Below are positions 1 to 64,000 of a stretch of 64,000 bases of DNA, one piece after another. The translations under genes were made by a program, and so were the position numbers. The notes under the pieces are model-generated. The model saw nothing but the letters and a program-made list of their open reading frames with translations. It had not been told where the DNA came from and made no database searches. Location of the stretch: NCBI GenBank assembly GCA_013426015.1, contig CP058998.1, positions 558,001-622,000 of the forward strand, written 5' to 3'. Source of the DNA: Candidatus Fermentimicrarchaeum limneticum (lineage in GTDB: Archaea; Micrarchaeota; Micrarchaeia; Burarchaeales; Fermentimicrarchaeaceae). Each line of letters begins with the position of its first letter. Position 1 is the first letter of the stretch.

Positions 1-690
1 GTGGGGCTAGGAAATGATGGAATGTTCTCCCTTTACATGCATCCTTACAACCACAGCATACTCTTTGGAGGAACATACAACGGAATTGCCAAATCAGAGG
101 ATGGAGGTAAGACGTGGAAGCTTAAAGGAAAGAAAGGAATAGAAAACTTGAGGGGGGAAGGGGCATGGAAAGTGTGGGAAAAACAGACCAAAGGTATCAT
201 GCCTCCAGAGCAATGGCCATATGTAGTGGCGATTGATAGCAATAACCCGAACATAATTTATACGACCACCAAAAACGGCAAGAACAAGGGTTACTGCCAA
301 AGAAACATGAACATGCTGGGTGGGTATGATAGAAATCACTTCTGTGGCATAGTGATGAAATCAACCGATGGTGGAGAAATATGGTCTGAAATCATGAAAG
401 GCCTCAACTGGGGGAGCGAATTTTACACATTGATAATTTACCCGAAGAACCACAGCGTACTGTTCCTGAGCAGCAATAAAGGAGTTTACATAAGCACGAA
501 TGCTGGGGAGAGCTGGAATCCGATAAACGAAGGCCTTCCAACACCTACCTCACTATATCCTAATCAGGTTAGAGATAATGTCGCAGATAATCTAGCGCTC
601 ACACCAGACAACAATTATTTGATACTCGGTTTAACGAATTATGGTGCGTGGAGAGCTGACCTATCGAAGCTTAATCTCAGTTCAAGTTGA
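1..690 (+). CDS. BNR/Asp-box beta-propeller protein, C-terminal part
   Basis: The frame is open at the left edge of the window, so the GTG at base 1 is probably not the true start and only the C-terminal 229 residues are seen. Three Asp-box motifs (SEDGGKTWK, STDGGEIWSE and STNAGESWNP) are spaced as in sialidase-like or VPS10/photosystem-stability-type beta-propellers. These blades usually sit in secreted or surface proteins. The sequence gives no catalytic sialidase residues, so substrate and enzymatic activity are unknown. The fold is well supported; the function is not. Confidence 0.75.
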   Translation: MGLGNDGMFSLYMHPYNHSILFGGTYNGIAKSEDGGKTWKLKGKKGIENLRGEGAWKVWEKQTKGIMPPEQWPYVVAIDSNNPNIIYTTTKNGKNKGYCQRNMNMLGGYDRNHFCGIVMKSTDGGEIWSEIMKGLNWGSEFYTLIIYPKNHSVLFLSSNKGVYISTNAGESWNPINEGLPTPTSLYPNQVRDNVADNLALTPDNNYLILGLTNYGAWRADLSKLNLSSS

Positions 691-719
691 TTTATAATAT
701 TCGATGGATTAATCTGAAG

Positions 720-738
720 TCAAAGCAAGTTTAAATGG
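720..738 (+). promoter_or_regulatory. CAAAGCAAG-TTTAAA promoter-like module (copy 1)
   Basis: TCAAAGCAAGTTTAAATGG resembles the modules at 2844 and 3141, where the same upstream CCAAAGCAA precedes a TATA box of a gene. Here transcription to the right would run antisense into the gene ending at 768, so its role is unclear. It may be a degenerate copy or drive an unrecognised short RNA. Confidence 0.3.
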
Positions 739-767
739 AAAGTTCAGTTGCACCTGACACTGCAGAA

Positions 768-1988
768 TTATTTAGTTTTAAAATCAATGCTCGCAATCAT
801 TTTGTCGGCAATTTGCTCGTTTCTGTAGTAGTTCGCCTCCTTTGAAACAAAGGTTATGCTCACAAGCTCGCCGGGTTTTGAATCAACAACGATCACTTTT
901 CCTTTTGCATAATACCCTTTTGCCTCCATGTATGTTCTGTAGTAGTATATCTTTGCCTTCTTACCATCAACATAGCTATCTGTTGTTGATAAGAATGTCT
1001 CACCAACGCCTTCTGAGTTGTGTGAAAGGATATACGCTGCTTCTTCAAATGTTTTGTCCGAGTAAAAGTCCTTCTCTATGCTGAAGTACGCCTGCGTATT
1101 CCCTTCGTCAGGTCCGATGACTTCTACTAGGATGTTCGGATCGGGATATTTGGTCACAGTCCAGCCATCGGCAGGAACAAACCTTATGCCGTCAACCTCA
1201 ACTGGCTTCGGAGCGAACAAGCCTTTGATGAAATCAGGGCCGGCAACAATGATGACGATGACCACCATTAGTAATATAAAGAACAGGGCAAACATTCCAA
1301 GACCTGAGAAGAAGTTGCTGGCGCTTTTCGCTTCGGGGGTTTTTTCCTTGAAAATTTTGCCAAACTTAAAGCCAGCTCCGCCCAATTTTTTGTAAATTCT
1401 GTAGATTAGGTAGATGGGAAGAATGATAGATAGCAAAATGATTGCGCCAAATCCAATTAGACGCTCGCCATCCATCTCACCTAAATCAGAGAGGCTGCGA
1501 AATAGCATGGGGTATGCATTCTCGTAGAGTGCGGCGAAGAGCAAGGCGAATAGAACTATTATTTCTCCAGTGACTTCCGGAAACTTTTTGGTCTCTTTTA
1601 CAATGATCTCTTTTTTTCTAGGTTTAATCTCTTTTCCCTTGGATTTTCCCTTCTCTGGTTTTTTCTTTGAGTCTCCCGGCTTTAGGAAATACCCAACTAC
1701 GGGGCAAGCAACTACGTATGAGAATATTATTTGGATGATGAAACTGGGCAGCATTTCAGAAAATATGCTGAAGTCGAAAATCATTACTGAAAACCATGCC
1801 ATGCCATAAAACATGACAAACGCAGTATATGTTTCGGTTGTGCACTCCTGCGGCATATCAAAAGCAGGCGCATACCATGGAGTGCAACTCCTGTGCTCTC
1901 CAAAAATAATGTTTGGGAGAATTAGGAATGCTATGAAAGCTATCAAAAGCTTTCTGCGGGTTGGATTCAGAAATTCCGCAAAATTCAT
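768..1988 (-). CDS. Multi-pass membrane protein with PsbP-like C-terminal domain
   Basis: This is a 406-residue protein with about six hydrophobic segments (near residues 12-30, 55-75, 80-100, 142-160, 175-195 and 228-250). A very basic cytoplasmic loop, KKKPEKGKSKGKEIKPRKK, lies between the third and fourth. The last approx. 145 residues form a soluble domain (WTVTKYPDPNILVEV, then SIEKDFYSDKTFEEAA) that resembles the PsbP/DcrB-like fold often anchored at the outer face of archaeal membranes. The ATG lies about 25 bases after TTTTAAATAG, so a leaderless mRNA is likely. A perfect 15-bp tandem repeat lies just upstream. Function is unknown. Confidence 0.7.
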   Translation of the reverse strand: MNFAEFLNPTRRKLLIAFIAFLILPNIIFGEHRSCTPWYAPAFDMPQECTTETYTAFVMFYGMAWFSVMIFDFSIFSEMLPSFIIQIIFSYVVACPVVGYFLKPGDSKKKPEKGKSKGKEIKPRKKEIIVKETKKFPEVTGEIIVLFALLFAALYENAYPMLFRSLSDLGEMDGERLIGFGAIILLSIILPIYLIYRIYKKLGGAGFKFGKIFKEKTPEAKSASNFFSGLGMFALFFILLMVVIVIIVAGPDFIKGLFAPKPVEVDGIRFVPADGWTVTKYPDPNILVEVIGPDEGNTQAYFSIEKDFYSDKTFEEAAYILSHNSEGVGETFLSTTDSYVDGKKAKIYYYRTYMEAKGYYAKGKVIVVDSKPGELVSITFVSKEANYYRNEQIADKMIASIDFKTK

Positions 1989-2017
1989 TGTTTTAAGTAG
2001 TAATAAGACTACTATTT

Positions 2018-2047
2018 AAAATGTATGTTTATAAAATGTATGTTTAT
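2018..2047. repeat. Perfect 15-bp tandem repeat upstream of the membrane-protein gene
   Basis: AAAATGTATGTTTAT occurs twice in immediate tandem. It overlaps the upstream edge of the TATA box that serves the leftward gene starting at 1988. The position suits a repressor or activator site, though no binding protein can be assigned. Confidence 0.6.
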
Positions 2048-2100
2048 TCTCAAAACCGAAGAGGCTTAAAAGTTCAATTTCACTTTGTAAAATCAGGAAT

Positions 2101-2124
2101 GCCTCGGACGCTGTAGACCTTATC
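2101..2124. repeat. 24-bp conserved intergenic segment, inverted copy at 6209-6232
   Basis: Bases 2101-2124 match the reverse complement of 6209-6232 at 22 of 24 positions, and weaker similarity continues on both sides. The segment sits in the 318-bp gap 1989-2306. The rest of that gap holds the tandem repeat at 2018-2047 and a TATA box (GATATTTAAATT) about 35 bases before the next gene. Confidence 0.5.
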
Positions 2125-2306
2125 CGGTTGATAACCTCAGTTACAGGCTACACACTTTCCTGCAGTGTTATTGATGTTATTATTTTTATATCTATCTTCG
2201 GTGAAATGAGTAAAAACTGCACGGATTCTCTCTTTTGTTCGGCTACTGACTAACAAAAACTGTTTGATATTTAAATTTCTTGAAATGCAAAATTATAGGT
2301 GATGAA

Positions 2307-2789
2307 ATGAAGAGAACAATAATTTCTGGATTTTTGACTTTGCTTTTTTTGGGCGGGATTTTCTACGCCCAACAGTCTGCGGAGATACCGCCATCTGAAG
2401 TACCACCAGTTGGGATACCGCCACTGCCTATGGTGGAGATTAGGTACTACGAGGGAGAGGCACTAATCCATTATGCGAATGGGCGTATCTTGAGAGGCAC
2501 GGCATACGTCTTGGCGGAGAGAGACCCCTCCAGCAACCTCTTCAGAGGGAGATATGCAATATGTTACGGAGGAGTATGCACGGCAACTTCCTATTCCTCT
2601 TGGATTAGGGGCAAGGAGAACAATGGAATTTGGTTTGTTGATAGTGACGGAACACTGGCAGTACTAGGCCCCAAAAAGGGTCTACTCAAGTTGAATAGAG
2701 GGAGCACGAAAATCCTTATGAAGCTTGAGCTCAAACAGCCAATTCCAGTACCAATGCCAGAGCCACTTCAGGATATAACAGTTCAGTAG
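2307..2789 (+). CDS. Small secreted protein of unknown function
   Basis: A 160-residue protein begins with a clear signal peptide (MKRTIISGFLTLLFLGGIFYA). A proline-rich stretch with PPSEVPPVGIPPLP follows, then an approx. 110-residue domain rich in Tyr, Gly and Arg (YYEGEALIHYANGRILRG) that resembles no family I know. The ATG at 2307 is preferred over an upstream in-frame TTG at 2280 because GGTGAT lies just before it and because the signal peptide then begins at residue 1. A T-rich terminator follows the stop. Probably exported or anchored in the cell envelope. Confidence 0.65.
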   Translation: MKRTIISGFLTLLFLGGIFYAQQSAEIPPSEVPPVGIPPLPMVEIRYYEGEALIHYANGRILRGTAYVLAERDPSSNLFRGRYAICYGGVCTATSYSSWIRGKENNGIWFVDSDGTLAVLGPKKGLLKLNRGSTKILMKLELKQPIPVPMPEPLQDITVQ

Positions 2790-2794
2790 TGAGA

Positions 2795-2820
2795 TTTTTT
2801 TATTTTTTATATTTTTATAT
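2795..2820 (+). terminator. T-rich archaeal terminator
   Basis: Runs of T (TTTTTTT, TTTTTT and TTTTT) begin within 8 bases of the stop codon of the secreted-protein gene. This is the usual form of intrinsic archaeal termination without a hairpin. Confidence 0.6.
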
Positions 2821-2843
2821 TTCAGATAGCAAGCTATTTTGAA

Positions 2844-2862
2844 CCAAAGCAATCTTAATATA
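2844..2862 (+). promoter_or_regulatory. CCAAAGCAA-TTAATATA promoter module (copy 2)
   Basis: CCAAAGCAATCTTAATATA places a TATA box about 35-40 bases before the ATG at 2895. The CCAAAGCAA just upstream of the BRE/TATA recurs at 3141 and, on the other strand, at 8316, each time before a short gene. This suggests a shared activator site. Confidence 0.5.
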
Positions 2863-2881
2863 CTCCAGATTCTAACTATCT

Positions 2882-2936
2882 CTGGGGTGAGCTTATGAAG
2901 GAGTATATCCCTGGGGTGAGCTTGAAGGAGTATACC
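2882..2936 (+). repeat. Tandem duplication of a ribosome site plus start region
   Basis: CTGGGGTGAGCTT followed by GAAGGAGTATA occurs at 2882-2907 and again at 2911-2934, except that the second copy lacks the AT of the start codon. The first copy supplies the ribosome site and ATG of the gene at 2895. The second copy is translated as an N-terminal repeat (KEYIPGVSLKEYTA). Confidence 0.75.
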
Positions 2937-3155
2937 GCTGTTCTTGGTTCAGTTTTATTGGCAATTCTGCTATTGGGTGGTAAATATAACCTAAAAGAGT
3001 TGGTTCTCATTTTGGTTCTCGCTGTTTTTGGTGGTCTCTTAATCGGAGTGATATTTGGTCCAATAGGAGCTTTTTTGGGTTTCTGGAGCGTTATATACGC
3101 ATTTTACAGGAAGGAGAAGCAGTTCAAAGGAAAAAATGAGCCAAAGCAAGTTTAA
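2895..3155 (+). CDS. Small two- to three-span membrane protein
   Basis: An 86-residue protein has hydrophobic segments near residues 12-29, 33-52 and 54-70 and a basic tail (YRKEKQFKGKNEPKQV). The N-terminus contains a small duplication (KEYIPGVSLKEY) made by a DNA duplication covering the ribosome site. GGGGTGAG lies just before the ATG. The next gene's promoter overlaps the 3' end of this one. I do not recognise a family; a small integral membrane protein is all that can be supported. Confidence 0.6.
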   Translation: MKEYIPGVSLKEYTAVLGSVLLAILLLGGKYNLKELVLILVLAVFGGLLIGVIFGPIGAFLGFWSVIYAFYRKEKQFKGKNEPKQV

Positions 3156-3159
3156 TATA
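3141..3159 (+). promoter_or_regulatory. CCAAAGCAAG-TTTAATATA promoter module (copy 3)
   Basis: CCAAAGCAAGTTTAATATA overlaps the end of the preceding gene and puts its TATA box about 35 bases before the ATG at 3194. It is the closest match to the module at 2844. Confidence 0.55.
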
Positions 3160-3193
3160 CCGCTAGGGAGGAAAAGAAAGTTGGGTGATGTTT

Positions 3194-3679
3194 ATGAACA
3201 AACTCTACGAGAAGGCTGAAACAGGCTGCTGCCCTAGGTTTGACCCTGCTCCCTGGGATGGGAAGGAAATAGAATGGAAGAACAAACTGTTTCTCAAAGA
3301 TCATATTCGGAGCTTCTTCCACATTCCTCTGAACTTCGGCAATGTTATGGTTAAGAACATGGAGAGAATCAAGGAGGCGGGCGCTCTTGCCCCCAAACCT
3401 CTCATGCTCTCGGATGAGAAATCCCTCTGGGGGGCAGACATCTACATTGCGGTCAACAAGGAGGTGCCAGGTGCAGATATGGTGAAGATTTCCGGAACAT
3501 TTCTGAGCAAGGTTTTTGAAGGGCCGTACAAGGAGACTGGGAAGTGGGTTAAGGAGATGCAGGAGTACATGAAATCAAAAGGCAAGGAGATGAGGGAGAT
3601 GTATTTCTTCTACACTACCTGCCCTGCATGCGCGAAGTATTACGGGAAGAATTACACAGTAATACTGGCGAAAATATGA
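3194..3679 (+). CDS. GyrI-like small-molecule-binding family protein (often labelled 'hydrolase')
   Basis: This 161-residue protein starts with a TGCCPRFDPAPWD segment and has FFHIPLNFGNVM near residue 40. It ends with a TTCPACAKYYG stretch. These features match a widespread uncharacterised family that databases often call 'hydrolase' and that has a GyrI-like fold. The paired cysteines (CC near the N-terminus, CPAC near the C-terminus) could bind metal or metalloid. ATG 3194 is chosen because GGTGAT precedes it. The stop overlaps the arsM start (ATGA), so the two are translationally coupled. An arsenic-related role is inference from that context. Confidence 0.6.
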   Translation: MNKLYEKAETGCCPRFDPAPWDGKEIEWKNKLFLKDHIRSFFHIPLNFGNVMVKNMERIKEAGALAPKPLMLSDEKSLWGADIYIAVNKEVPGADMVKISGTFLSKVFEGPYKETGKWVKEMQEYMKSKGKEMREMYFFYTTCPACAKYYGKNYTVILAKI

Positions 3680-4434
3680 AAAATAGCGAAATCAAGAAAA
3701 TTGTAAAGAAAAGATATTCTCAGATTGCTAAGGAGGGCACTAGCTGTTGTCTGACTTGCGGCCCATGCGGTCATAATGCAACCGAACAAGCAAAGAGAAT
3801 AGGCTATTCTGAAGAAGAGCTAGGAAAAATACCGAAAGAAGCAGTTATGGGTTTAGGTTGCGGAAACCCAACAGCGCTAGCAGATTTAAGGGAAGGGGAA
3901 ACTGTTTTGGATTTGGGGACAGGTGCAGGAATTGATGTATTTTTGGCTGCAAATAAAGTAGGGCCAGAGGGTTATGTCATTGGAGTTGATATGACAGAAG
4001 AAATGATAAAAAAGGCTAATAAAACAGCAAAAAAACATGGATACAAAAATGTCGAATTTAGAGTCGGAGAAATTGAAAATTTGCCTGTTGAAGATAATTC
4101 TGTTGATGTAATCATCAGTAACTGCGTCATTAATCTTTCTCCGGACAAATTGCGGACATACCAAGAAGCGTACAGGGTTTTAAAACCAGGCGGAAGGGTT
4201 TTGATTTCTGATCTGGTTACAGAGGGAGAACTGCCTGAAAAAATTAGGAGAAACTCTGATGCCTGGGCGGGGTGCATTGCTGGAGCATTAGAGAAAAGGA
4301 AATACATAGAGACAATAAGAAAAGCAGGGTTCAGAGATGTAAAAATCGTTTCCCAGAATACATATGAGCCTGGGCTAAACGGCGTATTGCGCGGAAAAAT
4401 TACAAGTGTTAAAATAAAGGCGTACAAAAAATAG
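3676..4434 (+). CDS. arsM: Arsenite S-adenosylmethionine methyltransferase
   Basis: This 252-residue SAM methyltransferase methylates As(III) in the family's characterised members. Motif I is VLDLGTGAGIDV. The ArsM-type cysteines are present: a CCLTCGPCG cluster near residue 20, SNCVINL, and AGCIAGAL; the last two correspond to the arsenic-binding cysteines of known ArsM. The ATG at 3676 overlaps the previous stop. Base composition is visibly AT-richer than most surrounding genes, which suggests transfer. No arsR-like regulator or arsenite pump is seen nearby. Confidence 0.88.
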   Translation: MKNSEIKKIVKKRYSQIAKEGTSCCLTCGPCGHNATEQAKRIGYSEEELGKIPKEAVMGLGCGNPTALADLREGETVLDLGTGAGIDVFLAANKVGPEGYVIGVDMTEEMIKKANKTAKKHGYKNVEFRVGEIENLPVEDNSVDVIISNCVINLSPDKLRTYQEAYRVLKPGGRVLISDLVTEGELPEKIRRNSDAWAGCIAGALEKRKYIETIRKAGFRDVKIVSQNTYEPGLNGVLRGKITSVKIKAYKK

Positions 4435-4506
4435 ATTCTTTAGTTGAGGGGCGGAATTTGAAAAATCAAGGCGTCTGGGGCTTCTTTTGGCAATCCCGAA
4501 CCAGAT

Positions 4507-4761
4507 TCACTTGTAAACCTTCTTCCTGCGCCCTAAATCAATCACGTAGAGCTTCTTCCCCGCCTCATCCAAATCTATGAAAACCCTGTAGTCGCCAACC
4601 CTCAGCTTCCATATCTTCACAGAAACCAGCCTGTCGAGGAAGAGGTGGGGCGAATCCCTTATCTCCTCAACTTTCCTTATAATTCTTGAAACTGCAACTT
4701 TGTCAAGGGAAGAGAGGGATCTCTGTGCCCTCCTTGTCCAGACAACCTCGTAGGGCATCAC
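4507..4761 (-). CDS. RelE/ParE-family toxin
   Basis: An 84-residue protein with the RelE/ParE layout: an N-terminal helix pair (YEVVWTRRAQRSLSSLD), then the strand core KIWKLRVGDYRVFIDLD, and a basic tail (GRRKKVYK). RelE members cleave mRNA on the ribosome and ParE members act on gyrase; the sequence does not decide which applies. Its start overlaps the antitoxin stop by four bases, so they form one transcript with the antitoxin first. Confidence 0.85.
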   Translation of the reverse strand: MMPYEVVWTRRAQRSLSSLDKVAVSRIIRKVEEIRDSPHLFLDRLVSVKIWKLRVGDYRVFIDLDEAGKKLYVIDLGRRKKVYK

Positions 4762-5000
4762 TCAGCACCCAGTTTCCTCAGCAACTCCTTTGTGGAGAGC
4801 ACCCTGCCCTCTTTCACGTCTTTCCTGCCCTCCTCTATTCCTTTTATTGCCTCCTCGCTCAGCTGCTCCTTCTCAGCCATTTCAAACACCTTCATAAGCT
4901 TGTTGAGTATCTCATCGTATGTCTCGCGCGTGTACTCCTTCAGGGAGAGAAGCTTCTCCCGTGTTTCCTTCTGAATCTGGATTGTTGTAAGCTCAGCCAT
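4758..5000 (-). CDS. Antitoxin partner of the RelE/ParE toxin
   Basis: An 80-residue acidic protein. Residues 5-45 (TTIQIQKETREKLLSLKEYTRETYDEIL) look like a ribbon-helix-helix DNA-binding region of the kind found in archaeal antitoxins. The charged C-terminal half (EGRKDVKEGRVLSTKELLRKLG) would wrap the toxin. It is the first gene of the pair and probably autoregulates. The upstream region to 5056 has several TATA-like, partly palindromic tracts suitable for a shared operator. Confidence 0.8.
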   Translation of the reverse strand: MAELTTIQIQKETREKLLSLKEYTRETYDEILNKLMKVFEMAEKEQLSEEAIKGIEEGRKDVKEGRVLSTKELLRKLGAE

Positions 5001-5056
5001 AGAACCACCAGCAGTTATATACTACCATATAAGTTATTATACTGCAGCTATATAAA

Positions 5057-5172
5057 CCTTTCACCTGAAAGGGGAGGGTAGAAGGATTGGAGGTGCGAGC
5101 CTTTAACAACTCGAGTTGCTGAAGCCTCCAAATTTCGCCTCAAAAGGCGAAAGGAACCGCGAGGTTCCTCTT
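5057..5172 (+). ncRNA. Candidate structured RNA with four stem-loops
   Basis: The stretch holds consecutive perfect stems: CCTTTC/GAAAGG (5057-5072), TTGGAGG/CCTCCAA (5087-5093 with 5125-5131) enclosing CAAC-TCGA-GTTG (5107-5118), TTTCGCCT/AGGCGAAA (5133-5152), and AGGAACC-GCGA-GGTTCCT (5152-5169), which closes with a GNRA tetraloop on this strand. A TATATAAA box at about 5049-5056 would start an RNA near 5080. The next gene has its own TATA box at 5181, so this is not simply its leader. No known RNA family is recognised. Confidence 0.5.
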
Positions 5173-5210
5173 GTGCTATGTTTAAATAAGAAAAAATGCA
5201 CAATTAAGGC

Positions 5211-6062
5211 ATGTCAAACGAGATCGCGCTAAAGGAGAAGAAAGAGCGCCTATGGGCAGATTTTGCGCTTGATACTCTTGGAAGAAAGGAGCCTTCCGGT
5301 GCTGAAAGACGTAAGGCTGAGGCGTATTGCGGGGCGAGGAGGCTCGCTATAGAGCTGGAGTTCGAGCCAACCGGCAAGCGCGAGAGTTACGTAAAAAAAT
5401 ATCTGGAGTTGGTTGATTCCTTTGCAGGCATATTGAAGGGAGAAGGCGGCATGGCGGGCTGTGACTTCGGGACAGGCAAGAACATCTTTGGCCTGATTCC
5501 AATGGAGGAGAAAAAGAAGCTGCAGGAGGACTTGATAAGTGCGATTTGGGGGGTGCTATACGGCAACTTGAATGTGACGTATGGAGGGAGCAGGTCTGGC
5601 TTCCTGCGCGACTCCCTTGATACTGGCTCGTGGGATTGCGACAATTCCTCCACGCTTGTTTTTGATGTTGCGCGGGAGGTGGGCGTGCCGGTTGAGATGG
5701 TCATTGTTCCCGGGCATGCGCTTGTCAAGACCAATGATTTCTTCTTTGAAACGACCAGCAAAGGCAACCCGGTGTATTACCCCGCCGACAGGCTGTATAC
5801 CAGGTATCCTGTCATCTACGCTATCACCTCCGAGCTGGAGGTTGTTGATGCAGTCGCCTACAGTAACAGAGGCACCGCTTATTTCAATGAAGCGGGGTAT
5901 GACATGGCTATTAAAGACTTCGACAGGGCTATCGGGCTGCTCCCAAAGTATGCGGATGCATATAAGAACAGAAGCCTTGCTTACTTCTTTAGAGGCGAGT
6001 ATGAGAAGGCCAGGCAGGATGAAGAGAAGGCCAAGGAGATTCTGAGGCTGATGAAAGAATGA
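5211..6062 (+). CDS. Transglutaminase-like protein with C-terminal TPR repeats
   Basis: This 283-residue protein combines a transglutaminase/cysteine-protease-like core with two tetratricopeptide repeats. The catalytic Cys lies in GSWDCDNSSTLVFD near residue 144, the His in VPGHALVKT near 168, and an Asp may be supplied by the following strand. Residues 215-280 form TPR helices (AYSNRGTAYFNEAGYDMAIKD and AYKNRSLAYFFRGEYEKA). The leaderless start ATG lies about 25 bases after TTTAAATA. It may cleave or cross-link peptides; the substrate is unknown. Confidence 0.7.
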   Translation: MSNEIALKEKKERLWADFALDTLGRKEPSGAERRKAEAYCGARRLAIELEFEPTGKRESYVKKYLELVDSFAGILKGEGGMAGCDFGTGKNIFGLIPMEEKKKLQEDLISAIWGVLYGNLNVTYGGSRSGFLRDSLDTGSWDCDNSSTLVFDVAREVGVPVEMVIVPGHALVKTNDFFFETTSKGNPVYYPADRLYTRYPVIYAITSELEVVDAVAYSNRGTAYFNEAGYDMAIKDFDRAIGLLPKYADAYKNRSLAYFFRGEYEKARQDEEKAKEILRLMKE

Positions 6063-6208
6063 TTCGAGATTACTGAAAAACATGGCGGAGCTTATTTTTG
6101 GCGAATCTGAACCCGATAGGGCTTTTCCCTGCGAATGCAGAACTATTTAAAGAGTGAAAGACAAAATATCAATGCCAATGAGGACATGAACAACCACTGA
6201 TACAACAT

Positions 6209-6232
6209 GATGAGGTCAACAGCGTCCGAGGC
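6209..6232. repeat. 24-bp conserved segment, inverted copy at 2101-2124
   Basis: It matches 2101-2124 in reverse complement at 22 of 24 bases. The surrounding gap (6063-6355) also holds a CCAAAACAAGCTTAAATTG module on the minus strand at 6261-6280. That could start a leftward RNA through this segment. A weak rightward reading frame of 41 codons (6207-6332) covers it too. Confidence 0.45.
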
Positions 6233-6355
6233 AAAACGAATTCTACGACGGAGAATTGAACAATTTAAGCTTGTTTTGGCTTTGAGACTTGGATGCCTCC
6301 TCAAAAAATGTTCAATTGCCCCTAAATGTTAATATACCTCTTTCAGCAACTATTA

Positions 6356-6472
6356 ATGGATGGTTTTATGAGCAAAACACAAGCACGAAGATTTGGCAAG
6401 CCACATCAAGACCCACACCGCAAGAAACCGAGAAAAATGGGAAAAGATAGAAAGAGGCAAGGCTTATTTTAA
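6356..6472 (+). CDS. Small highly basic protein (38 aa)
   Basis: A 38-codon frame encodes a protein rich in Lys, Arg and His (FGKPHQDPHRKKPRKMGKDR). The ATG at 6356 lies about 25 bases after TTAATATA, the spacing of a leaderless archaeal message. An in-frame ATG at 6368 is an alternative start. The composition suggests a ribosome- or nucleic-acid-associated peptide, but no named family is recognised. Confidence 0.4.
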   Translation: MDGFMSKTQARRFGKPHQDPHRKKPRKMGKDRKRQGLF

Positions 6473-6565
6473 GCTTGCTTTGGCTTCTTGTTTTCGAGAA
6501 TCGCTTACGCACGCAAAAATAGTCGATAAGTTATGTAACTATGGTTACATTCTGCTCTGCTATAC

Positions 6566-8095
6566 CTACCTTCGCTTATGTTTCCAGTTGCGCGAGCCCC
6601 TCCCCCCAGACCTCTTTTGGCGTTTGCCCTTCCATCCAGCCACCTCGAAGTCTATAAACCCCCTGTTCGGATTCAGGTTTATGAGCTTCACCACCACCTT
6701 CTGGCCCACCCGGAGGCCTCTCACCCCGCGCATCACGCGTCCTTCAGCCGGCGGTGCAATGAGCCGCACGTATGTGCCATGGTCAGAGACTCCTGTGACT
6801 ATGCTGTTGAATGACTGGCCTATCTTTCCGGAAAGGACGAATGCTGCCTCAGCCTTCTCCATGAACCTCTCCACTTTCTTTGATGCCCCCTCCCTCTCCG
6901 TGCACCAGGCTGCAATTTTCGAGAGCTCCTTACTACCGTAGGGCGATGGCACCCTTTCCAGCGCCGCTTTCAGCAGTCTCTGTATTACCACATCCACATA
7001 GCGGCGGTTTGGGGCAGTCCCATGGGTGTAATCTCTCACTGCCAGGCAGAAATGCCCTATACGGGGCTGGAAACTGTCATACATGACATATTCTCCCGAA
7101 CCCAGAAGCTTCACTATTGTCAAAGAAAGGTCAGGGAACAGCTCCGGGTCGGCTTTCTTCTGGCTTGCGAGGAATTCTGAAAGTGCCTTGGCGTCAGGCT
7201 TAGCCGGCAGCGATGCTCCGCGAGCTTTGGCCACTTCCACAACCCCATTCCAGTCTTTTGGGATGCGGACGACCCTCTGGATTGTCGGGATTCTGGCTTT
7301 TTCCAGAAAGCCGGACATGACTCCGTTGGCTGCCACCATGAAGTTTTCTATGATCTGCATCGCCCTGTTCTCATGGATAACCACTAGGTCCGACACCTTA
7401 CCCTGCTTCAGTATCGCCCTCACTTCCAGCGTCTCCAGCTCCAGCGCCCCCTGCTCGACCCTGTAGCCCTCAAGCCGCTGGGACGCTTCATCCTGAAGCC
7501 GGAGCTGCGCATCCAGGCCCAGTACACTGCCAACAGTTTCAGGCAGCGGTCCGCTGCCCTCCAGCCATGCACCAACCTCTTCGTATATCAGTTTGGCCTT
7601 GTTCCTCACAAGCGCCTTGTAAATTCCTCTGGGCAGCACCTCTCCCCCCGGCAGCACTGAGAATTCCACCACCACAGCCAGGCGTTCCTGTTCCGGAAGA
7701 AGAGAGGAAAGGCCCTTTGAGAGCCTGTCCGGAAGCATTGGATAGGTTTCTATCCCGGTGTAAACTGACGTAGTGTTCCTGCGCGCGTGTTCATCAGCGA
7801 ATGAGCCCTCCGGCACATACATGTCTACATCTGCAATGGCCACTTTGACGAGGATTTCTCCGCTCTTTACTCCCTTGCAGTACTCTATCTGGTCTAAATC
7901 TTCTGAATCTGAATTATCTATGGAAGACCACAGCAAGCTTCTTAAGTCCCTGACGTCCGGCTCAGCCTTCTGTGCCTGGTCCTCCAGGGCGCCCACCTCA
8001 GCCATCAAATTCGCAGGGAACACGGCCTCGAATCCGTACTGCTCCATAACCTTGCGGGCGACGACCTTCAAGTCAACCTTGCGCAAATCAACCAT
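6566..8095 (-). CDS. RNB-domain 3'-5' exoribonuclease (RNase II/R family)
   Basis: A 509-residue RNase II/R-type enzyme degrades single-stranded RNA processively in its family. The RNB active-site cluster SIDNSDSEDLDQIEY is near residues 57-71. It keeps three of the four E. coli RNase II aspartates in register, and the fourth is Gln. PMLPDRLSKGLSSLLP and the HENRAMQIIENFMVAAN segment are typical of RNB. Cold-shock domains are absent at the N-terminus. A C-terminal S1-like OB region (GVSDHGTYVRL) is followed by a basic tail ending KHKRR. AGGTAAGA precedes the ATG. The small acidic gene upstream may be co-transcribed. Confidence 0.85.
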   Translation of the reverse strand: MVDLRKVDLKVVARKVMEQYGFEAVFPANLMAEVGALEDQAQKAEPDVRDLRSLLWSSIDNSDSEDLDQIEYCKGVKSGEILVKVAIADVDMYVPEGSFADEHARRNTTSVYTGIETYPMLPDRLSKGLSSLLPEQERLAVVVEFSVLPGGEVLPRGIYKALVRNKAKLIYEEVGAWLEGSGPLPETVGSVLGLDAQLRLQDEASQRLEGYRVEQGALELETLEVRAILKQGKVSDLVVIHENRAMQIIENFMVAANGVMSGFLEKARIPTIQRVVRIPKDWNGVVEVAKARGASLPAKPDAKALSEFLASQKKADPELFPDLSLTIVKLLGSGEYVMYDSFQPRIGHFCLAVRDYTHGTAPNRRYVDVVIQRLLKAALERVPSPYGSKELSKIAAWCTEREGASKKVERFMEKAEAAFVLSGKIGQSFNSIVTGVSDHGTYVRLIAPPAEGRVMRGVRGLRVGQKVVVKLINLNPNRGFIDFEVAGWKGKRQKRSGGRGSRNWKHKRR

Positions 8096-8157
8096 GTTCT
8101 TACCTTAAGCCTCAACAATACTTTCTTAAGAAGAGTATCCAAGATTGTTTTTTGCTT

Positions 8158-8277
8158 CTAATCATCTTCTTCCTCTTCGTCTTCCTCTTCCTCAGCATCC
8201 TCCTCCTCATCCTCCCCGGTTTTATCGTTTTGTTCGGCTTTGAAAATGCATTCCCAGATTACAACTTGTTTTTTCAT
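8158..8277 (-). CDS. Small protein with hyperacidic tail (39 aa)
   Basis: A 39-codon frame encodes MKKQVVIWECIFKAEQNDKT followed by a tail that is almost entirely Glu and Asp. A strong ribosome site (GGTGGTGAT) lies immediately before the ATG and a CCAAAGCAA/TATA module lies about 40-55 bases upstream, which argues for a real gene. It ends 62 bases before the RNB exoribonuclease gene on the same strand. Function is unknown; the acidic tail could bind a basic protein. Confidence 0.5.
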   Translation of the reverse strand: MKKQVVIWECIFKAEQNDKTGEDEEEDAEEEEDEEEEDD

Positions 8278-8315
8278 AATCACCACCAGTCAGTAGTTAG
8301 GTTACTATGCAGGGA

Positions 8316-8334
8316 TATATTAAGATTGCTTTGG
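8316..8334 (-). promoter_or_regulatory. CCAAAGCAA-TTAATATA promoter module (minus strand)
   Basis: Read on the minus strand this is CCAAAGCAATCTTAATATA, identical at all 19 bases to 2844-2862 on the plus strand. It lies upstream of the small acidic gene at 8277. Confidence 0.55.
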
Positions 8335-8416
8335 CTTGGTAATAAACTTTTAGGAAAAAGTTTAATCAAAGAGAAACCCATTTGGTTCCTTCTAATCCCT
8401 TGCTCTCTATTGAAAA

Positions 8417-9103
8417 TCAGCCAAATGCCCCCTTCTCTCTCAATGCACTTTGTCTTTTTGCATTCTCCAGCAGTTGCTTGATCCATCTGTTCTCTTGTAA
8501 CCTCTCCAAGTCTTTGGGAAGACTCGCAACCCACTCTATCTGCTTCCTGAACTTGGAAACGTCTTTAAGAGTACCTTCAATCTCGGTATATCTGTATGGC
8601 TCTGCTGTTGAATACTCGAATGGATTTGGTTGGAAGTTTTTGTAATCGCCCTTCTTAAGCACCTTCAAGACCTGATCCACCTCTTTTATGTTAGGACCAT
8701 TCTTCCCGATATTCGCCCCAGCTCTATTCAATCCTTCTATCTCCTCAGGTCTAAAAATTTCAGGGAAATACAAACCGTCGCTAGTCATTTTGACCTTTAC
8801 GGGAAATTTGGAATGCATTGCAAAAGTATTACCGAAGTAGAATTGGAATTCTCCCTCCTTGCTTTTTTGGAAGATGACAGTCTGACGATACTCCTTACTT
8901 TGAGGACCCTTTCCTCTTTGCCATTCCAACTTCTCTGTATGAAAGTAAACTTCTATGTTTTGAGGTTTTATGTCAACACAAATAGGGTGTTCGCCCCTGC
9001 CAACTTTGACTCTTACGAAACTCGGTTCGCCCGCGACCCATGCATCTTCAACTTTCTGCTTACCCACAAACAAGTCCTCCATTTTGATAGTCTTATTCAC
9101 CAT
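8417..9103 (-). CDS. Hypothetical protein, 228 aa
   Basis: I do not recognise a family. The protein is soluble, mixed alpha/beta and rich in charged residues. There is a strand-rich N-terminal half (PICVDIKPQNIEVYFHTEKL, then EFQFYFGNTF) and a helical C-terminus (KDLERLQENRWIKQLLENA). The ATG at 9103 is chosen over a GTG at 9115 because GGCGGTGAG lies just before it. TTTAAATA is placed about 40 bases upstream. The next leftward gene (9164-9619) is the same kind of short orphan, so the two may work together. Confidence 0.55.
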   Translation of the reverse strand: MVNKTIKMEDLFVGKQKVEDAWVAGEPSFVRVKVGRGEHPICVDIKPQNIEVYFHTEKLEWQRGKGPQSKEYRQTVIFQKSKEGEFQFYFGNTFAMHSKFPVKVKMTSDGLYFPEIFRPEEIEGLNRAGANIGKNGPNIKEVDQVLKVLKKGDYKNFQPNPFEYSTAEPYRYTEIEGTLKDVSKFRKQIEWVASLPKDLERLQENRWIKQLLENAKRQSALREKGAFG

Positions 9104-9163
9104 AAAGTATCTCACCGCCTAAAATTGCTCATTTTTGATATTTAAATGTTGCATGCTGGGTAT

Positions 9164-9619
9164 TCAGCCAAGCCTGTGGCGCTGGAACCAGCTTTTCCTC
9201 GGCGGCCCGTAGGTCTCCTCTTCCTCCAGCCATTTCCTTGCATCCTTATTTTTAAAGAATTCCTCAAGCATATTTTCCCATTCCTCTGGTTTGATGCGCT
9301 TTCCAATCATACCCTCCTTCTTGTCAAATTTCCACTTCTTTGCCTGTTCATCCAATTTGAAGGTTACTCTAATTGAGTCAGGGTGGGAGATGCCACCTGA
9401 ATCTGCATGACGTTCCAGCCTGAAGTGTATCTCCCCTTGCTGGGGAGAAGGTTTCTTCTCGTAGGATATGCATACCCGCTCGAATTTCTCTCCTCCCAAG
9501 GAATGTTTTGCCTGCAGCGTACCGCCGGGCAGTCTCTCAACGACGAACTCGCCAGACCTCGGCACGTTCACTGTCATTTTCTCCTCTTCCTCTTCTTTTC
9601 TTTTGAGCATGTCCCTCAT
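9164..9619 (-). CDS. Hypothetical charged protein, 151 aa
   Basis: It starts with a Lys/Glu-rich stretch (MLKRKEEEEEKM) followed by an approx. 120-residue domain that looks beta-rich (GEFVVERLPGGTLQAKHSLG, then GEIHFRLERHADSGG). It ends in an aromatic and basic tail (PRKSWFQRHRLG). No family is recognised. The gene has its own TATA-like region (TTTATTATACTTG), so it need not be in an operon with the leftward gene at 8417-9103. Confidence 0.5.
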   Translation of the reverse strand: MRDMLKRKEEEEEKMTVNVPRSGEFVVERLPGGTLQAKHSLGGEKFERVCISYEKKPSPQQGEIHFRLERHADSGGISHPDSIRVTFKLDEQAKKWKFDKKEGMIGKRIKPEEWENMLEEFFKNKDARKWLEEEETYGPPRKSWFQRHRLG

Positions 9620-9739
9620 TGAAGCACCGGTTGATGCATTATGATACGCATAATCAAGTATAATAAAGCAGGCAGGGATAACGTTTATAAATGAAAATTG
9701 AGCAATAGTTTGAGAAGTGTACCAACTTGGAGGGATGAG

Positions 9740-10753
9740 ATGAGAAACACCATTCTACTCGTTCTGCTGCTTATGTTATCGGTTGTCATTTTCGGATGCA
9801 TAGACATGGGAGCTAAGTCCTGCACGCAGGACACGGACTGTAAGGACTGGCAGATATGCAACCAGAGGAGCGGAAAGTGCGTCGTGAGGGAGGGCTACTG
9901 CGCTGCGGATATTGACTGCGCGGACGTAAAGAAGGGGTGCAACCTTCTCGCCCACAGGTGCGAGTACAAGGGAGGGTTCTGCCTTGACAACTATGACTGC
10001 AAGGAGTGGCAGCTGTGCAACAACGAAACAAGCAAGTGCGACCTGAAGTTCGACAGGTGCGAGATGGACTCGCAGTGCAACAGGTGGGAGAGCTGCAACA
10101 TAGGGAAGCACAGGTGCGTCGCAAGGGGAGGATTCTGCTCTGACGATTACGACTGCGCGAACTGGCAGATGTGCGAGAACGAGAGCCACTTGTGCGTTGC
10201 CGCGGAGGGTTACTGCAGCGACTTCTTCGACTGCGAGAGGTGGCAGAACTGCAGCACGTCCAGCCGCAGGTGCGTGGCAAAGAAGGGGTTCTGCAACAAT
10301 GATTTGGACTGCGATTCAAGATATCTGTGCTCCTCGGAGCACAAGTGCATGCTGAGGGAAGGCTACTGCCTCAACGACACGGACTGCAGGGACTGGCAGC
10401 TGTGCGACCCCAAGACGCTGACGTGCAAGGCGAAGAGGGAGTTCTGCGACACCGCGAAGGAGTGCGGAAGCTGGGAGATCTGCAATTCTGTGATACACAA
10501 GTGCGATGCAAAGGAGGGATTGTGCTCGAGTGATTACGACTGCGGAGAGTGGCAGATGTGCAACGAGAAGCACCTGTGCGTCACAAGAGGGGGAATGTGC
10601 GGCTCTGACAGGGAGTGCGGCATTGATTACATATGCGACCTCACCCCGGGAAGCCCGTCGCTGTATACCTGTGTCAGGAGGAACGTGCCGTGTGAGAGCG
10701 ACTACGACTGCCCTGGCTCGACATGCAATCTGGCAACGAGGCTGTGCAGGTAG
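9740..10753 (+). CDS. Cysteine-rich lipoprotein with 12 four-cysteine repeats
   Basis: A 337-residue exported protein. The N-terminal hydrophobic segment ends in a lipobox-like VVIFGC, so lipid anchoring is likely. The rest is 12 consecutive repeats of about 26 residues with the pattern C-x4-D-C-x-x-W-x-x-C-x7-C followed by a short basic linker ending G-Y/F, as in CSDDYDCANWQMCENE. With 48 repeat cysteines it must be held by disulfides or bind metal outside the cell. The ATG at 9740 is chosen because GGAGGG precedes it and the signal peptide then starts at residue 1. TTTATAAAT lies about 50 bases upstream. Confidence 0.75.
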   Translation: MRNTILLVLLLMLSVVIFGCIDMGAKSCTQDTDCKDWQICNQRSGKCVVREGYCAADIDCADVKKGCNLLAHRCEYKGGFCLDNYDCKEWQLCNNETSKCDLKFDRCEMDSQCNRWESCNIGKHRCVARGGFCSDDYDCANWQMCENESHLCVAAEGYCSDFFDCERWQNCSTSSRRCVAKKGFCNNDLDCDSRYLCSSEHKCMLREGYCLNDTDCRDWQLCDPKTLTCKAKREFCDTAKECGSWEICNSVIHKCDAKEGLCSSDYDCGEWQMCNEKHLCVTRGGMCGSDRECGIDYICDLTPGSPSLYTCVRRNVPCESDYDCPGSTCNLATRLCR

Positions 10754-11521
10754 CTAGTTCAGCGAGATGAGCATCTTTATCCTGTCGCATATCTCGAAGA
10801 AAGAAGGGTCTCTTTCATAATCACTTCTAGGACGAGGAATGTCTATCGGTATGTCGCCTATCACTTTTGCGGGCCTTTTTGACAGGACAATCACCCTGTC
10901 CGCCATGAAAACAGCTTCCTGTATAAGGTGGGTTATCATGAGGAAGGTGTTCGTTGCTATGCTGGTGTCCCTCCATATCTCAAGCACGTCCTCCCTCAGA
11001 GTCTGCGCGGTCAGTGCATCCAAGGAGGAGAAGGGCTCGTCCATCAGGAGCATCTCCGGCTCCACTGCCAGTGCTCTTGCTATGCCGACCCTCTGCTTCA
11101 TCCCGCCGGAAAGCTCAGAGGGGTAGCTCGTCTCGAACTTCTCCAACTCGCATAGTTTGAGGTAGTGGCTCGCCAGCGCATGCCGCTTTATCTTATGTAT
11201 GCCGAGAATCTCCATCCCCAGTTCGATGTTCTCCCTCACAGTAAGCCATGGGAAGAGGGCGAAGGTCTGGAATATCATTGTCGCCCTCGTGGGGTCTGCA
11301 CCTTCTATGGGAGTACCTTTAAAAAGAACTTCTCCTGAGCTGGACTTCTCCAGGCCTGCGATTATCCTGAGCAGGGTGGACTTGCCGCACCCGCTCTGCC
11401 CGAGTATGCAGATGAACTCGTGCTCCTCCACGTCGAAAGCTATGTTGTTTAGAACTTTCACCTTCACTCCGTTCTGCATGAAGGACTTGCTCAGGTTTCT
11501 TATGCTCAGTATCGGCGGCAT
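10754..11521 (-). CDS. ABC importer ATPase, nitrate/sulfonate/taurine type
   Basis: A 255-residue ATPase with Walker A GQSGCGKST (residues 41-49), Q-loop MIFQTFALFPWLT, signature LSGGMKQR, Walker B MLLMDEP and the switch His in MITHLIQEA. It resembles SsuB/TauB/NrtD, which power import of sulfonates, taurine, nitrate or related molecules. It lies just downstream of a double permease on the same strand. No periplasmic binding protein is present nearby, so the substrate cannot be named. Confidence 0.88.
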   Translation of the reverse strand: MPPILSIRNLSKSFMQNGVKVKVLNNIAFDVEEHEFICILGQSGCGKSTLLRIIAGLEKSSSGEVLFKGTPIEGADPTRATMIFQTFALFPWLTVRENIELGMEILGIHKIKRHALASHYLKLCELEKFETSYPSELSGGMKQRVGIARALAVEPEMLLMDEPFSSLDALTAQTLREDVLEIWRDTSIATNTFLMITHLIQEAVFMADRVIVLSKRPAKVIGDIPIDIPRPRSDYERDPSFFEICDRIKMLISLN

Positions 11522-11529
11522 GCTCTCAC

Positions 11530-13599
11530 TTAAGTCATTTCAAATTTATATCTTTCTGCTTTTGCAAACAGCTTGCTCCATACGAAGTAGTTCAGCAGCA
11601 TGATGGTCAAGGACATGGTTGCTATTGCGATTGTCACAAGCCAGGGGTCCCCCCACTCCGCGGTCGCCCTGTTTATGAATGCCCCCAGCCCTTCAACCGA
11701 ATAGGGATGCAGCGGCGAGGAGGAGCTGTTGACAGGGGTAAGGAGGGTCACATGACCGGAGGAAAAGGGCATAACAACTGGCTCGCCCGCATGTCCTTCT
11801 GTGCCTATGTCGCTCACGTTGAACGCCAGAGGAATTGTCAGGCTTTCCAGCCGGGAGTGCAGCTCCACCGACGCGTTGTGCCCGCCAACCCCGGCAACTT
11901 CCATAAGGCCATAGCATTTCCCATTACTGCATTGTATTGTTGACATCTTTCCCGCGATTGAGACGTTTATGCTGGTCATGTCAACTCCGGAATAGTTCGC
12001 CTCGAACGGGATGTGGCCGCCGTAGTTTATGTACTCACTTACGATGGAGGCGTTCCACGCGCCCCCCCATGCCTGGATGCTGCCGACAATTATGCCAGGG
12101 AATATCGCGGGAAGGAGCACGTACCTTATGAACTTCCAGTCCTTTATGCCGAACGAGTTTGCCGCCTCGATGATGTCCGCGGGTATGCTTTTTATCGCCC
12201 CGATGAGGTTGAAGAGCAGGTACCACTGCGTGCCTGTGAGCAGCAGCAGGACGGAGGCGGTCTCAAGCCCTAGGTAGCCTGTTCCCAGGTATTTGAACAC
12301 GATGATTATTATGAACGGGAACAGCGCCAATGCCGGTATGGACTGCCCTATGTCGAAAAGCGGCAGGAAGATGCCTGAGAGAAGCTTGCTCCTGGTTATG
12401 AGTATGCCTGCGGCAAGCGTCCAGGCCAGTGCAATCACATAGGCCGTGAATATCCTAGCGACTGAGTTGAGCGTAACAAAGGGCAGGGAGTAGACTTCCG
12501 GGTGGTTGTGTATTGAGAGCTGCAGGTCTGCCAGCGGTTTCTGGAGGGAGGCTGCCACAAAAAGGCCGACGAAGTACATCACCAGCAGGAAGAGAAGGGT
12601 GAACAGCCCCAGCCTGCGCAGGGTCATCCTCCTCGGGTTCATCATCATGCCGGGCATACGGTAGTCGAATTTTATGGGAGGAAGCCTGAACAGCCTTCCT
12701 GCTCTCTGGAAGAGTTCCAGCGCGGAGAGCCGGTCCAGCATGTCGTCAATCAACTCGAATGCGGACTCAATAATGTAGACCAGGGGGGACCTGGCCCTCT
12801 TGCGCGGTTCCGCGCCTTCAAGAGTCTGTATTTTGAACTTCTCGGAGTATTCCATCAGCGGAGCCCACACGAGCTTGTCAATCGAGAAGATCAGTATGAT
12901 GAAAACTATGAGGCCGAAAACCGCGGAGGCGATGCTGTGCTGCACGTAAACCGAGCTCGCGAGGTAGTAGCCCACTCCCGGCAGGGTGTAGAGCCTGCCT
13001 CCGAACGTCATGAACTCGCATGCGACAAGGAAGTACCAGCCGCCTCCCCAGGCAAGGATGCTGCCTGTCACAAACGCAGGGAAGATGAATGGGAGCAGGA
13101 ACTTCCTGAGGTACTTGAAGCCGCTCAGCCCGAAAGCCTTTCCTACGCTCTTCAAATCTTCTGGCAGGTTTCTCACCGCCCCGTAAACTCCGAAGGTGAC
13201 AGACCACACCTCGCCCGTGAATATCAGGAGGATGGACGCCACCTCGATTCCCAGTTCTCCGGGAAAGATGTTTATGAAGAACAGTATTGCCGCAGGCAGG
13301 TACCCCAGCACAGGGATGGACTGCAGTATGTCGAGCAGAGGAATCATCACCTTCCTGGGCTTCTCGTAAAGGCCTGCGATTATCCCGTAGGACAGCCCGA
13401 AGATGACCACAAGGACATAGGCTGCAACCATTCGGAGCATCGTCCTGAAGATGAAGTAGGGCAGATGCGTGGTTTCAGGGTTTCTGGCAATCTCGTCAAT
13501 CCAGTTTGGGAGTTCCTTCTGTGTTGCTGCGAAGAAGAGGAACAGCAGCAAGACTGCGACTGCGATTAGTTTTATGAAAAGACTCGCACCAATTCGCAT
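11530..13599 (-). CDS. Fused double ABC permease, SsuC/TauC type
   Basis: A 689-residue protein contains two binding-protein-dependent permease domains in one chain. Domain one spans about residues 1-250, with GAVRNLPEDLKSVGKAFGLS as the ATPase-contact EAA loop. Domain two spans about 320-689, with GAIKSIPADIIEAANSFGI as its EAA loop. An approx. 100-residue extracytoplasmic insertion rich in Ser, Asn and Gly interrupts domain two before its last helix. ATG 13599 is preferred to a TTG at 13620 because TTAATATAAAG lies about 27 bases before it. It forms a transporter with the adjacent ATPase. Confidence 0.85.
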   Translation of the reverse strand: MRIGASLFIKLIAVAVLLLFLFFAATQKELPNWIDEIARNPETTHLPYFIFRTMLRMVAAYVLVVIFGLSYGIIAGLYEKPRKVMIPLLDILQSIPVLGYLPAAILFFINIFPGELGIEVASILLIFTGEVWSVTFGVYGAVRNLPEDLKSVGKAFGLSGFKYLRKFLLPFIFPAFVTGSILAWGGGWYFLVACEFMTFGGRLYTLPGVGYYLASSVYVQHSIASAVFGLIVFIILIFSIDKLVWAPLMEYSEKFKIQTLEGAEPRKRARSPLVYIIESAFELIDDMLDRLSALELFQRAGRLFRLPPIKFDYRMPGMMMNPRRMTLRRLGLFTLLFLLVMYFVGLFVAASLQKPLADLQLSIHNHPEVYSLPFVTLNSVARIFTAYVIALAWTLAAGILITRSKLLSGIFLPLFDIGQSIPALALFPFIIIIVFKYLGTGYLGLETASVLLLLTGTQWYLLFNLIGAIKSIPADIIEAANSFGIKDWKFIRYVLLPAIFPGIIVGSIQAWGGAWNASIVSEYINYGGHIPFEANYSGVDMTSINVSIAGKMSTIQCSNGKCYGLMEVAGVGGHNASVELHSRLESLTIPLAFNVSDIGTEGHAGEPVVMPFSSGHVTLLTPVNSSSSPLHPYSVEGLGAFINRATAEWGDPWLVTIAIATMSLTIMLLNYFVWSKLFAKAERYKFEMT

Positions 13600-13666
13600 C
13601 AAGAGTGTTTTTGCGAACAATCTTTATATTAATTAACGTCAAATCTATAGTGGAGTTGGTGATTCT

Positions 13667-14881
13667 ATGGGTGGAAAGGCTATTCTGATGATATGCGATG
13701 GTTTGGGGGACAGGCAGTTCAAGGGCAGGACTCCGCTGCAGAGGGCAAGGAGGCCCAACATGAACATGCTCGCCTCCAAGGGGATAACAGGGCTCATGGA
13801 TACCATATCGCCAGGAGTTACACCTGGAAGTGATACTGCGCATCTTGCTCTTTTCAGCTACGACCCGCATACCTGCTACCAGGGAAGAGGGGTATACGAG
13901 GCGCTTGGCGCAGGGCTGGAGCTTGAGGAGGGGGATGTCGCATTCAGATGCAATTTTGCAACAGTGGACAGTAGAATGGTTGTCAGGGACAGGAGGGCAG
14001 GCAGGATAACTGGAGTTGGAGAGGTGCTTGCCAAGGAGCTGAACGGGCAGAAGGTGGACAGTTGCGGGATTGTCTTCAAGGCAACCACCGAGCACAGGGG
14101 AGTGCTGGTCCTGAGGGGGGAGGGCCTTTCCAGGAACGTCTCGGACGTTGACCCTCACGAGGCGAATATGCCTGTCCTGAAGTCGAAGCCGCTTGACGGC
14201 ACGATGGAGTCGAAGAGGACTGCTTTCATACTCAACAGGTTCACGGAGATGTCGCATGAGATTCTGGCCGAGCATCCGATCAACGTGGAGAGGGAGAAGA
14301 AGGGGAAGCCGCCCGCGAACATCGTCCTTTCCAGGGGGGCGGGAGCATACGCCCGGCTGGACACGCTTGAGGAGAGGTACGGCATAAAGAGTGCGTGCGT
14401 GGCAGGAGGCGCTCTCTACAAGGGAGTTGCGCGTGCCGTCAGGATGGACGTGATCGATGTGGAAGGCGCTACCGCAACCGCGAACACGAATCTGGTTGCG
14501 AAGGCAAGCGCTGTGAAGAAGGCTCTGGAGGACCATGACGTCGTGTTCCTGCACATAAAGGCAACGGACAACTTCAGCCATGACGGCGACATAAACGGAA
14601 AGGTTAAGATGATTGAGAGGATAGACAAGATTCTGCCGCTCCTGATGAAGACAGGGGCGTACATCATACTCAGCGGGGACCACAGCACGCCCTGCACGAC
14701 GAAAAACCATTCGGCAGACCCACTACCCATAGTCATATACGGGGAGGGAGTCAGGGTTGATGACGTGAAGAGGTTTGACGAGATATCCTGCATGAAGGGG
14801 GGGCTGGGGCACATACGCGGGCTGGACGTGATGCCGATCATGCTCAGCCTGATAGGGAAGACGAAGATTTTCGGCTCCTAG
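13667..14881 (+). CDS. apgM: Cofactor-independent phosphoglycerate mutase, archaeal type
   Basis: A 404-residue alkaline-phosphatase-superfamily enzyme that interconverts 3- and 2-phosphoglycerate in glycolysis and gluconeogenesis. Metal-binding motifs are ICDGLGDR at the N-terminus, PGSDTAHLALFSYDP with the phosphorylated Ser near residue 50, HIKATDNFSHDGD near 300, and SGDHSTPC near 335. The length fits archaeal ApgM. GGTGATTCT precedes the ATG and TTTATATTAATT lies upstream. Archease follows after 9 bases, so the two are co-transcribed. Confidence 0.93.
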   Translation: MGGKAILMICDGLGDRQFKGRTPLQRARRPNMNMLASKGITGLMDTISPGVTPGSDTAHLALFSYDPHTCYQGRGVYEALGAGLELEEGDVAFRCNFATVDSRMVVRDRRAGRITGVGEVLAKELNGQKVDSCGIVFKATTEHRGVLVLRGEGLSRNVSDVDPHEANMPVLKSKPLDGTMESKRTAFILNRFTEMSHEILAEHPINVEREKKGKPPANIVLSRGAGAYARLDTLEERYGIKSACVAGGALYKGVARAVRMDVIDVEGATATANTNLVAKASAVKKALEDHDVVFLHIKATDNFSHDGDINGKVKMIERIDKILPLLMKTGAYIILSGDHSTPCTTKNHSADPLPIVIYGEGVRVDDVKRFDEISCMKGGLGHIRGLDVMPIMLSLIGKTKIFGS

Positions 14882-14890
14882 AGTGAGCAG

Positions 14891-15310
14891 ATGGAGAGAT
14901 ACCGCTTTCTTGAGCATACGGCAGACGTGCTTTTTGAGGCTTACGGAGATAGCTTTGAGGAGGCGCTGGAGAACGCTGCAGAGGCAATGTTCAGCGTGAT
15001 GTCCCGCACCGGAAAGGTTGAGGAGGAGAAAAGCTTCAGGGTTGAGGAGAAGGCGGACAGCCTGGAGAATCTGGCTGTCTTCACCCTTTCCACAATTCTT
15101 TCGGAATGCGAGATACGCCAAGTCCTGCCAGAGAGGTTCAAAGTAGAGAAACTTGCTGAGAGTGCGGATGGCTTCAGAATAGCGGGAAGAGTATTTGGAG
15201 GGGAATGGGACACAAGCAAGATTAAAACGAATATAAAGGCAGTGACGCACCACCTTCTGAAAATTCAAAGGAATGGCAAGGTGGCGATAAGGGTCCTTCT
15301 TGACATATGA
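14891..15310 (+). CDS. Archease, activator of RtcB RNA ligase
   Basis: A 139-residue archease. In studied archaea and bacteria it promotes guanylylation and turnover of the tRNA-splicing ligase RtcB. Diagnostic features are the N-terminal FLEHTADVLFEAYG, the TADSLEN-like segment (KADSLENLAVFTLST), AVTHH near residue 118, and the C-terminal VLLDI with its conserved Asp. The gene lies 9 bases after apgM, with GTGAGCAG as a weak ribosome site. No rtcB is visible in the window. Confidence 0.92.
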   Translation: MERYRFLEHTADVLFEAYGDSFEEALENAAEAMFSVMSRTGKVEEEKSFRVEEKADSLENLAVFTLSTILSECEIRQVLPERFKVEKLAESADGFRIAGRVFGGEWDTSKIKTNIKAVTHHLLKIQRNGKVAIRVLLDI

Positions 15311-15314
15311 CGGG

Positions 15315-16277
15315 CTACTCTGGCGAGGCCATCTGGGAAAGCTCGTCATTCAGCTTTCCGAGCTCGTCCATGTCAGAGGAGAGCAGCACTGAAACCTCAT
15401 TCCCGTTTGCCCGAACCCTGATTTTCGAGAGCACGTCTCTCGCTGCGCTCCCTTCACCTGCCAGGGTCTTGCCAATTGAAACCGAACTGTTGAACAGATC
15501 TGAGATGTCGGCTGCACTCGCGGCATCGTCAGCAAGGGTCAGAAGCTTGAGGTCAACAGCCTTTCCCTTCTTCTCGATTGAAAATCCAACGGACTGCATC
15601 CTTGAGAGGGGCCTTATGCTGAATAGCTGCTGTTGGGTTTCGTTAATCTCCTTCCTCATCTGCGGGGTGCTCTCCATGAGGAAGAGGAAGACGGAGTCCT
15701 TTCCAAGCTCGTCATATGCCTTCATGAGGTTCTTCCTTGATTTCACGCTGACTCCCTTGCCATTGCTGAGGTCTATCGAATCCTCGACAGCCTTCCTGGA
15801 ACCGCCTACGAGCATGCCGCCGAGGAAGGACAGGTAGGTCTTGTTCTCCGGCAGCTCTCTTGAGGTTATTTCGTATATCGTGCTGCTTCCGTACTTGAGC
15901 TCGGTTATGATGTTGTTCAGCTTCATCTTTTCAAGGATGTTTTCCTTTTCTATTACGCCGCTTGCCACAAAACCGCCATACGTCTCGCTCTCCTGGGTGA
16001 ATGAATCAAAATTGAAGAACAGCACCATGCGGTCGATTTTTGCCGGGTCAATCCCTGTGGTCGCCGCTATCCGACTAATTTCAAAGGACATCTGCTCGCT
16101 GCTGTTGTAGAGGGATGCGAAATCGGAATCATTGAGCGTTGAGGATGGTCTGAAGATTATCAGCGCGTTGGCAGCCTGGGGCACCATCTCAAGCTCGTCC
16201 CTGGGAGCGCCCCATGGGAGGTTTACGCACCCTGCGATGAGAAGCACCGCGAGGAAAAGCAGCATTATCCTTTTCAT
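15315..16277 (-). CDS. Hypothetical lipoprotein
   Basis: A 320-residue exported protein with signal peptide MKRIMLLFLAVLLIAGC, whose last four residues form a lipobox. The mature part is soluble and alpha/beta, with an acidic C-terminus (DMDELGKLNDELSQM). It is reminiscent of DUF3352-like surface lipoproteins, but I cannot assign a family with confidence. ATG 16277 is chosen because TTTTTATACT lies about 25 bases upstream. The promoter region is shared with the divergent gene at 16360. Confidence 0.6.
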   Translation of the reverse strand: MKRIMLLFLAVLLIAGCVNLPWGAPRDELEMVPQAANALIIFRPSSTLNDSDFASLYNSSEQMSFEISRIAATTGIDPAKIDRMVLFFNFDSFTQESETYGGFVASGVIEKENILEKMKLNNIITELKYGSSTIYEITSRELPENKTYLSFLGGMLVGGSRKAVEDSIDLSNGKGVSVKSRKNLMKAYDELGKDSVFLFLMESTPQMRKEINETQQQLFSIRPLSRMQSVGFSIEKKGKAVDLKLLTLADDAASAADISDLFNSSVSIGKTLAGEGSAARDVLSKIRVRANGNEVSVLLSSDMDELGKLNDELSQMASPE

Positions 16278-16359
16278 GATTCCTTTCTGCCCTTGGGAGT
16301 ATAAAAATGTATCCAATAAAAACTTTAAATGGCAGAAGCCAAATTATAGGCTGATAGGG

Positions 16360-17406
16360 ATGGACATCAACACTGCATCAGCGGCTGAGAGGCCCAGCGG
16401 GCAGGCCAGCAATGTCAGGGTGGGCGGAAACGGGTTTGACATAACGTTCGGAAGAGGCCGCTCGGCCCATGTTGTGCGCGGCTACAACCTCTTTATGCTG
16501 AGAAAGGTTCAGAACGAGTTCAGCGTCCCGACGCTCTTCACAAGGAAATTGAAGGAGGTTCCGTTCTCCATCCTGTACGATTTTGACGAGGACAGGATTT
16601 ACATCGTGACAATAGGGGTGAGGAGGGAGGTCGTGGAGAGCATATTCGCGGGGATTGAAGGGGTTGGATTCGAGCATCTCATGGAATGCCTGGATGAGGA
16701 GATAGAGCCGAGGACGCTGTGGAGGTACGTTGCGTTCCCGCTTCCGGAGGGGGCTTTTGACTACAACGAAACAAGCGCTGCGCGTCCCCTCTCAGCGCAG
16801 TCAAGGATGTACTACAACCCCGAAAGCCTCGCAGATATCTACCACGCGATGAGGGGCAAGATGGCGAAGATGCTGGTCTCCTTCGTCCCGGCTTCTGCCG
16901 CGGAGCTTGAGAGGGAGAGGGAGTTCTACGAGAGGGAGCTCGTGTTTGGGGCGGGCGGGGGGTACGTGAGGAAGGAGAAGAAAGTCTCAACGTTTGTCCT
17001 GCTCGGCAACGTTGTCGCAAGCATGTTCACAACGGCCCCTGTGACGGATTTGAGCAAGGGCGCGGTTTACGGTGAGGAGAAGAGGGAGAAGGTTCCTGTG
17101 AGGAGGGACGTCAAGAGGGAGCACATCGCCAGGACAATCGTCGGCATGTGCAACCTTGCGAAGCTGACCAACGATGCGATATTCCGCGTTAATTTCATTG
17201 GTTACGGGGAAAACTCTGATCTGCTGGAGATGCACTTCCGCTCAAAGCTGCCGTGCCTGAAGGAGCCTGTCTCATCCAGTGAGGAACTGACGTACGGCAT
17301 GCCCCAGAAGGAGGGGGACATTATGAGCGGGCTGTTTGCTTCTAATTTCATCTACTTCCCGAAAAAATACTCCGTTGAAGAGGAAAAGGGTTTAAAAGAA
17401 GGATGA
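16360..17406 (+). CDS. Hypothetical protein, 348 aa
   Basis: I do not recognise a family. It is a soluble protein with a possible N-terminal alpha/beta domain (VPFSILYDFDEDRIYIVTIG) and a central charged helical region (AAELEREREFYERELVFG). A C-terminal domain with HIARTIVGMCNLAKLTNDAI follows. The start at 16360 is supported by GATAGGG just before it and by CTTTAAAT about 30 bases upstream. It is divergent from the lipoprotein gene and immediately precedes tRNA-Gln. Confidence 0.55.
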   Translation: MDINTASAAERPSGQASNVRVGGNGFDITFGRGRSAHVVRGYNLFMLRKVQNEFSVPTLFTRKLKEVPFSILYDFDEDRIYIVTIGVRREVVESIFAGIEGVGFEHLMECLDEEIEPRTLWRYVAFPLPEGAFDYNETSAARPLSAQSRMYYNPESLADIYHAMRGKMAKMLVSFVPASAAELEREREFYERELVFGAGGGYVRKEKKVSTFVLLGNVVASMFTTAPVTDLSKGAVYGEEKREKVPVRRDVKREHIARTIVGMCNLAKLTNDAIFRVNFIGYGENSDLLEMHFRSKLPCLKEPVSSSEELTYGMPQKEGDIMSGLFASNFIYFPKKYSVEEEKGLKEG

Positions 17407-17421
17407 GCTAAATCTATCCGC

Positions 17422-17495
17422 AGCCCCGTCATCTAGCTGGTCAAGGATAACGGGCTCTGGACCCGTTGACGTCGGTTCGAATCCGACCGGGGCTA
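17422..17495 (+). tRNA. tRNA-Gln (CTG anticodon)
   Basis: The acceptor stem AGCCCCG (17422-17428) pairs with CGGGGCT (17488-17494), and the discriminator base is A. The D arm is ATC/GAT, and the anticodon stem ACGGG/CCCGT encloses the loop CTCTGGA with anticodon CTG, reading CAG. The T arm is GTCGG-TTCGAAT-CCGAC. There is no intron and CCA is not encoded. Confidence 0.95.
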
Positions 17496-17508
17496 CTAAA
17501 AAACTAGT

Positions 17509-17910
17509 TCAGTCCATCCCAGTGTACACGTAGCTCCTGACCGCCTCTTTCGCCTTCTTTATGTCATCAACCTTGAAGGCAAATATCCCGCCCTTGCCCT
17601 TCTTCTCAAGGCTGTACACGCTCCGGATGTTCACTCCCTTGAAGGCGAGTATTGCCGCAACAGTCCCCATCTCTCCAGGCCTGTCGGTTAGCTTCAGAAC
17701 AAGCACGTCAGAAACTGCGGTCAGGAAGCCGGCCTCCTCCAGCACCCTTTTCACCTTCTCGGCATCCTTAACAACCAGGTGTATCACTGCGGTGCCGCCT
17801 ATGCTCTCGGCGGATATGTAGTTTATGTTGATCTTCTTCTCACTCAGCTTGTTTGAAATCTTGGCCAGCAGGCCAACTCTATCCTCTGCAAAGATTGTTA
17901 GTTCCTTCAT
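17509..17910 (-). CDS. Tandem ACT-domain regulatory protein
   Basis: A 133-residue protein made of two ACT domains: residues 1-65 begin KELTIFAEDRVGLLAKISNKL, and residues 70-130 begin VLVLKLTDRPGEMGTVAAIL. Stand-alone double ACT proteins bind amino acids and regulate biosynthetic enzymes or act as sensors. GAGGGGG lies just before the ATG, and a T-run follows the stop. The ligand is not readable from the sequence. Confidence 0.85.
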   Translation of the reverse strand: MKELTIFAEDRVGLLAKISNKLSEKKININYISAESIGGTAVIHLVVKDAEKVKRVLEEAGFLTAVSDVLVLKLTDRPGEMGTVAAILAFKGVNIRSVYSLEKKGKGGIFAFKVDDIKKAKEAVRSYVYTGMD

Positions 17911-17994
17911 TTCTACCCCCTCAAGTCTATTGTAGCGTGGGATATATTAAATTATTGCTGGGTGGATGGGTTATTAACGGAAATAGCGGAAGGT

Positions 17995-18294
17995 TCAACT
18001 TTCAACCCAGTCAATGAACGACTTGTAACCCCTTTCAACCTTTAAAGCAAGTATGCACGGCAGGTCATAGGAGTGGAGCTGCTTCACCCTTCTCTCCAGC
18101 TTCGCATACTTCGTCTCGGCTGTCTTTGCAAGGAGCACGCACTCCCTGGCATTTTCCAGTTTTCCTTCCCAGAGGAAGATGGCTTTCATGTGGGGTATGA
18201 TGTTCACGCATCTTGCAAGTTTCTCCTCAACAAGGATTCTACCGATTCTCTCGGCCTCCTTCCTGCTCGGGAACGTGATGTAAACGAGAAGCAT
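17995..18294 (-). CDS. cutA: Divalent-cation tolerance protein CutA
   Basis: A 99-residue CutA-like protein, a trimeric PII-fold protein linked to copper tolerance in bacteria, though its archaeal role is unsettled. Family signatures are LVYITFPSRKEAERIGRILV, KLARCVNIIPHMKAIFLWEG and the C-terminal SFIDWVES. The ATG overlaps the stop of the upstream MBL-fold gene, so translation is coupled. Confidence 0.9.
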   Translation of the reverse strand: MLLVYITFPSRKEAERIGRILVEEKLARCVNIIPHMKAIFLWEGKLENARECVLLAKTAETKYAKLERRVKQLHSYDLPCILALKVERGYKSFIDWVES

Positions 18295-19292
18295 CAGTCC
18301 CCCTCCCCGAAATCAGTGAGAATCATCTGCGAGTCCTTGCTCAGCGCATGCGCGTTGCAGCCTCTCCTCCTCAGCTCGCTTGCAAGCCTGACAGTTTCTC
18401 CGTGTGTGCAGTATATTTTCTTCGGAGAGCTTCTTTCCGCATATTCAATCAACTGGTTGAAGTCGGCGTGGTCGCTCAGCGGGAAAGCCCTGTCTGCCGA
18501 GTAAGCATACCTCAAAGCCCAGCCGCTTGCAACAGCGCAGGCAACCTTCCTTTTGTACAGGCTCTCAAGATTCTTGCAGAAATCCCTGCTGGCTGCGTGG
18601 GGGGTTGTGACTGCAAGGAAGCTCCCCTGCATAACGCTCCCGGCCTCGTCAGTCTTGACAGGGATCCTGTCAAGCTTAACCCCGAATTTCTCGTAAACGC
18701 GGCATGCCCTCTCAATGCTGGATTCCACGACAGGAGCCATTCCTAGATATTCATTTGCAAGCTTGACGAGCTCCTGCGCCTTGCCTATCGAGTAGCCTCC
18801 GAGCACAACTATCGCACCGATATCCAAGTTCCTTTTGATCCACCTGGCCATGCAGGAGTAGACGAAATCCCTCTCCGGGAAAACCATCTCCGGAGAGCCG
18901 TATGTGCTCTCTATCAGGAGGGTGTCGCAAGGCTCAACCTCAGCTCCCTTCATTGTGAGGGAATCCTGCAGCTTGAAATCACCTGTGTAAACAAAACTCT
19001 CCCCGTCCAGCTCGGCCCTCAGCTGCCTTGAGCCTAGGATATGGCCGGAGTTTAGAAGCCTGAGCTTAACGCCATCACAGCTCAGAGGCGCGATTCTGCC
19101 GGAATAACCTGCGAGGGCGAGCGTTTCGTCCGATGCAAGTATGTTCCTGTCCTTAGACCTGAGCGCTGCCACATGGTCTGAGTGGGCGTGGGAGACGAAG
19201 CAGTTGGTCCTTCCGCATCCGTCAAGGGAGATTGCTGCATTCCCAATCTCCAGATTCATGGCAGCATCCAGTCGCATGTCTTCATTTCTCAT
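18294..19292 (-). CDS. MBL-fold exonuclease/RNA-processing protein (beta-CASP-like)
   Basis: A 332-residue metallo-beta-lactamase-fold protein of the COG1236 mRNA-processing/exonuclease group. Metal ligands are in SHAHSDHV near residue 33, the histidine of NSGHILGSRQL, the Asp of YTGDFKLQ, and FPLSDHADF near residue 285. A short beta-CASP-like insert and a CTHGE motif follow. The family includes archaeal CPSF/SNM1-like nucleases. It is co-transcribed with cutA. The substrate (RNA or DNA) is not certain. Confidence 0.82.
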   Translation of the reverse strand: MRNEDMRLDAAMNLEIGNAAISLDGCGRTNCFVSHAHSDHVAALRSKDRNILASDETLALAGYSGRIAPLSCDGVKLRLLNSGHILGSRQLRAELDGESFVYTGDFKLQDSLTMKGAEVEPCDTLLIESTYGSPEMVFPERDFVYSCMARWIKRNLDIGAIVVLGGYSIGKAQELVKLANEYLGMAPVVESSIERACRVYEKFGVKLDRIPVKTDEAGSVMQGSFLAVTTPHAASRDFCKNLESLYKRKVACAVASGWALRYAYSADRAFPLSDHADFNQLIEYAERSSPKKIYCTHGETVRLASELRRRGCNAHALSKDSQMILTDFGEGD

Positions 19293-19362
19293 CCTGTAAA
19301 TAAATGTTTCTCTATTCAGTTAAAGTTATTAAAACTCCAGCACAAAATACATCGGTGTTGAA

Positions 19363-20277
19363 ATGTATGATGTTATAATAGTGGGCGGTGGACCCGCCGG
19401 CTTGACTGCAGGCATATTTGCGTGCAAGAGGAAGCTCAACTCCCTGGTTCTCGAATCCGGGGAGTTTGGAGGGCAGCTCTTCACCGCATTCTGGGTTGAG
19501 AATTTTCCGGGTTTTGGCAGGGTTGAGGGAAAGGAGCTCGCCAAGAAAATTGCAGAGCACGCCAAGAAGGCGGGAGTGGAGATGAAGAAAGAGGAAGTGC
19601 ATTCCATTGAGAGGAAGGACGGCAATTTCCTTGTGAAAACACACGATGGAGAGTATGAAACCAAATCCGTGGTCATCGCAACCGGGGCCAAATGCCGCAA
19701 CCTCGGCATATGCGGGGAGAACGAATACCTCGGAAAAGGCATCTCCTTCTCGGCAAGCTGTGATGCTCCGAATTTCAAGGGCAAGAAGGTTGCCGTTATA
19801 GGCGGAGGGGATTCCGCATTGAAGGCTGCTGTATACTCGACTCAGTTTGCTTCCGAAGTCTACCTCATACACAGGAGAAGCGAGTTCAAGGCAGAGGAAG
19901 CCGCGCAGGCAGAGCTGAAGAAGAGCAGCGTCAAGCTGATGCTGAACATGGTGCCAAAGGAATTCAGGGGGGACAGCTCGATCAGGAGCGTGGTGCTGGA
20001 GGATGTCAACACCAAGCAGACAACGGAGCTGCGGGTCGACGGGGTTTTCCTATACGTCGGCAACACTCCTGCATCCTCTTTGGCAGCCAAGCTGGGGGTT
20101 GAGATTGACGAAAGATGCTTCATAAAGGTTGACAGGAATCAGGGGACGAATGTGCCTGGCGTTTTTGCGGCAGGGGACATAACCGGTGAGGTCCTGCAGG
20201 CGATAGTTGCATGCGGCGAGGGCGCTGTTGCAGCATCCAAAGCATACGAATATGTGAAGAGCCTTGAGAGAACATAG
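19363..20277 (+). CDS. Thioredoxin-reductase-like FAD/NAD(P) protein lacking the CxxC pair
   Basis: A 304-residue protein with the TrxR two-domain fold: FAD motif GGGPAG (residues 8-13), NAD(P) motif GGGDSALKAA with HRRSEF, and FAD motif FAAGDI near the C-terminus. The redox-active CxxC of thioredoxin reductase should lie at residues 130-133. Here it is S-A-S-C, so only one cysteine remains. It probably cannot reduce thioredoxin by the usual disulfide relay. It may instead be an NADH oxidase, a ferredoxin-NAD(P) reductase-like enzyme or a single-Cys variant. GGTG precedes the ATG. Confidence 0.85.
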   Translation: MYDVIIVGGGPAGLTAGIFACKRKLNSLVLESGEFGGQLFTAFWVENFPGFGRVEGKELAKKIAEHAKKAGVEMKKEEVHSIERKDGNFLVKTHDGEYETKSVVIATGAKCRNLGICGENEYLGKGISFSASCDAPNFKGKKVAVIGGGDSALKAAVYSTQFASEVYLIHRRSEFKAEEAAQAELKKSSVKLMLNMVPKEFRGDSSIRSVVLEDVNTKQTTELRVDGVFLYVGNTPASSLAAKLGVEIDERCFIKVDRNQGTNVPGVFAAGDITGEVLQAIVACGEGAVAASKAYEYVKSLERT

Positions 20278-20321
20278 TAAAGATTAAATATGCTCTACTA
20301 CAATTACTCTTGGGTGATCGG

Positions 20322-20594
20322 ATGCCGGAATCCTCGTACAGGGTACTCTGGTGGGATGTGAAATCCTACTGGATGCAACTCTTATTCGTGATTTTCCCAG
20401 TTGCAACAACGCTTTACGTCATGGCTCTCGCAAACCCCTTCGTGCTGCTCAAGCCTGGAGCGGTGGCGGATGTGGACGTCTCCAGAGCGACCCTCTGGAC
20501 TTTGATATCCATAAACGTTTCGCTGATATTCATACTGGTGGAGCTCACGACGATATACCTCTTCTGGTTCGGCGAGTCTCGCAGGGGAAGATGA
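20322..20594 (+). CDS. Small two-span membrane protein
   Basis: A 90-residue protein with transmembrane segments near residues 18-38 (LLFVIFPVATTLYVMAL) and 58-82 (TLISINVSLIFILVELTTIY). ATG 20322 is preferred to TTG 20310 because GGTGATCGG lies just before it. It is followed within 50 bases by ribK on the same strand. No family is recognised. Confidence 0.55.
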   Translation: MPESSYRVLWWDVKSYWMQLLFVIFPVATTLYVMALANPFVLLKPGAVADVDVSRATLWTLISINVSLIFILVELTTIYLFWFGESRRGR

Positions 20595-20640
20595 TTTTTC
20601 TTCCATCTGCATTTCGGGGTATGTGAAGGGGGTGTAATCC

Positions 20641-21309
20641 GTGAAAAGGACATACCTTGATCTGCTCCTTCTTCTTCTGCAGGCAGGCGGAGGGGAGGAC
20701 AAAGTTTTTGCAACTACGGGCGATATTGCGAGGGAACTTGACATCTCCCAGCAGAGCGCCTCAAGGTGGATAATAGAACTTGAGGAAAGGGGGTTTATCG
20801 AAAGGGGGCGCTCTGGTATATTGCTGACGGACAAGGCGCTTGAGGAACTGAGGAAGGTTTACATGATTATGAAAAGTTCCTTTGATGAGGAGCTTCCCAT
20901 GGGCATTTCAGGAAGTGTTGTCTCCGGTTTGAAGGACGGAAGGTACTATCTTTCCCTGCCGCACTACATGAAGGAGTTCAGCAGGAAGCTGGGCTTCACA
21001 CCGTTCCCGGGCACGCTCAACGTGCTGGTTGAGGACAAGAGAAGGAAGCTGATGCTGAGCAGGATGAACGGAATACGCATAGAAGGTCTGGGCGTGGGCA
21101 AGCATGTGCTAGGCAGCGTAAAATGCTTTCTGGTTCTGATAAACGGCAAGGTGGAGGGAGCCGTGGTGCTGCCGGAGAGGTCCCATTATGATTCAGACAC
21201 GATAGAGGTTGTTTCGAAATACAACCTGAGGAAAAGGCTCGGGCTAAAGGACGGCAGCAAGGTCAGCATGGAACTTATCAAGCTGGCTGGCTCTAGGGCT
21301 CGCAGATGA
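20641..21309 (+). CDS. ribK: CTP-dependent riboflavin kinase with winged-helix domain
   Basis: A 222-residue protein. Residues 1-85 are a winged helix (TTGDIARELDISQQSASRWI), and residues 92-218 are the archaeal riboflavin kinase that makes FMN using CTP. Kinase marks include GISGSVVSGLKDGRYYLSLP, GFTPFPGTLNVLV and ERSHYDSDTIEVVS. Fusions of this kind (RbkR) were described in archaea as both enzyme and regulator of riboflavin genes. The start is GTG, supported by GGGGTGTAA upstream. The 3' end overlaps the convergent HTH gene by 17 bases. Confidence 0.9.
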   Translation: MKRTYLDLLLLLLQAGGGEDKVFATTGDIARELDISQQSASRWIIELEERGFIERGRSGILLTDKALEELRKVYMIMKSSFDEELPMGISGSVVSGLKDGRYYLSLPHYMKEFSRKLGFTPFPGTLNVLVEDKRRKLMLSRMNGIRIEGLGVGKHVLGSVKCFLVLINGKVEGAVVLPERSHYDSDTIEVVSKYNLRKRLGLKDGSKVSMELIKLAGSRARR

Positions 21310-21571
21310 GCGGGGATACGTCCTTGAATCTTTTCAGAGCCTCTTTGCCTTTTTCGCTGAGGGAATAGACATTGGCGCCTTTTCTTTTGATGAGAAGGTT
21401 CTCCTCAGCGAATCTGAGGCATTCTGCAACTTCCTTACTGTCAACTTTTGTTGCCTCGGTTATCTCAGTCGCAGCATGCGGCTCCTGCTCTATCGATTCC
21501 ATTACCGCAAGGCACGTGCTGCACGAAAATCTCTTAAGAAGGTGGAACTCCTCCTTCATTTCACTACCCAT
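21293..21571 (-). CDS. Winged-helix transcriptional regulator
   Basis: A 92-residue protein with a winged-helix region (TEITEATKVDSKEVAECLRFAEE) and a wing (LIKRKGANVYSLSEKG). It has a pair of cysteines, CSTC, near residue 17, and a C-terminal Cys, so metal or redox sensing is possible. ATG 21571 is favoured by AATATATAAAC about 25 bases upstream (leaderless); an ATG at 21559 is the alternative. It converges on ribK. Confidence 0.65.
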   Translation of the reverse strand: MGSEMKEEFHLLKRFSCSTCLAVMESIEQEPHAATEITEATKVDSKEVAECLRFAEENLLIKRKGANVYSLSEKGKEALKRFKDVSPLICEP

Positions 21572-21647
21572 GGTTAGTTGTTTTGAGTCTGGTTGTTTAT
21601 ATATTTTCTGTGAATGGATACGGCACGTGACGAGTATGGGGGATATG

Positions 21648-21766
21648 TTTATAAATTGAGCAATACATATAGTAGGTAACAACGGAAGGAAAGCCGTACT
21701 GTCTGACTGCTGAATGCAGAGAAGAAGGAAAGCTCTTTCTGACGTTTAAAAGAAGAGGTGTAAAGA
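21648..21766 (+). promoter_or_regulatory. TATA box and long structured leader of the TRAM gene
   Basis: TTTATAAATT at 21648-21657 predicts a start near 21682, which leaves an untranslated leader of about 85 bases. That is unusual where many genes look leaderless. The leader contains ACGG/CCGT and GAAAG/CTTTC short stems before the GAGGTG ribosome site. Confidence 0.4.
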
Positions 21767-22060
21767 ATGGAATTTGGAAGAAGACCCGATTTTGGCCCTA
21801 AACCTGTTCAGGTGGGCGAGGAGAGGGAAGTGACGATAGAGGCAGTTGCCTCGAAGGGAGACGGCATTGCAAAGGTTGAGGGGTTCGTGATATTCGTCCC
21901 AAATGCCAAGGTTGGAGACAAGATAAAAGTGAAAATAACCGATGTAAAGAGGACTTGCGCAATTGCTGAGAAAATCGGTGAAGCCCCGGCTGGAACCAGT
22001 GAAGCTCCGGCTGAAACCAGTGAAACTCCGGATGAAACCGGTGAAGCTCCGGCTGTTTAG
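21767..22060 (+). CDS. TRAM-domain RNA-binding protein with repetitive acidic tail
   Basis: A 97-residue protein. Residues 12-72 are a TRAM domain (EREVTIEAVASKGDGIAKVE, then VPNAKVGDKIKVKITDVKR), the fold of small archaeal RNA chaperones that in methanogens respond to cold. The last 27 residues are four imperfect EAPAET-like units encoded by a 21-bp tandem repeat. GAGGTG lies before the ATG. A T-rich terminator follows. A small zinc-finger gene comes next on the same strand and has a near-identical ribosome-site context. Confidence 0.85.
   Translation: MEFGRRPDFGPKPVQVGEEREVTIEAVASKGDGIAKVEGFVIFVPNAKVGDKIKVKITDVKRTCAIAEKIGEAPAGTSEAPAETSETPDETGEAPAV
21978..22060 (+). repeat. 21-bp tandem repeat inside the TRAM gene
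   Basis: Units starting at 21978, 21999, 22020 and 22041 share GTGAAGCTCCGGCTGAAACC with few changes. The array encodes a seven-residue Glu/Pro/Thr repeat in the tail and could vary in copy number between strains. Confidence 0.8.
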
Positions 22061-22139
22061 ATGAATGGAAAAATTTCCTATTTTTCTTATTTTTACTTTT
22101 TGTCTAGTGGAGATAGTATAGAATGAGAGGTGTATAAAA

Positions 22140-22325
22140 ATGGGTTTTTCGGGAAGAGGAGAGAGAAGGGGATTTAGCAGGGATAGGGATTTCGGGCCCA
22201 GAGAGATGCACAAGGCCGTTTGCGCTGACTGCGGCGCAGAATGCGAGGTTCCTTTCAAGCCGAGCGGGGACAGACCAGTTTATTGCAGGGAATGCTGGGC
22301 AAAGCGAAGACCGCCTAGATATTAG
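22140..22325 (+). CDS. Small CxxC...CxxC zinc-finger protein
   Basis: A 61-residue basic protein with Cys28-x2-Cys31 and Cys49-x2-Cys52 (CADC and CREC), plus Cys35. It matches the small 'CDKC'-like zinc-binding family, typically read as VCADCGAECEVPFKP followed by PVYCRECW. The N-terminus is Arg/Gly-rich (GFSGRGERRGFSRDR), as in RNA-binding proteins. GAGAGGTG precedes the ATG. Next to the TRAM gene, an RNA-related role is plausible. Confidence 0.75.
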   Translation: MGFSGRGERRGFSRDRDFGPREMHKAVCADCGAECEVPFKPSGDRPVYCRECWAKRRPPRY

Positions 22326-22331
22326 AATTTC

Positions 22332-22340
22332 TTTTTTTTT
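22332..22340 (+). terminator. T9 terminator
   Basis: A run of nine T bases begins 6 bases after the stop of the zinc-finger gene, the usual intrinsic archaeal terminator. Confidence 0.65.
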
Positions 22341-22367
22341 ATTCTTCATATCCCTAGCGCCAGCAGG

Positions 22368-23000
22368 TTAGAGCAAGCCTTTTGTGAGCTTCTCAACCAG
22401 AGTTGAGGCTATTGTCTTCTTTGAGCCAAGAGCTTTCTCAAACGCAGCCCTTATCGCGGGATAGCCGTCTGTTAGGCCCTGCCACGAGCCGGTGACAATC
22501 TTTCCAGAGGGAGTTTTCAGCCCGATGCCGAAGTCGACCCATTCCTGCAGGTTCGTGTTCTTGTCGAGCAGCATCTTCAATGAGACTTCTGCTTTGGGGT
22601 TTGACCTGTCATTCGCCCTTACGGAAGACCAGTAGGCAACGCTCTCCAGATTCTCGGACGTTTTCTCAAGGCTTGTCCTCAGCTCGGCCAGCTCCTTCAT
22701 CCTGTCCCTCAGCTCGAAGGACGAGCCGTTCATCCACTCATCCTCCCTCGGTTCGATCTTCCTGAACAGCTTTGTTATCCTCGCAAGGATTGATCTGAAG
22801 AGAAGAAGCTCGTCTGATGATTTTCTCAGCAGCTCCTCGCAGCTCTTCATCTTCGGCTCCACAATGTCGCGCGAGTAGTTCCTGATTGAACTCCCGAGAG
22901 AATGCAGCCTCTGAGATGAAGCCTTCCAGAAGTTTATCTCGCAGTTCTCCCTGGCTCTCCTCTCAGCGACGGCCGGCTCGAATGTCTCAACAGTTTCCAT
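22368..23000 (-). CDS. Hypothetical helical protein
   Basis: A 210-residue protein, mostly amphipathic helix or coiled coil in residues 20-140 (RDRMKELAELRTSLEKTSEN). It ends in a more globular segment (WVDFGIGLKTPSGKIVTGSW). The leaderless start lies about 25 bases after TTTTTATACT. No family is recognised and no operon partners are evident. Confidence 0.5.
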   Translation of the reverse strand: METVETFEPAVAERRARENCEINFWKASSQRLHSLGSSIRNYSRDIVEPKMKSCEELLRKSSDELLLFRSILARITKLFRKIEPREDEWMNGSSFELRDRMKELAELRTSLEKTSENLESVAYWSSVRANDRSNPKAEVSLKMLLDKNTNLQEWVDFGIGLKTPSGKIVTGSWQGLTDGYPAIRAAFEKALGSKKTIASTLVEKLTKGLL

Positions 23001-23051
23001 GAATAGTATCCGGCAGCACAGTATAAAAATTTAGTGCCAATAGAAATTCGG

Positions 23052-23438
23052 CTATTTCTGCAGCAGGACTGCATTCACGACCCCGTGCTGCCCTGGTCTG
23101 CTTGTCACCCGCGCCTTTCCTATCTCCGTCTCTATAACAGCTCCCTTCGTTATTATGTTCATCCTCGCGTGGTGCCTGTTGTCCGGTGACTCGGCAACCG
23201 ACTTTATCTTGGCTTTCTTTATGCCTTCGGGAGTTGATATGTTGGCGAAAGCCGCCCTCTTCAGTTTCACCTTGAAGTTTCCGCCCCTCGTCCTCGCGGT
23301 CTTGTTCTCCGCCTTCTCGTCAATCTTCGTGCTTGAGAAGCTGCCTCCGACCTCGCTCAAATGTTTATCTCGGAACTTCCTCTGCTTCTTGCCGCTTCCG
23401 CTTGTCTTCCTGCCTGGTTTCCCATGAAACTGCTCCAT
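23052..23438 (-). CDS. rps8e: Small-subunit ribosomal protein S8e
   Basis: A 128-residue protein matching archaeal S8e. The N-terminus HGKPGRKTSGSGKKQRKFRD is followed by GGNFKVKLKRAAFANIS, and near the end there is KGAVIETEIGKARVTSRPGQ. This is the archaeal/eukaryotic-specific component of the small ribosomal subunit. GGAGGG lies before the ATG. The divergent cgi121 gene shares the A/T-rich promoter region. Confidence 0.95.
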   Translation of the reverse strand: MEQFHGKPGRKTSGSGKKQRKFRDKHLSEVGGSFSSTKIDEKAENKTARTRGGNFKVKLKRAAFANISTPEGIKKAKIKSVAESPDNRHHARMNIITKGAVIETEIGKARVTSRPGQHGVVNAVLLQK

Positions 23439-23478
23439 ACGAACCCTCCTTTTATATAAGTTTGTTGAATATTTTTAC

Positions 23479-23970
23479 ATGGAATTCAGAGTCGTTCCTG
23501 TACGGACGAAGTTCGAGGATGTCGAGCAGCTTCTCTCCAGAATCAAGGAGATTTCACAGAAGAGAAGAGCAATCATCCAGGCCTTCGATCCCGACATGGT
23601 TCTCTCCGAAAACCATCTTATATTTTCAGCTCACCATGCTTTTAAGGCTTTTGCTGAGAAGAGGGCGATTGCAAAGAAGGTTGAAAGCGAACTGCTTCTG
23701 TGGGCTGCCGCTACGAGGAGGATAGACGAGGCTGTGAAGAAGGTTGGCGTGAAGGATCCCGGGAAGGTTGTGCTGCTCATCCAGAAAGGCAAGGAGAAAG
23801 AAGTGCTGAGAGACTTGAGCGCAGAAGAGGATGAAGGAATTCTGAAAATGAGCAAGGAGAAGACTATCAGGATTATTCACAGCTTCGGGATAAGTGAAAG
23901 GGCATGCGGCTGCTATTCTCTCGAGGAGCTTCTTCTTGAGAAGATTGCGATGCTGGCCCTTGAAAAATGA
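23479..23970 (+). CDS. cgi121: KEOPS complex subunit Cgi121
   Basis: A 163-residue protein with Cgi121 features: SAHHAFKAFAEKRAIAKKVE, SELLLWAAATRRIDEAVKKV and GISERACGCYSLEELLLEKIAML near the end. KEOPS makes the t6A modification of tRNAs; Cgi121 binds the tRNA 3' end and Bud32. The leaderless start lies about 25 bases after TTTTATATAAG. The 3' end nearly abuts the convergent nuclease gene. Confidence 0.88.
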   Translation: MEFRVVPVRTKFEDVEQLLSRIKEISQKRRAIIQAFDPDMVLSENHLIFSAHHAFKAFAEKRAIAKKVESELLLWAAATRRIDEAVKKVGVKDPGKVVLLIQKGKEKEVLRDLSAEEDEGILKMSKEKTIRIIHSFGISERACGCYSLEELLLEKIAMLALEK

Positions 23971-23971
23971 A

Positions 23972-24697
23972 TCAGTCGCGGAAATCCTCGCTGAGGGCTT
24001 TTTTTATCAGCTTTGCCTTCTTCTTTCCGATCTTTTCAACTTCCCTCAGCTCCTGCTCGCTCGCCCTTGCAATCTTCTCGATTGTTTTGAATTTCCTCAA
24101 CAGTGCAACCGCAAGCTTGGGTCCGACGCCAGGAAGGCATTCGACGATCATCCTCTGCTGCTCGCCCATGGTGTGGACTTTCTTGCTCCCCTTCAGCCTG
24201 ACAACAACCTCCTTTCCAAGCTGCTCCCTCTTTGCAAGCGCGAATATCATCTCTGCAGTGCCTTCCAAATCCCTTGTGAAGAAGACCTGGATGCCGTAAT
24301 CAAGAATCAGCGCGGAGATTGCGCCAAGCAGCGCATTCCTGTTCACCCTCTCCTCGAAGTTCTCCCCTTCTATTATCACGATACATTTATCAAAGTTGTC
24401 AATCATGTTCTCTGCCTGGTTGAACAGCCTTCCGTCAATTATCGAGCTCTCAAAATCGCTTCGCGTCTTCCTCTCGATAACCGCTCTTTCGGAAATTATG
24501 AAATCACCGACAGGAAGCGTCTTCACCCTCACAACCGCCCCCGCCTCCCTCAATACGTCAGCAATCGCATTCCTGCTCTCCTTCTCATCAACAAATATCT
24601 CAACGCAGGTTTTCCTCTCCTTATCTGAAAATTCGTTGAGGGAACTCTGTTCCGTGGGATCACCCTGAGTTTGACAGCAGTATAGATTGGGCAGCAT
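23972..24697 (-). CDS. ERCC4/Hef-type nuclease with helix-hairpin-helix
   Basis: A 241-residue structure-specific nuclease. The ERCC4 core is at about residues 30-165 (IFVDEKESRNAIADVLREAG) with the catalytic VIERKTRSDFESSIIDGRL. Residues 175-235 form paired HhH motifs (CLPGVGPKLAVALLRKFK and KIGKKKAKLIKKAL). It resembles the nuclease half of archaeal Hef/XPF, which cuts branched or forked DNA. There is no helicase domain. The helical-repeat gene 20 bases upstream is probably co-transcribed. Confidence 0.9.
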   Translation of the reverse strand: MLPNLYCCQTQGDPTEQSSLNEFSDKERKTCVEIFVDEKESRNAIADVLREAGAVVRVKTLPVGDFIISERAVIERKTRSDFESSIIDGRLFNQAENMIDNFDKCIVIIEGENFEERVNRNALLGAISALILDYGIQVFFTRDLEGTAEMIFALAKREQLGKEVVVRLKGSKKVHTMGEQQRMIVECLPGVGPKLAVALLRKFKTIEKIARASEQELREVEKIGKKKAKLIKKALSEDFRD

Positions 24698-24717
24698 TCC
24701 TAAAATAGCTTTTGCCT

Positions 24718-25065
24718 TCAGCCTCGCTCATACGCTTCCAGCCATTTCTCCATTTCCTTTCTCACTGACTCGAATTTTATCTTATCGATTGATTTTTTTA
24801 TCATTCGCACTTTCATATCATCCGAGAGTTTTGAGACTGAGCAGTAACCGAATGCATGATTTGCAACTGACTCCTTATCGGTTTCCTTCGCAATAGAGCA
24901 TATAAGCAGTGCCTTTCTCTCTTCAATCAGATCCATTTTTATGAGCTTGTCTATGGCTGCTTTGCACACGTCAGGATTTTTGTGCGAGACGGCAATTTCC
25001 ACAAGCTCCTGAGGGTCTTTAATTGCATTGAGTTTGAGCTTATCAACAACTGGTACGTCTGTCAT
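24718..25065 (-). CDS. Small helical (HEAT-like) protein, paralogue 1
   Basis: A 115-residue all-helical protein. Its helices (NAIKDPQELVEIAVSHKNPD, then VCKAAIDKLIKMDLIEERKA) look like degenerate HEAT/ARM units. It is clearly homologous along its whole length to the protein at 51879-52229, with shared segments such as IKFESVRKEMEKWL. It is upstream of the Hef-type nuclease by 20 bases, so it may serve as an adaptor for it. TTTTATACG about 25 bases upstream suggests a leaderless start. Confidence 0.65.
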   Translation of the reverse strand: MTDVPVVDKLKLNAIKDPQELVEIAVSHKNPDVCKAAIDKLIKMDLIEERKALLICSIAKETDKESVANHAFGYCSVSKLSDDMKVRMIKKSIDKIKFESVRKEMEKWLEAYERG

Positions 25066-25165
25066 GCAAATACCACACTATTGTAACGGGCGGGCGTATA
25101 AAACTGAAGTATGCGGAAGCATAGCTACTATGATGCACATAGTTCAAAATCAGCTTTTCTCAGAT

Positions 25166-25867
25166 TCAAAGCGACTTGCAGAACTCCTCAATCTCGCTGA
25201 AGCTCACCCCGCAACCTGCGAACTTCAGCCCGTACAGCACGGCCTCTACGGCGCGCCTCTCCATCTCGCCATAATCCTTGAGAAGGCCCTTCTCGTAACC
25301 GACTATCGCAAGCTCGGTGCTCCTGAAGAAGTTTAAGCCATTCGTCATGTCAAGGAGTTTCCTCAGGGCATTTTCATTCACTTCAACATTGCTCCTGAAC
25401 TCGCTTTCCATGTGGGATTTCAGCTCAAGCGGCGCCTCGATCAGCATCCTGGTTGTCCTTTCGTCTATAAGAATGTTTTTCAGGCCCAGGTCTATCGCCA
25501 GCGCAAGCGTCTCGGTCTCGCCCTCGTGAATCAATTTAAGGTGCCTGCCGCCAATTGAGAACACGTTGTTTCCAAGCGAAAGCAGGTCAGAAGTCAGCCT
25601 CCTTGAATTCTGAGTTTCAACAACTCGCAACCGCCCCTGCAGAAGCAGCTTCTTCAGCCTTATTGCGCCGAGGGTGTGCGACTTCATGTCAAGGGGGTGG
25701 TTTATCGATTCGTATTCCACCGCCTTTGATATTATGAAACTGCCTTTGAACTTCTCGCTCAGCTCGGATATAATCCACAAGAGGCATGAATCCGACATTG
25801 AAACTAGCGAGCTGGAGTCGCAGACGATTGACTCCCTGGGTATCTCATCGGAACATGTCTCTGACAT
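25166..25867 (-). CDS. PIN-like domain protein
   Basis: An approx. 233-residue protein with PIN-nuclease hallmarks: IVCDSSSLVSMSDS (first Asp), SKAVEYESINH, HEGETETLALAIDLG and ILIDERTTRM (Asp near residue 140). The C-terminal helices are unassigned. Related archaeal proteins are paired with helical partners like the overlapping upstream gene, which suggests a toxin-antitoxin-like or RNA-processing couple. ATG 25867 is chosen to limit the overlap; ATG 25885 is also possible. Confidence 0.65.
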   Translation of the reverse strand: MSETCSDEIPRESIVCDSSSLVSMSDSCLLWIISELSEKFKGSFIISKAVEYESINHPLDMKSHTLGAIRLKKLLLQGRLRVVETQNSRRLTSDLLSLGNNVFSIGGRHLKLIHEGETETLALAIDLGLKNILIDERTTRMLIEAPLELKSHMESEFRSNVEVNENALRKLLDMTNGLNFFRSTELAIVGYEKGLLKDYGEMERRAVEAVLYGLKFAGCGVSFSEIEEFCKSL

Positions 25868-26396
25868 GCTTGAGCCTCTCCTCAATTGATTTCGTTTTGC
25901 CCGCCCTGTCGTGCATGAGGGTCTTCCCAGAATAACTCATCACGGCGCTCTTTGTTGTGCCGGTGAGTGCAATCGCATTGCCAAGCGAGAAGCCCTGCGC
26001 GTACAGGTATGAGGCAATCCTCAGCCTAGCCTTGTTGAAAAGACTCTGGACGTACCTCCTGTCCTCGGTGTCGAAAGCCTTCAGCTCTTCCGTTATGGAG
26101 TTGAGATATATCCTCATGTCGTCGGGCCTGTTCTCCTCAAGGGAAGCAATCGCATTGTGGAGGTTCTCCTCAACCTTCTCTATGAACTCCCTCTTTACCT
26201 TCTTGTACCAGTAGCGCGGCTTCTCCAAAACCTTGACAAGGATGTAGGAGGTGATTGCGATGTCAAGCAGCTCTTTTTCCTCGCCAAGCGCAAACGAGCT
26301 GATGCACCTGTCGCTTATCTTCCTCAGCTCGGAAAGTTCGTTTGTCATCAGGGCGTTGAGCATCTCCTTCAATGCCTCTGTCACAGTGTAGCTCAT
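25845..26396 (-). CDS. Conserved archaeal helical protein, partner of the PIN gene
   Basis: A 183-residue, mostly helical protein. Near the C-terminus is a helix-turn-helix-like segment (GFSLGNAIALTGTTKSAVMS). It resembles uncharacterised euryarchaeal proteins encoded beside PIN-domain genes. The start ATG 26396 is favoured because TATTTAAAT lies about 25-30 bases upstream. The 3' end overlaps the PIN gene by 23 bases, so they are co-translated. Antitoxin-like control of the PIN nuclease is inference. Confidence 0.55.
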   Translation of the reverse strand: MSYTVTEALKEMLNALMTNELSELRKISDRCISSFALGEEKELLDIAITSYILVKVLEKPRYWYKKVKREFIEKVEENLHNAIASLEENRPDDMRIYLNSITEELKAFDTEDRRYVQSLFNKARLRIASYLYAQGFSLGNAIALTGTTKSAVMSYSGKTLMHDRAGKTKSIEERLKHVRDMFR

Positions 26397-26490
26397 GCTT
26401 TCATTTAGGTGGAAGTCATTTAAATATTCCTCCCAGCATAAAACCATCTTCGGTGAATTCGGGAAAATAGGCTTATACCAACCGGTTTTT

Positions 26491-26499
26491 CGATAGAAC
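26491..26499. repeat. Left 9-bp target-site duplication
   Basis: CGATAGAAC lies directly outside the left terminal inverted repeat. The identical 9-mer lies directly outside the right repeat at 33343-33351. Confidence 0.85.
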
Positions 26500-26526
26500 A
26501 GCTTTGCACATAAATTGCCTCGAAAT
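26500..26526 (+). repeat. Left terminal inverted repeat
   Basis: It starts AGCTTTGCACATAAAT and matches the reverse complement of 33316-33342 at 23 of 27 positions. Confidence 0.85.
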
Positions 26527-26585
26527 CACTCCTTGCACATAAATTCGGTCAGTTGCACATAAACTCGTCTGCTTGCACATAAATT
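26504..26585 (+). repeat. Four direct copies of TTGCACATAAA(T/C)T at the left end
   Basis: Copies start at 26504 (within the terminal repeat), 26533, 26553 and 26573, so spacings are 29, 20 and 20 bases. Two related GCACAT words, also 20 bases apart (33271 and 33291), lie near the right end. Regular 20-bp spacing places the sites on one face of the helix, as expected for transposase- or regulator-binding sites. Confidence 0.75.
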
Positions 26586-26599
26586 AAACGAAATAGATT

Positions 26600-26971
26600 C
26601 TAAGGGGGGGTTTGGCAGTATTTTAGTATCCTCTGCCTATCCTCGTTTTCCCTATTACCTTTATAGTATACCTCAATTACACGCACTTTTTTATTAAAAA
26701 CTTGGAAGATAACCCTAAATTTGTCTTTACAGTGTAAAGATTTGCAATGAACTTTCCTTGCTTTGTATACGTTGCCAACAACCTTTCCTAAGCCTGAGAT
26801 TTCAACAAATCCTTGGTATCTATAAAACTCTTTCTCTTCTAACATACCTGGCAACGCTTTTAAAAAACGTTCAAAATCCTCTCCGAAACCTTGAACATGA
26901 ATCTTCTTGAAATCTTTTTCTATTTCATCAACTTGCTTTATTTCAAAAATAGATAGATTAGAATTAGACAT
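26600..26971 (-). CDS. Putative RelE-like toxin of a Panacea pair
   Basis: A 123-residue protein whose second half (KVVGNVYKARKVHCKSLHCK, then FRVIFQVFNKKVRVIEVYYK) has the strand pattern of RelE/HigB-type toxins, ending in a basic helix (ENEDRQRILKYC). It is 12 bases after a Panacea-domain gene, an order typical of Panacea toxin-antitoxin modules, whose toxins are very diverse. The direct toxin family is not certain. Confidence 0.65.
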   Translation of the reverse strand: MSNSNLSIFEIKQVDEIEKDFKKIHVQGFGEDFERFLKALPGMLEEKEFYRYQGFVEISGLGKVVGNVYKARKVHCKSLHCKDKFRVIFQVFNKKVRVIEVYYKGNRENEDRQRILKYCQTPP

Positions 26972-26983
26972 TAGATCACATAG

Positions 26984-27478
26984 TTAATCACTGACGGAAA
27001 AAATTGGATTGCGGTAATGCACTAAATCATAATCAATTATCTCATCGAGCTTGGTCACTTTACATGGCATATCTTGATGCGAATATGCACTTGCTTGTGA
27101 TGCGGTCATCCCAGAAAGTCTCTGTATATTCCTATCAATTTCTTTGATTTCTTCCTTTGCAAGTTTATCTGTTTTGTCATCTCCGTGGTAGCAATATCTA
27201 ATCTGAGTTCCCATTCCATAGTGAAAATGTAATTCTCGGATCATATCCTTTTCTTTTAATCTTTTGATAATTATATCAAATGTGCAAGGAGCTGGTCCAT
27301 GTGTTATACGTCGATATTTGTCTCCAGTTATTGATTTTTCAAAACGTTCATAATAGTCAAAATCTGAAAAATAAAGTACTTTATAAAAGAGAGTTTTCCC
27401 AAAGTTAGGTCTATCCTGCAAATTTTTGATAATATGTAAGTAAACTTGCTCAGCTTTGGAGAGGTTCACCCCTACCAT
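26984..27478 (-). CDS. Panacea-domain (DUF4065, SocA-like) antitoxin
   Basis: A 164-residue protein with the Panacea signature: FGKTLFYKVLYFSDFDYYERF, then SITGDKYRRITHGPAP and an IIKRLKEKDMIRE helix. Panacea proteins neutralise many unrelated toxins and sometimes act with proteases. ATG 27478 is preferred to an upstream GTG at 27532. ATATATATAAG lies about 25-30 bases before it, inside the 3' end of the methyltransferase gene, so the pair has its own promoter. It may serve to keep the element in the genome. Confidence 0.8.
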   Translation of the reverse strand: MVGVNLSKAEQVYLHIIKNLQDRPNFGKTLFYKVLYFSDFDYYERFEKSITGDKYRRITHGPAPCTFDIIIKRLKEKDMIRELHFHYGMGTQIRYCYHGDDKTDKLAKEEIKEIDRNIQRLSGMTASQASAYSHQDMPCKVTKLDEIIDYDLVHYRNPIFSVSD

Positions 27479-27531
27479 GGTCACCACTACTATCTGCACC
27501 AATCTTATATATATACCTATGATGTTACTCA

Positions 27532-28917
27532 CTAATCTACCCTACCATCCAGTAGTTCTTGCACAGTCCTTAGAATTATATCCAGTTCACCAGCATTCTT
27601 TATTCGAGCTACCTCTTCGATAGCACCTTTTCCGAAAGAGAAGGCCACTATATACCCCTTCTTCTTTCCGATACGACGCATTGCTGTTTCAAAATTATCC
27701 ACGACGTTCCGCCCAACATCTGGCGACTGCTTTACTTGTATCGGATAACCACCTAAAACCTGTGGTGTAAAACCATCAATACCCATATCACCAACTTTTC
27801 TTTCGCTGACCTTGCCAAGGAACTTATCTGTAATAACCCAGTTCTGGAATTCAAAAGGAGCAAGTTTTTTGACATAATTTAAATCCACTTCTCCTCGTAT
27901 TATGTGAACACTTACACTAAATTCTTTCCTCAATCGTTTTTGCATCAATTTGCACGCTGTCGGGCTTACGTCTATACCAATCCATTTCCTGCCAAGCTTC
28001 TGGGCGGCTACAATAGTTGTACCGCAACCGCAGAATGGGTCTAAAACCAAGTCTCCTTTATCGCTTGATGTAACTATCATTCTCTCAAGCAAAGCCACTG
28101 GCTTTTGGGTAGGGTAGCCTAATCTCTCATTGGATTGGCTTGAAATAGGCTGAATGTCATCCCAGAGGTTCTGTATTGGTTGACCTTTCAATTCATCAAG
28201 AAAGCGTTTCCTTCTAATACGCCCTTTCTTATTCGCTGGAAACCAGAGCCTTCCTTCCTTATCCCATTGCTCCATCTTTTCCTTTTCAATAGCCCAACCG
28301 TATGCTGGTGGTTTATACCCTTTGTATTCGTAAGTCAAGTTAGGTCTTGGAGAAGGGCTTGCAAGGTTATCAATCTGGAATTTCCTTCCTTCTTTATCAA
28401 TATGCGTGTAGAATTTTTTGACATATTCCTTGTATTCATCATCCGCTTCTGATACCGGTTTAAATTGTGAATTGAACTTGCTGTCTTTTGATTTAGAGTA
28501 GAATAATATGTAATCCGTGCATACGCCAAATTGTTTGCTTTTATGTTGCGTTTCTCCCCTTCCTGTTTTTCTTTTCCAAATTATTTCATTTCTAAAATTA
28601 CTTTCTCCAAATATTTTGTCAAGCAATATTCGTAAATGGGCGGAAGCGTGATAATCACAATGAAGATAGAAAGAACCAGTATTTTTGAGAAGCCTATGAC
28701 ACTCTCGCAATCTGGGTTCCATCCATGCGGTATAGTGTTCAATTCCACCAGCCCAACGGTCTTCAAAAGCTCGTTTTTCAGCTCCATCTTTCCAGATGAT
28801 TTCAAAACGCTTGTTGGTGTAAAAAGGCGGATCTGCATACATCAAATCTACGGACTTATCAGGAAACTTACTCATTATCTCTAAGTTATCCCCTTCGTAG
28901 ATACTGTTTACTTCCAC
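27532..28917 (-). CDS. DNA methyltransferase fused to a restriction-endonuclease-like domain
   Basis: A 461-residue protein. Residues 1-325 are a beta-class amino-methyltransferase: catalytic motif IV ADPPF at residues 28-32 precedes the SAM-binding motif DPFCGCGTT near residue 295. The target-recognition region lies between them. Residues about 345-461 look like an Mrr/PD-(D/E)XK nuclease: GDMGIDGF supplies the Asp and PIQVKQS the Q-x-K, with helices after it. It could therefore modify and cut alone, or act with the divergent D12 methyltransferase. The start is GTG, with GGAGGGTGTGA upstream. Confidence 0.82.
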   Translation of the reverse strand: MEVNSIYEGDNLEIMSKFPDKSVDLMYADPPFYTNKRFEIIWKDGAEKRAFEDRWAGGIEHYTAWMEPRLRECHRLLKNTGSFYLHCDYHASAHLRILLDKIFGESNFRNEIIWKRKTGRGETQHKSKQFGVCTDYILFYSKSKDSKFNSQFKPVSEADDEYKEYVKKFYTHIDKEGRKFQIDNLASPSPRPNLTYEYKGYKPPAYGWAIEKEKMEQWDKEGRLWFPANKKGRIRRKRFLDELKGQPIQNLWDDIQPISSQSNERLGYPTQKPVALLERMIVTSSDKGDLVLDPFCGCGTTIVAAQKLGRKWIGIDVSPTACKLMQKRLRKEFSVSVHIIRGEVDLNYVKKLAPFEFQNWVITDKFLGKVSERKVGDMGIDGFTPQVLGGYPIQVKQSPDVGRNVVDNFETAMRRIGKKKGYIVAFSFGKGAIEEVARIKNAGELDIILRTVQELLDGRVD

Positions 28918-29022
28918 ACTTCACACCCTCCTATTCCTTTAGGGTTACAGCTATTTTTATACCTTAGCCTATCGTCCAAAAAGGAAGCTTTAAATATATG
29001 GATCCAAAAAAGTATAACACAT

Positions 29023-30198
29023 ATGGATCCATCAGCTCACGTGCCTCAAATTATAAGATACATGGGTAGCAAAAGGAATATCGTAGCTAAAATCCTGCCG
29101 ATTATAGAAAAAAATTTAGATGACCAAAGGATGTTTTGCGATTTATTTGCAGGAACTAACGCAATTAGCTATGCAGTTAAAACCTCAAAAAATGTGGGCA
29201 TTATAACAAATGATATTCAATCGTATAGCGTTGCAATATCCAAAGCTCTGATAGAGAATAACCGAATATCTACCATCCCCATCGAAGAAGCCAAAGAGGA
29301 TTTAATAGAAAATTTTGAAGAAAATAAAGAATTTATAGAGGACAAGTGGGATAACACCTTTATCGCACATCATCAGTATAGAACTAAAGTTTTAAACGAT
29401 AAACCAACTTCATTTGAAGATTTTATAAAGACAAGTGTCTCTAAACTGCCATTCTGCTTGTTCACATTTTATTTCAGTAATGTTTACTTCTCATCGGAAC
29501 AATGCAAAGAGATAGATTCCCTCAGATTTGCGATTGAGAACGTTAATGACAAGACAAAGAAAAATATGTACTTAACATGTTTGCTTTATGCCATTAGTTA
29601 TGGTAGCTCTACATATGGGCACTTCGCACAACCTCGGTCAGTAAGCCAAGAAGTCAAGAAAATAAGAAAAAGGTCCGTCGTAGATTTGTTTTTTAAAAAA
29701 TTGAAAAACTTGGAAGTAGTGGATAATAAAAAAGAAAATTACTGTTTTAACAAGGATTATAAAGACCTATTTTTAGATAAAAAATTCCGAAGTCTTGACA
29801 CGGGGTTCATCTACATGGATCCCCCTTATAGTACGGCTAACTTCTCAAGATTTTACCATGTATTAGAAACTGCTGTGAGATACGATTATCCCCATTCACA
29901 ATTTAAAGGGCGCTATAGGGAAGATAGATTCAAGTCAGATTTCTGCAAGAGAACAAAAGTTAAAAACGAATTTAGAAATGTTGTGCAGTTTGCACACGAA
30001 AATGATGCAATGCTATTAATCAGCTATCTTAATTCCCATCTCGGGCTGCTCCCAAAGAAGATGATATTAAAACTTTGCAGGGAAATTTATGGAAGAGCCA
30101 AGGTAGTAGCGTTTCCTGATATCCGCCATCAACACTCGACAATGGGAAACCTGAGCAAAAATAACGTCAAAGAGATCCTCATCTTGTGTAAGCAGTAA
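29023..30198 (+). CDS. D12-class (Dam-type) adenine-N6 DNA methyltransferase
   Basis: A 391-residue alpha-class methyltransferase. IRYMGSKRNIVAKILPIIE is the D12 N-terminal SAM region, CDLFAGTNAISYAV is motif I, and IYMDPPYSTANFSRFYHVL is the catalytic motif IV. It is longer than E. coli Dam, with a helical insert around residues 90-240. It is divergent from the methyltransferase-nuclease gene. TTTAAATATATGG lies about 30 bases upstream. The recognition sequence is not readable. Confidence 0.87.
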   Translation: MDPSAHVPQIIRYMGSKRNIVAKILPIIEKNLDDQRMFCDLFAGTNAISYAVKTSKNVGIITNDIQSYSVAISKALIENNRISTIPIEEAKEDLIENFEENKEFIEDKWDNTFIAHHQYRTKVLNDKPTSFEDFIKTSVSKLPFCLFTFYFSNVYFSSEQCKEIDSLRFAIENVNDKTKKNMYLTCLLYAISYGSSTYGHFAQPRSVSQEVKKIRKRSVVDLFFKKLKNLEVVDNKKENYCFNKDYKDLFLDKKFRSLDTGFIYMDPPYSTANFSRFYHVLETAVRYDYPHSQFKGRYREDRFKSDFCKRTKVKNEFRNVVQFAHENDAMLLISYLNSHLGLLPKKMILKLCREIYGRAKVVAFPDIRHQHSTMGNLSKNNVKEILILCKQ

Positions 30199-30252
30199 CG
30201 ATTATAAACTTGAAGATTGCATATACATATTCTTTCGAATCACCTCCCCCTA

Positions 30253-30317
30253 CCTGCGGAATCTGGGGACTGGCCAGGTACGGGGAGCCTTTTGAGACTA
30301 CTTCCATACTCCGCAGG
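30253..30317. other. Long inverted repeat in the 457-bp gap inside the element
   Basis: CCTGCGGA (30253-30260) pairs with TCCGCAGG (30310-30317), followed by a second stem around 30319-30338 (CCGCCCCTCTTCGAGGCGG). A perfect 11-bp stem with a one-base centre, GCACAAAAATT/AATTTTTGTGC, lies at 30432-30454. This gap (30199-30655) is GC-richer than the genes around it and holds no convincing coding frame. It could encode a structured RNA or be remnant sequence. Confidence 0.4.
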
Positions 30318-30361
30318 CTCCGCCCCTCTTCGAGGCGGACTTTCAGGGTGTATTATTATTA

Positions 30362-30393
30362 TGATCGGTGGTTTAAATACTTATGCCCGATCA
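30362..30393. promoter_or_regulatory. Inverted repeat bracketing a TATA box
   Basis: TGATCGG (30362-30368) and CCGATCA (30387-30393) flank GTTTAAATAC at 30371-30380. The symmetrical arms, each containing GATC, around a TATA box look like an operator. What it would transcribe to the right is unclear, because the GHKL gene starts at 30656 behind another TATA box. Confidence 0.4.
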
Positions 30394-30583
30394 AAGCCTA
30401 CAAAGCCTGCTATCTTCGTCAAATGGCGATCGCACAAAAATTCAATTTTTGTGCACAAACCTTAGGGCAAATGGGTATCTCTTTATCCGCACGGTGCGTG
30501 CCAGTCCCGGCAATTTCATAACTGTGCTTGGATTTGTGATTGCTAAATAACTCGCTCCGTAGCCAACTTCTTGAGCATATAAA

Positions 30584-30610
30584 CTAATTAAACAAAATCA
30601 GTTTAATTAG
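30584..30610. promoter_or_regulatory. 10-bp perfect inverted repeat upstream of the GHKL gene
   Basis: CTAATTAAAC and GTTTAATTAG are separated by seven bases, immediately upstream of GATATATTTAAATAC (30621-30635), the likely promoter of the GHKL ATPase gene. It fits a dimeric regulator site. Confidence 0.5.
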
Positions 30611-30655
30611 CTTTCGATCAGATATATTTAAATACTTCATGTTCTAAATCTTGTT

Positions 30656-32086
30656 ATGACTGAACAGAGGACTATTGATATAACACCACACACCTCGCTT
30701 ATGAGAAAATTGAGCTTTGTCAACTTTAAGTTTCCTGATGCTTTGGCTGAATTTGTTGATAATAGCATTGATGCTCGAGTAGGGAATAAACCGATTGTCA
30801 TCTCTTTAGAACTCAGTAAAGATTCAATTAAAATTCAAGATGATGGAAAAGGCATGAATGAAGAAGAAGCCATAAGTTCTTTAAGATTGGCGGATACTAC
30901 AAAAGAAGGGACAACGAATTTAGGGCAATTCGGCTTGGGTCTAAAAACTGGTGCACTAACATTGGGTAAAAAATTTACAGTGATAACCACCCAAGAAAAA
31001 TTAAAAAATCAATTTAGAATAGATTTTGATGAAGATAAATTTGAGAAAGAGGGGGATTGGAGAAAACACAGTTTTTTTATAGAGCCTAAAACTTTCGACC
31101 ATGGTACGGTAGTAACAATTACAGACTTAAAATTCAATGTTTATAGGGTTAAAATAGACCGACTCGTCGAGGACTTCTCTATACGTTTTGGGCCATTCCT
31201 AAAATTAGAAAATAATCAAGTTAAAATCATCATAAATAATAAAACTTTGGAATACAAGGAAAGAGAATTTCTATACACACAAAACTCGATTGTTTCTTTC
31301 TCAGTAAATAATAAAAGAGTAAATGGGTGGTTTAACTTTCTGAAAAAAAGAGCGGTTAAAAGTAGTTTATATGGTTTCCATTTATTTAAGAACAATCGTT
31401 TGATAAAAGCATTTGCAAAGGAAGAGTTGGGACTATACGCCCACCCTGAAAAAGCACAGATTTACGGAGAGCTTTATTTAGATGATTTTCCAACAACACA
31501 TAATAAAAAAGAATTTTTAATGGACACCCCAGATTGGGAAAAGCTAATAGAAAAACTGGGGGAAATCATAGCAGAACCTATAAGCAAACATATGGACTTT
31601 GTCATAGGTCAGAGAAAAAGGAAAAAAATTGTAAAGGCAGTAACTAAGCTTGCAGATTATTTCTCAAATCTCAACATAGAGGCCATAAAGTCAGAATTTG
31701 AAGATGAGGAATTAAAGAAGATAGAAATTAAACCCGTAAATTTTGAGAAGATTCATATCGATGGTGAATGGTATAGTTTTGAACCAAGATTATTGAGACT
31801 GGGGGAACGTCGCAATTTATTTAGTACGGACATAGAGAATAACAACATCAAAATTGAAGTAAATATTGATTTTCCTCTATTCAAGATTAAAGACAATTAT
31901 GAAGTTTTCGAGACTTTAGTTATATTTACTGTTTCTGAAGCTTTAGCAAAGATAATGATACAAAAAAGAAAAGAGGATATAGACTCATTTTTTAAACAGA
32001 GAGATCTCATCTTAAATTCATTGGTTCGAAGACCTAAAAGCAAAGAAGAGAAAAGGGAGATAAACAGTTTATTGCGGTATAGTTAG
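30656..32086 (+). CDS. MORC/Hsp90-like GHKL ATPase
   Basis: A 476-residue ATPase. The N-box is EFVDNSIDA (E32, N36), the G1 box QDDGKGM (residues 61-67) and the G2 box GQFGLGLKTGAL (90-101). These are followed by an S5/transducer-like domain to about residue 300 and an unassigned C-terminal region. This is the MORC/MutL-like group. Prokaryotic MORC relatives have been noted beside restriction-modification genes, which fits the two methyltransferases here. It may sense or remodel DNA as part of the defence unit. Its stop overlaps that of a convergent small gene. Confidence 0.85.
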   Translation: MTEQRTIDITPHTSLMRKLSFVNFKFPDALAEFVDNSIDARVGNKPIVISLELSKDSIKIQDDGKGMNEEEAISSLRLADTTKEGTTNLGQFGLGLKTGALTLGKKFTVITTQEKLKNQFRIDFDEDKFEKEGDWRKHSFFIEPKTFDHGTVVTITDLKFNVYRVKIDRLVEDFSIRFGPFLKLENNQVKIIINNKTLEYKEREFLYTQNSIVSFSVNNKRVNGWFNFLKKRAVKSSLYGFHLFKNNRLIKAFAKEELGLYAHPEKAQIYGELYLDDFPTTHNKKEFLMDTPDWEKLIEKLGEIIAEPISKHMDFVIGQRKRKKIVKAVTKLADYFSNLNIEAIKSEFEDEELKKIEIKPVNFEKIHIDGEWYSFEPRLLRLGERRNLFSTDIENNNIKIEVNIDFPLFKIKDNYEVFETLVIFTVSEALAKIMIQKRKEDIDSFFKQRDLILNSLVRRPKSKEEKREINSLLRYS

Positions 32087-32244
32087 CCTTTCTTTTTTTG
32101 GGCTTTAAGGAACTTTGTTAGAACATCATAAACTTCATTAACAGTAGTATTGTACACCGTAAAACTCTTACTTTCAGGAGTACGCCTGTTCCTTATGGTC
32201 ACCATAATGCTGTCAGGTTTCTCAGACTCTATCATATCAAACAT
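32083..32244 (-). CDS. Small protein (53 aa) divergent from the transposase
   Basis: A 53-codon frame encodes SIMVTIRNRRTPESKSFTVY then a C-terminal helix (VNEVYDVLTKFLKAQKKKG). It resembles the compact beta-alpha small proteins often seen in archaeal mobile elements. It shares the palindromic TTTAAA-centred promoter with the transposase gene on the other strand. The stop overlaps that of the GHKL gene. Start codon 32244 or 32235. It could regulate the transposase; function is unknown. Confidence 0.55.
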   Translation of the reverse strand: MFDMIESEKPDSIMVTIRNRRTPESKSFTVYNTTVNEVYDVLTKFLKAQKKKG

Positions 32245-32256
32245 TTAGAGTACAAA

Positions 32257-32268
32257 TGTTTAAATACT
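32257..32268. promoter_or_regulatory. Shared, near-symmetrical TATA box
   Basis: ATGTTTAAATAC lies about 25-30 bases before the transposase ATG (32290), so that message is likely leaderless. Read on the other strand, GTATTTAAAC serves the 53-aa gene. Confidence 0.5.
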
Positions 32269-32289
32269 TATCATTACCATAATAATTAT

Positions 32290-33321
32290 ATGAAATTGGT
32301 AACAAAAGAGGTAGCCGAGAGAGATAAGAATGTATACCCGCAAAACTGGCCCGCTTATAATGCCGCTCAAGTAGAGGAGAAGCTCCAGTTCCTTGGTATC
32401 CTAAGCGAGCTTTGCTCGTATATCCCAGACTATCCCAACGGCGGACCAGGCAGACCGAGGATGCGCCTGGGGGAGATGACCTTCTGTGTAGTCTCAAAGG
32501 TCTACGAGAGGCTCTCGTCCAGAAGGGTCTCATCTGATCTGGAGATAGCGAAGGATAGTGGCTACATCGAGAAGGTTCCGCACTTCAACACTACCTTAAA
32601 GTACTTCAATGAGCCCACATTAACCCCACTACTCACGCAGTTAATCCAGCTTTCGGCAAGCCCGCTCAAAGACTTTGAAACAACCTTCGCAGTTGATGCA
32701 AGCGGATTGAGTTCGGCTTTCTATTCACGTTGGCTTGATTATCGTCTTAAAGGAGACAAATTGGTGAAGGGCTGGCTGAAGGTTCATGTCATATGCGGAG
32801 TCAAGAGCCACATAGTTACACATATCGTTGTGACAGACGGGGTAAAGCACGACTGCCCACAGTTCACCGAGCTTGTGAGGGAAACAGCAAAGAACTTCAA
32901 GATTGATGCGGTATGCGGAGACCTCGGCTACTCAAGCAGGGCCAATGTGCAACTCGTGTGGGATCTCGGAGGTGCTCCTCTCATACCATTCAAATATACT
33001 GCCAACGGAAAGTCAAGCGGAAGCTCTGCTTGGCGGAAAATGTACATATGGTTCCACATGAATGGAGAGGAGTTCTACAAGTATTACCACCAGAGGAGCA
33101 ATGTTGAAAGCACCTTCAGCATGCTTAAAAGGAAGTTCAGCACGAGGCTGATGCTCAAGAACGAACTGGGGCAGACGAATGAGGCTCTTGCTATGGTGCT
33201 CTGCCATAACATAGTCTGCCTCATTCACGAGATGCACGAACTTGGCTTGGATGTCGAGTTCCAGAAGTCTGCACATTTATTCCCGAACCTGCACATAAAA
33301 CCCGATGCATCTATAATTTAG
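32290..33321 (+). CDS. DDE transposase, IS4/IS5-like
   Basis: A 343-residue transposase. The first Asp is in TFAVDASGLSS, the second in AVCGDLGYSS, and the Glu in YHQRSNVESTFSMLK, which fits the IS4-type Y-2-R-3-E-6-K signature exactly. The N-terminal third is a likely DNA-binding region (SSRRVSSDLEIAKDSGYIEK). The stop codon at 33319 lies inside the right terminal inverted repeat. It appears intact. A 9-bp target duplication is compatible with IS4/IS5 relatives. Its codon use and GC content look more host-like than the other cargo. Confidence 0.88.
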   Translation: MKLVTKEVAERDKNVYPQNWPAYNAAQVEEKLQFLGILSELCSYIPDYPNGGPGRPRMRLGEMTFCVVSKVYERLSSRRVSSDLEIAKDSGYIEKVPHFNTTLKYFNEPTLTPLLTQLIQLSASPLKDFETTFAVDASGLSSAFYSRWLDYRLKGDKLVKGWLKVHVICGVKSHIVTHIVVTDGVKHDCPQFTELVRETAKNFKIDAVCGDLGYSSRANVQLVWDLGGAPLIPFKYTANGKSSGSSAWRKMYIWFHMNGEEFYKYYHQRSNVESTFSMLKRKFSTRLMLKNELGQTNEALAMVLCHNIVCLIHEMHELGLDVEFQKSAHLFPNLHIKPDASII

Positions 33322-33342
33322 AGGGGATTTGTGTGCAAAGCT
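33316..33342 (-). repeat. Right terminal inverted repeat
   Basis: On the minus strand it starts AGCTTTGCACACAAAT and matches the left end (26500-26526) at 23 of 27 positions. Confidence 0.85.
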
Positions 33343-33351
33343 CGATAGAAC
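33343..33351. repeat. Right 9-bp target-site duplication
   Basis: CGATAGAAC is an exact copy of 26491-26499 and abuts the right terminal repeat. The TATA box of the following gene (TTTATATACC, 33358-33367) starts only seven bases later, so the insertion just missed it. Confidence 0.85.
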
Positions 33352-33379
33352 GATATGTTTATATACCCCTTTCCTTCTA

Positions 33380-33431
33380 ATCATGACACAGTCATGATTT
33401 TAACCAGGTTTAGTCATGACGCTCTCATGAG
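33380..33431. promoter_or_regulatory. Four phased TCATGA operator sites
   Basis: ATCATGAC-aca-GTCATGAT (33380-33398) is a perfect inverted repeat. GTCATGAC-gct-CTCATGAG (33413-33431) is a second pair. TCATGA starts at 33381, 33392, 33414 and 33425, spacings of 11, 22 and 11. The array covers the predicted transcription start (TATA at 33358) and ends 12 bases before the HTH gene, so autoregulation is likely. Confidence 0.65.
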
Positions 33432-33442
33432 GGAGTGATGGA

Positions 33443-33814
33443 ATGCCCGAAGTACAAGAAAAGGAGCTTGAGAAAAGGAGCGTGGAGACAACCACAATAC
33501 TGACCAAGGTGAAGGAAACAACGGAGATGGAGCTACTGAGGGCGATTGTCGGGAAGCTGGATGCGATTGAGAAGAGGATTTCGGAAATTGAGAGGGAGAT
33601 TGGTAAAGAAGCTGCCGAGGAAATCCTGGGTGATATTGACGAGAAGATAATTGAGTTCGTGAAGAAGAACGGAAAGGTCTGCGCTGACGACTTGCAAAAG
33701 GAGTTCAACTACAAGGGAAAGAACGCTGCAAGCGCGAGACTGAATAAATTGTATTCCCAGGGACTGCTGGATAAGAGGCAGGCTGGGAGGAGGGTTTATT
33801 ACTTCGCGAAGTGA
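33443..33814 (+). CDS. Winged-helix protein with N-terminal coiled coil
   Basis: A 123-residue protein. Residues 1-60 form a charged coiled coil (IVGKLDAIEKRISEIEREIG). Residues 65-123 form a winged helix (VKKNGKVCADDLQKEFNYKG, then ARLNKLYSQGLLDKRQAGRR). GAGGGAGTGATGG lies before the ATG. The TCATGA array in its promoter suggests it binds its own control region as a dimer or tetramer. The target genes are unknown. Confidence 0.7.
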   Translation: MPEVQEKELEKRSVETTTILTKVKETTEMELLRAIVGKLDAIEKRISEIEREIGKEAAEEILGDIDEKIIEFVKKNGKVCADDLQKEFNYKGKNAASARLNKLYSQGLLDKRQAGRRVYYFAK

Positions 33815-33846
33815 TGCTGGCAAGGCGACCATAAATCTCTTTGTAA

Positions 33847-33912
33847 GGGGTGGTTCGGCCATAAGTTCACCTCCAACATGTGGGGTCCTGCCCCACATGT
33901 TGCCATCACCCC
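33847..33912. terminator. Strong hairpin between convergent genes
   Basis: CAACATGTGGGG (33874-33885) and CCCCACATGTTG (33891-33902) form a perfect 12-bp stem with a TCCTG loop. It may be enclosed by GGGGTG (33847-33852) with CACCCC (33907-33912). It lies between the HTH gene and the end of smc, so it may terminate one or both transcripts, but there is no flanking T-run. It could also be a structured RNA. Confidence 0.4.
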
Positions 33913-33962
33913 AAACCTAATTCTATGAAATTAACAAACCATGCACTAAATTTTATAATTAG

Positions 33963-36900
33963 TTACGTGTTGAACTTCACTCCAACTATTTTCGAGCCTT
34001 CCCTTGTCCTCGTCACCCCAATTGCGGTATCTGCCGATGTGAGGACTGCATCGTTGTGAGTTACAACAATGAACTGCGTGCCATTTGAAAGCTCCTTGAG
34101 CAGGTTTGACAGCTTCAGGCTATTCTCCTTGTCAAGCGAAGCATCCGCCTCATCCAAAAGATAGAACGGGGCCGGCTTGCACATATGGATTGCAAAGATG
34201 AACATCAGGGTGAGGAGGGATTTCTCTCCTCCTGACTTGGATTCAATGTACTGCAGCTCCCCTTTCTCTGTCTTCACCTGTATCTGCAGCCCGCTTTCCA
34301 GCGGAAGCGTCGGGTTCTGCAGCACCAGGTCACCTTCCCCTACCTTGAACGCATAACCAAAAAGCTTCACGAAATTCTTCCTTACAACCTCAAACGTTTC
34401 CAGGAATATCGCTGACTTTTTCGTCTCAATCTCGTCAATCATCGCCTGCACTGCCCTCTTCTCCTCTGCAAGCTTGTCAGACTTTTCCCTTATTTCCTTT
34501 ATGTCCCGGCTCTTCTCCTCGTATAACTCGGGCGCTTTCAGGTTGACGTTCCCAAGAGCTGCAAGCTGCTGGTCCCCCTCCGCTATCTTCGCCTCAATCT
34601 CCTCCTTTGCCCCTTCAACCTGCTCGATGTCCTGGTAGGAGGCAACCTCTGTCTTCAGGTCGGCCAGCCTTGTCTCAAGGTTGGATTTCGTCACTTCATA
34701 CCTTGTCAGATCCTTGAAGAATCTCTCATAGTTGAACCCGCTCTTCCCCTTCTCCAGAGCAAGCGCCTCAATCTGCCTGTCAATGCCGTTCCTCTCCTCG
34801 AACAATCTCTCCAAGTCGCTGCTGACGTTCTTTATCTTCGCGCTTTTATCCTCGTACAGCTTGTTGTTTAAAACTAGGGATGTCTCCAGCTCTTTTATGT
34901 CGCTCCTCATGGTGTTCAAATCCTTTCTCAGCGGCTCGCACTCGTCATCAATGCTCTGCGCCCTCTTCCTCATAACGTCAAGCTCGGCAGAGCACTTCGC
35001 CAGCTCTGCCTCATGGGATGATTTCACCGAGTTGAAATCGTTGAGCTGCTTCTCAAACTCCCCCATCTTCTTCTTGAACTGCTCCTCCTTCTCGGCGTCT
35101 ATCTGCTTCACAGTTTCTTCGTTTGCCTTCTGCAGTTCCGCAACGTCGTTCCTCAGCTTCTCCAAGTCCGCATTCTTGTCGGACAACTCCTTCGAAATCC
35201 TTTCCATCTCCTGCTTCAGAGAAGAGACGCTGGCCTCATAGAATTCTCTTCCTTTCCTCTCCCTGTTCTTTGTTTCGCGTATGTGCGACAACTCCAATTC
35301 CATCCCTTTAAACTTCACTTCCAATTCACTTTTTTCCCTTCTCTTCTTGCTCATCTCCTCCCTCAATGAATAAAGGGAGTTCACGATTTCATCCCTTTCA
35401 GCCTTCAATGCCTCAAGCTGCGAGTTCAGCCCCTCAGCCTCAGCCTTCTCCTTCGCAGTGGAGGAGACCCTTCTCACAACCCCTCCCGTTATCGCACCGG
35501 AAGCCTCCATCAGGTCGCCTTCAATGGTGATCATTCTTATCCTCCCTATCCCTATCTTCTTCCCGCTGTTTATGTCATCAACAAGCAGCGTGTCACCGAA
35601 AACGAACTGGAAGACATTGGAATATTTTGAATCGAAACTCACAACATCAAGCAGGAAGCCTCGCGAACCCTCCTTCTTGCTCAGCTCCCTCTGCTCGTCG
35701 GTTATGAAGCGCGCCTTTATGTCCAAAGGGATGAAGGTGCATCTCCCCGCCTTCGTCTTCTTCAGGTATTCAATCGCCTTCGCGGCGGTGTCAATGTCCT
35801 CGACGACAATGTAATTCAGCCTATGCCCTGTAGCAGCCTCGATTGCTGTTGAATACCCCTCCTCGAACCTGCACAGCTCGCCGACGGTTCCGTATATGCC
35901 GGGCAGCATCCCATTCTTCTTCAATTCAAGAAGGGATTTGACTCCCTGGTTTTCCGGCGACTCCTTCAGGAATTGCAGCTTGCTTGCCAAGGTGACATTC
36001 TTCTCCTTCACCTCAAGCAGCATCCTCTCCGTCGTGGGGAGCTTCTGGTTGAGCTCCTTCTCCTTTTCAAAAAGTGAATTCAGCTGGGAATCAATCTCCT
36101 TGCATGCCTTGCCGAGTTCCTCCATGTCATGTGAAAGTTCACTCTCCCTCTCCGTCTTCTCGGAAGGAGCCTGCGAGCCCAGCCTGTTAAGCTCCATCTC
36201 GCTGAACTGCTTCTTGCTGGCAAGCTTCTCAACATCCAATTCAAGATTTCTTATCCTTTCCCTCCTCTCCTCCAGCTGCTTCAAGAGATTGGTTGATCTC
36301 AGCTTCGCCTCGTAGAACTTGTTACCGAGGGCCGCATCCCCCTTCGAAGCCTTGTCCCTTTCATTGAGGAATGCGAGAATCTGCCTGTCAACATCGGAAA
36401 GCTTCTCCTTCAGGCCTGCGGAATCCTGCGCGAGCTGGATCATTTTTGCATTCAGGGATATCTTCTCGTTCTCGAGGGAGTTTATCCTCTGCTTTATCCT
36501 CTCAACCTCCCTCTCCTTCTGCTCCCTGCTTCCCATTGCAAGATTGATTGCGGTCTTCAGCTGCTCCACCTCAGTGACAAGCGAGCTCTTCTCCCTCTCG
36601 GCCTTCTCGTTTATCTGCTGCGTTATACCGTTCTTCTGGTTCTCCAGTTCCTTTATCTTGGAATCAATTCCCGCAAGCTTCCTGCTGACTTCCTCCTCCT
36701 GGCTTTTCAGCTCGAGGTATTTGTTTGTTGCGCGGGTGAACTCCTTCTCCACTTTCTTCAGTTCTATGAAAATCAGGGAGCCTCTGTACTTCCTCAGACC
36801 GGCATTTATCTCGTTGTATCTCAATGCATCATTCTTCTCCTTCTCAAGCTCTGTCAGGAAGCCCTCCCTTTCCTTCAGAACAATCATTGCATCGTTTATC

Positions 36901-37418
36901 TTCTGCTCCACCTTCGCAAGCTCGGAAAGCGCCTCCTTCTTCTTCTCCTCGAACTCGGAGATGCCCGCAACTCCGTCTATTATCTCCCTCCTCTCCTTCG
37001 GGTTGATGTCCACAATCCTTTCAACCTCTCCCTGCGCAATCACGTTGTGGTTGCCAGCGCGTATCCCAATCCTGGAGAGCTCGTCAATCGCATCAGTGCG
37101 GGTCATCCTCTTTCCGTCGAATTTGTAAAGGGTCTTCCCGTCCCTCCTTATCGCCCTCTTCAGCTCGTGCTTCTGCTCGCCGTCGAATTGGATGTATATT
37201 TCGGCTTTCTCAGAGCCATGGGTGATGAGGTCCGCAACCTTCTTTGCCCTGAGGGATTTGAGGCTGTTTTCCCCAAGAGCGAACCTTAGCGCATCACATA
37301 CGTTGCTTTTGCCACTACCGTTTGGGCCCGCTAGGCACACAAAACCCTTTGAGAGCGGTATATCCGCATATCTAAAGGATTTGAACCTCTTGAGCTTGAT
37401 TCGCTCTATGTAAACCAT
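33963..37418 (-). CDS. smc: Chromosome segregation ATPase SMC
   Basis: A 1151-residue SMC. Walker A GPNGSGKSN is at residues 31-39. Two long coiled coils (approx. 165-495 and 660-990) flank a hinge with GIYGTVGELCRFEEGYSTAI and TFIPLDIKARF. The C-terminal head has ESKSGGEKSLLTLMF (signature) and FYLLDEADASLD (Walker B). SMC compacts and organises chromosomes. ATG 37418 is chosen because GGGGAGCTT precedes it. scpA and scpB are not adjacent. The helical proteins at 37560-39128 are just upstream on the same strand. Confidence 0.96.
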   Translation of the reverse strand: MVYIERIKLKRFKSFRYADIPLSKGFVCLAGPNGSGKSNVCDALRFALGENSLKSLRAKKVADLITHGSEKAEIYIQFDGEQKHELKRAIRRDGKTLYKFDGKRMTRTDAIDELSRIGIRAGNHNVIAQGEVERIVDINPKERREIIDGVAGISEFEEKKKEALSELAKVEQKINDAMIVLKEREGFLTELEKEKNDALRYNEINAGLRKYRGSLIFIELKKVEKEFTRATNKYLELKSQEEEVSRKLAGIDSKIKELENQKNGITQQINEKAEREKSSLVTEVEQLKTAINLAMGSREQKEREVERIKQRINSLENEKISLNAKMIQLAQDSAGLKEKLSDVDRQILAFLNERDKASKGDAALGNKFYEAKLRSTNLLKQLEERRERIRNLELDVEKLASKKQFSEMELNRLGSQAPSEKTERESELSHDMEELGKACKEIDSQLNSLFEKEKELNQKLPTTERMLLEVKEKNVTLASKLQFLKESPENQGVKSLLELKKNGMLPGIYGTVGELCRFEEGYSTAIEAATGHRLNYIVVEDIDTAAKAIEYLKKTKAGRCTFIPLDIKARFITDEQRELSKKEGSRGFLLDVVSFDSKYSNVFQFVFGDTLLVDDINSGKKIGIGRIRMITIEGDLMEASGAITGGVVRRVSSTAKEKAEAEGLNSQLEALKAERDEIVNSLYSLREEMSKKRREKSELEVKFKGMELELSHIRETKNRERKGREFYEASVSSLKQEMERISKELSDKNADLEKLRNDVAELQKANEETVKQIDAEKEEQFKKKMGEFEKQLNDFNSVKSSHEAELAKCSAELDVMRKRAQSIDDECEPLRKDLNTMRSDIKELETSLVLNNKLYEDKSAKIKNVSSDLERLFEERNGIDRQIEALALEKGKSGFNYERFFKDLTRYEVTKSNLETRLADLKTEVASYQDIEQVEGAKEEIEAKIAEGDQQLAALGNVNLKAPELYEEKSRDIKEIREKSDKLAEEKRAVQAMIDEIETKKSAIFLETFEVVRKNFVKLFGYAFKVGEGDLVLQNPTLPLESGLQIQVKTEKGELQYIESKSGGEKSLLTLMFIFAIHMCKPAPFYLLDEADASLDKENSLKLSNLLKELSNGTQFIVVTHNDAVLTSADTAIGVTRTREGSKIVGVKFNT

Positions 37419-37559
37419 AAGCTCCCCAGAATGCAAGTTTTCCTATTTTTCCATCCTATCTCTGATCGCCACTAGTTTTCTTGCTTCCAACATTTATAAA
37501 GCTAACGAGGGGGTAACTTTCCGAATTAGTTATGTAGAATGCAAGCATGAGGACTGCCC

Positions 37560-38834
37560 CTATTTCTGGGGTTTCACGCCAAGCTGCTTGTACAGCAGTT
37601 CCGTGTCGAGCGGTATCTCGAGGCCAAGCACTTTGTGGATGAATGAGAATATCTCGACTGCAAGCCTGGGCTCTATCCCGCTGATCTTCACTATGTCTTT
37701 CAGGGTGGCTTTCTTGTCTATCAGCTCGTACAGCAGAATGCCGTCCCTCCTGTATTTTCCGTAGATACCCGACCCTTCCTCACCGTACAGTTCCTTTATA
37801 CTCTCCGGAGTGAGGGGCTGCAGCTTCATCACCCCTTTCTCCGCCAGAAAAGTCATCGCATCATCAAGCTTGGCAGGGTTGATCTTCGTATCCTTTATGA
37901 TTTTCACGTTCGTCCTCTTGCCGTTCATCATCGAGAATGCTTTGACGCAATCGTTCCCGTATCTTTTCAGCAGGTCTGCCTCAATCCTGAGTTTCGTTAG
38001 GAGGTTTAGGGGAGAGATGGTCGGTATGTATATCTCATCCTTGTTGAACGCTACTTTTGCAATTGGCTGAGGGACTGGTTTCCCTACTGGTTTTGGTGGC
38101 TGGGGCGCTGCAACCGGCTTTTCAGGCTTCTGCTGAACCTGGGGGGCAGGCGCCTTCAGTATCGGCTTCTCCATTGCCTCCTGCGGCTTCTCCAGCCTTA
38201 TTATCCCCTCATTATTCATGAATTCAAGTATCCTGATAAGCTGCTCCTCGCTCATCTTTGTCTCTCTGAGGATATCCTTCGGTGTTTTGAACTCGTCTAT
38301 CATGAAATAGGCGTCCAGTCCTTCATCCCCGAACTTTTCATACAGCTTCTTCTCTAAAGGAGTCCTCAGCACGGGGGCTGGTTTTGGCTGCTCCTGCGCA
38401 GCCTGGGCAGGTTTCTCCTCTGGCTTGCTCTCCCCAGGCTTCTCGGGCGGCTTGGTCTTTTCAATCAGTGCTTCAAGAGCGGAAACCTTCTCAGAGCCGG
38501 TCTCCTCTGTTTTCAGCATTGGGATTGGGGCGACTTCCTCCTTCAGGGGCTGGGGCGGGGCTATCTTCGCCATTGCATCCGTAAGCACTCCCCTTTTCTC
38601 CTCGGTTTTCACAATTCCCTTTTCCTCCATGTATGTCATGATTTCAACGAACTTCTGCTCAGCCAAATCGGCTTTTCTCATCACTTCCTCTGCAGGAGTC
38701 TTGCCGTCTATGAGCAGGTACACCTTGACAGCGTCAGGGCCGAACTTATCCGAGAGCCCCTTCTCAACTCGGTATCTCTCGATTGTCCCGCAGGGCTCCT
38801 TCTCCAGTATGTTTTTCAATGAATACCTGTCCAT
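37560..38834 (-). CDS. Protein with four copies of a winged-helix-like domain
   Basis: A 424-residue protein. Four copies of an approx. 60-residue unit are seen: KFGPDAVKVYLLIDGKTPAE near residue 30, KFGDEGLDAYFMIDEFKTPK near 185, RYGNDCVKAFSMMNGKRTNV near 295, and KYRRDGILLYELIDKKATLK near 360. Each ends in a helix like EIMTYMEEKGIV. Pro-rich linkers (PAPQVQQKPEKPVAAPQPPK) join the first two to the last two. The unit looks like a winged helix. The 91-aa neighbour has one more copy. The two form an operon (18-base gap) next to the pilus locus. Function is unknown. Confidence 0.6.
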   Translation of the reverse strand: MDRYSLKNILEKEPCGTIERYRVEKGLSDKFGPDAVKVYLLIDGKTPAEEVMRKADLAEQKFVEIMTYMEEKGIVKTEEKRGVLTDAMAKIAPPQPLKEEVAPIPMLKTEETGSEKVSALEALIEKTKPPEKPGESKPEEKPAQAAQEQPKPAPVLRTPLEKKLYEKFGDEGLDAYFMIDEFKTPKDILRETKMSEEQLIRILEFMNNEGIIRLEKPQEAMEKPILKAPAPQVQQKPEKPVAAPQPPKPVGKPVPQPIAKVAFNKDEIYIPTISPLNLLTKLRIEADLLKRYGNDCVKAFSMMNGKRTNVKIIKDTKINPAKLDDAMTFLAEKGVMKLQPLTPESIKELYGEEGSGIYGKYRRDGILLYELIDKKATLKDIVKISGIEPRLAVEIFSFIHKVLGLEIPLDTELLYKQLGVKPQK

Positions 38835-38852
38835 AGTACCCCTCAGAATGAG

Positions 38853-39128
38853 CTACCGCTTCAGGGTCTTCTCAATCTCCAATTCGTAAACTGTCTTGAG
38901 GTCGATGAGCTTTTCCCGCTCCATGTAGTCCAAAATTTCAATGAGCTTTTCCTCAGCAATTCCCGTCTCCATCTTTATTTCTTCTGCATTCTTCTTTGAA
39001 TCTATTGATAGGTACGCCCTTATGCCGTCGTCACCGAACTTCTCATGGAGCTTGCTCTCTCCCTTGAATCGCTCAACTGCACCGAGCTCCTCCCTTATCG
39101 GCACTATCCCTATCAGTTCCACACCCAT
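38853..39128 (-). CDS. Single-copy version of the repeated winged-helix-like domain
   Basis: A 91-residue protein that is essentially one unit: KFGDDGIRAYLSIDSKKNAE, then EEKLIEILDYMEREKLIDL. The unit matches those in the downstream 424-residue protein. It starts a short operon divergent from the pilus operon at 39202, with a TTAATAA-rich shared promoter region. It may regulate or link the two. Confidence 0.55.
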   Translation of the reverse strand: MGVELIGIVPIREELGAVERFKGESKLHEKFGDDGIRAYLSIDSKKNAEEIKMETGIAEEKLIEILDYMEREKLIDLKTVYELEIEKTLKR

Positions 39129-39201
39129 CCTAACACCCTAGGTAGTTCATTAGGGATATACACCTAAACCTTTATTAATAATTAACAACGAAAAACTTTA
39201 C

Positions 39202-39801
39202 ATGGGTCGAGAGGACATTCCCTTAAGCACAGGAGTGGACAGCCTTATTAAACTCGTTAGGGAGAGGGGGAGAGTTGAGCTAAGGGAGGCGGCCGTTGAG
39301 CTCGGCATCTCGCAGGGCGTTATCGAAGAGTGGGCCAAGGTTCTGGAGAGGGAGGGAGTAGTCAAGATAGACTACCTGTTCACGAAGGTTTACCTCACAA
39401 CCCCTACTTCTGAGAAAGGCGATGCGCAGAAGAAGGCGAAGGAGATAGTGGACATGCAGGTTACGCTCGCAAGGGAGGCCGAATCGCAGCTGAAGAGGCT
39501 GGAGAGGGTTAGCAGGGAACTGGAGGACATGAGGAACGAGTTTGTTGCGGTATCAAAGGTGTTTGAGGACAAGATGGCCGGAGTCAGGCAGAGGGTCAGG
39601 GAGCTTGATTCGATGGAGAAGCAGTACCAGGAGCTGAGCTTCCGCTCCACCTGCGCAAACGATAAGTTCATCGGTGAGGTTGATAGGTTGAAGAAAAATG
39701 TTGATGAGATCGAGAAGAAGCTTGAGAGGGTAAGGAAAGTCAAGGAAGAGCTGGAGGGCTCTGTCAAACCTCCTGAAATTGCGAAGAGTGAGAAGAAATG
39801 A
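39202..39801 (+). CDS. Helix-turn-helix plus coiled-coil protein, first gene of the pilus operon
   Basis: A 199-residue protein. Residues 10-60 form an HTH (GRVELREAAVELGISQGVIEEW). The rest is a long coiled coil (KRLERVSRELEDMRNEFVAV). It begins an operon whose later genes encode a pilus-type ATPase and membrane proteins. The start overlaps no other gene, and TTAATAATTAAC precedes it. The end overlaps the next start by four bases. It may be a cytoplasmic scaffold or regulator. Confidence 0.6.
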   Translation: MGREDIPLSTGVDSLIKLVRERGRVELREAAVELGISQGVIEEWAKVLEREGVVKIDYLFTKVYLTTPTSEKGDAQKKAKEIVDMQVTLAREAESQLKRLERVSRELEDMRNEFVAVSKVFEDKMAGVRQRVRELDSMEKQYQELSFRSTCANDKFIGEVDRLKKNVDEIEKKLERVRKVKEELEGSVKPPEIAKSEKK

Positions 39802-40355
39802 AGGGTAGGGATTCCGGCAAAAAGGAGCAGCTTGCAGAAATGTTCAAGAGGCAGGCTGTTGCTGCTCCCGCGGTGGACAAAAGGAAGCGGGCCGAGTTTG
39901 ACAAGCTTATGAAGGATTTGGACGGCTCCCTTCAGGCACAGTACAACGAGTTGCTCAGTTTGAAGAAGGAGATTAATTCGGGTGAAGTTTGTGAAGCTTG
40001 CAGGAAGGAGAGGGATTTCTTCTGCATGGTGGAGAAGAAGAGGGAGGAAGTGAAGAGGGAGCTTGACGAGCTGCACAAGACACTTGGAGAATATGAGGAC
40101 AGGGTGAGGTACAAGGATGAGGCGGAGAGGGAGCTGCAGGGGCTTGAAGAGATAAACCTGATGCTGAGAAGCAAGCTAAAGGAGATGATAGGAGGGCTTG
40201 AGAAACTTAAGGTGAGGAAAGGCGCCAACCTCCAGAAACTATTTTCCGAAGCGAAGGGGCTGGATGAGGAGGTGGACAGGACTGGTGAGGAGGTTCTGGA
40301 TTTTGAAAGGGAGTACGCCAAGTTTCTCGGCATGATGAGGAAGCTGAGTGGATAG
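39798..40355 (+). CDS. Coiled-coil protein of the pilus operon
   Basis: A 185-residue, almost wholly helical protein (EKKREEVKRELDELHKTLGE, then ERELQGLEEINLMLRSKLKE) with one Cys pair, CEAC, near residue 55. Its ATG overlaps the previous stop (ATGA), so the two coiled-coil proteins are made in equal amounts and probably pair. No named family is recognised. Confidence 0.55.
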   Translation: MKGRDSGKKEQLAEMFKRQAVAAPAVDKRKRAEFDKLMKDLDGSLQAQYNELLSLKKEINSGEVCEACRKERDFFCMVEKKREEVKRELDELHKTLGEYEDRVRYKDEAERELQGLEEINLMLRSKLKEMIGGLEKLKVRKGANLQKLFSEAKGLDEEVDRTGEEVLDFEREYAKFLGMMRKLSG

Positions 40356-40394
40356 GTTTATATTCCTCTCAAAAGATTATTATCTGGTGATGAA

Positions 40395-41912
40395 TTGAGC
40401 GACCAGCAAGTCACCGAGGGCACCATTGAGGAGTATAGTTTCATGGCAGGGGACATACCGGTCAGCGTGAGGATATGGCAGTTGAAGAAGGACTTTGTCC
40501 CCAGGTATGATATAGGTGTGAGAGGGTTAGGAGAAGGAACGAGAATTGTTCTCAACACGCTGAGGGGGGAGCTGATTACAGACGTGAAGCTGGATGCAGA
40601 TGAGCTGATGAACCCAAAGCTGATAGAGCAGGTGAAGAGCAAGTTCGAGGACAAGGCGCTGAAGCTGATTGACAAGCACTTTCTTTCATTATCGGATGAC
40701 GCAAAGAAGCTGCTGGCCGCATACCTGGTGCAGAACATGCTGGGCCTGGGTGACTTGGAGACTCCCATTCACGATGAGAATCTGGAGGAGATAGTCGTCA
40801 ACGGTGCTACGGAACCTGTGTGGGTGTTCCACAAGAAGCACGGCTGGTGCAAGACGAACCTTATCCTGAAGGATGAGGAGACTGTTTATGAATACGCTGC
40901 ATCAATAGGCAGGAGGGTGGGCAGGCAGATAACCGTGCTAAGCCCACTGATGGATGCAACACTGATGGATGGGTCAAGGGTTAATGCAACGCTTCATCCG
41001 ATTTCAGTTTGCGGCAACACGATAACGATAAGGAAATTCTCGAAGAACCCGTGGACGATTACCGCGATGCTTGAGAGGAACTCACTGAGTCCTGAGTCGG
41101 CCGCATTGACATGGCTGTGCATGCAGAACGAGCTCTCCCTGCTCGTTTCAGGAGGAACTGCAAGCGGAAAGACGTCCTTCCTCAACGCAATATCATGCTT
41201 CTTCCCGGCGACCCACAGAATAATAACTATAGAGGACACTTCGGAGCTGACTCTGCCGAAACACATGCAGTGGGTGCCCATGCTCACAAGGCAGCCAAAC
41301 CCAGAGGGGAAAGGAGAGGTGACCATGCTGGATTTGCTTGTTAACGCGCTGAGGCAGAGGCCTGACAGGCTGCTTGTGGGGGAGATAAGAAGGCAGAGGG
41401 AGGCTGAGGTTTTGTTTGAGGCAATGCACACGGGCCATTCCGTTTATGCAACAGTCCACGCAGATAACGCCGGCGATACGATCACAAGGCTGATCAACCC
41501 GCCCATCAACATACCGAAGAGCATGCTGGACGCACTTTCAGGGGTGATTGTGCAGTTCAGGCACAGGAGGCTGGGTATAAGGAGGATGCTGGAGTTCGCG
41601 GAGATATTGAGGGGGGGAGACATCAACGTCATAGCAAGGTGGGATTTGAAAACCGATTCGATTAAGGAGATAAATGAATTGAGCGTTCTCGCTGACACCC
41701 TTTCCCTTTACGCAGGCATGACAAGGAAGGAGATAGTGGATGACATTGCCGAAAAGACGAAGGTGCTAAAGTGGATGCTGAAGAACCACATAAGGGACGT
41801 GGATAACGTTGGTTTGGTAATAGCGAGATACTACAGAACGCCAGCGGAGATGATGGAGATTGTCAATAGGGACGAGCCGTGGAGCGAGGAGCTGGGCATC
41901 TATGGCAAGTAG
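40395..41912 (+). CDS. Type II/IV secretion ATPase, archaeal pilus type (GspE/VirB11 family)
   Basis: A 505-residue hexameric motor of the archaeal pilus/archaellum/Tad group that powers pilus assembly. Walker A is GGTASGKTSFL near residue 250, and Walker B and Asp-box are IITIEDTSELTLP and LLVGEIRRQREAEVLFEAMH. HSVYATVHADNAGDTITRL is the His box. The start is TTG with GGTGATGAA just upstream, because the nearby ATG is followed by a stop. It is in an operon with coiled-coil proteins upstream and membrane proteins downstream. Confidence 0.92.
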   Translation: MSDQQVTEGTIEEYSFMAGDIPVSVRIWQLKKDFVPRYDIGVRGLGEGTRIVLNTLRGELITDVKLDADELMNPKLIEQVKSKFEDKALKLIDKHFLSLSDDAKKLLAAYLVQNMLGLGDLETPIHDENLEEIVVNGATEPVWVFHKKHGWCKTNLILKDEETVYEYAASIGRRVGRQITVLSPLMDATLMDGSRVNATLHPISVCGNTITIRKFSKNPWTITAMLERNSLSPESAALTWLCMQNELSLLVSGGTASGKTSFLNAISCFFPATHRIITIEDTSELTLPKHMQWVPMLTRQPNPEGKGEVTMLDLLVNALRQRPDRLLVGEIRRQREAEVLFEAMHTGHSVYATVHADNAGDTITRLINPPINIPKSMLDALSGVIVQFRHRRLGIRRMLEFAEILRGGDINVIARWDLKTDSIKEINELSVLADTLSLYAGMTRKEIVDDIAEKTKVLKWMLKNHIRDVDNVGLVIARYYRTPAEMMEIVNRDEPWSEELGIYGK

Positions 41913-41921
41913 GTAGTTCAG

Positions 41922-42560
41922 ATGGCGGATGAGATTGTTCCAGAGCAGGGGCAGGAAGCAGTGAAGGTGGATGAGAGTTTTCTTAGGATATCCGCTGAAG
42001 TGAGGAAGCTGGAGAAGAGGGCTATACAGATGAAGGCAAAGGAGTTGCTAAGTGGGGCTATTTTTGAGCCGTTTGATGCTGAAAAGATTTCGATAAACCA
42101 CTACGAGTCTGCGCTGGAGAGTGCAAGGGGGATTGAGAGCAGTGGTGTCACGACTAAGAAGACTGAGAAGGAGCAGAAACCCGCCGCGATGGAGGGGAGA
42201 TTCCTGAGCGATGAGGAGATGAAGCTCATACCAAAGGAAAAGGTGGAGGTTGTTGAGAGGACTGAGAAGGAGATAGCGGAGGAGGAGAAAAAGCTTATGG
42301 ATATGAAGGATAAGTTCGCAAAGCTCATATCGGACATACCGAAGGAGAAGCAGGAGGTGCCGAAGGAGATGAAGGTGCTTGAGGAGGCAGCCAAAAAGGC
42401 TGAGGAGAAGCCCACAGTCGAGGAGAGCAAGCCTGAGGAGATAAAGGAACTGAGCGAAAACTTCAAGAGGATAATGCTGAAAAAGGAGGAGAGGGAGAAG
42501 AGGGAAAGGATAAGGAAAATGAAGAAGGATATAGAGGAGATGCTTGAGAGCGGTGAGTAG
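41922..42560 (+). CDS. Charged helical protein between pilus ATPase and membrane genes
   Basis: A 212-residue, strongly charged helical protein (EKEIAEEEKKLMDMKDKFAK, then EEREKRERIRKMKKDIEEML). It starts 9 bases after the ATPase gene and ends 2 bases before the next, so it is tightly co-transcribed. It may link the cytoplasmic motor to the membrane platform; this is inference from position only. Confidence 0.5.
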   Translation: MADEIVPEQGQEAVKVDESFLRISAEVRKLEKRAIQMKAKELLSGAIFEPFDAEKISINHYESALESARGIESSGVTTKKTEKEQKPAAMEGRFLSDEEMKLIPKEKVEVVERTEKEIAEEEKKLMDMKDKFAKLISDIPKEKQEVPKEMKVLEEAAKKAEEKPTVEESKPEEIKELSENFKRIMLKKEEREKRERIRKMKKDIEEMLESGE

Positions 42561-42562
42561 CT

Positions 42563-43495
42563 ATGGAAGGGGTTGAGAAGAAGGAGAGCATGAAACAGAT
42601 TCTTGAGAAGATGGCCCCAAAGAGGAAGGAGCTGCCAAAGCCCACCGCGCAGGCTGCTCCCCAGAAGGTGAGAATTGCGTGGGGCAGGAGGACTGTCGGA
42701 GTTGTTGTGAAGCAGTTCCCTGACCTGCCAAGGAAGCTCGAGATGGCGGACATGGAGATAGATCCGCGGGATTTCGTTGCCAGAACGCTTCTTAACGCAA
42801 TTATTATGATGATACTATTCACAGTCGTGCTTGCAATCCTCGCCAGCTCCCTGAAGTTTCCGCTTTTCCTGGTGGTGCTGCTCTCGCCAATTCTTTTCTT
42901 CGCCTTCTTCATGATGGGCATGGGTGCTGTCGACGTAAGGGTAAGCCAGAAGGCAAGGGAGGTTGACAGGGATGCGCTCTTCGCAGGAAGGGACATACTC
43001 ATTGCATTGAAATCGGGTGCGCCCCTCTTCAATGCCCTGGTGGGGGTCAGGAAGGATTACGGCGCTACAAGCAAGGAATTCAAGAAGATAATAGAGAAGA
43101 TAGACAGCGGCATCTCGGCGGAGATAGCCCTGCAGCAGGCTTACGAGAACAACAAAGCAACTTCCTTCAGGAGGGTAATACTGCAGATACTCATGTCCCT
43201 GAGGTCCGGTTCAGACATAGCGACAGGGCTTGAGACCGCGTTGAACCAGATTTCTCAGGAGCAGGTTATAGAGATAAAGAGGTACGGGCAGAAGCTCAAC
43301 CCGATTGCAATGTTCTACATGCTGTTCGCAATCATACTGCCCTCTCTGGGGGTTGCGATAGGAGTGATTCTCAGCTCCTTCATAAGCGTTGATGTTGATT
43401 TCGGTATGCTGCTGAGCGTCCTTGTGGGGCTGGCTCTGGTACAGTACACCTTCCTTACGATAATAAAGTCATCAAGACCAAACTTTGACATATGA
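42563..43495 (+). CDS. Type II secretion F-domain membrane protein (TadB/ArlJ-like)
   Basis: A 310-residue platform protein. A soluble N-terminus is followed by two hydrophobic segments near residues 75-115 (MILFTVVLAILASSLKFPLF). The T2SSF helical domain is RDILIALKSGAPLFNALVGV with SLRSGSDIATGLETAL, and two more membrane segments lie at the C-terminus. With the next gene it forms the inner platform for the pilus ATPase. Both are usual companions of such motors. Confidence 0.85.
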   Translation: MEGVEKKESMKQILEKMAPKRKELPKPTAQAAPQKVRIAWGRRTVGVVVKQFPDLPRKLEMADMEIDPRDFVARTLLNAIIMMILFTVVLAILASSLKFPLFLVVLLSPILFFAFFMMGMGAVDVRVSQKAREVDRDALFAGRDILIALKSGAPLFNALVGVRKDYGATSKEFKKIIEKIDSGISAEIALQQAYENNKATSFRRVILQILMSLRSGSDIATGLETALNQISQEQVIEIKRYGQKLNPIAMFYMLFAIILPSLGVAIGVILSSFISVDVDFGMLLSVLVGLALVQYTFLTIIKSSRPNFDI

Positions 43496-43505
43496 GGTAA
43501 GCAGA

Positions 43506-44498
43506 ATGCCAGAAGTATATGGAATACTGGGGAGGTTGATCAGCAGGGAGTGGGTTCTCAAAGTTGAGGACATGCTCTCGATGGCAGGAGTAGACATATC
43601 ACCGGAAACTTTCACGGGGATGGTGATACTGTTCGTCTTCGGACTGCCCATACCGATTTTCATCTTCCTGAGCAAGGCAATGTCGGATTTGGCGATAATA
43701 CTCACAATTGGAGTCATGGTTCTTGACGCCCTGATTGTGTACGTGTTGCTGAGGATGAGGATAGACAACAGGAGCAAGCAGATAGAAGAAGTCCTTCCTG
43801 ACTTCCTGCAGATATGCTCTGCAAACGTCCGGGCGGGCATGTCCATTGAGAGGGCGCTGTGGTTCGCGGCAAGGCCTGAGTTCGGCCTGCTTTCAGAGGA
43901 GATTGCCAATACGACAAGGAGAACATTCGGAGGGGAGCCTTTCACGCAGGCGCTTAAGAAACTGGCAAAGAAGTTCGAGTCCAGGCAGCTCAGCAGGACG
44001 ATCAACCTTCTGATTGAGGAGAGCTCGAGCGGGGGTGAGGTGGCAACCCTGCTGGACAAGTGCGCGTGGGATGCAAGGCAGGTGCAGATACTCCACAAGG
44101 AGATTTCTGAGATGATGCTCATGTACGTCATATTCATCGTCTTCGCGTCATGCATAGGAGCTCCGATGCTGTACGGTCTGTCGTACCAGCTCATCAGCGC
44201 CACGAATAACATATGGGCGGACATCAACATCCAGAATCCGCAGGGATTCCCAAAGGTCGGTGTGATGTCCCTCATACAGCCAAAGCCGCCCAGCATAAGC
44301 ACTAACGACTTCTACAAGTTCTCGATAATCGCAACCATACTTGTAACCTTCTCTGCCTCTTTCATAGTTGCAGTCATCAACACCGGCTCGTGGATAAATG
44401 GGTTCAAGTACGCTCCTTTCTTCATAGGGGCTGGGCTGACCATATTCTTCGTTGTGACGATGGTGTTCAGCCTGGTGTTTGCCTCTTTGTTTGTCTAG
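43506..44498 (+). CDS. Second type II secretion F-domain membrane protein (TadC-like)
   Basis: A 330-residue paralogue-like platform protein. Two membrane segments are near residues 40-85, the T2SSF domain is DFLQICSANVRAGMSIERAL with LLIEESSSGGEVATLLDKCA, then segments follow near 210-235 and at the C-terminus. ATG 43506 is chosen because GAGGTAA lies just before it. It is the last gene of the operon, ending 2 bases before the convergent surface-protein gene. Confidence 0.85.
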   Translation: MPEVYGILGRLISREWVLKVEDMLSMAGVDISPETFTGMVILFVFGLPIPIFIFLSKAMSDLAIILTIGVMVLDALIVYVLLRMRIDNRSKQIEEVLPDFLQICSANVRAGMSIERALWFAARPEFGLLSEEIANTTRRTFGGEPFTQALKKLAKKFESRQLSRTINLLIEESSSGGEVATLLDKCAWDARQVQILHKEISEMMLMYVIFIVFASCIGAPMLYGLSYQLISATNNIWADINIQNPQGFPKVGVMSLIQPKPPSISTNDFYKFSIIATILVTFSASFIVAVINTGSWINGFKYAPFFIGAGLTIFFVVTMVFSLVFASLFV

Positions 44499-44500
44499 CC

Positions 44501-47500
44501 TTACGGAGGCAGGGTGAGTAAGTCCGCCCCGTATATCTGCAAGTGAGTGTAAGCTCCTGAGGAGTTCACAACGGCTATCTCATCGTCCATGTAGAAGTGA
44601 GGTACGGGGCTGTTGCATATCGATATGTTCTCGCAGTTCGGCATTCCCTTTATCTTGTAGATGGGGGGGGAATAGGTTGTGTTGAAATAGTAGTAATCCA
44701 CCGCTGAGTTCGGGAATGAGAACTGGTCTATCTTGACAAACGACTCTATCCCAAACTGAGAAGGATTGAAGTTGCCCCTGAGCCTCATCAGGAAGCTTGG
44801 CGCGAATTTTGACTCCCCGTAATAGCCGTTAAGGTAGAACTCCCTTAGTTTGGATATGTCCTGCACAAACCTGTAATTGCCATTGAGCAGAACGTAGGTC
44901 GAGTTGGCGATGTTGGAGTATACCGGCTGCAGAAAGCTGTATACGAAGGCCACGCCCGACCCTGCTGAAGGACAGTTGTTAGGCAGGCGGTTTAGGCAGT
45001 CGGTTGCATTTACAGAGCAGGCGATATCCTCAAATATCAAACCGCCGAAATCGCATAGTTTGGGGCAGAGGGTGACATTTGCTATCAGGGATGAATTCTT
45101 GACAAGTAGGATCCTTGTTTTGCCTGCTTCAGGTAGCTGGTCGCACGTCGGTTTTTCGACTGCCGGCTTCACCACCATTCCATAAGTCCAGTTGCCCCCT
45201 ACCAGGCCGATGTCAGTGATGTTTTTGACGAAAGTATCATTTGTGGGCGTCTTCTTTATTACCTTGTGGAAGAACTCGCTGCTGTTTATTGAGTATACCG
45301 CATCCTCAAAGGTCAGGACTGGCGGGTGGAGCTCTCCCCCGAACGAAACAGGATACGTGGTGGAGTTCCTCCCCACTTCGAAGCAGGACCTGTTGCACTT
45401 GAATTCGATTGAGTTCGGTCCTATGTAGAGCTGGTCTGTGATTGCCTGATAGGCATCTGGGTTCAGCTCCTCGTTCATGAACATGGGGTGCATTACTCCG
45501 CTTATGTTCACCCCGCATGTCGCATCCCTGATCAGAGCATTGTCGCTTGCATTCCTGTACTCCACGGTGAAGTTCACCGGGGTGGAGTATTGGGCCCCCT
45601 GAGTCTCTGGTGGTAGGATGTTGTAATTGATGAACACGCTGTCAGGTGTCAGTATGTTATAATCCTGGCTTGTTGTGTTCTGGTATCTGTAGCCCGTGGC
45701 AACCGCGCTGCAGTTCCACTTGTTATTCCCCACCTCAAGCTCAACGGTCTCATAGTAATAGACCTTATTTACTTCATCGAAATACGCATCGGATATGCCG
45801 GGCCAGCCAGGTCCGTTAAATTGATGGATTGCCAAAGTTCCCTCGTGATCGATGGTTATGTTGACCTGCGTTCCATCTACAGGTAATATCGGGGCCGAGT
45901 TATAGCCGTTGGTGTAGTTGCATATCAGCTTGATTGGGGTGCCGAAACATGTATCTCCGGTAGGAGTGGGTATGGCATACTGAGTCAGGTTGGCGCACGG
46001 TGTGCTGTTCCAGCCTCCTACTAAGCAGCTCGCCTCGGGGCAGGGTTTGTCGGCAATCTTCGCAGTATTATTTTCACCATGGTAGCAGTACATGCAATCT
46101 GCAGACGGGTTTGCCTGGTAGTAGAAGTTGTCATCCGCTCCATCATCACCGCAGCACTTGCCGTTTATTCCCGCAGTCACCTGCGAGTACCAAATGGAGC
46201 CGTTATTCAAACCTTCACAATCCTCCTGCTTGGCATCCCAGTTTATAGTGTAGAGTGTATAGGTGAGTCTCTCTCCTTCATTTGCTCTGCACTCTGGGTC
46301 TGTTCTGCAAGTTGAAGGTCCTGTACAATCAGGACTATTTTGCCCTGGTTGGATGGTGGGGTCATAGGGATTATAACCTGAATCATGCCCTAACTGAACA
46401 GTGATGTTCCAGTCTCCCTCCACAGTGTAGTTTTTGGTGAATGGATAGTTGCAGGTGAAGTTTGACATGTTGGTTGAGCTTGATGCATTGAAACCACAAC
46501 GGCTGTCAGTGGTGCCTGGAATGTAATCAACAAAGCTGCATGTCATGGGGGCATCCACAATAAATATGGCGTTAGCATTCCTTATTGTAATGTTGGCTGT
46601 GGTGACGAAGCAGTTTGTACAGAGTACTGGGACTTGGACAGAAAATGTATCCACTGAGGTATTAGCCTTGTTGTTTGCTGCGTCAGTTGCGTTGAACTGC
46701 CAGCTTATTGTCTTTCCAGCGCAGGCACGTGGGATTGTCTTGGTGGTATTCGTCCAGTTTGCAGTTCCGAAAGCTGTTGGAGCGTCACTTGTCCAGGTGT
46801 CACAGTTTGGTCCGCCTGCAGTCCAAGAGAAGGTATACTGGCCCAATGCTTGATTATCATACCATTGTGAGTAAAACTTCACATCTTCCAGTCTTGCTGG
46901 ATTCGTGTTGTTTTTTCCTACGGTAGCTGGGTAGTAAGTTGGTGGTATAAGGTCTGGAATGGGAATGAAATATGTTACATTTAGGTAAGCAAAATCTGCG
47001 AATAGAGTTGCAATTTGTCCGGTTTTTGACTCATTGACTCTCACTGCAAACTGCACCAAATTGTCGGTTGAGTTGTACACGCTGGTTTTGGTTACTGAGT
47101 TGAAAGTTATACAATAGGTATTCTCGGAGTTGTACGGCAGACTCTGCCACGAGCGCCAGGAGGATGATGAGACATTGTACCACAGCAAGTTAGAGGAGTA
47201 GATACCGCCAGTTGAATTGTATTTTCCCTCCCAGCAGAATTTCAGTTCGGTTACGTCATTCCAGTTGTAGGCGGAGAGGTTGAAGGTGTATCTCTGGAAT
47301 GTGTGGATATAAGCAGGCGTAGTGGTCTCACAGCCATCCGAGTCCAGCCCGTTTGAATCGTAATAGCCAGAGTTGCATGTATAGCTGCATAAGCCAGTTT
47401 TACTACAGCCACCTGGCAGGCAGTAAAAGAAACCTATTTTATTGTATCTACATACACACGATGCAGTTGTTTTTGCACAGGTGCTAGTCCAAACTGAATT

Positions 47501-47866
47501 GGCTAGATTATTGCACCATGAGGCGGGGGACGTACAGGTAACTGGTGAGCAACCATCCATATCGCAGTCATATGAAGGAGGGTCATTACAACCACCTAAT
47601 GTCGGCGAGTTGCAGCTTTGGGTTATCGGCTCCTGAGCGACTGAGGTGGTGTAGACATTGTCAGAAGTGTTGATGTTAGCATATGTCGAGAAAACGCTTG
47701 TTGCGTTGAACGGCGTGTTCTGTGTGGTCGAATCAACAATGTATGCTGTATGGATTGTGCTGGGCAGGAGCTGGTCTGTTGAGCCGGAGACAGCGCTTAT
47801 TAGGAATAAGGTCACAAGGAGCACTCCCAGGACATGCACGGTTTTTACCTCGTATATGTGATTCAT
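44501..47866 (-). CDS. Large secreted surface/adhesin-like protein
   Basis: A 1121-residue exported protein. The N-terminal hydrophobic segment (VHVLGVLLVTLFLISAVSG) is a signal peptide. A Cys-rich region at about residues 85-170 (NSPTLGGCNDPPSYDCDMDG) is followed by immunoglobulin-like beta domains (TFSWTAGGPNCDTWTS), and many N-x-S/T sites suit glycosylation. A C-terminal region contains IGLVGGNWTYGMVVK. The distal part of the gene (about 46.3-47.7 kb) is visibly AT-richer than the 3' end. It is one base after the pilin-like gene in the same operon, so it may be an adhesin shown by the pilus. Confidence 0.65.
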   Translation of the reverse strand: MNHIYEVKTVHVLGVLLVTLFLISAVSGSTDQLLPSTIHTAYIVDSTTQNTPFNATSVFSTYANINTSDNVYTTSVAQEPITQSCNSPTLGGCNDPPSYDCDMDGCSPVTCTSPASWCNNLANSVWTSTCAKTTASCVCRYNKIGFFYCLPGGCSKTGLCSYTCNSGYYDSNGLDSDGCETTTPAYIHTFQRYTFNLSAYNWNDVTELKFCWEGKYNSTGGIYSSNLLWYNVSSSSWRSWQSLPYNSENTYCITFNSVTKTSVYNSTDNLVQFAVRVNESKTGQIATLFADFAYLNVTYFIPIPDLIPPTYYPATVGKNNTNPARLEDVKFYSQWYDNQALGQYTFSWTAGGPNCDTWTSDAPTAFGTANWTNTTKTIPRACAGKTISWQFNATDAANNKANTSVDTFSVQVPVLCTNCFVTTANITIRNANAIFIVDAPMTCSFVDYIPGTTDSRCGFNASSSTNMSNFTCNYPFTKNYTVEGDWNITVQLGHDSGYNPYDPTIQPGQNSPDCTGPSTCRTDPECRANEGERLTYTLYTINWDAKQEDCEGLNNGSIWYSQVTAGINGKCCGDDGADDNFYYQANPSADCMYCYHGENNTAKIADKPCPEASCLVGGWNSTPCANLTQYAIPTPTGDTCFGTPIKLICNYTNGYNSAPILPVDGTQVNITIDHEGTLAIHQFNGPGWPGISDAYFDEVNKVYYYETVELEVGNNKWNCSAVATGYRYQNTTSQDYNILTPDSVFINYNILPPETQGAQYSTPVNFTVEYRNASDNALIRDATCGVNISGVMHPMFMNEELNPDAYQAITDQLYIGPNSIEFKCNRSCFEVGRNSTTYPVSFGGELHPPVLTFEDAVYSINSSEFFHKVIKKTPTNDTFVKNITDIGLVGGNWTYGMVVKPAVEKPTCDQLPEAGKTRILLVKNSSLIANVTLCPKLCDFGGLIFEDIACSVNATDCLNRLPNNCPSAGSGVAFVYSFLQPVYSNIANSTYVLLNGNYRFVQDISKLREFYLNGYYGESKFAPSFLMRLRGNFNPSQFGIESFVKIDQFSFPNSAVDYYYFNTTYSPPIYKIKGMPNCENISICNSPVPHFYMDDEIAVVNSSGAYTHLQIYGADLLTLPP

Positions 47867-47867
47867 A

Positions 47868-48497
47868 TCAACCGCCGGAATATGTCTGGTTTGTAATCGG
47901 TATTGTCACAAGTATAGGGACTGCCTCCCTTCTGAAAACAGAATCCAGCGCCTTGTCCGTTATGTTGAAGTGCAGATTGTAACCTATCTTGACGCTCCAC
48001 GGATCGGACTGATACACCCCTACGTTGTCCCGGTATAGCGTGAGATTGAAGTTCGCCTTCTCCGCAAGGCTTGTGATCCGGTCGTCCCAGTTCTTCAGCG
48101 TGAGGCTGCCCATCTGGTCCATGTTTGAGAAGCTAACGTTGGTTTTGCTTTTGTCACCCTTCGTGTAGTTCACCTTCCCCCCTATCGTCGCATTGTACAT
48201 CAGCTCGTAGACGCAGGATTTCTGCAGGCAGGCTGAATCGTTGAGGAATTTGCTCTCATTGTTGAAAGCCACGTAGGTCGCAGCAACCCTCAGTGCGTTT
48301 GCCCCTGAAAGTTGTGTCATCCTATCTGCATCGTCTCTCAGCATGCTGGAGAACTCGTTCATTTTGCTTATTCTTATTGAAACGACAACCTGCTCCTCCT
48401 TGGACTCCTGTATGCGGGTCCAGGCAGTCACAGACACAAGGACGAGGAAGAGGAATATGAAAACGAGAAGCGTGAAGAAGAACCCTTTTTTCTCCAT
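47868..48497 (-). CDS. Pilin-like secreted protein
   Basis: A 209-residue protein with an N-terminal MEKKGFFFTLLVFIFLFLVL, the basic-then-hydrophobic helix of archaeal type IV pilin-like proteins. A helical neck and a beta-rich soluble domain follow. It contains several N-x-S/T sites. ATG 48497 is chosen because GAGGTGCAAC precedes it. It lies between the propeller-pilin and the surface protein, which suggests it is a minor pilin. Confidence 0.6.
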   Translation of the reverse strand: MEKKGFFFTLLVFIFLFLVLVSVTAWTRIQESKEEQVVVSIRISKMNEFSSMLRDDADRMTQLSGANALRVAATYVAFNNESKFLNDSACLQKSCVYELMYNATIGGKVNYTKGDKSKTNVSFSNMDQMGSLTLKNWDDRITSLAEKANFNLTLYRDNVGVYQSDPWSVKIGYNLHFNITDKALDSVFRREAVPILVTIPITNQTYSGG

Positions 48498-48505
48498 GTT
48501 GCACC

Positions 48506-50170
48506 TCAGCCCCAAACCCTCAGTTCAATCTGTATCGGCTGGTCGTAGTACGTCATGGTGCCGCTACGCACCACCCCGGATATATATCTGCTGTCTTGTA
48601 TTAAAAGCCTTTGGTATTTTGTCTGGTTGCAGTCATTGGTGTACAGCGAGTCCGCGGGGGCGCCTGCATTGCCGTTGCAGTCGAAGCCTGTGGTGTTCTG
48701 CCTTTTCACTACCAGCTCATAGCCGTACTTGCGGGGTATTGCTGATTGCAGGTATTCCTTGGCAAGTGCCTGCGCGCATCCCCTCTTGTCTATAATCCAG
48801 AAAGCCGCGATGGTATCCAGAACAGACAGATTCTCATCCCAGATGGAGCAGTTGCCGAATGCATACAGCATGCCGTCATTAGCCCCCACATAAACCCTGC
48901 CGTTCACAACAGCAGGCGAGGAGTAGATTGGTTTGCCTATCTTATAATGCCATAGAAGGCTGTTTATGTTTATTGTATCCTTCTTGAAAATGTAAACGTC
49001 CCCACCATACGTCCCGACAACGATGGTGTCGTTTGAGATTATAGGAGAGGAGTATACAGTTGAGGAGAGGGAGTTTGGTTGCGCGGTGTGACCCGTGAGA
49101 TTGATTGTCATTATGCCGTTTGTGTACCCCGCGTATGCGAAATTCGCATCAAATACGGGCGTTGAGGTGAAGTTCAGTGAGCCTATGGAAACATTCCATA
49201 TCTGGGTTCCGTTTGTCGCATTTATTGCATAGAAATAATTGCCGTTTCCGATGTAGACGACGCCTCCTGATATCACCGGGGATGGGTCCATGGGGGTGCT
49301 GCTGACCGGGTCCTTCACATCGTAACTCCACAGCTGACTCCCGCTCTGCTCATCTAGGGAGTAGAGCACTCCCCTGGAAGGGCCTCCGCTCGGGGGCGAG
49401 ACCGAAAAGATGTATATCCTTCCGTTGTACAGCACCGGCGATGAGCTTATGTTCCCCACAGTTGTGAAATTCCAGAGAGAAGCTCCTGAACTCTCGTCAC
49501 GCGCATAGAGCGTAGCATCCATCGAGCCGATGATGACCTTTCCGTTGCTGACTATTGGGGAGGAGACGAACCTGTTCCCTGCAGAAAAATTCCAAGCCAC
49601 GTTGCCTAGCTCGTCAAGCGCGTAGAACTCGTTGCCCACGGAACCGAGGAATATCTTCCCGTCATGCACGGCAGGGGAGGAATCCGCTGAGAGAGGATAG
49701 TACCACAGCTTCACTCCTGTATTCTCATCAAATGAATACGTCCCGTTGCGCGACGCAATCACGATTTTGCCTTTGTAGAGAGTGGGAGAGGAGTAAACCG
49801 GAGTGTCTATCCCTACAGGTCCTATCTTGGCACTCCACCACAGGCGGTCAGTAGAGTTTGTTGCATTCGGGTAGACAGACGCAATGGATGCGTTGTGCTG
49901 CAGCGTCCTCCTGAACATCGGCCAGCTTGTCTCTGAATTGTTCTTTATGAGCAACAGCTGGTTTGAGTAAGGGTAGAATGAGTTGTTGTAGGCATCCTTC
50001 AGTTTCATGCTCTCCAGAAAAACAAGCGTGTCCTTTGCAATGGACTGGTACTGCTGCACGTAAACTTTTGGAGTGTAGCTGATGAGAAGCAGGATGGAGA
50101 GAAGAATTGTTATCAGATAGAATGCGATGATTGCGTCGGCAGTGAAAATGAATCCTTTGGTCGCTCTCAT
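48506..50170 (-). CDS. PQQ-type beta-propeller with pilin-like N-terminus
   Basis: A 554-residue protein. The N-terminus RATKGFIFTADAIIAFYLIT is a pilin-like helix. Residues 100-460 form a PQQ/quinoprotein-like beta-propeller of about eight blades with repeated motifs such as DENTGVKLWYYPL, SSPIVSNGKVIIGS and YAINATNGTQIWNV. A Cys-containing C-terminal region follows. No PQQ-binding residues can be claimed; such propellers often act in adhesion or as scaffolds. It is the first gene of the three-gene surface operon. Confidence 0.75.
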   Translation of the reverse strand: MRATKGFIFTADAIIAFYLITILLSILLLISYTPKVYVQQYQSIAKDTLVFLESMKLKDAYNNSFYPYSNQLLLIKNNSETSWPMFRRTLQHNASIASVYPNATNSTDRLWWSAKIGPVGIDTPVYSSPTLYKGKIVIASRNGTYSFDENTGVKLWYYPLSADSSPAVHDGKIFLGSVGNEFYALDELGNVAWNFSAGNRFVSSPIVSNGKVIIGSMDATLYARDESSGASLWNFTTVGNISSSPVLYNGRIYIFSVSPPSGGPSRGVLYSLDEQSGSQLWSYDVKDPVSSTPMDPSPVISGGVVYIGNGNYFYAINATNGTQIWNVSIGSLNFTSTPVFDANFAYAGYTNGIMTINLTGHTAQPNSLSSTVYSSPIISNDTIVVGTYGGDVYIFKKDTININSLLWHYKIGKPIYSSPAVVNGRVYVGANDGMLYAFGNCSIWDENLSVLDTIAAFWIIDKRGCAQALAKEYLQSAIPRKYGYELVVKRQNTTGFDCNGNAGAPADSLYTNDCNQTKYQRLLIQDSRYISGVVRSGTMTYYDQPIQIELRVWG

Positions 50171-50225
50171 ATTATGAAGTATTGATTTGAAGGGGTATAA
50201 AATGTTTCTGTATGCGGTGTACAGT

Positions 50226-50260
50226 GCAGGGGGTGCAAGGCAAGAGGAAAACTAGAGTCT
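50226..50260. repeat. GGGGG(T/A)GCAAGGCAAG repeat, copy A
   Basis: GGGGGTGCAAGGCAAG then CTAGAGTCT. It contains the stop codon of the Fic gene. Related copies are at 51217, 51658 and 52395. Confidence 0.6.
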
Positions 50261-51154
50261 GTCTCCTGCATACACCTTCTGTTCCTTCACGTACTTCTTG
50301 AAAAACCATTGGACGAAAATGTTGCTGTTCTTCTTCACCTGGGCGCGCTCAAGTGCGCTGTAATAACCAGCTCGGTTCACGTACGGAATGTTAAGGAGCG
50401 GGAATCCGTGCTTCTGCAGGACAAAATTCATCAAAAGTCTGCTAATCCTCCCGTTTCCGTCCGCAAATGGATGAATCGTCACAAACTTCAGATGAACCGA
50501 AGCCGCAAGCTCGACAGGGTGAAGTGTTGTTTTATTCCGGTTGTACCAGCGGAAGAACTCTCTGAGCATAGGCTGGACTTCCACGGGGCTTGGCGGCATG
50601 AACCTGCTCCCCGATATCGCAACCTGGTGCTCCCTAACTTTGCCGGCGATATCCGCCTTCGTTCCTTCAAACAGTTTCTTGTGCCAGTGTAAGACCAACT
50701 GCAACGACAGCTCCTTTTCGCACTCGAGCACTTCGTAAAAGACCTTTTCGTGCGCTTCCGCCTCCTTTATGTCATCAAGAGGTTTCGCTCTTGGAGTCAG
50801 GCCCCGCTCGAGTAGATCCGCGGTTTCCCGGTAGGTCAGTTTTGAACCCTCTATGCGGTTCGTGTCGTAGGTGAACTTAACCGAAAATGAGCGTATCTGC
50901 TTCTCGAACGCGCTCTTGGGCATTGTAAGGCGCTCCTTTGAGTAGCTTGCCCTGATTTTTTCCAGAACCGGATACCAGCGTTCCTTGTAAATTTGGGCGA
51001 GAAAGTCTCGCTTGAGCTTTTCGATATTCGCTGGGATTTGTGTGCCGAGGTATTTCTCTTTTGTCTCGACTCCCTTTGGAGTCCTAACAGTATGCTGAAG
51101 ATAGTAATATTCTTTCGTTCCAACAAGCTTCTTCCTTATTGTTGCCATGGTCAT
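50252..51154 (-). CDS. fic: Fic-domain AMP-transferase-type protein (class II)
   Basis: A 300-residue Fic protein. The catalytic motif HPFADGNGR is at residues 228-236, and the inhibitory helix motif T98-N-R-I-E102-G lies N-terminal to it, as in class II Fic proteins. Fic enzymes transfer AMP (or other nucleotide-derived groups) to target proteins, and the Glu restrains activity. The N-terminal approx. 70 residues (GTKEYYYLQHTVRTPKGVET) are a separate region. Leaderless start. It lies in the accessory region between copies A and B of a short repeat. Confidence 0.88.
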   Translation of the reverse strand: MTMATIRKKLVGTKEYYYLQHTVRTPKGVETKEKYLGTQIPANIEKLKRDFLAQIYKERWYPVLEKIRASYSKERLTMPKSAFEKQIRSFSVKFTYDTNRIEGSKLTYRETADLLERGLTPRAKPLDDIKEAEAHEKVFYEVLECEKELSLQLVLHWHKKLFEGTKADIAGKVREHQVAISGSRFMPPSPVEVQPMLREFFRWYNRNKTTLHPVELAASVHLKFVTIHPFADGNGRISRLLMNFVLQKHGFPLLNIPYVNRAGYYSALERAQVKKNSNIFVQWFFKKYVKEQKVYAGDRL

Positions 51155-51216
51155 TCTTTACCCTTACATATTTATAAATATATGCATTTATCTGTTTAAT
51201 GTAAGGGTAGATATTA

Positions 51217-51247
51217 AGGGAGCAAGGCAAGGGTGAAGCTTGAGTCT
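51217..51247. repeat. GGGGG(T/A)GCAAGGCAAG repeat, copy B
   Basis: GGGAGCAAGGCAAGGGTGAA then GCTTGAGTCT. It sits between the Fic gene and the cold-shock gene and matches copy D closely (GCTTGAGTCT at the same offset). Confidence 0.6.
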
Positions 51248-51384
51248 GAAGCCTCGAGTTCGTCTTGACTCCTGCTTTAGTTAATAAATTCCCCGCTCTT
51301 GGGTTTCCTTACTAACAAACTCTTACAATTGGATAATTTTATAAGCTATGCGCTTCAAAAGCAGTATGAAGTGATGGTGATCTA

Positions 51385-51576
51385 ATGAAAGGAAAAGTAA
51401 AGATGTTTAACACCGCGCGTGGTTTTGGATTTATCACGGGCGACGACGGCAATGACGTGTACGTGAACGTTTCGGCGATTCAAGGCGGTGCCGTGCTCGC
51501 AGTCGGCGATGTTGTAGAGTACGATGTTGAATCAGGCGAACGTGGGCCGCGTGCAAAGAACGTAAAAAAAGTCTAA
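51385..51576 (+). CDS. Bacterial-type cold-shock-domain protein
   Basis: A 63-residue single cold-shock domain. RNP1 is GFGFITG (residues 13-19) and RNP2 is DVYVNVSAI (24-32), where most bacterial members have VFVHFSAI. It binds single-stranded RNA/DNA in its family. GGTGAT lies before the ATG. Cold-shock domains are common in bacteria and scattered in archaea, so this gene may have been acquired. It is flanked by repeat copies B and C. Confidence 0.9.
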   Translation: MKGKVKMFNTARGFGFITGDDGNDVYVNVSAIQGGAVLAVGDVVEYDVESGERGPRAKNVKKV

Positions 51577-51657
51577 AAGCGTTTGCGAAATCGTAGAATG
51601 CCGCTTCTAAGATCCATCTTCCCTAGCCTCGCGCAAAAACGTTAGAAAAATAGGGTA

Positions 51658-51689
51658 TGGGGGAGCAAGGCAGGGCTGACGCTCGCAGG
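51658..51689. repeat. GGGGG(T/A)GCAAGGCAAG repeat, copy C
   Basis: GGGGGAGCAAGGCAGGGCTGA, a diverged copy. It runs into the truncated integrase fragment immediately to its right. Confidence 0.5.
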
Positions 51690-51745
51690 CGTTGGAGCTC
51701 CTTTTCAAAGTTCGTCTGGTGCTTGTATATGGTGAATTCATTCAT
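51661..51745 (-). pseudogene. Truncated 5' end of a tyrosine integrase gene
   Basis: From the ATG at 51745 the minus strand encodes MNEFTIYKHQTNFEKEL and then RLRAS, matching the first approx. 27 codons of the integrase at 63981. It then diverges, and a stop follows about 13 codons later. Bases 51698-51739 are identical to 63934-63975. It is therefore an integrase fragment or an attachment-site duplicate, not a gene. Confidence 0.75.
51698..51739. repeat. 42-bp direct repeat, left (candidate att site)
   Basis: Identical over 42 bases, same orientation, to 63934-63975. Both lie in the first codons of an integrase reading frame, and the sequence diverges on both sides of the block. The interval between the copies is about 12.2 kb. 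Confidence 0.7.
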
Positions 51746-51800
51746 GTGCCTGCGTCTGGTCGAAGATCTATTTATAGATTGCTGCTGAATCAGACACTTT

Positions 51801-51866
51801 TGTTAGGGGATTGACGAAGAAGGGGTAAGACTATAGGAATTATACGATATGTATGTGGATGCGGGG
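51801..51866. repeat. Direct repeat, left of the helical-protein gene
   Basis: It begins TGTTAGG, then ATTGACGA, AAGACTATAG and ATTAT, and is recognisable again at 52344-52400. The two copies bracket the gene at 51879-52229. Confidence 0.55.
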
Positions 51867-51878
51867 CGAAGGAGGGGG

Positions 51879-52229
51879 CTAATAGCCATGCTCCTTTAAC
51901 CACGCCTCCATTTCCTTTCTCACGGATTCGAACTTTATCTCATCAAGCGCCTTCCTGAGCATCCTAGCTTTGACGTTATCAGGCAGGGTTGATACCGCGC
52001 AGTAGCCCAGCGCGTGCCTGGCTACGGGCTCGTGGCTGGTTTTCTTCACCACAGAGCAGATGAGGGCTGCTTTCCTCTCCTCCAGCAGGTCCATCTTCAT
52101 GAGCTTGTCAAGCGCCTCCTTGCAGACTTCTGGATTTTCATGGGAGGCTGCAAACTCAGCCAGCTCGCCGGGATCCTTTATCGCGTTGAGCATGAGCCTC
52201 TCGAGAATTGGGTTGCTTGGGCTTGCCAT
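51879..52229 (-). CDS. Small helical (HEAT-like) protein, paralogue 2
   Basis: A 116-residue helical protein homologous end to end to the one at 24718-25065: LNAIKDPGELAEFAASHENP, CKEALDKLMKMDLLEERKAA, and IKFESVRKEMEAWL near the C-terminus. TTAAATACC lies about 25 bases before the ATG, so it is leaderless. It lies between two direct repeats. Unlike paralogue 1 it has no nuclease partner downstream. Function unknown. Confidence 0.65.
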   Translation of the reverse strand: MASPSNPILERLMLNAIKDPGELAEFAASHENPEVCKEALDKLMKMDLLEERKAALICSVVKKTSHEPVARHALGYCAVSTLPDNVKARMLRKALDEIKFESVRKEMEAWLKEHGY

Positions 52230-52343
52230 GAATGGATATCCCTTTTCTGGTATTTAAGTATTTCTTTGTTGTCAATTAATTGACATCATCATGTAATACG
52301 TGAAACTATATGTAACTAGATAGACAATTTTGTGAGTCTAGCA

Positions 52344-52400
52344 TGTTAGGCTATTGACGAGGGAAAAAGCAAGACTATAGTATTATGCAAGATGCAGGGG
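52344..52400. repeat. Direct repeat, right of the helical-protein gene
   Basis: Matches 51801-51866 with a deletion of about 10 bases near its end. It runs directly into repeat copy D. Confidence 0.55.
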
Positions 52401-52428
52401 GTGCAAGGCAAGTATGATGCTTGAGTCT
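52395..52428. repeat. GGGGG(T/A)GCAAGGCAAG repeat, copy D
   Basis: CAGGGGGTGCAAGGCAAG then GCTTGAGTCT. It shares the first 18 bases with copy A and the last ten with copy B. Confidence 0.6.
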
Positions 52429-52486
52429 TAATTCTACATGAAAAGGAATACACAGTTAGTTTAACTATTACGGACTGAATGATAGT

Positions 52487-53800
52487 GTGGCAAAAATTGG
52501 TAGGAATGAACCGTGTCCTTGCGGAAGTGGAAAGAAGTATAAGAAGTGCTGCATGAACAAACTTACATTAGGAACTGCGCTTAATTTAAAGGGGGAAATA
52601 GCTGAAGATTTCGTTTATGAGTTATCGACAAAATCATTTCTTACCGACTGGTGCTATAAGAGCCCCAAATTACCCGACGGAAAAGAACTTTGCGATCTAT
52701 TGGTAGTTTATGATGATACTGCAATTATCTGGCAGATAAAGGACTTAAAACTTGGTGAAGACGGGAAGTTCAAACAGGCAGAGGTTGAAAAGAACATACG
52801 TCAGGTGTTTGGAGCGAGACGGGCATTATTCGAGTTGAAGGCGCAGGTCCAGCTTGAGAACCCTAGGAGGGGTTTAGAAACATTTAAACCTGATGCGATT
52901 AAGAACGTTTATTTGATATCCGCACTTCTTGGGCTAGAACAAGATTACTATAATCTTTTAGAAATAGAGGGTAAGGGGTTAGTGCATACGTTTACTAGAG
53001 AGTTCGTGGACATAGTCCTTAATGAACTCGATACTATCAACGACTTTACCGAGTACTTAAGAAAAAAGGAAGAATTCATTCTTTTTAATATCGTTAATAA
53101 ACATGCAATCCAGGTAGCTAGTGAGAAAGAGCTGCTGGCGTACTACCTAATGAACGAACGTATTTTTGAAAAACTAAAAGAGCCAGATTTTGCGTTTGTC
53201 ACGGAGGGTTGTTGGGAGGACCTTCAAAAACGACCAGAATACAGGGCAAAGAAGGAGGAGGACAAGAGTAGCTATTTTTGGGATTACCTTATTAATCGGG
53301 CGCATACTTGCGGTGGGGATTATGAGATAGTTGCAAGAGAACTGGCTCGCTCAACTCGTTTGGAGAGACGCACATTAAGCAAACGTTTTATTGAGGCCCA
53401 TATTAACGCTAGCAATGAATCTGGCGATAAGACTTATCGTCGAGTATTTGAAATGCCTGGGACAACCTACTGTTTTGTTTTCCTTGATGATGCAGAACCT
53501 AGAACACGACGGAAGCAATTACTCGAAAATGTGTGTTTTGTCGCTCGCGGTATGTTTAGGGAAAACAAAAAGGTAATTGGGATAGCTACCGATATGAAGA
53601 TACGGCCAGTAAACTCGTACGATTTTTGCTTTCTTGAAATCCCAGAATGGACTGAGAAGGATCAAGAAGCTAAAGAGCTAATGCAAAGAGAAACAGGGAT
53701 ACTAACAGAGTTAAGCTACAAAAAAATTACCGAAGAGGAATATCCAAAGATAAACAAAGAACAAGCAACTTACGACTCCAAGTTACCTTCTGTGCGGTGA
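52487..53800 (+). CDS. SEC-C motif protein with nuclease-like domain
   Basis: A 437-residue protein. Residues 4-25 are a SEC-C zinc motif ([16 protein letters not shown]). Residues about 30-120 resemble a PD-(D/E)XK nuclease core ([20 protein letters not shown], with D...Q-x-K in place of D...E-x-K). A long helical C-terminal region follows. SEC-C tags are often fused to effector or nuclease domains in defence and stress proteins. The start is GTG. AT-richer than the core genome. The nuclease assignment is by pattern only. Confidence 0.65.
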
Positions 53801-54001
53801 CTTGAAATAGTTAATAACTACCAAGACCGCTACTGCTCCGAAACCTGCCGCAGCTAAGAGCCATGCGCCGAATGGCATCTCAATCGGTGTACCACCAATG
53901 GAGCCTTTTATAGGCATACTTAGAATAATGAAGATCGCTGCAATCGCGATAATCCCGATCAAAACTAAGAGTAAGAATGCTCCCAATTGATCTTCGTCCA
54001 T
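53783..54001 (-). CDS. Small two-span membrane protein
   Basis: A 72-residue protein with transmembrane segments at about residues 8-28 ([19 protein letters not shown]) and 45-65 ([20 protein letters not shown]) and a short polar linker. Its end overlaps the SEC-C gene convergently by 18 bases. No family is recognised. Confidence 0.5.
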
Positions 54002-54100
54002 AAAATTACCTCTCTGTAGAATATAGCTAAACCATTTATTAATACGTTGAGTCCGACCAACTTACGTCAGCGGATTAATCTCGAATATATGTTGCGTTCT

Positions 54101-54164
54101 TTTTGATGAAAACGAGCGTTTTTACTTGATTTAGTGAGACTGTATTATACCTAAAATAGGCAGG
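54101..54164. repeat. Dispersed intergenic repeat E1
   Basis: Contains AAAACG-AG-CGTTTT (54109-54122), then TTTACTTGATTT and ATTATACCT. Related to E2 (54919) and E3 (56232). Confidence 0.5.
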
Positions 54165-54232
54165 TGGAGCAGCGCATAAAGCGTAGTGAAGCAAACTGTC
54201 TTTTTATATCTCTATCTTAATAATAACAGATT

Positions 54233-54874
54233 ATGGAAGCTTCTGAGGAGAAGGTCATTAATAAAATCCTAAAGGGACTTTGGCTCGATTCCGGTGCTAG
54301 CTTTAGGGAGGGTTTTTTTGAATTATCCCCGAATCATTTCTTAAGATTCGCTAAATCTGACTTAAATCTTAAAACTAAGAGGAGTACGGTCAATGCTCTC
54401 TCAAATGCAAAAAGGGCCATTGAATGTCAAGTTGATGAGATACTCTATGTTCTAGGACATTACAAGGCAGCAAAAAAGGAAAGATGGAATTTTCCGAAAA
54501 AAATAGAGTTTTTGAAAAGTCTGGATATAACCGGGCCGAATATCCTTAACAAGATTAATCAAAAAAGAAATCTTCTTGAACATGAGTACGAATATCCAAA
54601 AAAAGATGAAGTTGAAACTGCTATTGATGTTGCAGAATTGTTCATATCGGCTACAGAAAAATTCACTGAAAAGTATTGCGATAATTTTGGTATTGACTAT
54701 ATGGATAAAGAAACTAACATTTCCGTTAGCTTCGATGAAGATAATTGTATATTCGAGATTACCCACCCGAAAGAAGAACCCGGCCAATGGGCGGAGTATA
54801 AAATATCAAGAGAAAGCCCAATGTTTCTCCCTTTGTTAAAAAAATATGCAGAAGCCATTAAATTATCAATTTAG
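54233..54874 (+). CDS. HEPN-like domain protein
   Basis: A 213-residue helical protein. NKINQKRNLLEHEYEYPKKD contains R-N-x3-H (RNLLEH), the HEPN ribonuclease motif, in the expected fourth helix. The C-terminal approx. 60 residues are strand-rich (NISVSFDEDNCIFEI). HEPN proteins are common RNA-cutting effectors in archaeal defence and toxin systems. No minimal nucleotidyltransferase partner is next to it. The leaderless ATG follows TTTATAT by about 30 bases. It lies between repeats E1 and E2. Confidence 0.65.
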   Translation: MEASEEKVINKILKGLWLDSGASFREGFFELSPNHFLRFAKSDLNLKTKRSTVNALSNAKRAIECQVDEILYVLGHYKAAKKERWNFPKKIEFLKSLDITGPNILNKINQKRNLLEHEYEYPKKDEVETAIDVAELFISATEKFTEKYCDNFGIDYMDKETNISVSFDEDNCIFEITHPKEEPGQWAEYKISRESPMFLPLLKKYAEAIKLSI

Positions 54875-54918
54875 AATTTTACTACTCTGGTTTAGGGGCT
54901 TCTACCAGCTTCTCTGGG

Positions 54919-54988
54919 TTTTCTGACGGCAGACTGACTGATTTACTTGATTTTCTGAATGGTATATTATACCTCTAACCCCAGCAGG
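54919..54988. repeat. Dispersed intergenic repeat E2
   Basis: Contains TTTACTTGATTT, then TATATTATACCT and CCAGCAGG. It shares its first words with E1 and its last with E3. Confidence 0.45.
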
Positions 54989-55047
54989 AAGATAAATCAT
55001 GAAAAGTGATAAAAATAGGAGTCTGGAAATAATAACTGAGGAGAGAT

Positions 55048-55371
55048 ATGAATCCTAAATTATTCTACTATGTGTTTTTTGGCTTTATAATCTATCTAAT
55101 TTTCATGTCTTTTACTATATACTACGCGGTATCAAATTCAAGTGCATCTAGCCCGAATAAAGCTCAGTTAGATGACATCTACTCTGATTTTGGTAAAGGA
55201 GTTATATTCTCAATTGAATTGCTGATTAACCCGCAAAGAGTAAGTGGTAGTGGTAATGTTATAATCGAAAATGCATTCTTATTTGCTTGGATTGAATTTG
55301 CCATTTCTACTTTTATCTTTTATAAAGGGGTCTACCGGAGAATCCGAAGGTACTTACCGAGGCGAATATGA
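55048..55371 (+). CDS. Membrane protein, upstream partner of the HExxH protein
   Basis: A 107-residue protein with hydrophobic segments near residues 5-27 (YYVFFGFIIYLIFMSFTIYY) and 80-95, and a basic C-terminus (VYRRIRRYLPRRI). GAGGAGAG lies just before the ATG, and it overlaps the next gene by four bases. No family is recognised. Confidence 0.55.
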   Translation: MNPKLFYYVFFGFIIYLIFMSFTIYYAVSNSSASSPNKAQLDDIYSDFGKGVIFSIELLINPQRVSGSGNVIIENAFLFAWIEFAISTFIFYKGVYRRIRRYLPRRI

Positions 55372-56231
55372 GACAAGATAAAATTGACAAACTAATAAAA
55401 GAAGTTAGAGAGAATTCAGTAGACCAGGTTATAGTTACTGGATTACTAAGTTTTGTGATTTTTTTGCTGACTATCAGGACGGAAGAGTACATCAGTAGTG
55501 AGTCATTTGCGCTAATGGTTGTTATGGTTTCTATATGGTTGATAGGAGCATTCGGAATGCGAGCTTATGGAATCCTTACTGGAGACGAGTATTTAAAAAG
55601 AAGGTCCAAAAACTTCTCTAAGATTGCACTATTTGTAGCTTTAGTTACAATTTTTTCAATTCTCTTAAATTTCATCATCATACACGGTGGACTTCAGATA
55701 TCCTCTATGAATAATTTTATATCATCAACAACTTTGGCAACTTTGTTTACTATGTATATCCTTAATCCTCGCGATATAGAAAATGCATCAATCAGAACAT
55801 TCAACAGAGTGTCAAGATTTTTAAGGGCGCGTAAAAGACATATAGCGTATATAGCATACCTTATTGTTGCATTTATGCTAGTCCATACGGTAATTCACGA
55901 AGGCATCCATCTCTTGACCTCGTATATAGTTGGTAAACCATGCGGCCAAATACATATTGATTTATGGCGAGGTGTTGGTAGTATTGGAGACTGCAGTGAC
56001 GAAAATAATCTTTTAATTGCTGCTTCACCGTATATAGTCTTCTCAGGCCTAGTGGTATTAATTGGATTAATTCTTTATAAATTTAAGAAAAGTGAGAAAA
56101 ATAAATTTTGGTGGAACATCGGAGTGATAACTATATTTATTTTAGTTATGGAAATTCTAATAAATTTTAAGTGGGATGCTGGCGACTTTAGAATAATAAC
56201 TAACAACCTAAATTCATGGTTTCATAGGTGA
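55368..56231 (+). CDS. Polytopic membrane protein with HExxH motif
   Basis: A 287-residue protein with about seven membrane segments. VHTVIHEGIHLLTSYIVGKP carries an HEGIH zinc-protease motif (H-E-x-x-H) within or beside a membrane helix near residue 180, like site-2-protease-type or DUF3267-type membrane metallopeptidases. A third ligand is not obvious. The ATG overlaps the previous stop, so the two membrane proteins are made together. AT-rich accessory gene. Confidence 0.55.
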   Translation: MRQDKIDKLIKEVRENSVDQVIVTGLLSFVIFLLTIRTEEYISSESFALMVVMVSIWLIGAFGMRAYGILTGDEYLKRRSKNFSKIALFVALVTIFSILLNFIIIHGGLQISSMNNFISSTTLATLFTMYILNPRDIENASIRTFNRVSRFLRARKRHIAYIAYLIVAFMLVHTVIHEGIHLLTSYIVGKPCGQIHIDLWRGVGSIGDCSDENNLLIAASPYIVFSGLVVLIGLILYKFKKSEKNKFWWNIGVITIFILVMEILINFKWDAGDFRIITNNLNSWFHR

Positions 56232-56290
56232 TTTTGCTGAAAACGAGGCGTTTTACGCATTTTTATGGATGTTATATTATACCGTTAACT
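56232..56290. repeat. Dispersed intergenic repeat E3
   Basis: Contains AAAACG-AGG-CGTTTT (56240-56254), then TATATTATACC. It lies just after the HExxH gene and overlaps the end of the convergent ASCH gene. Related to E1 and E2. Confidence 0.5.
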
Positions 56291-56673
56291 AGCCCTTCCT
56301 CTTTATCCTGTGTTAAATAGCAGAAAGATTGAGGCGCAGTCAAGCTTGTCTTCTTAATCTCTATTGGCTCTCTCAGTTGCTCAACCTTTCCAATCTTAAT
56401 TGCAAATGCAGTTTCTGAGCCTCTGAAATATTCAAAAAATTCAATATCGGTAACTCCAGATTCATTTTTACACTTCTCCCATATCTCTTCTGGAGTGTCG
56501 TTTAAGATTCCCTCTACCATAAAAAATCCGATTACTCGTCTAGCTGGAAAAGTAGAGTAGATGTACACCTTTTCAATCTCATTTCTAAAGATTTTTCTCC
56601 TAAACTCATACTTCTTTACCCCTCTCATTATGAGGCTCACATACTTCGGCTTAATCGACAATAAAACGTTCAT
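56272..56673 (-). CDS. ASCH/PUA-like domain protein
   Basis: A 133-residue protein. LLSIKPKYVSLIMRGVKKYE then FRRKIFRNEIEKVYIY matches the ASCH domain, a PUA-like fold that binds RNA or modified bases. ATG 56673 is chosen to start at MNVLLS. It overlaps the end of the PIN-GNAT-EVE gene by 23 bases, so the two are translated together. ASCH and EVE domains are relatives, so both products may read the same kind of modified nucleic acid. Confidence 0.75.
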   Translation of the reverse strand: MNVLLSIKPKYVSLIMRGVKKYEFRRKIFRNEIEKVYIYSTFPARRVIGFFMVEGILNDTPEEIWEKCKNESGVTDIEFFEYFRGSETAFAIKIGKVEQLREPIEIKKTSLTAPQSFCYLTQDKEEGLVNGII

Positions 56674-58138
56674 CCAAACCACCCAATTCCTTTATCTTAG
56701 TGTACTTCTCAGGGGAAATTTCTATTATTGACTGCGGACCTGAAGAGATTATGCTTTCTTTCTTAAGATTTTTATAATTAATAGGATTCTCAAGATAGAA
56801 ATGATGCATAAACAGTATGCACAGAACCGGTTTTTTAGCCATTTCTTCTAGGTCTTTCATGCTGTATACACTTCTTTTTTCTATGGCTATTATAATATCC
56901 TCAATCTTGCTAGTTGCGATTGCATTTTCGACTACTCCAAGAGCGGTTAACTGTTTATCCTGTGAGCGGTAGAAAATTACTATGTCGCCTTCTCTAATCT
57001 TCCTTATTGGAGAATGAGAGAGATAAGCCTTCTTTATTGTATTGCCTGGAATGCTGAATTCGGTCATATCCCCAAAATCAGTTATTCTGGACTGCTTTCT
57101 GCCAGCATAGTCTGGGAACAATCTATCGTGGAATTTCGGCAAAATGGGTATTATGAATTTCCTAATTCCTTTAGAATCCTTATATGAAGGATAGTATGTT
57201 TTCGATATTTGAAGCGGGGTCAAATTGGCGTCATCGCAGATAAATTTCTTGAGGTAAACCTCCTCCCCTCTCTTATTCTTGCCCACCTTCCTAAAACCAA
57301 AATCCGCTATAAGGTCTGTTAGATAATCCTCACCATCCGTAAAGTGTGTTAAATACGCCTCATCAATATTGTTTTTTATGCAGAACTCAAAGCTGATTTT
57401 TAACAATAGCTCCCCCATTTTCAGACCAAACCTCTCTACCTTAAAAGTGCAGATTTTTAATCTTTTATTAGCTGGAACTAACCCCTGATTAGTTTCTATA
57501 CTTCCATCCTCAACTTTCAGAATTAATAGTGCCTTGATTCCCCCATTCTCTCGGTATACATAACAGGGCCTCTGTTCTCTTGATATCTTCTTGAACCACT
57601 CGGTAAACTCAGGGTACTCATTTTTCAGAGAGTCAAAGAAATGGTCTGCGATATCCAGACTGTATACTAGTTCTTTTCTAATCTGCGGGTGCTTAGGATA
57701 CTTCTTCTCATAGAGATTCTCAAAATATCCTAAAGCTGATTCAATAGTGAAAACTCGGTCTTTCAGTTTAACTTTTGACGCCAGCTTGATTATCTCCTTG
57801 TCTTCAGTAAGCAAAAAATCTACACAGTTTCTATAAAGTGCATATAAAATCTCGCTATCTACCCTGTCATTGCTTGATTTTGGAGTACCTATAAAGTTTA
57901 TGAAGGCCGCATCAGGCTTAGGTGCATTCTCAATACATGGATAAGAGTTGAACTTTGACAGCATGACCTTCTTCCTTTCCTCATCTTTATCATTTTCAAT
58001 ATCAATCATTGAACTTGGATGCGCATATGTGCTTACCCCATTCTTCTTAAAGATTTTTAGAAGCTCTTGCAAGTCTACCGGTATCTCAGAAAAGTCTTCC
58101 AAGTAGATTAGGATATTCGTATCGAATAATACCTTCAT
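56651..58138 (-). CDS. PIN-GNAT-EVE(PUA-like) fusion protein
   Basis: A 495-residue protein with three recognisable parts. Residues 1-145 are a PIN nuclease-like domain (VLFDTNILIYLEDFSEIP, with SEILYALYRNCVDFLLTEDK). Residues 160-305 are a GNAT acetyltransferase-like domain (LKICTFKVERFGLKMGELLL). Residues 345-495 are an EVE/ASCH-like domain (IREGDIVIFYRSQDKQLTAL). PIN cuts RNA, GNAT acetylates, and EVE-type folds bind modified bases. The ASCH gene overlaps downstream and the Type IIG enzyme lies 63 bases upstream. A defence or toxin role is inferred. Confidence 0.7.
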   Translation of the reverse strand: MKVLFDTNILIYLEDFSEIPVDLQELLKIFKKNGVSTYAHPSSMIDIENDKDEERKKVMLSKFNSYPCIENAPKPDAAFINFIGTPKSSNDRVDSEILYALYRNCVDFLLTEDKEIIKLASKVKLKDRVFTIESALGYFENLYEKKYPKHPQIRKELVYSLDIADHFFDSLKNEYPEFTEWFKKISREQRPCYVYRENGGIKALLILKVEDGSIETNQGLVPANKRLKICTFKVERFGLKMGELLLKISFEFCIKNNIDEAYLTHFTDGEDYLTDLIADFGFRKVGKNKRGEEVYLKKFICDDANLTPLQISKTYYPSYKDSKGIRKFIIPILPKFHDRLFPDYAGRKQSRITDFGDMTEFSIPGNTIKKAYLSHSPIRKIREGDIVIFYRSQDKQLTALGVVENAIATSKIEDIIIAIEKRSVYSMKDLEEMAKKPVLCILFMHHFYLENPINYKNLKKESIISSGPQSIIEISPEKYTKIKELGGLDERFIVD

Positions 58139-58201
58139 AATCTTAACACTCTTGACCCATTTATAAACCTTATGAAGGGGTAACTTTCCGATAAAGGGGG
58201 G

Positions 58202-61200
58202 CTACTTCAAGCTATCTTCAATTATCTTCTTTTCTTCTTCCGTGATTCCGTAAAGCTCGAAAACTAGATCGTCAATTTCAGATTCGAACTTGTCTGTGTC
58301 GGCATTGGCATCCTTCTTTTTGAGTTTGAGAATTTCCTTCACTTTTTCAGTTATCTTTGCAGCTATTGCCTCCTCTTTATTGTTTGTTGGGAGCTTAATT
58401 GGTAATTTTTCAGTATAACTCTTGCTGTAATTGTAGTATCTACCTTGTACATACGGAGATATCACAGTGATGTAGGTTCCTAAAAGTTTAGAGTTGAGAA
58501 GTCCTAGGAGAAGGTATATGTTAATCTTCTTTGGGATAATGGCAACTACGGAATCTGAGAGATAGGCCCCAGTGTCATCATACGCAAATCTGTTCTTTTC
58601 GGCTATGCGGGGACAGACTATCTTATGCATTTCAAAAAATTCCGGTTCTCTGGCCCGCCACAGCTCAAACCATTCTTTGCTCCATTGCGTGATATTCTTA
58701 CCGTCTAGTACCCTCCCACTTAGCTTATCCTTGAATTGGTTGAGGTATCTGGAAGCTCCTGGATAAAGGCGCAAGTCAATTGGTTTAACGTTTACCTCGT
58801 AAGGGAATAACAAATCCTCGTTGGATGGTGTAGCCGAGTATTTGCGGACGTTTTTACCTCGGATAACTTTTTTCAGTAAACGTTCCTCAATTTTAAAAGA
58901 ATCGATTTTTTGTTTAGTTACATAGAAGATATCATCTGAACCTTCTCCGCCACAAGTCACTCCCTGTGTTATTTTTTCAGTGTAATCAGCAAGTGTTTCT
59001 AGTTCAGAGAGCCTACCCACTAAGAATCCCTTACCTATCGTGCTTAGATTCCAGCCGGAGCTCTTCAAACTGTCTTGTTTTATCGTGCTGAGTTTGAAAT
59101 ATTCATCGTTGTATTTCGTTTCCGACCATTGTTTTTTAACCAAAGACAGTAATTCTTCTGGTGCCACGCTCTCGGCTTTTGGCTTAAACTCAGTGTAGAT
59201 AAAATCGCCAGGGGGCTTGTTTTCAAAAACCAGAATGCAGGGGTAGTTTGTTGCATCTGAGAATACTTTAATGTCCCCGAAGTCGGTTATCTGTCTTAAC
59301 GCAACGTTTTTGCTTAAGTAATCTCGCAATGCTTCTGCGTAACCTACTTTGAGAAAGCGATTCTGTGTGATATAACCCAATTTTCCATTCGGATTAAGTA
59401 TTTTTGCTCCTAGTTCTACGAAGAGAACGTAGATATCAAATTTGCCCTTAGCAGATAAGTAGTGGGAGTAGGCCGCTAGTGTTTGCTTCTCCATTTTCAA
59501 TATCCCGAGCCAAGGCGGATTTCCCACCACAAAGTCGTACTTCTTCTTTTTCAGTTCGTCCGTCGTGTCCTTATCCTTTGCCAAGCTCTTCCCTGTCGCG
59601 CCGTAGAACTGGACGAGGTTTGTCTGATCTGTTGGCAATTCAAGCGAGTCTGTTTCGTAAACCTTGAAGCGTGGAACCTTGAAAGAGCGGTTTTCCTTTA
59701 CTGCCTTGGAATAGAGGTCGATAATCTGGAAAAGCAGGTTCATCTCGCTTATGCTTACCGCAAATGGGTTGATATCAAAGCCGTGAATATGGGTGGCAAC
59801 TGAATTTACTATCTCCTCGCACTCCTTGGGAGTCAGTCTAGCATAGACTTCCAGCCAGCGCTTGTTATCAAGAGCTTCTTTTGGGGTAGCCTTTTCAAAC
59901 TTGACCGCGTGTCTGGCAATCAGTCTTCTCGCAGCTCGAACAAGGAAGCCGCCGGAGCCGCAAGCGGGGTCAATCAAGTCCTTGCCCTCAATTGCCTTGT
60001 TAGGCACGTATTCGACAGCATCAAGAATGTAGTCTATTACCTCATCAGGAGTGTAAAACTCACCAAGTCTTTTTCGCTCCTCTTTTGGCAGATATTTCTC
60101 ATATAGTTTCCCGAGGATGTCCCTGTCAATCTTTGCAAAGTTGAACTGGTTTAGAAGCCACAGCACCTTGTTCAGAACCCCGTCAAGCTCGCCATCGCCG
60201 CTTTCGTACCAGTCAAGCGGGTTGTCCTTTTCGTAGAAGTGGTTGTAGATATTCTTTGCCCCCGTGTACGAAAACTGCACTATCTGTTTGAAAACTCCGG
60301 TGTCGCCAAGTATTGGTTCAGCAAGCTGCTCGCGCAGCCTCTCAATTCCTCCGTTCGATATTTTCTTGCTAAGAAGCCCCCTATCCTCGCAAATTCTGAT
60401 GAAAAGCAGCCTGTTGATAAGAACGTATATTGATTCCTTGCAGAAGACCTGTTTATTTTCCTCCTCCTTGTCATCAGGGCGGTTTGAGAGGGCTTTCCAG
60501 ATGTAATAGCCGGAAAACGAGGCGTATTTCTTGAACTTTCCTTCAGTCTTCAACTCGAATTTTGCTACCTCTGCCGCCTTTTTAGTGTTTCTGCCGTTCT
60601 GCTTCTTTATCTCGTCAAGCTCGTTCATTGTCTGTTTGTATTGCGCATAGCCGGCGTAATACTCGTCAAATGTGTTGTACGTATACTGTCTCAGAAGTTC
60701 ATTTGAAATGTAATTTAGTTGCTCTATGAGCCGCTCAAACCCGGCTTCGTCTGCAACGTCTATCTTGGCATAGTACTCGTCAAATTTGCCGTATTTCTCG
60801 GCACTACAAACCTGCTCTCGGGTTATGTTTCCTAGGTAAAGCATCTGCTCGGTTTCTTTTGTGGTAAGTTTATCCTCACTTGCCCTTTTCGCATCTATAA
60901 TTGCCCTGATATCTAAGTCAATTTTAAGCTGTCTATCTTCGGCTTTTCCAACCTGCCAGAGCAAGAATTTATAGCCGTTTGTCAATCCTACAAATTGAGT
61001 AGAAGAATCAGCATACTTTCCAGCTTGCGTTTGCCATTTTTCAGCACTCAGATCCTCTCTCGGACGCTTGGTTTCAATAACTACTACTCGACGTCCATTT
61101 TCATCAAGCAGTGTTATATCTGTTCTACCTCTCTCGAATACATATTCATTTCCCTGATAGCCTAGCACCTCTTTTATAAAATGTTCAACAAGTCTGGGGC

Positions 61201-61297
61201 TAAAATCGTGCTCTAAAGTATCGATACCTATCTCACCATTTATCTTTTTGAATGCCCTAAGAACTTTTTCTATGAAACTAGTCTCTGTTTTTGGCAA
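58202..61297 (-). CDS. Type IIG restriction-modification enzyme, Eco57I-like
   Basis: A 1031-residue single-chain enzyme. An N-terminal nuclease has D60...E75-T-K77 (GRTDITLLDENG, then VVVIETKRP). A gamma-class adenine methyltransferase has motif I DLIDPACGSGGF near residue 445 and catalytic NPPWLG near 595. A C-terminal target-recognition region (about 740-1000) includes YLLLGLLNSKLLGTYI. Such enzymes both methylate and cut. The start is TTG, with AGGTGAAA just upstream. It appears intact. The recognition sequence cannot be read. Confidence 0.92.
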   Translation of the reverse strand: MPKTETSFIEKVLRAFKKINGEIGIDTLEHDFSPRLVEHFIKEVLGYQGNEYVFERGRTDITLLDENGRRVVVIETKRPREDLSAEKWQTQAGKYADSSTQFVGLTNGYKFLLWQVGKAEDRQLKIDLDIRAIIDAKRASEDKLTTKETEQMLYLGNITREQVCSAEKYGKFDEYYAKIDVADEAGFERLIEQLNYISNELLRQYTYNTFDEYYAGYAQYKQTMNELDEIKKQNGRNTKKAAEVAKFELKTEGKFKKYASFSGYYIWKALSNRPDDKEEENKQVFCKESIYVLINRLLFIRICEDRGLLSKKISNGGIERLREQLAEPILGDTGVFKQIVQFSYTGAKNIYNHFYEKDNPLDWYESGDGELDGVLNKVLWLLNQFNFAKIDRDILGKLYEKYLPKEERKRLGEFYTPDEVIDYILDAVEYVPNKAIEGKDLIDPACGSGGFLVRAARRLIARHAVKFEKATPKEALDNKRWLEVYARLTPKECEEIVNSVATHIHGFDINPFAVSISEMNLLFQIIDLYSKAVKENRSFKVPRFKVYETDSLELPTDQTNLVQFYGATGKSLAKDKDTTDELKKKKYDFVVGNPPWLGILKMEKQTLAAYSHYLSAKGKFDIYVLFVELGAKILNPNGKLGYITQNRFLKVGYAEALRDYLSKNVALRQITDFGDIKVFSDATNYPCILVFENKPPGDFIYTEFKPKAESVAPEELLSLVKKQWSETKYNDEYFKLSTIKQDSLKSSGWNLSTIGKGFLVGRLSELETLADYTEKITQGVTCGGEGSDDIFYVTKQKIDSFKIEERLLKKVIRGKNVRKYSATPSNEDLLFPYEVNVKPIDLRLYPGASRYLNQFKDKLSGRVLDGKNITQWSKEWFELWRAREPEFFEMHKIVCPRIAEKNRFAYDDTGAYLSDSVVAIIPKKINIYLLLGLLNSKLLGTYITVISPYVQGRYYNYSKSYTEKLPIKLPTNNKEEAIAAKITEKVKEILKLKKKDANADTDKFESEIDDLVFELYGITEEEKKIIEDSLK

Positions 61298-61317
61298 GAT
61301 TTCACCTTAAACACTCA

Positions 61318-61342
61318 CATGCGGCGCTTACTCGTCCGCATG
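61318..61342. other. Hairpin upstream of the Type IIG gene
   Basis: CATGCGG (61318-61324) and CCGCATG (61336-61342) form a 7-bp stem with an 11-base loop. The gap 61298-61560 otherwise shows only weak A/T tracts and no convincing gene. The hairpin lies in the likely leader or promoter of the Type IIG gene. Confidence 0.35.
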
Positions 61343-61560
61343 CACGAACCTGAGTCCCTCCTGTTGTTCTTTCTCCAACTCCATTTTTATATGTAATCCC
61401 ACAAGTCTTTACCGTTAACTTTTGCTCTAGTTTTAAGCGTCGATCACCAGCCCTTAAAATCTAGCTGCTCAGGTAGTTCTCTTCATTCGAAGAATAAGCA
61501 GTTATAACCCGTTTCACTGCCTCCAACCTAACTCCATATATTATATATGTTGCAAGCTGA

Positions 61561-62415
61561 CTATTGGAAGATATTTGCTATAGCCTCGCTGAATGTACTT
61601 CTAGTAACGACGGTTCCATACTTATTGTAGCTGTACTTGAGCTTCTTACTCGTAACAAGAATAAACGACTGGGTATAGAGTTTCCGGTAATGGGTAAACT
61701 TCCTCTTGAGATAAGCAGGGTTTCGGGTTTTGTTCTCTCCGGTTTCAACATCAAAACAATAGCTCTTGCTCTTGTGCTGAAAGACAACATCTGGTCCGCT
61801 ATTGACGTTCAGAGTAACCGTCTTAACGTATCTCTTTAGCTCTGCCTCAATCAAATAGCAAAAGAACCCGTGCTCTTTGCTTTCGTTATAGCGAGTTTTA
61901 ACCCAGTAATAAGCAGCTCCGGAAGTTCCAAATGGGCTGATTTTAAGCCGTTTGTATCCCTTGCCCAAAAGAAGCTCCTGCTTCGCTTTCGGAAGGTTTT
62001 TTTCAAGGTATAGACTGCCCCCAAGATCCATTGGCTCCGGTTTAAGAATTTCTCCCCGGGCCAGTTTCCTCTGTAGCTCAAGCTCCTTCTGCTTCTCCAT
62101 TTCTTCTTTTCTCCTCACCCGCTCTATGTAGCGCTCGTGGCTACTTTTCCATCTCTTGTATTCCTCATAGAAAAAGTCATCCGTCCCGTAAACTTCCTTC
62201 TCAGCTTCCCTGTGGTTTTTGTTTGTAGTGCAAAGGATCTCGCAAAACTTGTCCAACTTCTGGCACTCTCCCTCAACAACAGTTTCTAAAATCTCCTTTG
62301 AACGCCCTTCCCTGTCAAGCTCCCAAGCTAGCTGTTTGATGTGAAACTCCACCCAGATCGGAAATGGGTGCGTCTCCTGCCAGTTTATCTCATCTTCCAA
62401 GAGCTTTCTTTTCAT
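61561..62415 (-). CDS. Hypothetical protein with PD-(D/E)XK-like C-terminus
   Basis: A 284-residue protein. A charged helical N-terminal half (RRKEEMEKQKELELQRKLAR) is followed by a domain with SGPDVVFQHKSKSYCFDVET and then GENKTRNPAYLKRKFTHYRK. That Asp...Asp-x-Glu/Lys arrangement resembles nuclease folds found in plasmid and integrative-element replication or relaxase-type proteins. ATG 62415 is chosen because GGAGGCTGG precedes it. It overlaps the next upstream gene and is in the integrase operon. Confidence 0.5.
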   Translation of the reverse strand: MKRKLLEDEINWQETHPFPIWVEFHIKQLAWELDREGRSKEILETVVEGECQKLDKFCEILCTTNKNHREAEKEVYGTDDFFYEEYKRWKSSHERYIERVRRKEEMEKQKELELQRKLARGEILKPEPMDLGGSLYLEKNLPKAKQELLLGKGYKRLKISPFGTSGAAYYWVKTRYNESKEHGFFCYLIEAELKRYVKTVTLNVNSGPDVVFQHKSKSYCFDVETGENKTRNPAYLKRKFTHYRKLYTQSFILVTSKKLKYSYNKYGTVVTRSTFSEAIANIFQ

Positions 62416-62761
62416 TTTCCAGCCTCCTGTCAATTCCGTAGAGCTTGAGCTTCTGTCTGACTACGAAAAGTTTGATTATAACATTCTCGTATTCAATTGC
62501 GGTTGCCTTGATTTTCTGGTAGCTTCCAATCCTTGAAACGTCAAAAGATTCAATTATGCTTGGGGCGGTTCTTCCGTAAAATCTCCTCTCAAAAGCATTC
62601 TCGTCAATGGACCTTATCTTTTGCGCAAAAGTCTCCAGCAAATTAGCATCATCAGCCAGAACCCCGGCCAACTCGCCTTTTCTCTTAAGAAGTTCCTCGT
62701 ATTCCAGTAAGAGGTAGGCCTGCTTTTTCTTGAGTTTATTCGGAAATAGCCGATAATACAA
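62390..62761 (-). CDS. Hypothetical helical protein in the integrase operon
   Basis: A 123-residue helical protein (KKQAYLLLEYEELLKRKGEL, then VRQKLKLYGIDRRLENEKKA) with a short strand segment in the middle. It starts with TTG 14 bases after the integrase stop and overlaps the following gene by 26 bases. Together the three genes look like an integrative-element module. No family is recognised. Confidence 0.5.
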   Translation of the reverse strand: MYYRLFPNKLKKKQAYLLLEYEELLKRKGELAGVLADDANLLETFAQKIRSIDENAFERRFYGRTAPSIIESFDVSRIGSYQKIKATAIEYENVIIKLFVVRQKLKLYGIDRRLENEKKALGR

Positions 62762-62775
62762 ATTCCAGAAGGTGT

Positions 62776-63981
62776 TCAGTGTAGATCACCCATCAGCTTC
62801 TTGTCCAAGCCCATTGCAACGACTTTCTTGGCTAGGAATTCTTTAACCTCCGGGTCCTGGAATAAGGCGTTCATCAGCTCGTTTGCCTGCCCGTTGTAAT
62901 CAACCAGAAGCTTCCTTTCGTCTAGCGGGTTGCCGCATCTGCCGCAAAAGGATTGGCCGGGGGAATTCCGCTCCTTGCAGCGATGGCAAATCTTAATATC
63001 TAGCTTCGGCTCTTTCTCAGCCGGTGTTTCTTTCAAGGAGTACATCTGCAGGAGCGTGGAATCAACGTCCCTGCCGGACAGGTGCACGTAGATTGCAGCC
63101 ATGTCGCTGCATTGAGTCCAGCCAAAGTATTCCTTCATCTGAGCCTCTGTAAGCTTGCTGGCTAAGGCAGTTGCCCTTGAGTGTCGGAATAAATGAGGAT
63201 AAATGCGCTTTTTGACCCCGCTTGCCTTCCGGGTTCGGCGTAACATGGCAAGGATAGAAGGGTAGGAAACAGGGATTGGTTCATATCTGCCTAATCTAGC
63301 CGGCCATAAAGGGGCGTTGGGGTTGTCCTTGTCTGGGTGCTCCTGAAGCCATTGGCTCAACACCTGAACACTTGCAATAACCCGGACTCGCCTGCTTCCG
63401 GTCTTTCCGTTCACCAACAAAACCGCGCCATAATTGTCAAACTGAACGTTTTTCAGTTTAAGGTAAAGCAGTTCGCCTATTCTGCAGCCAGATTCGTATA
63501 AGACCAAAATCAGAGCCTTATCTCGTGGATTTGTAGTGGCGTTAGCTAGCTTTTCAACTTCTTCAACTGTTAGCAATTCCTCGGGGAGTTTGTGTTTTTC
63601 ATTCCTCAGTCGGGGCTTGAGCCACTTTATAACTTCCGGGAATTCCTCATCCTCTCCTTTCAGCCATTTGTAGAACGTTTTGAGGACAATCTTGAAATCG
63701 TAAACGGTGTATTCTGAATAATCTTTTGAATCCATAGAGGACACAAGCTCGATCAGATCCTCCTTTGTCGCTTCAGAAAAGTCCTTTCCAAGCCATCCCG
63801 CAAGGTAGCGGACGCACCACATACACTTGACTACCCGGAGCTTGCTTGAACCTTTTGCCAGCCTGATGTGGGCGAAGTCCTCAATCTGCTTTTTGGTTTT
63901 TTCCGGGAGGACAGAAGCTCGCAGTCGTCCTAACTCCTTTTCAAAGTTCGTCTGGTGCTTGTATATGGTGAATTCGTTCAT
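62776..63981 (-). CDS. Tyrosine recombinase/integrase with C-terminal zinc ribbon
   Basis: A 401-residue integrase. An N-terminal SAM-like core-binding domain spans residues 1-130. The catalytic residues are R167 (GCRIGELLYLKL), K193, H263-x2-R266 (HLFRHSRATALA) and Y298 (AAIYVHLSG). A C-terminal zinc ribbon has C332-x2-C335 and C346-x2-C349. This architecture is typical of archaeal mobile-element integrases. Bases 63934-63975, in its first codons, are repeated exactly at 51698-51739. It leads a three-gene minus-strand operon. Confidence 0.92.
   Translation of the reverse strand: MNEFTIYKHQTNFEKELGRLRASVLPEKTKKQIEDFAHIRLAKGSSKLRVVKCMWCVRYLAGWLGKDFSEATKEDLIELVSSMDSKDYSEYTVYDFKIVLKTFYKWLKGEDEEFPEVIKWLKPRLRNEKHKLPEELLTVEEVEKLANATTNPRDKALILVLYESGCRIGELLYLKLKNVQFDNYGAVLLVNGKTGSRRVRVIASVQVLSQWLQEHPDKDNPNAPLWPARLGRYEPIPVSYPSILAMLRRTRKASGVKKRIYPHLFRHSRATALASKLTEAQMKEYFGWTQCSDMAAIYVHLSGRDVDSTLLQMYSLKETPAEKEPKLDIKICHRCKERNSPGQSFCGRCGNPLDERKLLVDYNGQANELMNALFQDPEVKEFLAKKVVAMGLDKKLMGDLH
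63934..63975. repeat. 42-bp direct repeat, right (candidate att site in the integrase gene)
   Basis: Identical to 51698-51739 and in the same orientation. It lies a few codons inside the integrase start, a place where some archaeal elements carry their attachment site. Confidence 0.7.
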
Positions 63982-64000
63982 GCCTCTGTCCTACTCGAAG

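Follow-up and report, generated by a model that had tools for sequence, protein, structure and literature searches.

We propose that positions 26500–33342 of the window (the whole stretch of 64,000 nucleotides of Candidatus Fermentimicrarchaeum limneticum DNA that was analysed) form a single IS5-type transposition unit with immune cargo, one of a transposon family in the phylum that repeatedly picks up different immune genes, and we hold this reading with high confidence. At 6,843 bp, the unit extends past 27532–32086, the stretch in which a preliminary description had seen a candidate new three-gene defence module. A repeat search revealed 27-nt terminal inverted repeats, 85% complementary, that enclose the cargo exactly, and an exact 9-bp target-site duplication abuts both ends (a coincidence with a probability of about 4e-6 for any given pair). 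In two genomes of the same genus the flanks are contiguous and the entire 6.8 kb is missing, including all five non-transposase genes located between the ends; the empty site at locus L149 holds a single copy of CGATAGAAC. From these empty sites we infer that the element has moved; the cargo-bearing family would move immune genes among archaea, and the cargo itself is predicted to serve defence.

Layout of the element

The features of the element and its borders, with the evidence for each, are as follows.

26491–26499, no strand: left copy of the target-site duplication, CGATAGAAC (sequence)
26500–26526, plus: left terminal inverted repeat, pairing with 33316–33342; 15 of the first 16 bases match
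26504–26585, plus: four iterated TTGCACATAAA repeats at a spacing of about 20 bp (repeat search)
26600–26971, minus: 123-aa ORF 3' of the Panacea gene, probable RelE-like toxin (position and sequence appearance)
26984–27532, minus: SocA/Panacea-type antitoxin (Pfam SocA_Panacea, 3.9e-15)
27532–28917, minus: beta-class DNA methyltransferase with C-terminal Mrr-like PD-(D/E)xK domain (Pfam, alignments, AlphaFold, Foldseek)
29023–30198, plus: D12-class (alpha) N6-adenine methyltransferase (Pfam MethyltransfD12, 8e-25)
30656–32086, plus: MORC-family GHKL ATPase with S5 domain and a further C-terminal region (Pfam HATPase_c_3, Morc6_S5)
32290–33321, plus: intact IS5-type DDE transposase (Pfam DDE_Tnp_1, 1.3e-21)
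33270–33299, minus: right-end subterminal repeats, two TGCACAT-type copies (repeat search, end alignment)
33316–33342, minus: right terminal inverted repeat (repeat search)
33343–33351, no strand: right copy of the target-site duplication, CGATAGAAC (sequence)

GC content is 31–46% inside the element and about 50% outside. The iterated TTGCACATAAA repeats are probable transposase-binding sites, and their spacing and co-varying motif recur at the ends of other elements in the end alignment. The best NCBIfam model for the transposase is IS5_2 (1.5e-31, under the curated cut-off). Elsewhere in the same genome, a 198-bp insertion has the same ends and an exact 9-bp duplication of its own; the transposase is present there in one copy, and recent movement is therefore not visible within that genome.

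The cargo genes

The three ORFs singled out in the preliminary description are intact, and its domain calls and the tie that it drew to restriction–modification proved right. The fusion protein (461 AA) matches Pfam N6_N4_Mtase at residues 23–326 (5e-50) and has, as described, ADPPF (28–32) before DPFCGCGTT (293–301). Its proposed Mrr-like domain matches Mrr_cat at residues 373–455 (4.4e-4), at 20.8 bits falling 0.2 bit short of the cut-off of 21, and D381...Q394-x-K396 does not vary among the fusion and six aligned homologues. These D...QxK residues are kept across fusion homologues of 41–79% identity while the middle part of the protein varies, and this variable part is probably target-recognising. 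AlphaFold models of the fusion reached pLDDT 81 and 88. With the C-terminal domain as query, Foldseek returned weak matches to the RPB5 jaw, EcoT38I, FokI and BspD6I (best E 0.003), and a PDB sequence search was uninformative; with the whole fusion, Foldseek recovered mainly methyltransferases. Together, the Pfam match and the structural check suggested in the preliminary description give at most moderate support to a nuclease fold at the C-terminus, and we regard the fusion as a putative single-polypeptide restriction–modification enzyme.

The fusion gene heads a minus-strand run, followed by the Panacea antitoxin and the RelE-like ORF, and is transcribed divergently from the D12 gene. The Panacea match lies above the Pfam cut-off, and the true start of the gene may be further downstream. 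The adjoining 123-AA ORF gave no match in Pfam, PADLOC or NCBIfam; from its appearance it is a probable RelE-like toxin.

The D12 enzyme, called as such in the preliminary description, shares about 30% identity with methyltransferases of BglII/BstYI-type systems in alignments that span 98% of the protein. Its plasmid relatives adjoin quite differing nucleases (BglII/BstYI, LlaJI and phospholipase D type). The preliminary description also spoke of methylation by two different classes. This stands for the fold, as the two enzymes are different permutations, but probably not for the product: both carry DPP[FY] and presumably produce N6-methyladenine.

For the GHKL protein, the matches to HATPase_c_3 (4.5e-23) and Morc6_S5 (5.5e-7) are above the Pfam cut-off, the N, G1 and G2 boxes reported as intact are conserved in the alignment, and the MORC signature GhXhhpXXRhl (PMC2292703) is found as GFHLFKNNRLI. 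NCBIfam gave MzaB (9.2e-16) and BbrUII/HgiDII (3.6e-12), both far under their cut-offs; membership of the MZA system was rejected, MzaB scoring 57 bits where its cut-off demands 850 and the element having no other Mza-like gene. The sole full-length homologue found (34%, locus L058) lies near a DpnII-like nuclease ORF, with no methyltransferase adjoining. A match at L054 in the genome contig scan was false, being a histidine-kinase-like ORF, and protein scans of viral contigs and of a phage collection yielded no relatives. The element lacks a superfamily II helicase, which adjoins MORC genes in about 70% of cases and is not obligatory; in a minority arrangement, a DNA methylase or REase accompanies the MORC gene and no helicase is present (PMC2292703).

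A transposon family across the phylum

The transposase family occurs in 90 of 301 genomes of the source archaeon's phylum. A blind scan of 56 loci with transposase relatives found 13 pairs of exact 9-bp duplications, all with ends that start [AGT]GC[TC]TTG, and two control modes of the scan gave none; a 14th locus with the end motif and an exact 9-bp duplication came from a motif scan. The exact duplication was required, as allowing short duplications gave noise in many loci, and at about 40 loci with transposase relatives ends went undetected. The bounded elements measure 2.6–14.8 kb, carry cargo and have about three iterated repeats at their ends; none of the 16 is a bare insertion sequence. 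Restriction–modification or Druantia/HerA–NurA-like genes are carried by nine, while the cargo of the other seven has no clear defence assignment. By Pfam, the cargo includes D12 and beta methyltransferases with an MvaI/BcnI nuclease, HsdM/HsdS, Eco57I-type enzymes, an N6_Mtase–Methylase_S fusion, D12 with HNH, Dcm with Vsr, and NurA/HerA with DruA. At the related locus L207, Dcm, Vsr and a GHKL ATPase accompany the transposase.

Counting restriction-type matches in elements versus flanks is circular, since the seeds came from those elements, and we therefore used only the distance control in other loci. Where the blind scan had mapped no ends, 25 restriction-type matches were found: 17 lie upstream of the transposase at a distance of 0–4 kb, 8 lie downstream of it at no more than 1.4 kb, and none falls at 4–12 kb upstream. 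The transposase was absent from viral contigs, and its plasmid relatives were limited to remote IS5 members (25–31% identity). Our literature search found no paper on restriction–modification cargo of IS5-type elements in such archaea. We consider it more likely than not that this archaeal DDE transposon lineage, with its co-varying iterated ends and 9-bp duplication, serves throughout a phylum of tiny-genome archaea as a general carrier of innate immune genes, its cargo comprising several restriction–modification types, MORC/GHKL ATPases, Druantia- or HerA/NurA-type genes and toxin–antitoxin pairs.

Discussion

In the mechanism that we propose, the DDE transposase would act on the GGCTTTG-like terminal inverted repeats and the iterated subterminal repeats, giving rise to the 9-bp target duplication. 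The minus-strand cargo would supply a putative single-polypeptide restriction–modification enzyme and a Panacea/RelE-like toxin–antitoxin pair, and the plus-strand cargo a D12 methyltransferase and a MORC-family ATPase. The methyltransferases may mark host DNA, while unmarked DNA would be attacked by the Mrr-like domain and possibly by the MORC ATPase together with a nuclease. Through the restriction and toxin–antitoxin genes, loss of the transposon may in addition become costly.

It is the shared transposon, not a conserved module, that holds the fusion, D12 and MORC genes together. A dedicated defence complex, in which the methyltransferases mark self and MORC licenses the Mrr-like nuclease, would agree with the adjacency of the three genes, with the helicase-less minority arrangement of MORC with a DNA methylase or REase (PMC2292703) and with the GHKL, Dcm and Vsr genes adjoining the same transposase family at L207. 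However, the gene-neighbourhood search found no D12 or MORC gene near the fusion homologues of six genomes (41–79% identity) or near those on about 83 viral contigs, and the three-gene module was rejected because of this absence of linkage in every other genome and viral contig examined. Furthermore, the three genes are not all on one strand, the MORC gene is preceded by a 457-bp gap and a TATA-like box, and the homologues of each gene keep quite different partners. We consider such a complex very improbable. Least probable of all, and strongly disfavoured, is an older restriction island into which an ordinary IS5-type element happened to insert, with the repeat at the far left being coincidental or a remnant of another copy. 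Restriction–modification islands do often gather insertion sequences, but the exact 9-bp duplication lies at the outer ends, the empty site lacks the whole 6.8 kb, and the same arrangement occurs in 14 other loci and in none of the controls.

Two further alternatives concern what the cargo does, and both are to be taken more seriously. The fusion could be a solitary regulatory methyltransferase whose Mrr-like domain reads methylation or binds DNA and does not cut. Mrr-type domains can respond to modified DNA, and fusion relatives with no obvious partners are widespread in viral contigs; the retention of the D...QxK residues next to a variable middle part speaks against this reading, which we find rather unlikely. 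A somewhat stronger, if still doubtful, candidate is that the restriction–modification and toxin–antitoxin genes mainly serve the transposon: as addiction modules, they would kill cells from which it has been lost and would do little against phages. Both kinds of system have been reviewed as stabilisers of mobile elements (PMC3874152), PanAT pairs are reported near transposases (PMC8832971), and the element holds a Panacea antitoxin and a RelE-like ORF; yet some related elements have Druantia-like and HerA/NurA genes and no obvious toxin–antitoxin pair, and addiction is in any case compatible with defence.

IS903 is known for a 9-bp target duplication and GGCTTTGTTGA-like ends, and the present family resembles the IS903-like group of the IS5 superfamily in both and in its IS5-type DDE transposase; it differs in element size, cargo, iterated end repeats and an IS5_2 score below the curated cut-off. 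Classical type IIG enzymes likewise combine methyltransferase and nuclease domains in one chain, with an N-terminal nuclease and a gamma-class methyltransferase, whereas the fusion is beta-class (motif IV before motif I) and its Mrr-like domain is C-terminal. Prokaryotic MORC proteins of restriction–modification loci (Iyer et al., 2008; PMC2292703) share the GHKL and S5 domains, the MORC signature and methyltransferase neighbours, but the MORC gene of the window has no adjoining helicase or Vsr gene. PanAT systems (PMC8832971) also pair a SocA/Panacea antitoxin with a small toxin-like ORF and are associated with transposases; here, the putative pair lies inside a transposon bearing restriction–modification genes, and the toxin ORF has no profile match. 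Integrated elements of Thaumarchaeota (PMC6563490) are likewise archaeal mobile elements with restriction–modification genes, which are shown there in larger integrated elements, while IS-like transposons typically have 1–2 genes. Transport of passenger genes by an insertion-sequence-type transposase is shared with tIS (PMC9330008), and imperfect inverted repeats with short target duplications are shared with the restriction–modification units of Furuta et al. (2010), as cited in PMC3874152. Compared with tIS, and with those units as far as they are described there, one transposase lineage here recurs phylum-wide with unrelated restriction–modification types, Druantia-like genes and a toxin–antitoxin pair. 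The cargo-carrying IS5-type family would accordingly be a variant of known IS-borne passenger transport, the association of one lineage with diverse immune cargo being the new part.

The case also corrects a false lead, in that genes sharing a transposon need not cooperate. Restriction systems are patchily distributed among small archaeal genomes, and the family offers a tangible means by which they could have spread; its end signature can be used to extract cargo without an assigned function, such as that of the seven bounded elements lacking a clear defence match, as candidate defence genes.

Results

Transposon structure and contents

A repeat search of window positions 26300-33600 identified inverted arms at 26500-26526 and 33316-33342, and the identical 9-mer CGATAGAAC lies directly outside both. 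The two flanks are contiguous in two same-genus genomes, and one such empty site (L149) contains exactly one CGATAGAAC. From this structure and the empty site we infer that the transposon, whose interior is AT-rich relative to its flanks, moves as one unit, comprising:

27532-28917, minus strand, methyltransferase-nuclease fusion
29023-30198, plus strand, D12 methyltransferase
30656-32086, plus strand, MORC-family GHKL ATPase
32290-33321, plus strand, intact IS5-type transposase adjoining the right end
Panacea antitoxin and RelE-like ORF

In addition, a small ORF (~53 aa) lies on the minus strand at 32083-32244, between the MORC and transposase genes.

The 1.2-Mb genome carrying the window (C1:558001-622000) holds two related insertions. 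A 198-bp MITE-like insertion at C1:141704-141901 shares the ends of the window transposon and is flanked by an exact 9-bp duplication of a different sequence, ACTCCCGCT; its interior matches parts of the TnpB-bearing elements. The second, a 1,140-bp element at C1:1093111-1094250, has similar ends (13/16) with a duplication matching 8/9, and its sole gene encodes a Cas12f/TnpB-type TNB domain (PF07282, 1e-22), so that a TnpB-like gene apparently sits inside DDE-type inverted repeats. This genome matches the archaeal small-subunit rRNA model over its full length; bacteria match that model too, and the assignment to the archaea therefore rests partly on gene content. The match (C1:778250-780267) covers 2,018 bp against 1,478 model positions, and the rRNA gene thus probably holds an insertion or intron.

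The three cargo genes

The preliminary description had proposed the fusion, D12 and MORC genes as a new defence module. All three genes are real, with intact ORFs, and the features claimed for the fusion were borne out: it has the beta-class methyltransferase order (ADPPF before DPFCGCGTT) and a C-terminal Mrr-like domain whose D...QxK residues are unchanged in all six aligned homologues (41-79% identity). Between its motifs, where target recognition is expected, length and sequence vary among these homologues. AlphaFold modelled the complete fusion with a pLDDT of 81 and its C-terminal domain, taken separately, with a pLDDT of 88. By Foldseek, the methyltransferase half groups with EcoP15I Mod, M.BceJIV, CcrM and RsrI, and the C-terminal domain weakly matches EcoT38I, FokI, BspD6I and the RPB5 jaw, a restriction-endonuclease-like fold.

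The module itself was not upheld, since linkage of the three genes did not recur in the other genomes and viral contigs searched. No D12 or MORC neighbours occur at fusion homologues in six searched genomes (~41-79% identity) or on many viral contigs, and a search of 147 related genomes gave only one relative of the D12 enzyme, a weak one. For the MORC protein, the genomes searched contain one full-length homologue (L058, 34% identity), which adjoins a DpnII-like nuclease ORF and has no methyltransferase as a neighbour; this ORF (L058:2-469; 1e-4, just under the cut-off) and the homologue possibly form an ATPase-nuclease pair. The remaining GHKL proteins found are distant and located in MZA-like or Dcm/Vsr loci.

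The D12 enzyme is ~30% identical to methyltransferases from BglII/BstYI-type systems, whose recognition sites contain GATC. Two ATGGATCC copies, 25 bp apart (28985-29031), lie just ahead of its gene and are possibly a self-regulating target site. Pfam identifies HATPase_c_3 and Morc6_S5 domains in the ATPase, which also carries the sequence signature by which Iyer et al. define the MORC family (PMC2292703).

A transposon family and its ends

Of 301 genomes from the one phylum surveyed, 90 contain relatives of the window transposase, and 56 loci around the strongest were taken, of which L176 and L207 are the same place. A blind scan for inverted ends flanked by a perfect 9-bp duplication returned 13 pairs, all beginning [AGT]GC[TC]TTG, and none in control modes with reversed or complemented ends. 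Two more elements came from a motif-based scan: L178, whose duplication is exact, and L173, from the genus of the window, whose contig stops at the right end of the element, where the second copy of a duplication would lie; a candidate at L207 (ends 10/16, duplication 6/9) is not proven. The total is 15 elements with exact duplications, window included, plus L173; ends were not found in ~40 loci with transposase relatives. The elements span 2.6-14.8 kb with no bare insertion sequence among those bounded, whereas the IS-like transposons of a Thaumarchaeota survey usually carry just one or two genes each (PMC6563490).

In most elements the end motif recurs, at left offsets 22 and 42 and, in inverted orientation, around 34-54 from the right. 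Its sequence varies by element (TTGCACATAA, TTGCTAATAA, TTGTATAAAA, TTGTGCATAA) and the extra copies follow each element's own version, with 42 matches where the motifs of other elements would predict 14 (17 elements). Transposase-binding sites that co-evolve with their transposase would be expected to show such a pattern.

Cargo of the family

Restriction-modification or NurA/HerA/DruA cargo is present in 9 of the 16 bounded elements, window included.

Such cargo in elements other than that of the window, assigned by Pfam and PADLOC
L173: ParB-like, D12, beta methyltransferase, MvaI/BcnI nuclease
L175: HsdM-like, HsdS
L185: Eco57I-type methyltransferase, type II nuclease-like protein
L215: N6_Mtase and specificity domain in one chain
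L223: D12, HNH protein
L235: N6_Mtase, type I specificity-like protein
L178: Dcm, Vsr
L220: NurA, HerA, DruA

Similar ParB-like proteins adjoin methyltransferase genes in two elements (L173:1739-2761, L178:11424-12413). Cargo without clear defence assignment is carried by L179, L180, L209, L210, L214, L229 and L236; L179:7839-8519 and L229:2993-3697 encode a common 226-234-aa protein of no known family, similar in its N-terminal part, which is a candidate for new defence cargo.

Among the 41 loci whose ends the blind scan did not map, 17 restriction-type gene matches (one being a seed matching itself) lie upstream of the transposase at no more than 4 kb and 8 lie within 1.4 kb downstream, compared with none between 4 and 12 kb upstream (184 kb searched; for 0-4 versus 4-12 kb upstream, binomial p ~6e-7). 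A restriction-type gene lies at those distances in 21 of the 41.

Discussion

In general terms, it is known that insertion sequences can carry passenger genes (PMC9330008) and that restriction-modification units can be bordered by inverted repeats and by short duplications of the target (PMC3874152). A literature search covering few subscription papers found no earlier report of this transposon lineage, which is likely, though not certainly, new. With regard to function, the restriction enzyme and the toxin-antitoxin pair could just as well, or in addition, penalise cells that lose the element, a role reviewed for both kinds of system (PMC3874152) and similarly proposed where Panacea pairs lie close to transposases (PMC8832971). 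The gene families represented, on the other reading, suggest that the cargo of the window transposon has a role in defence.
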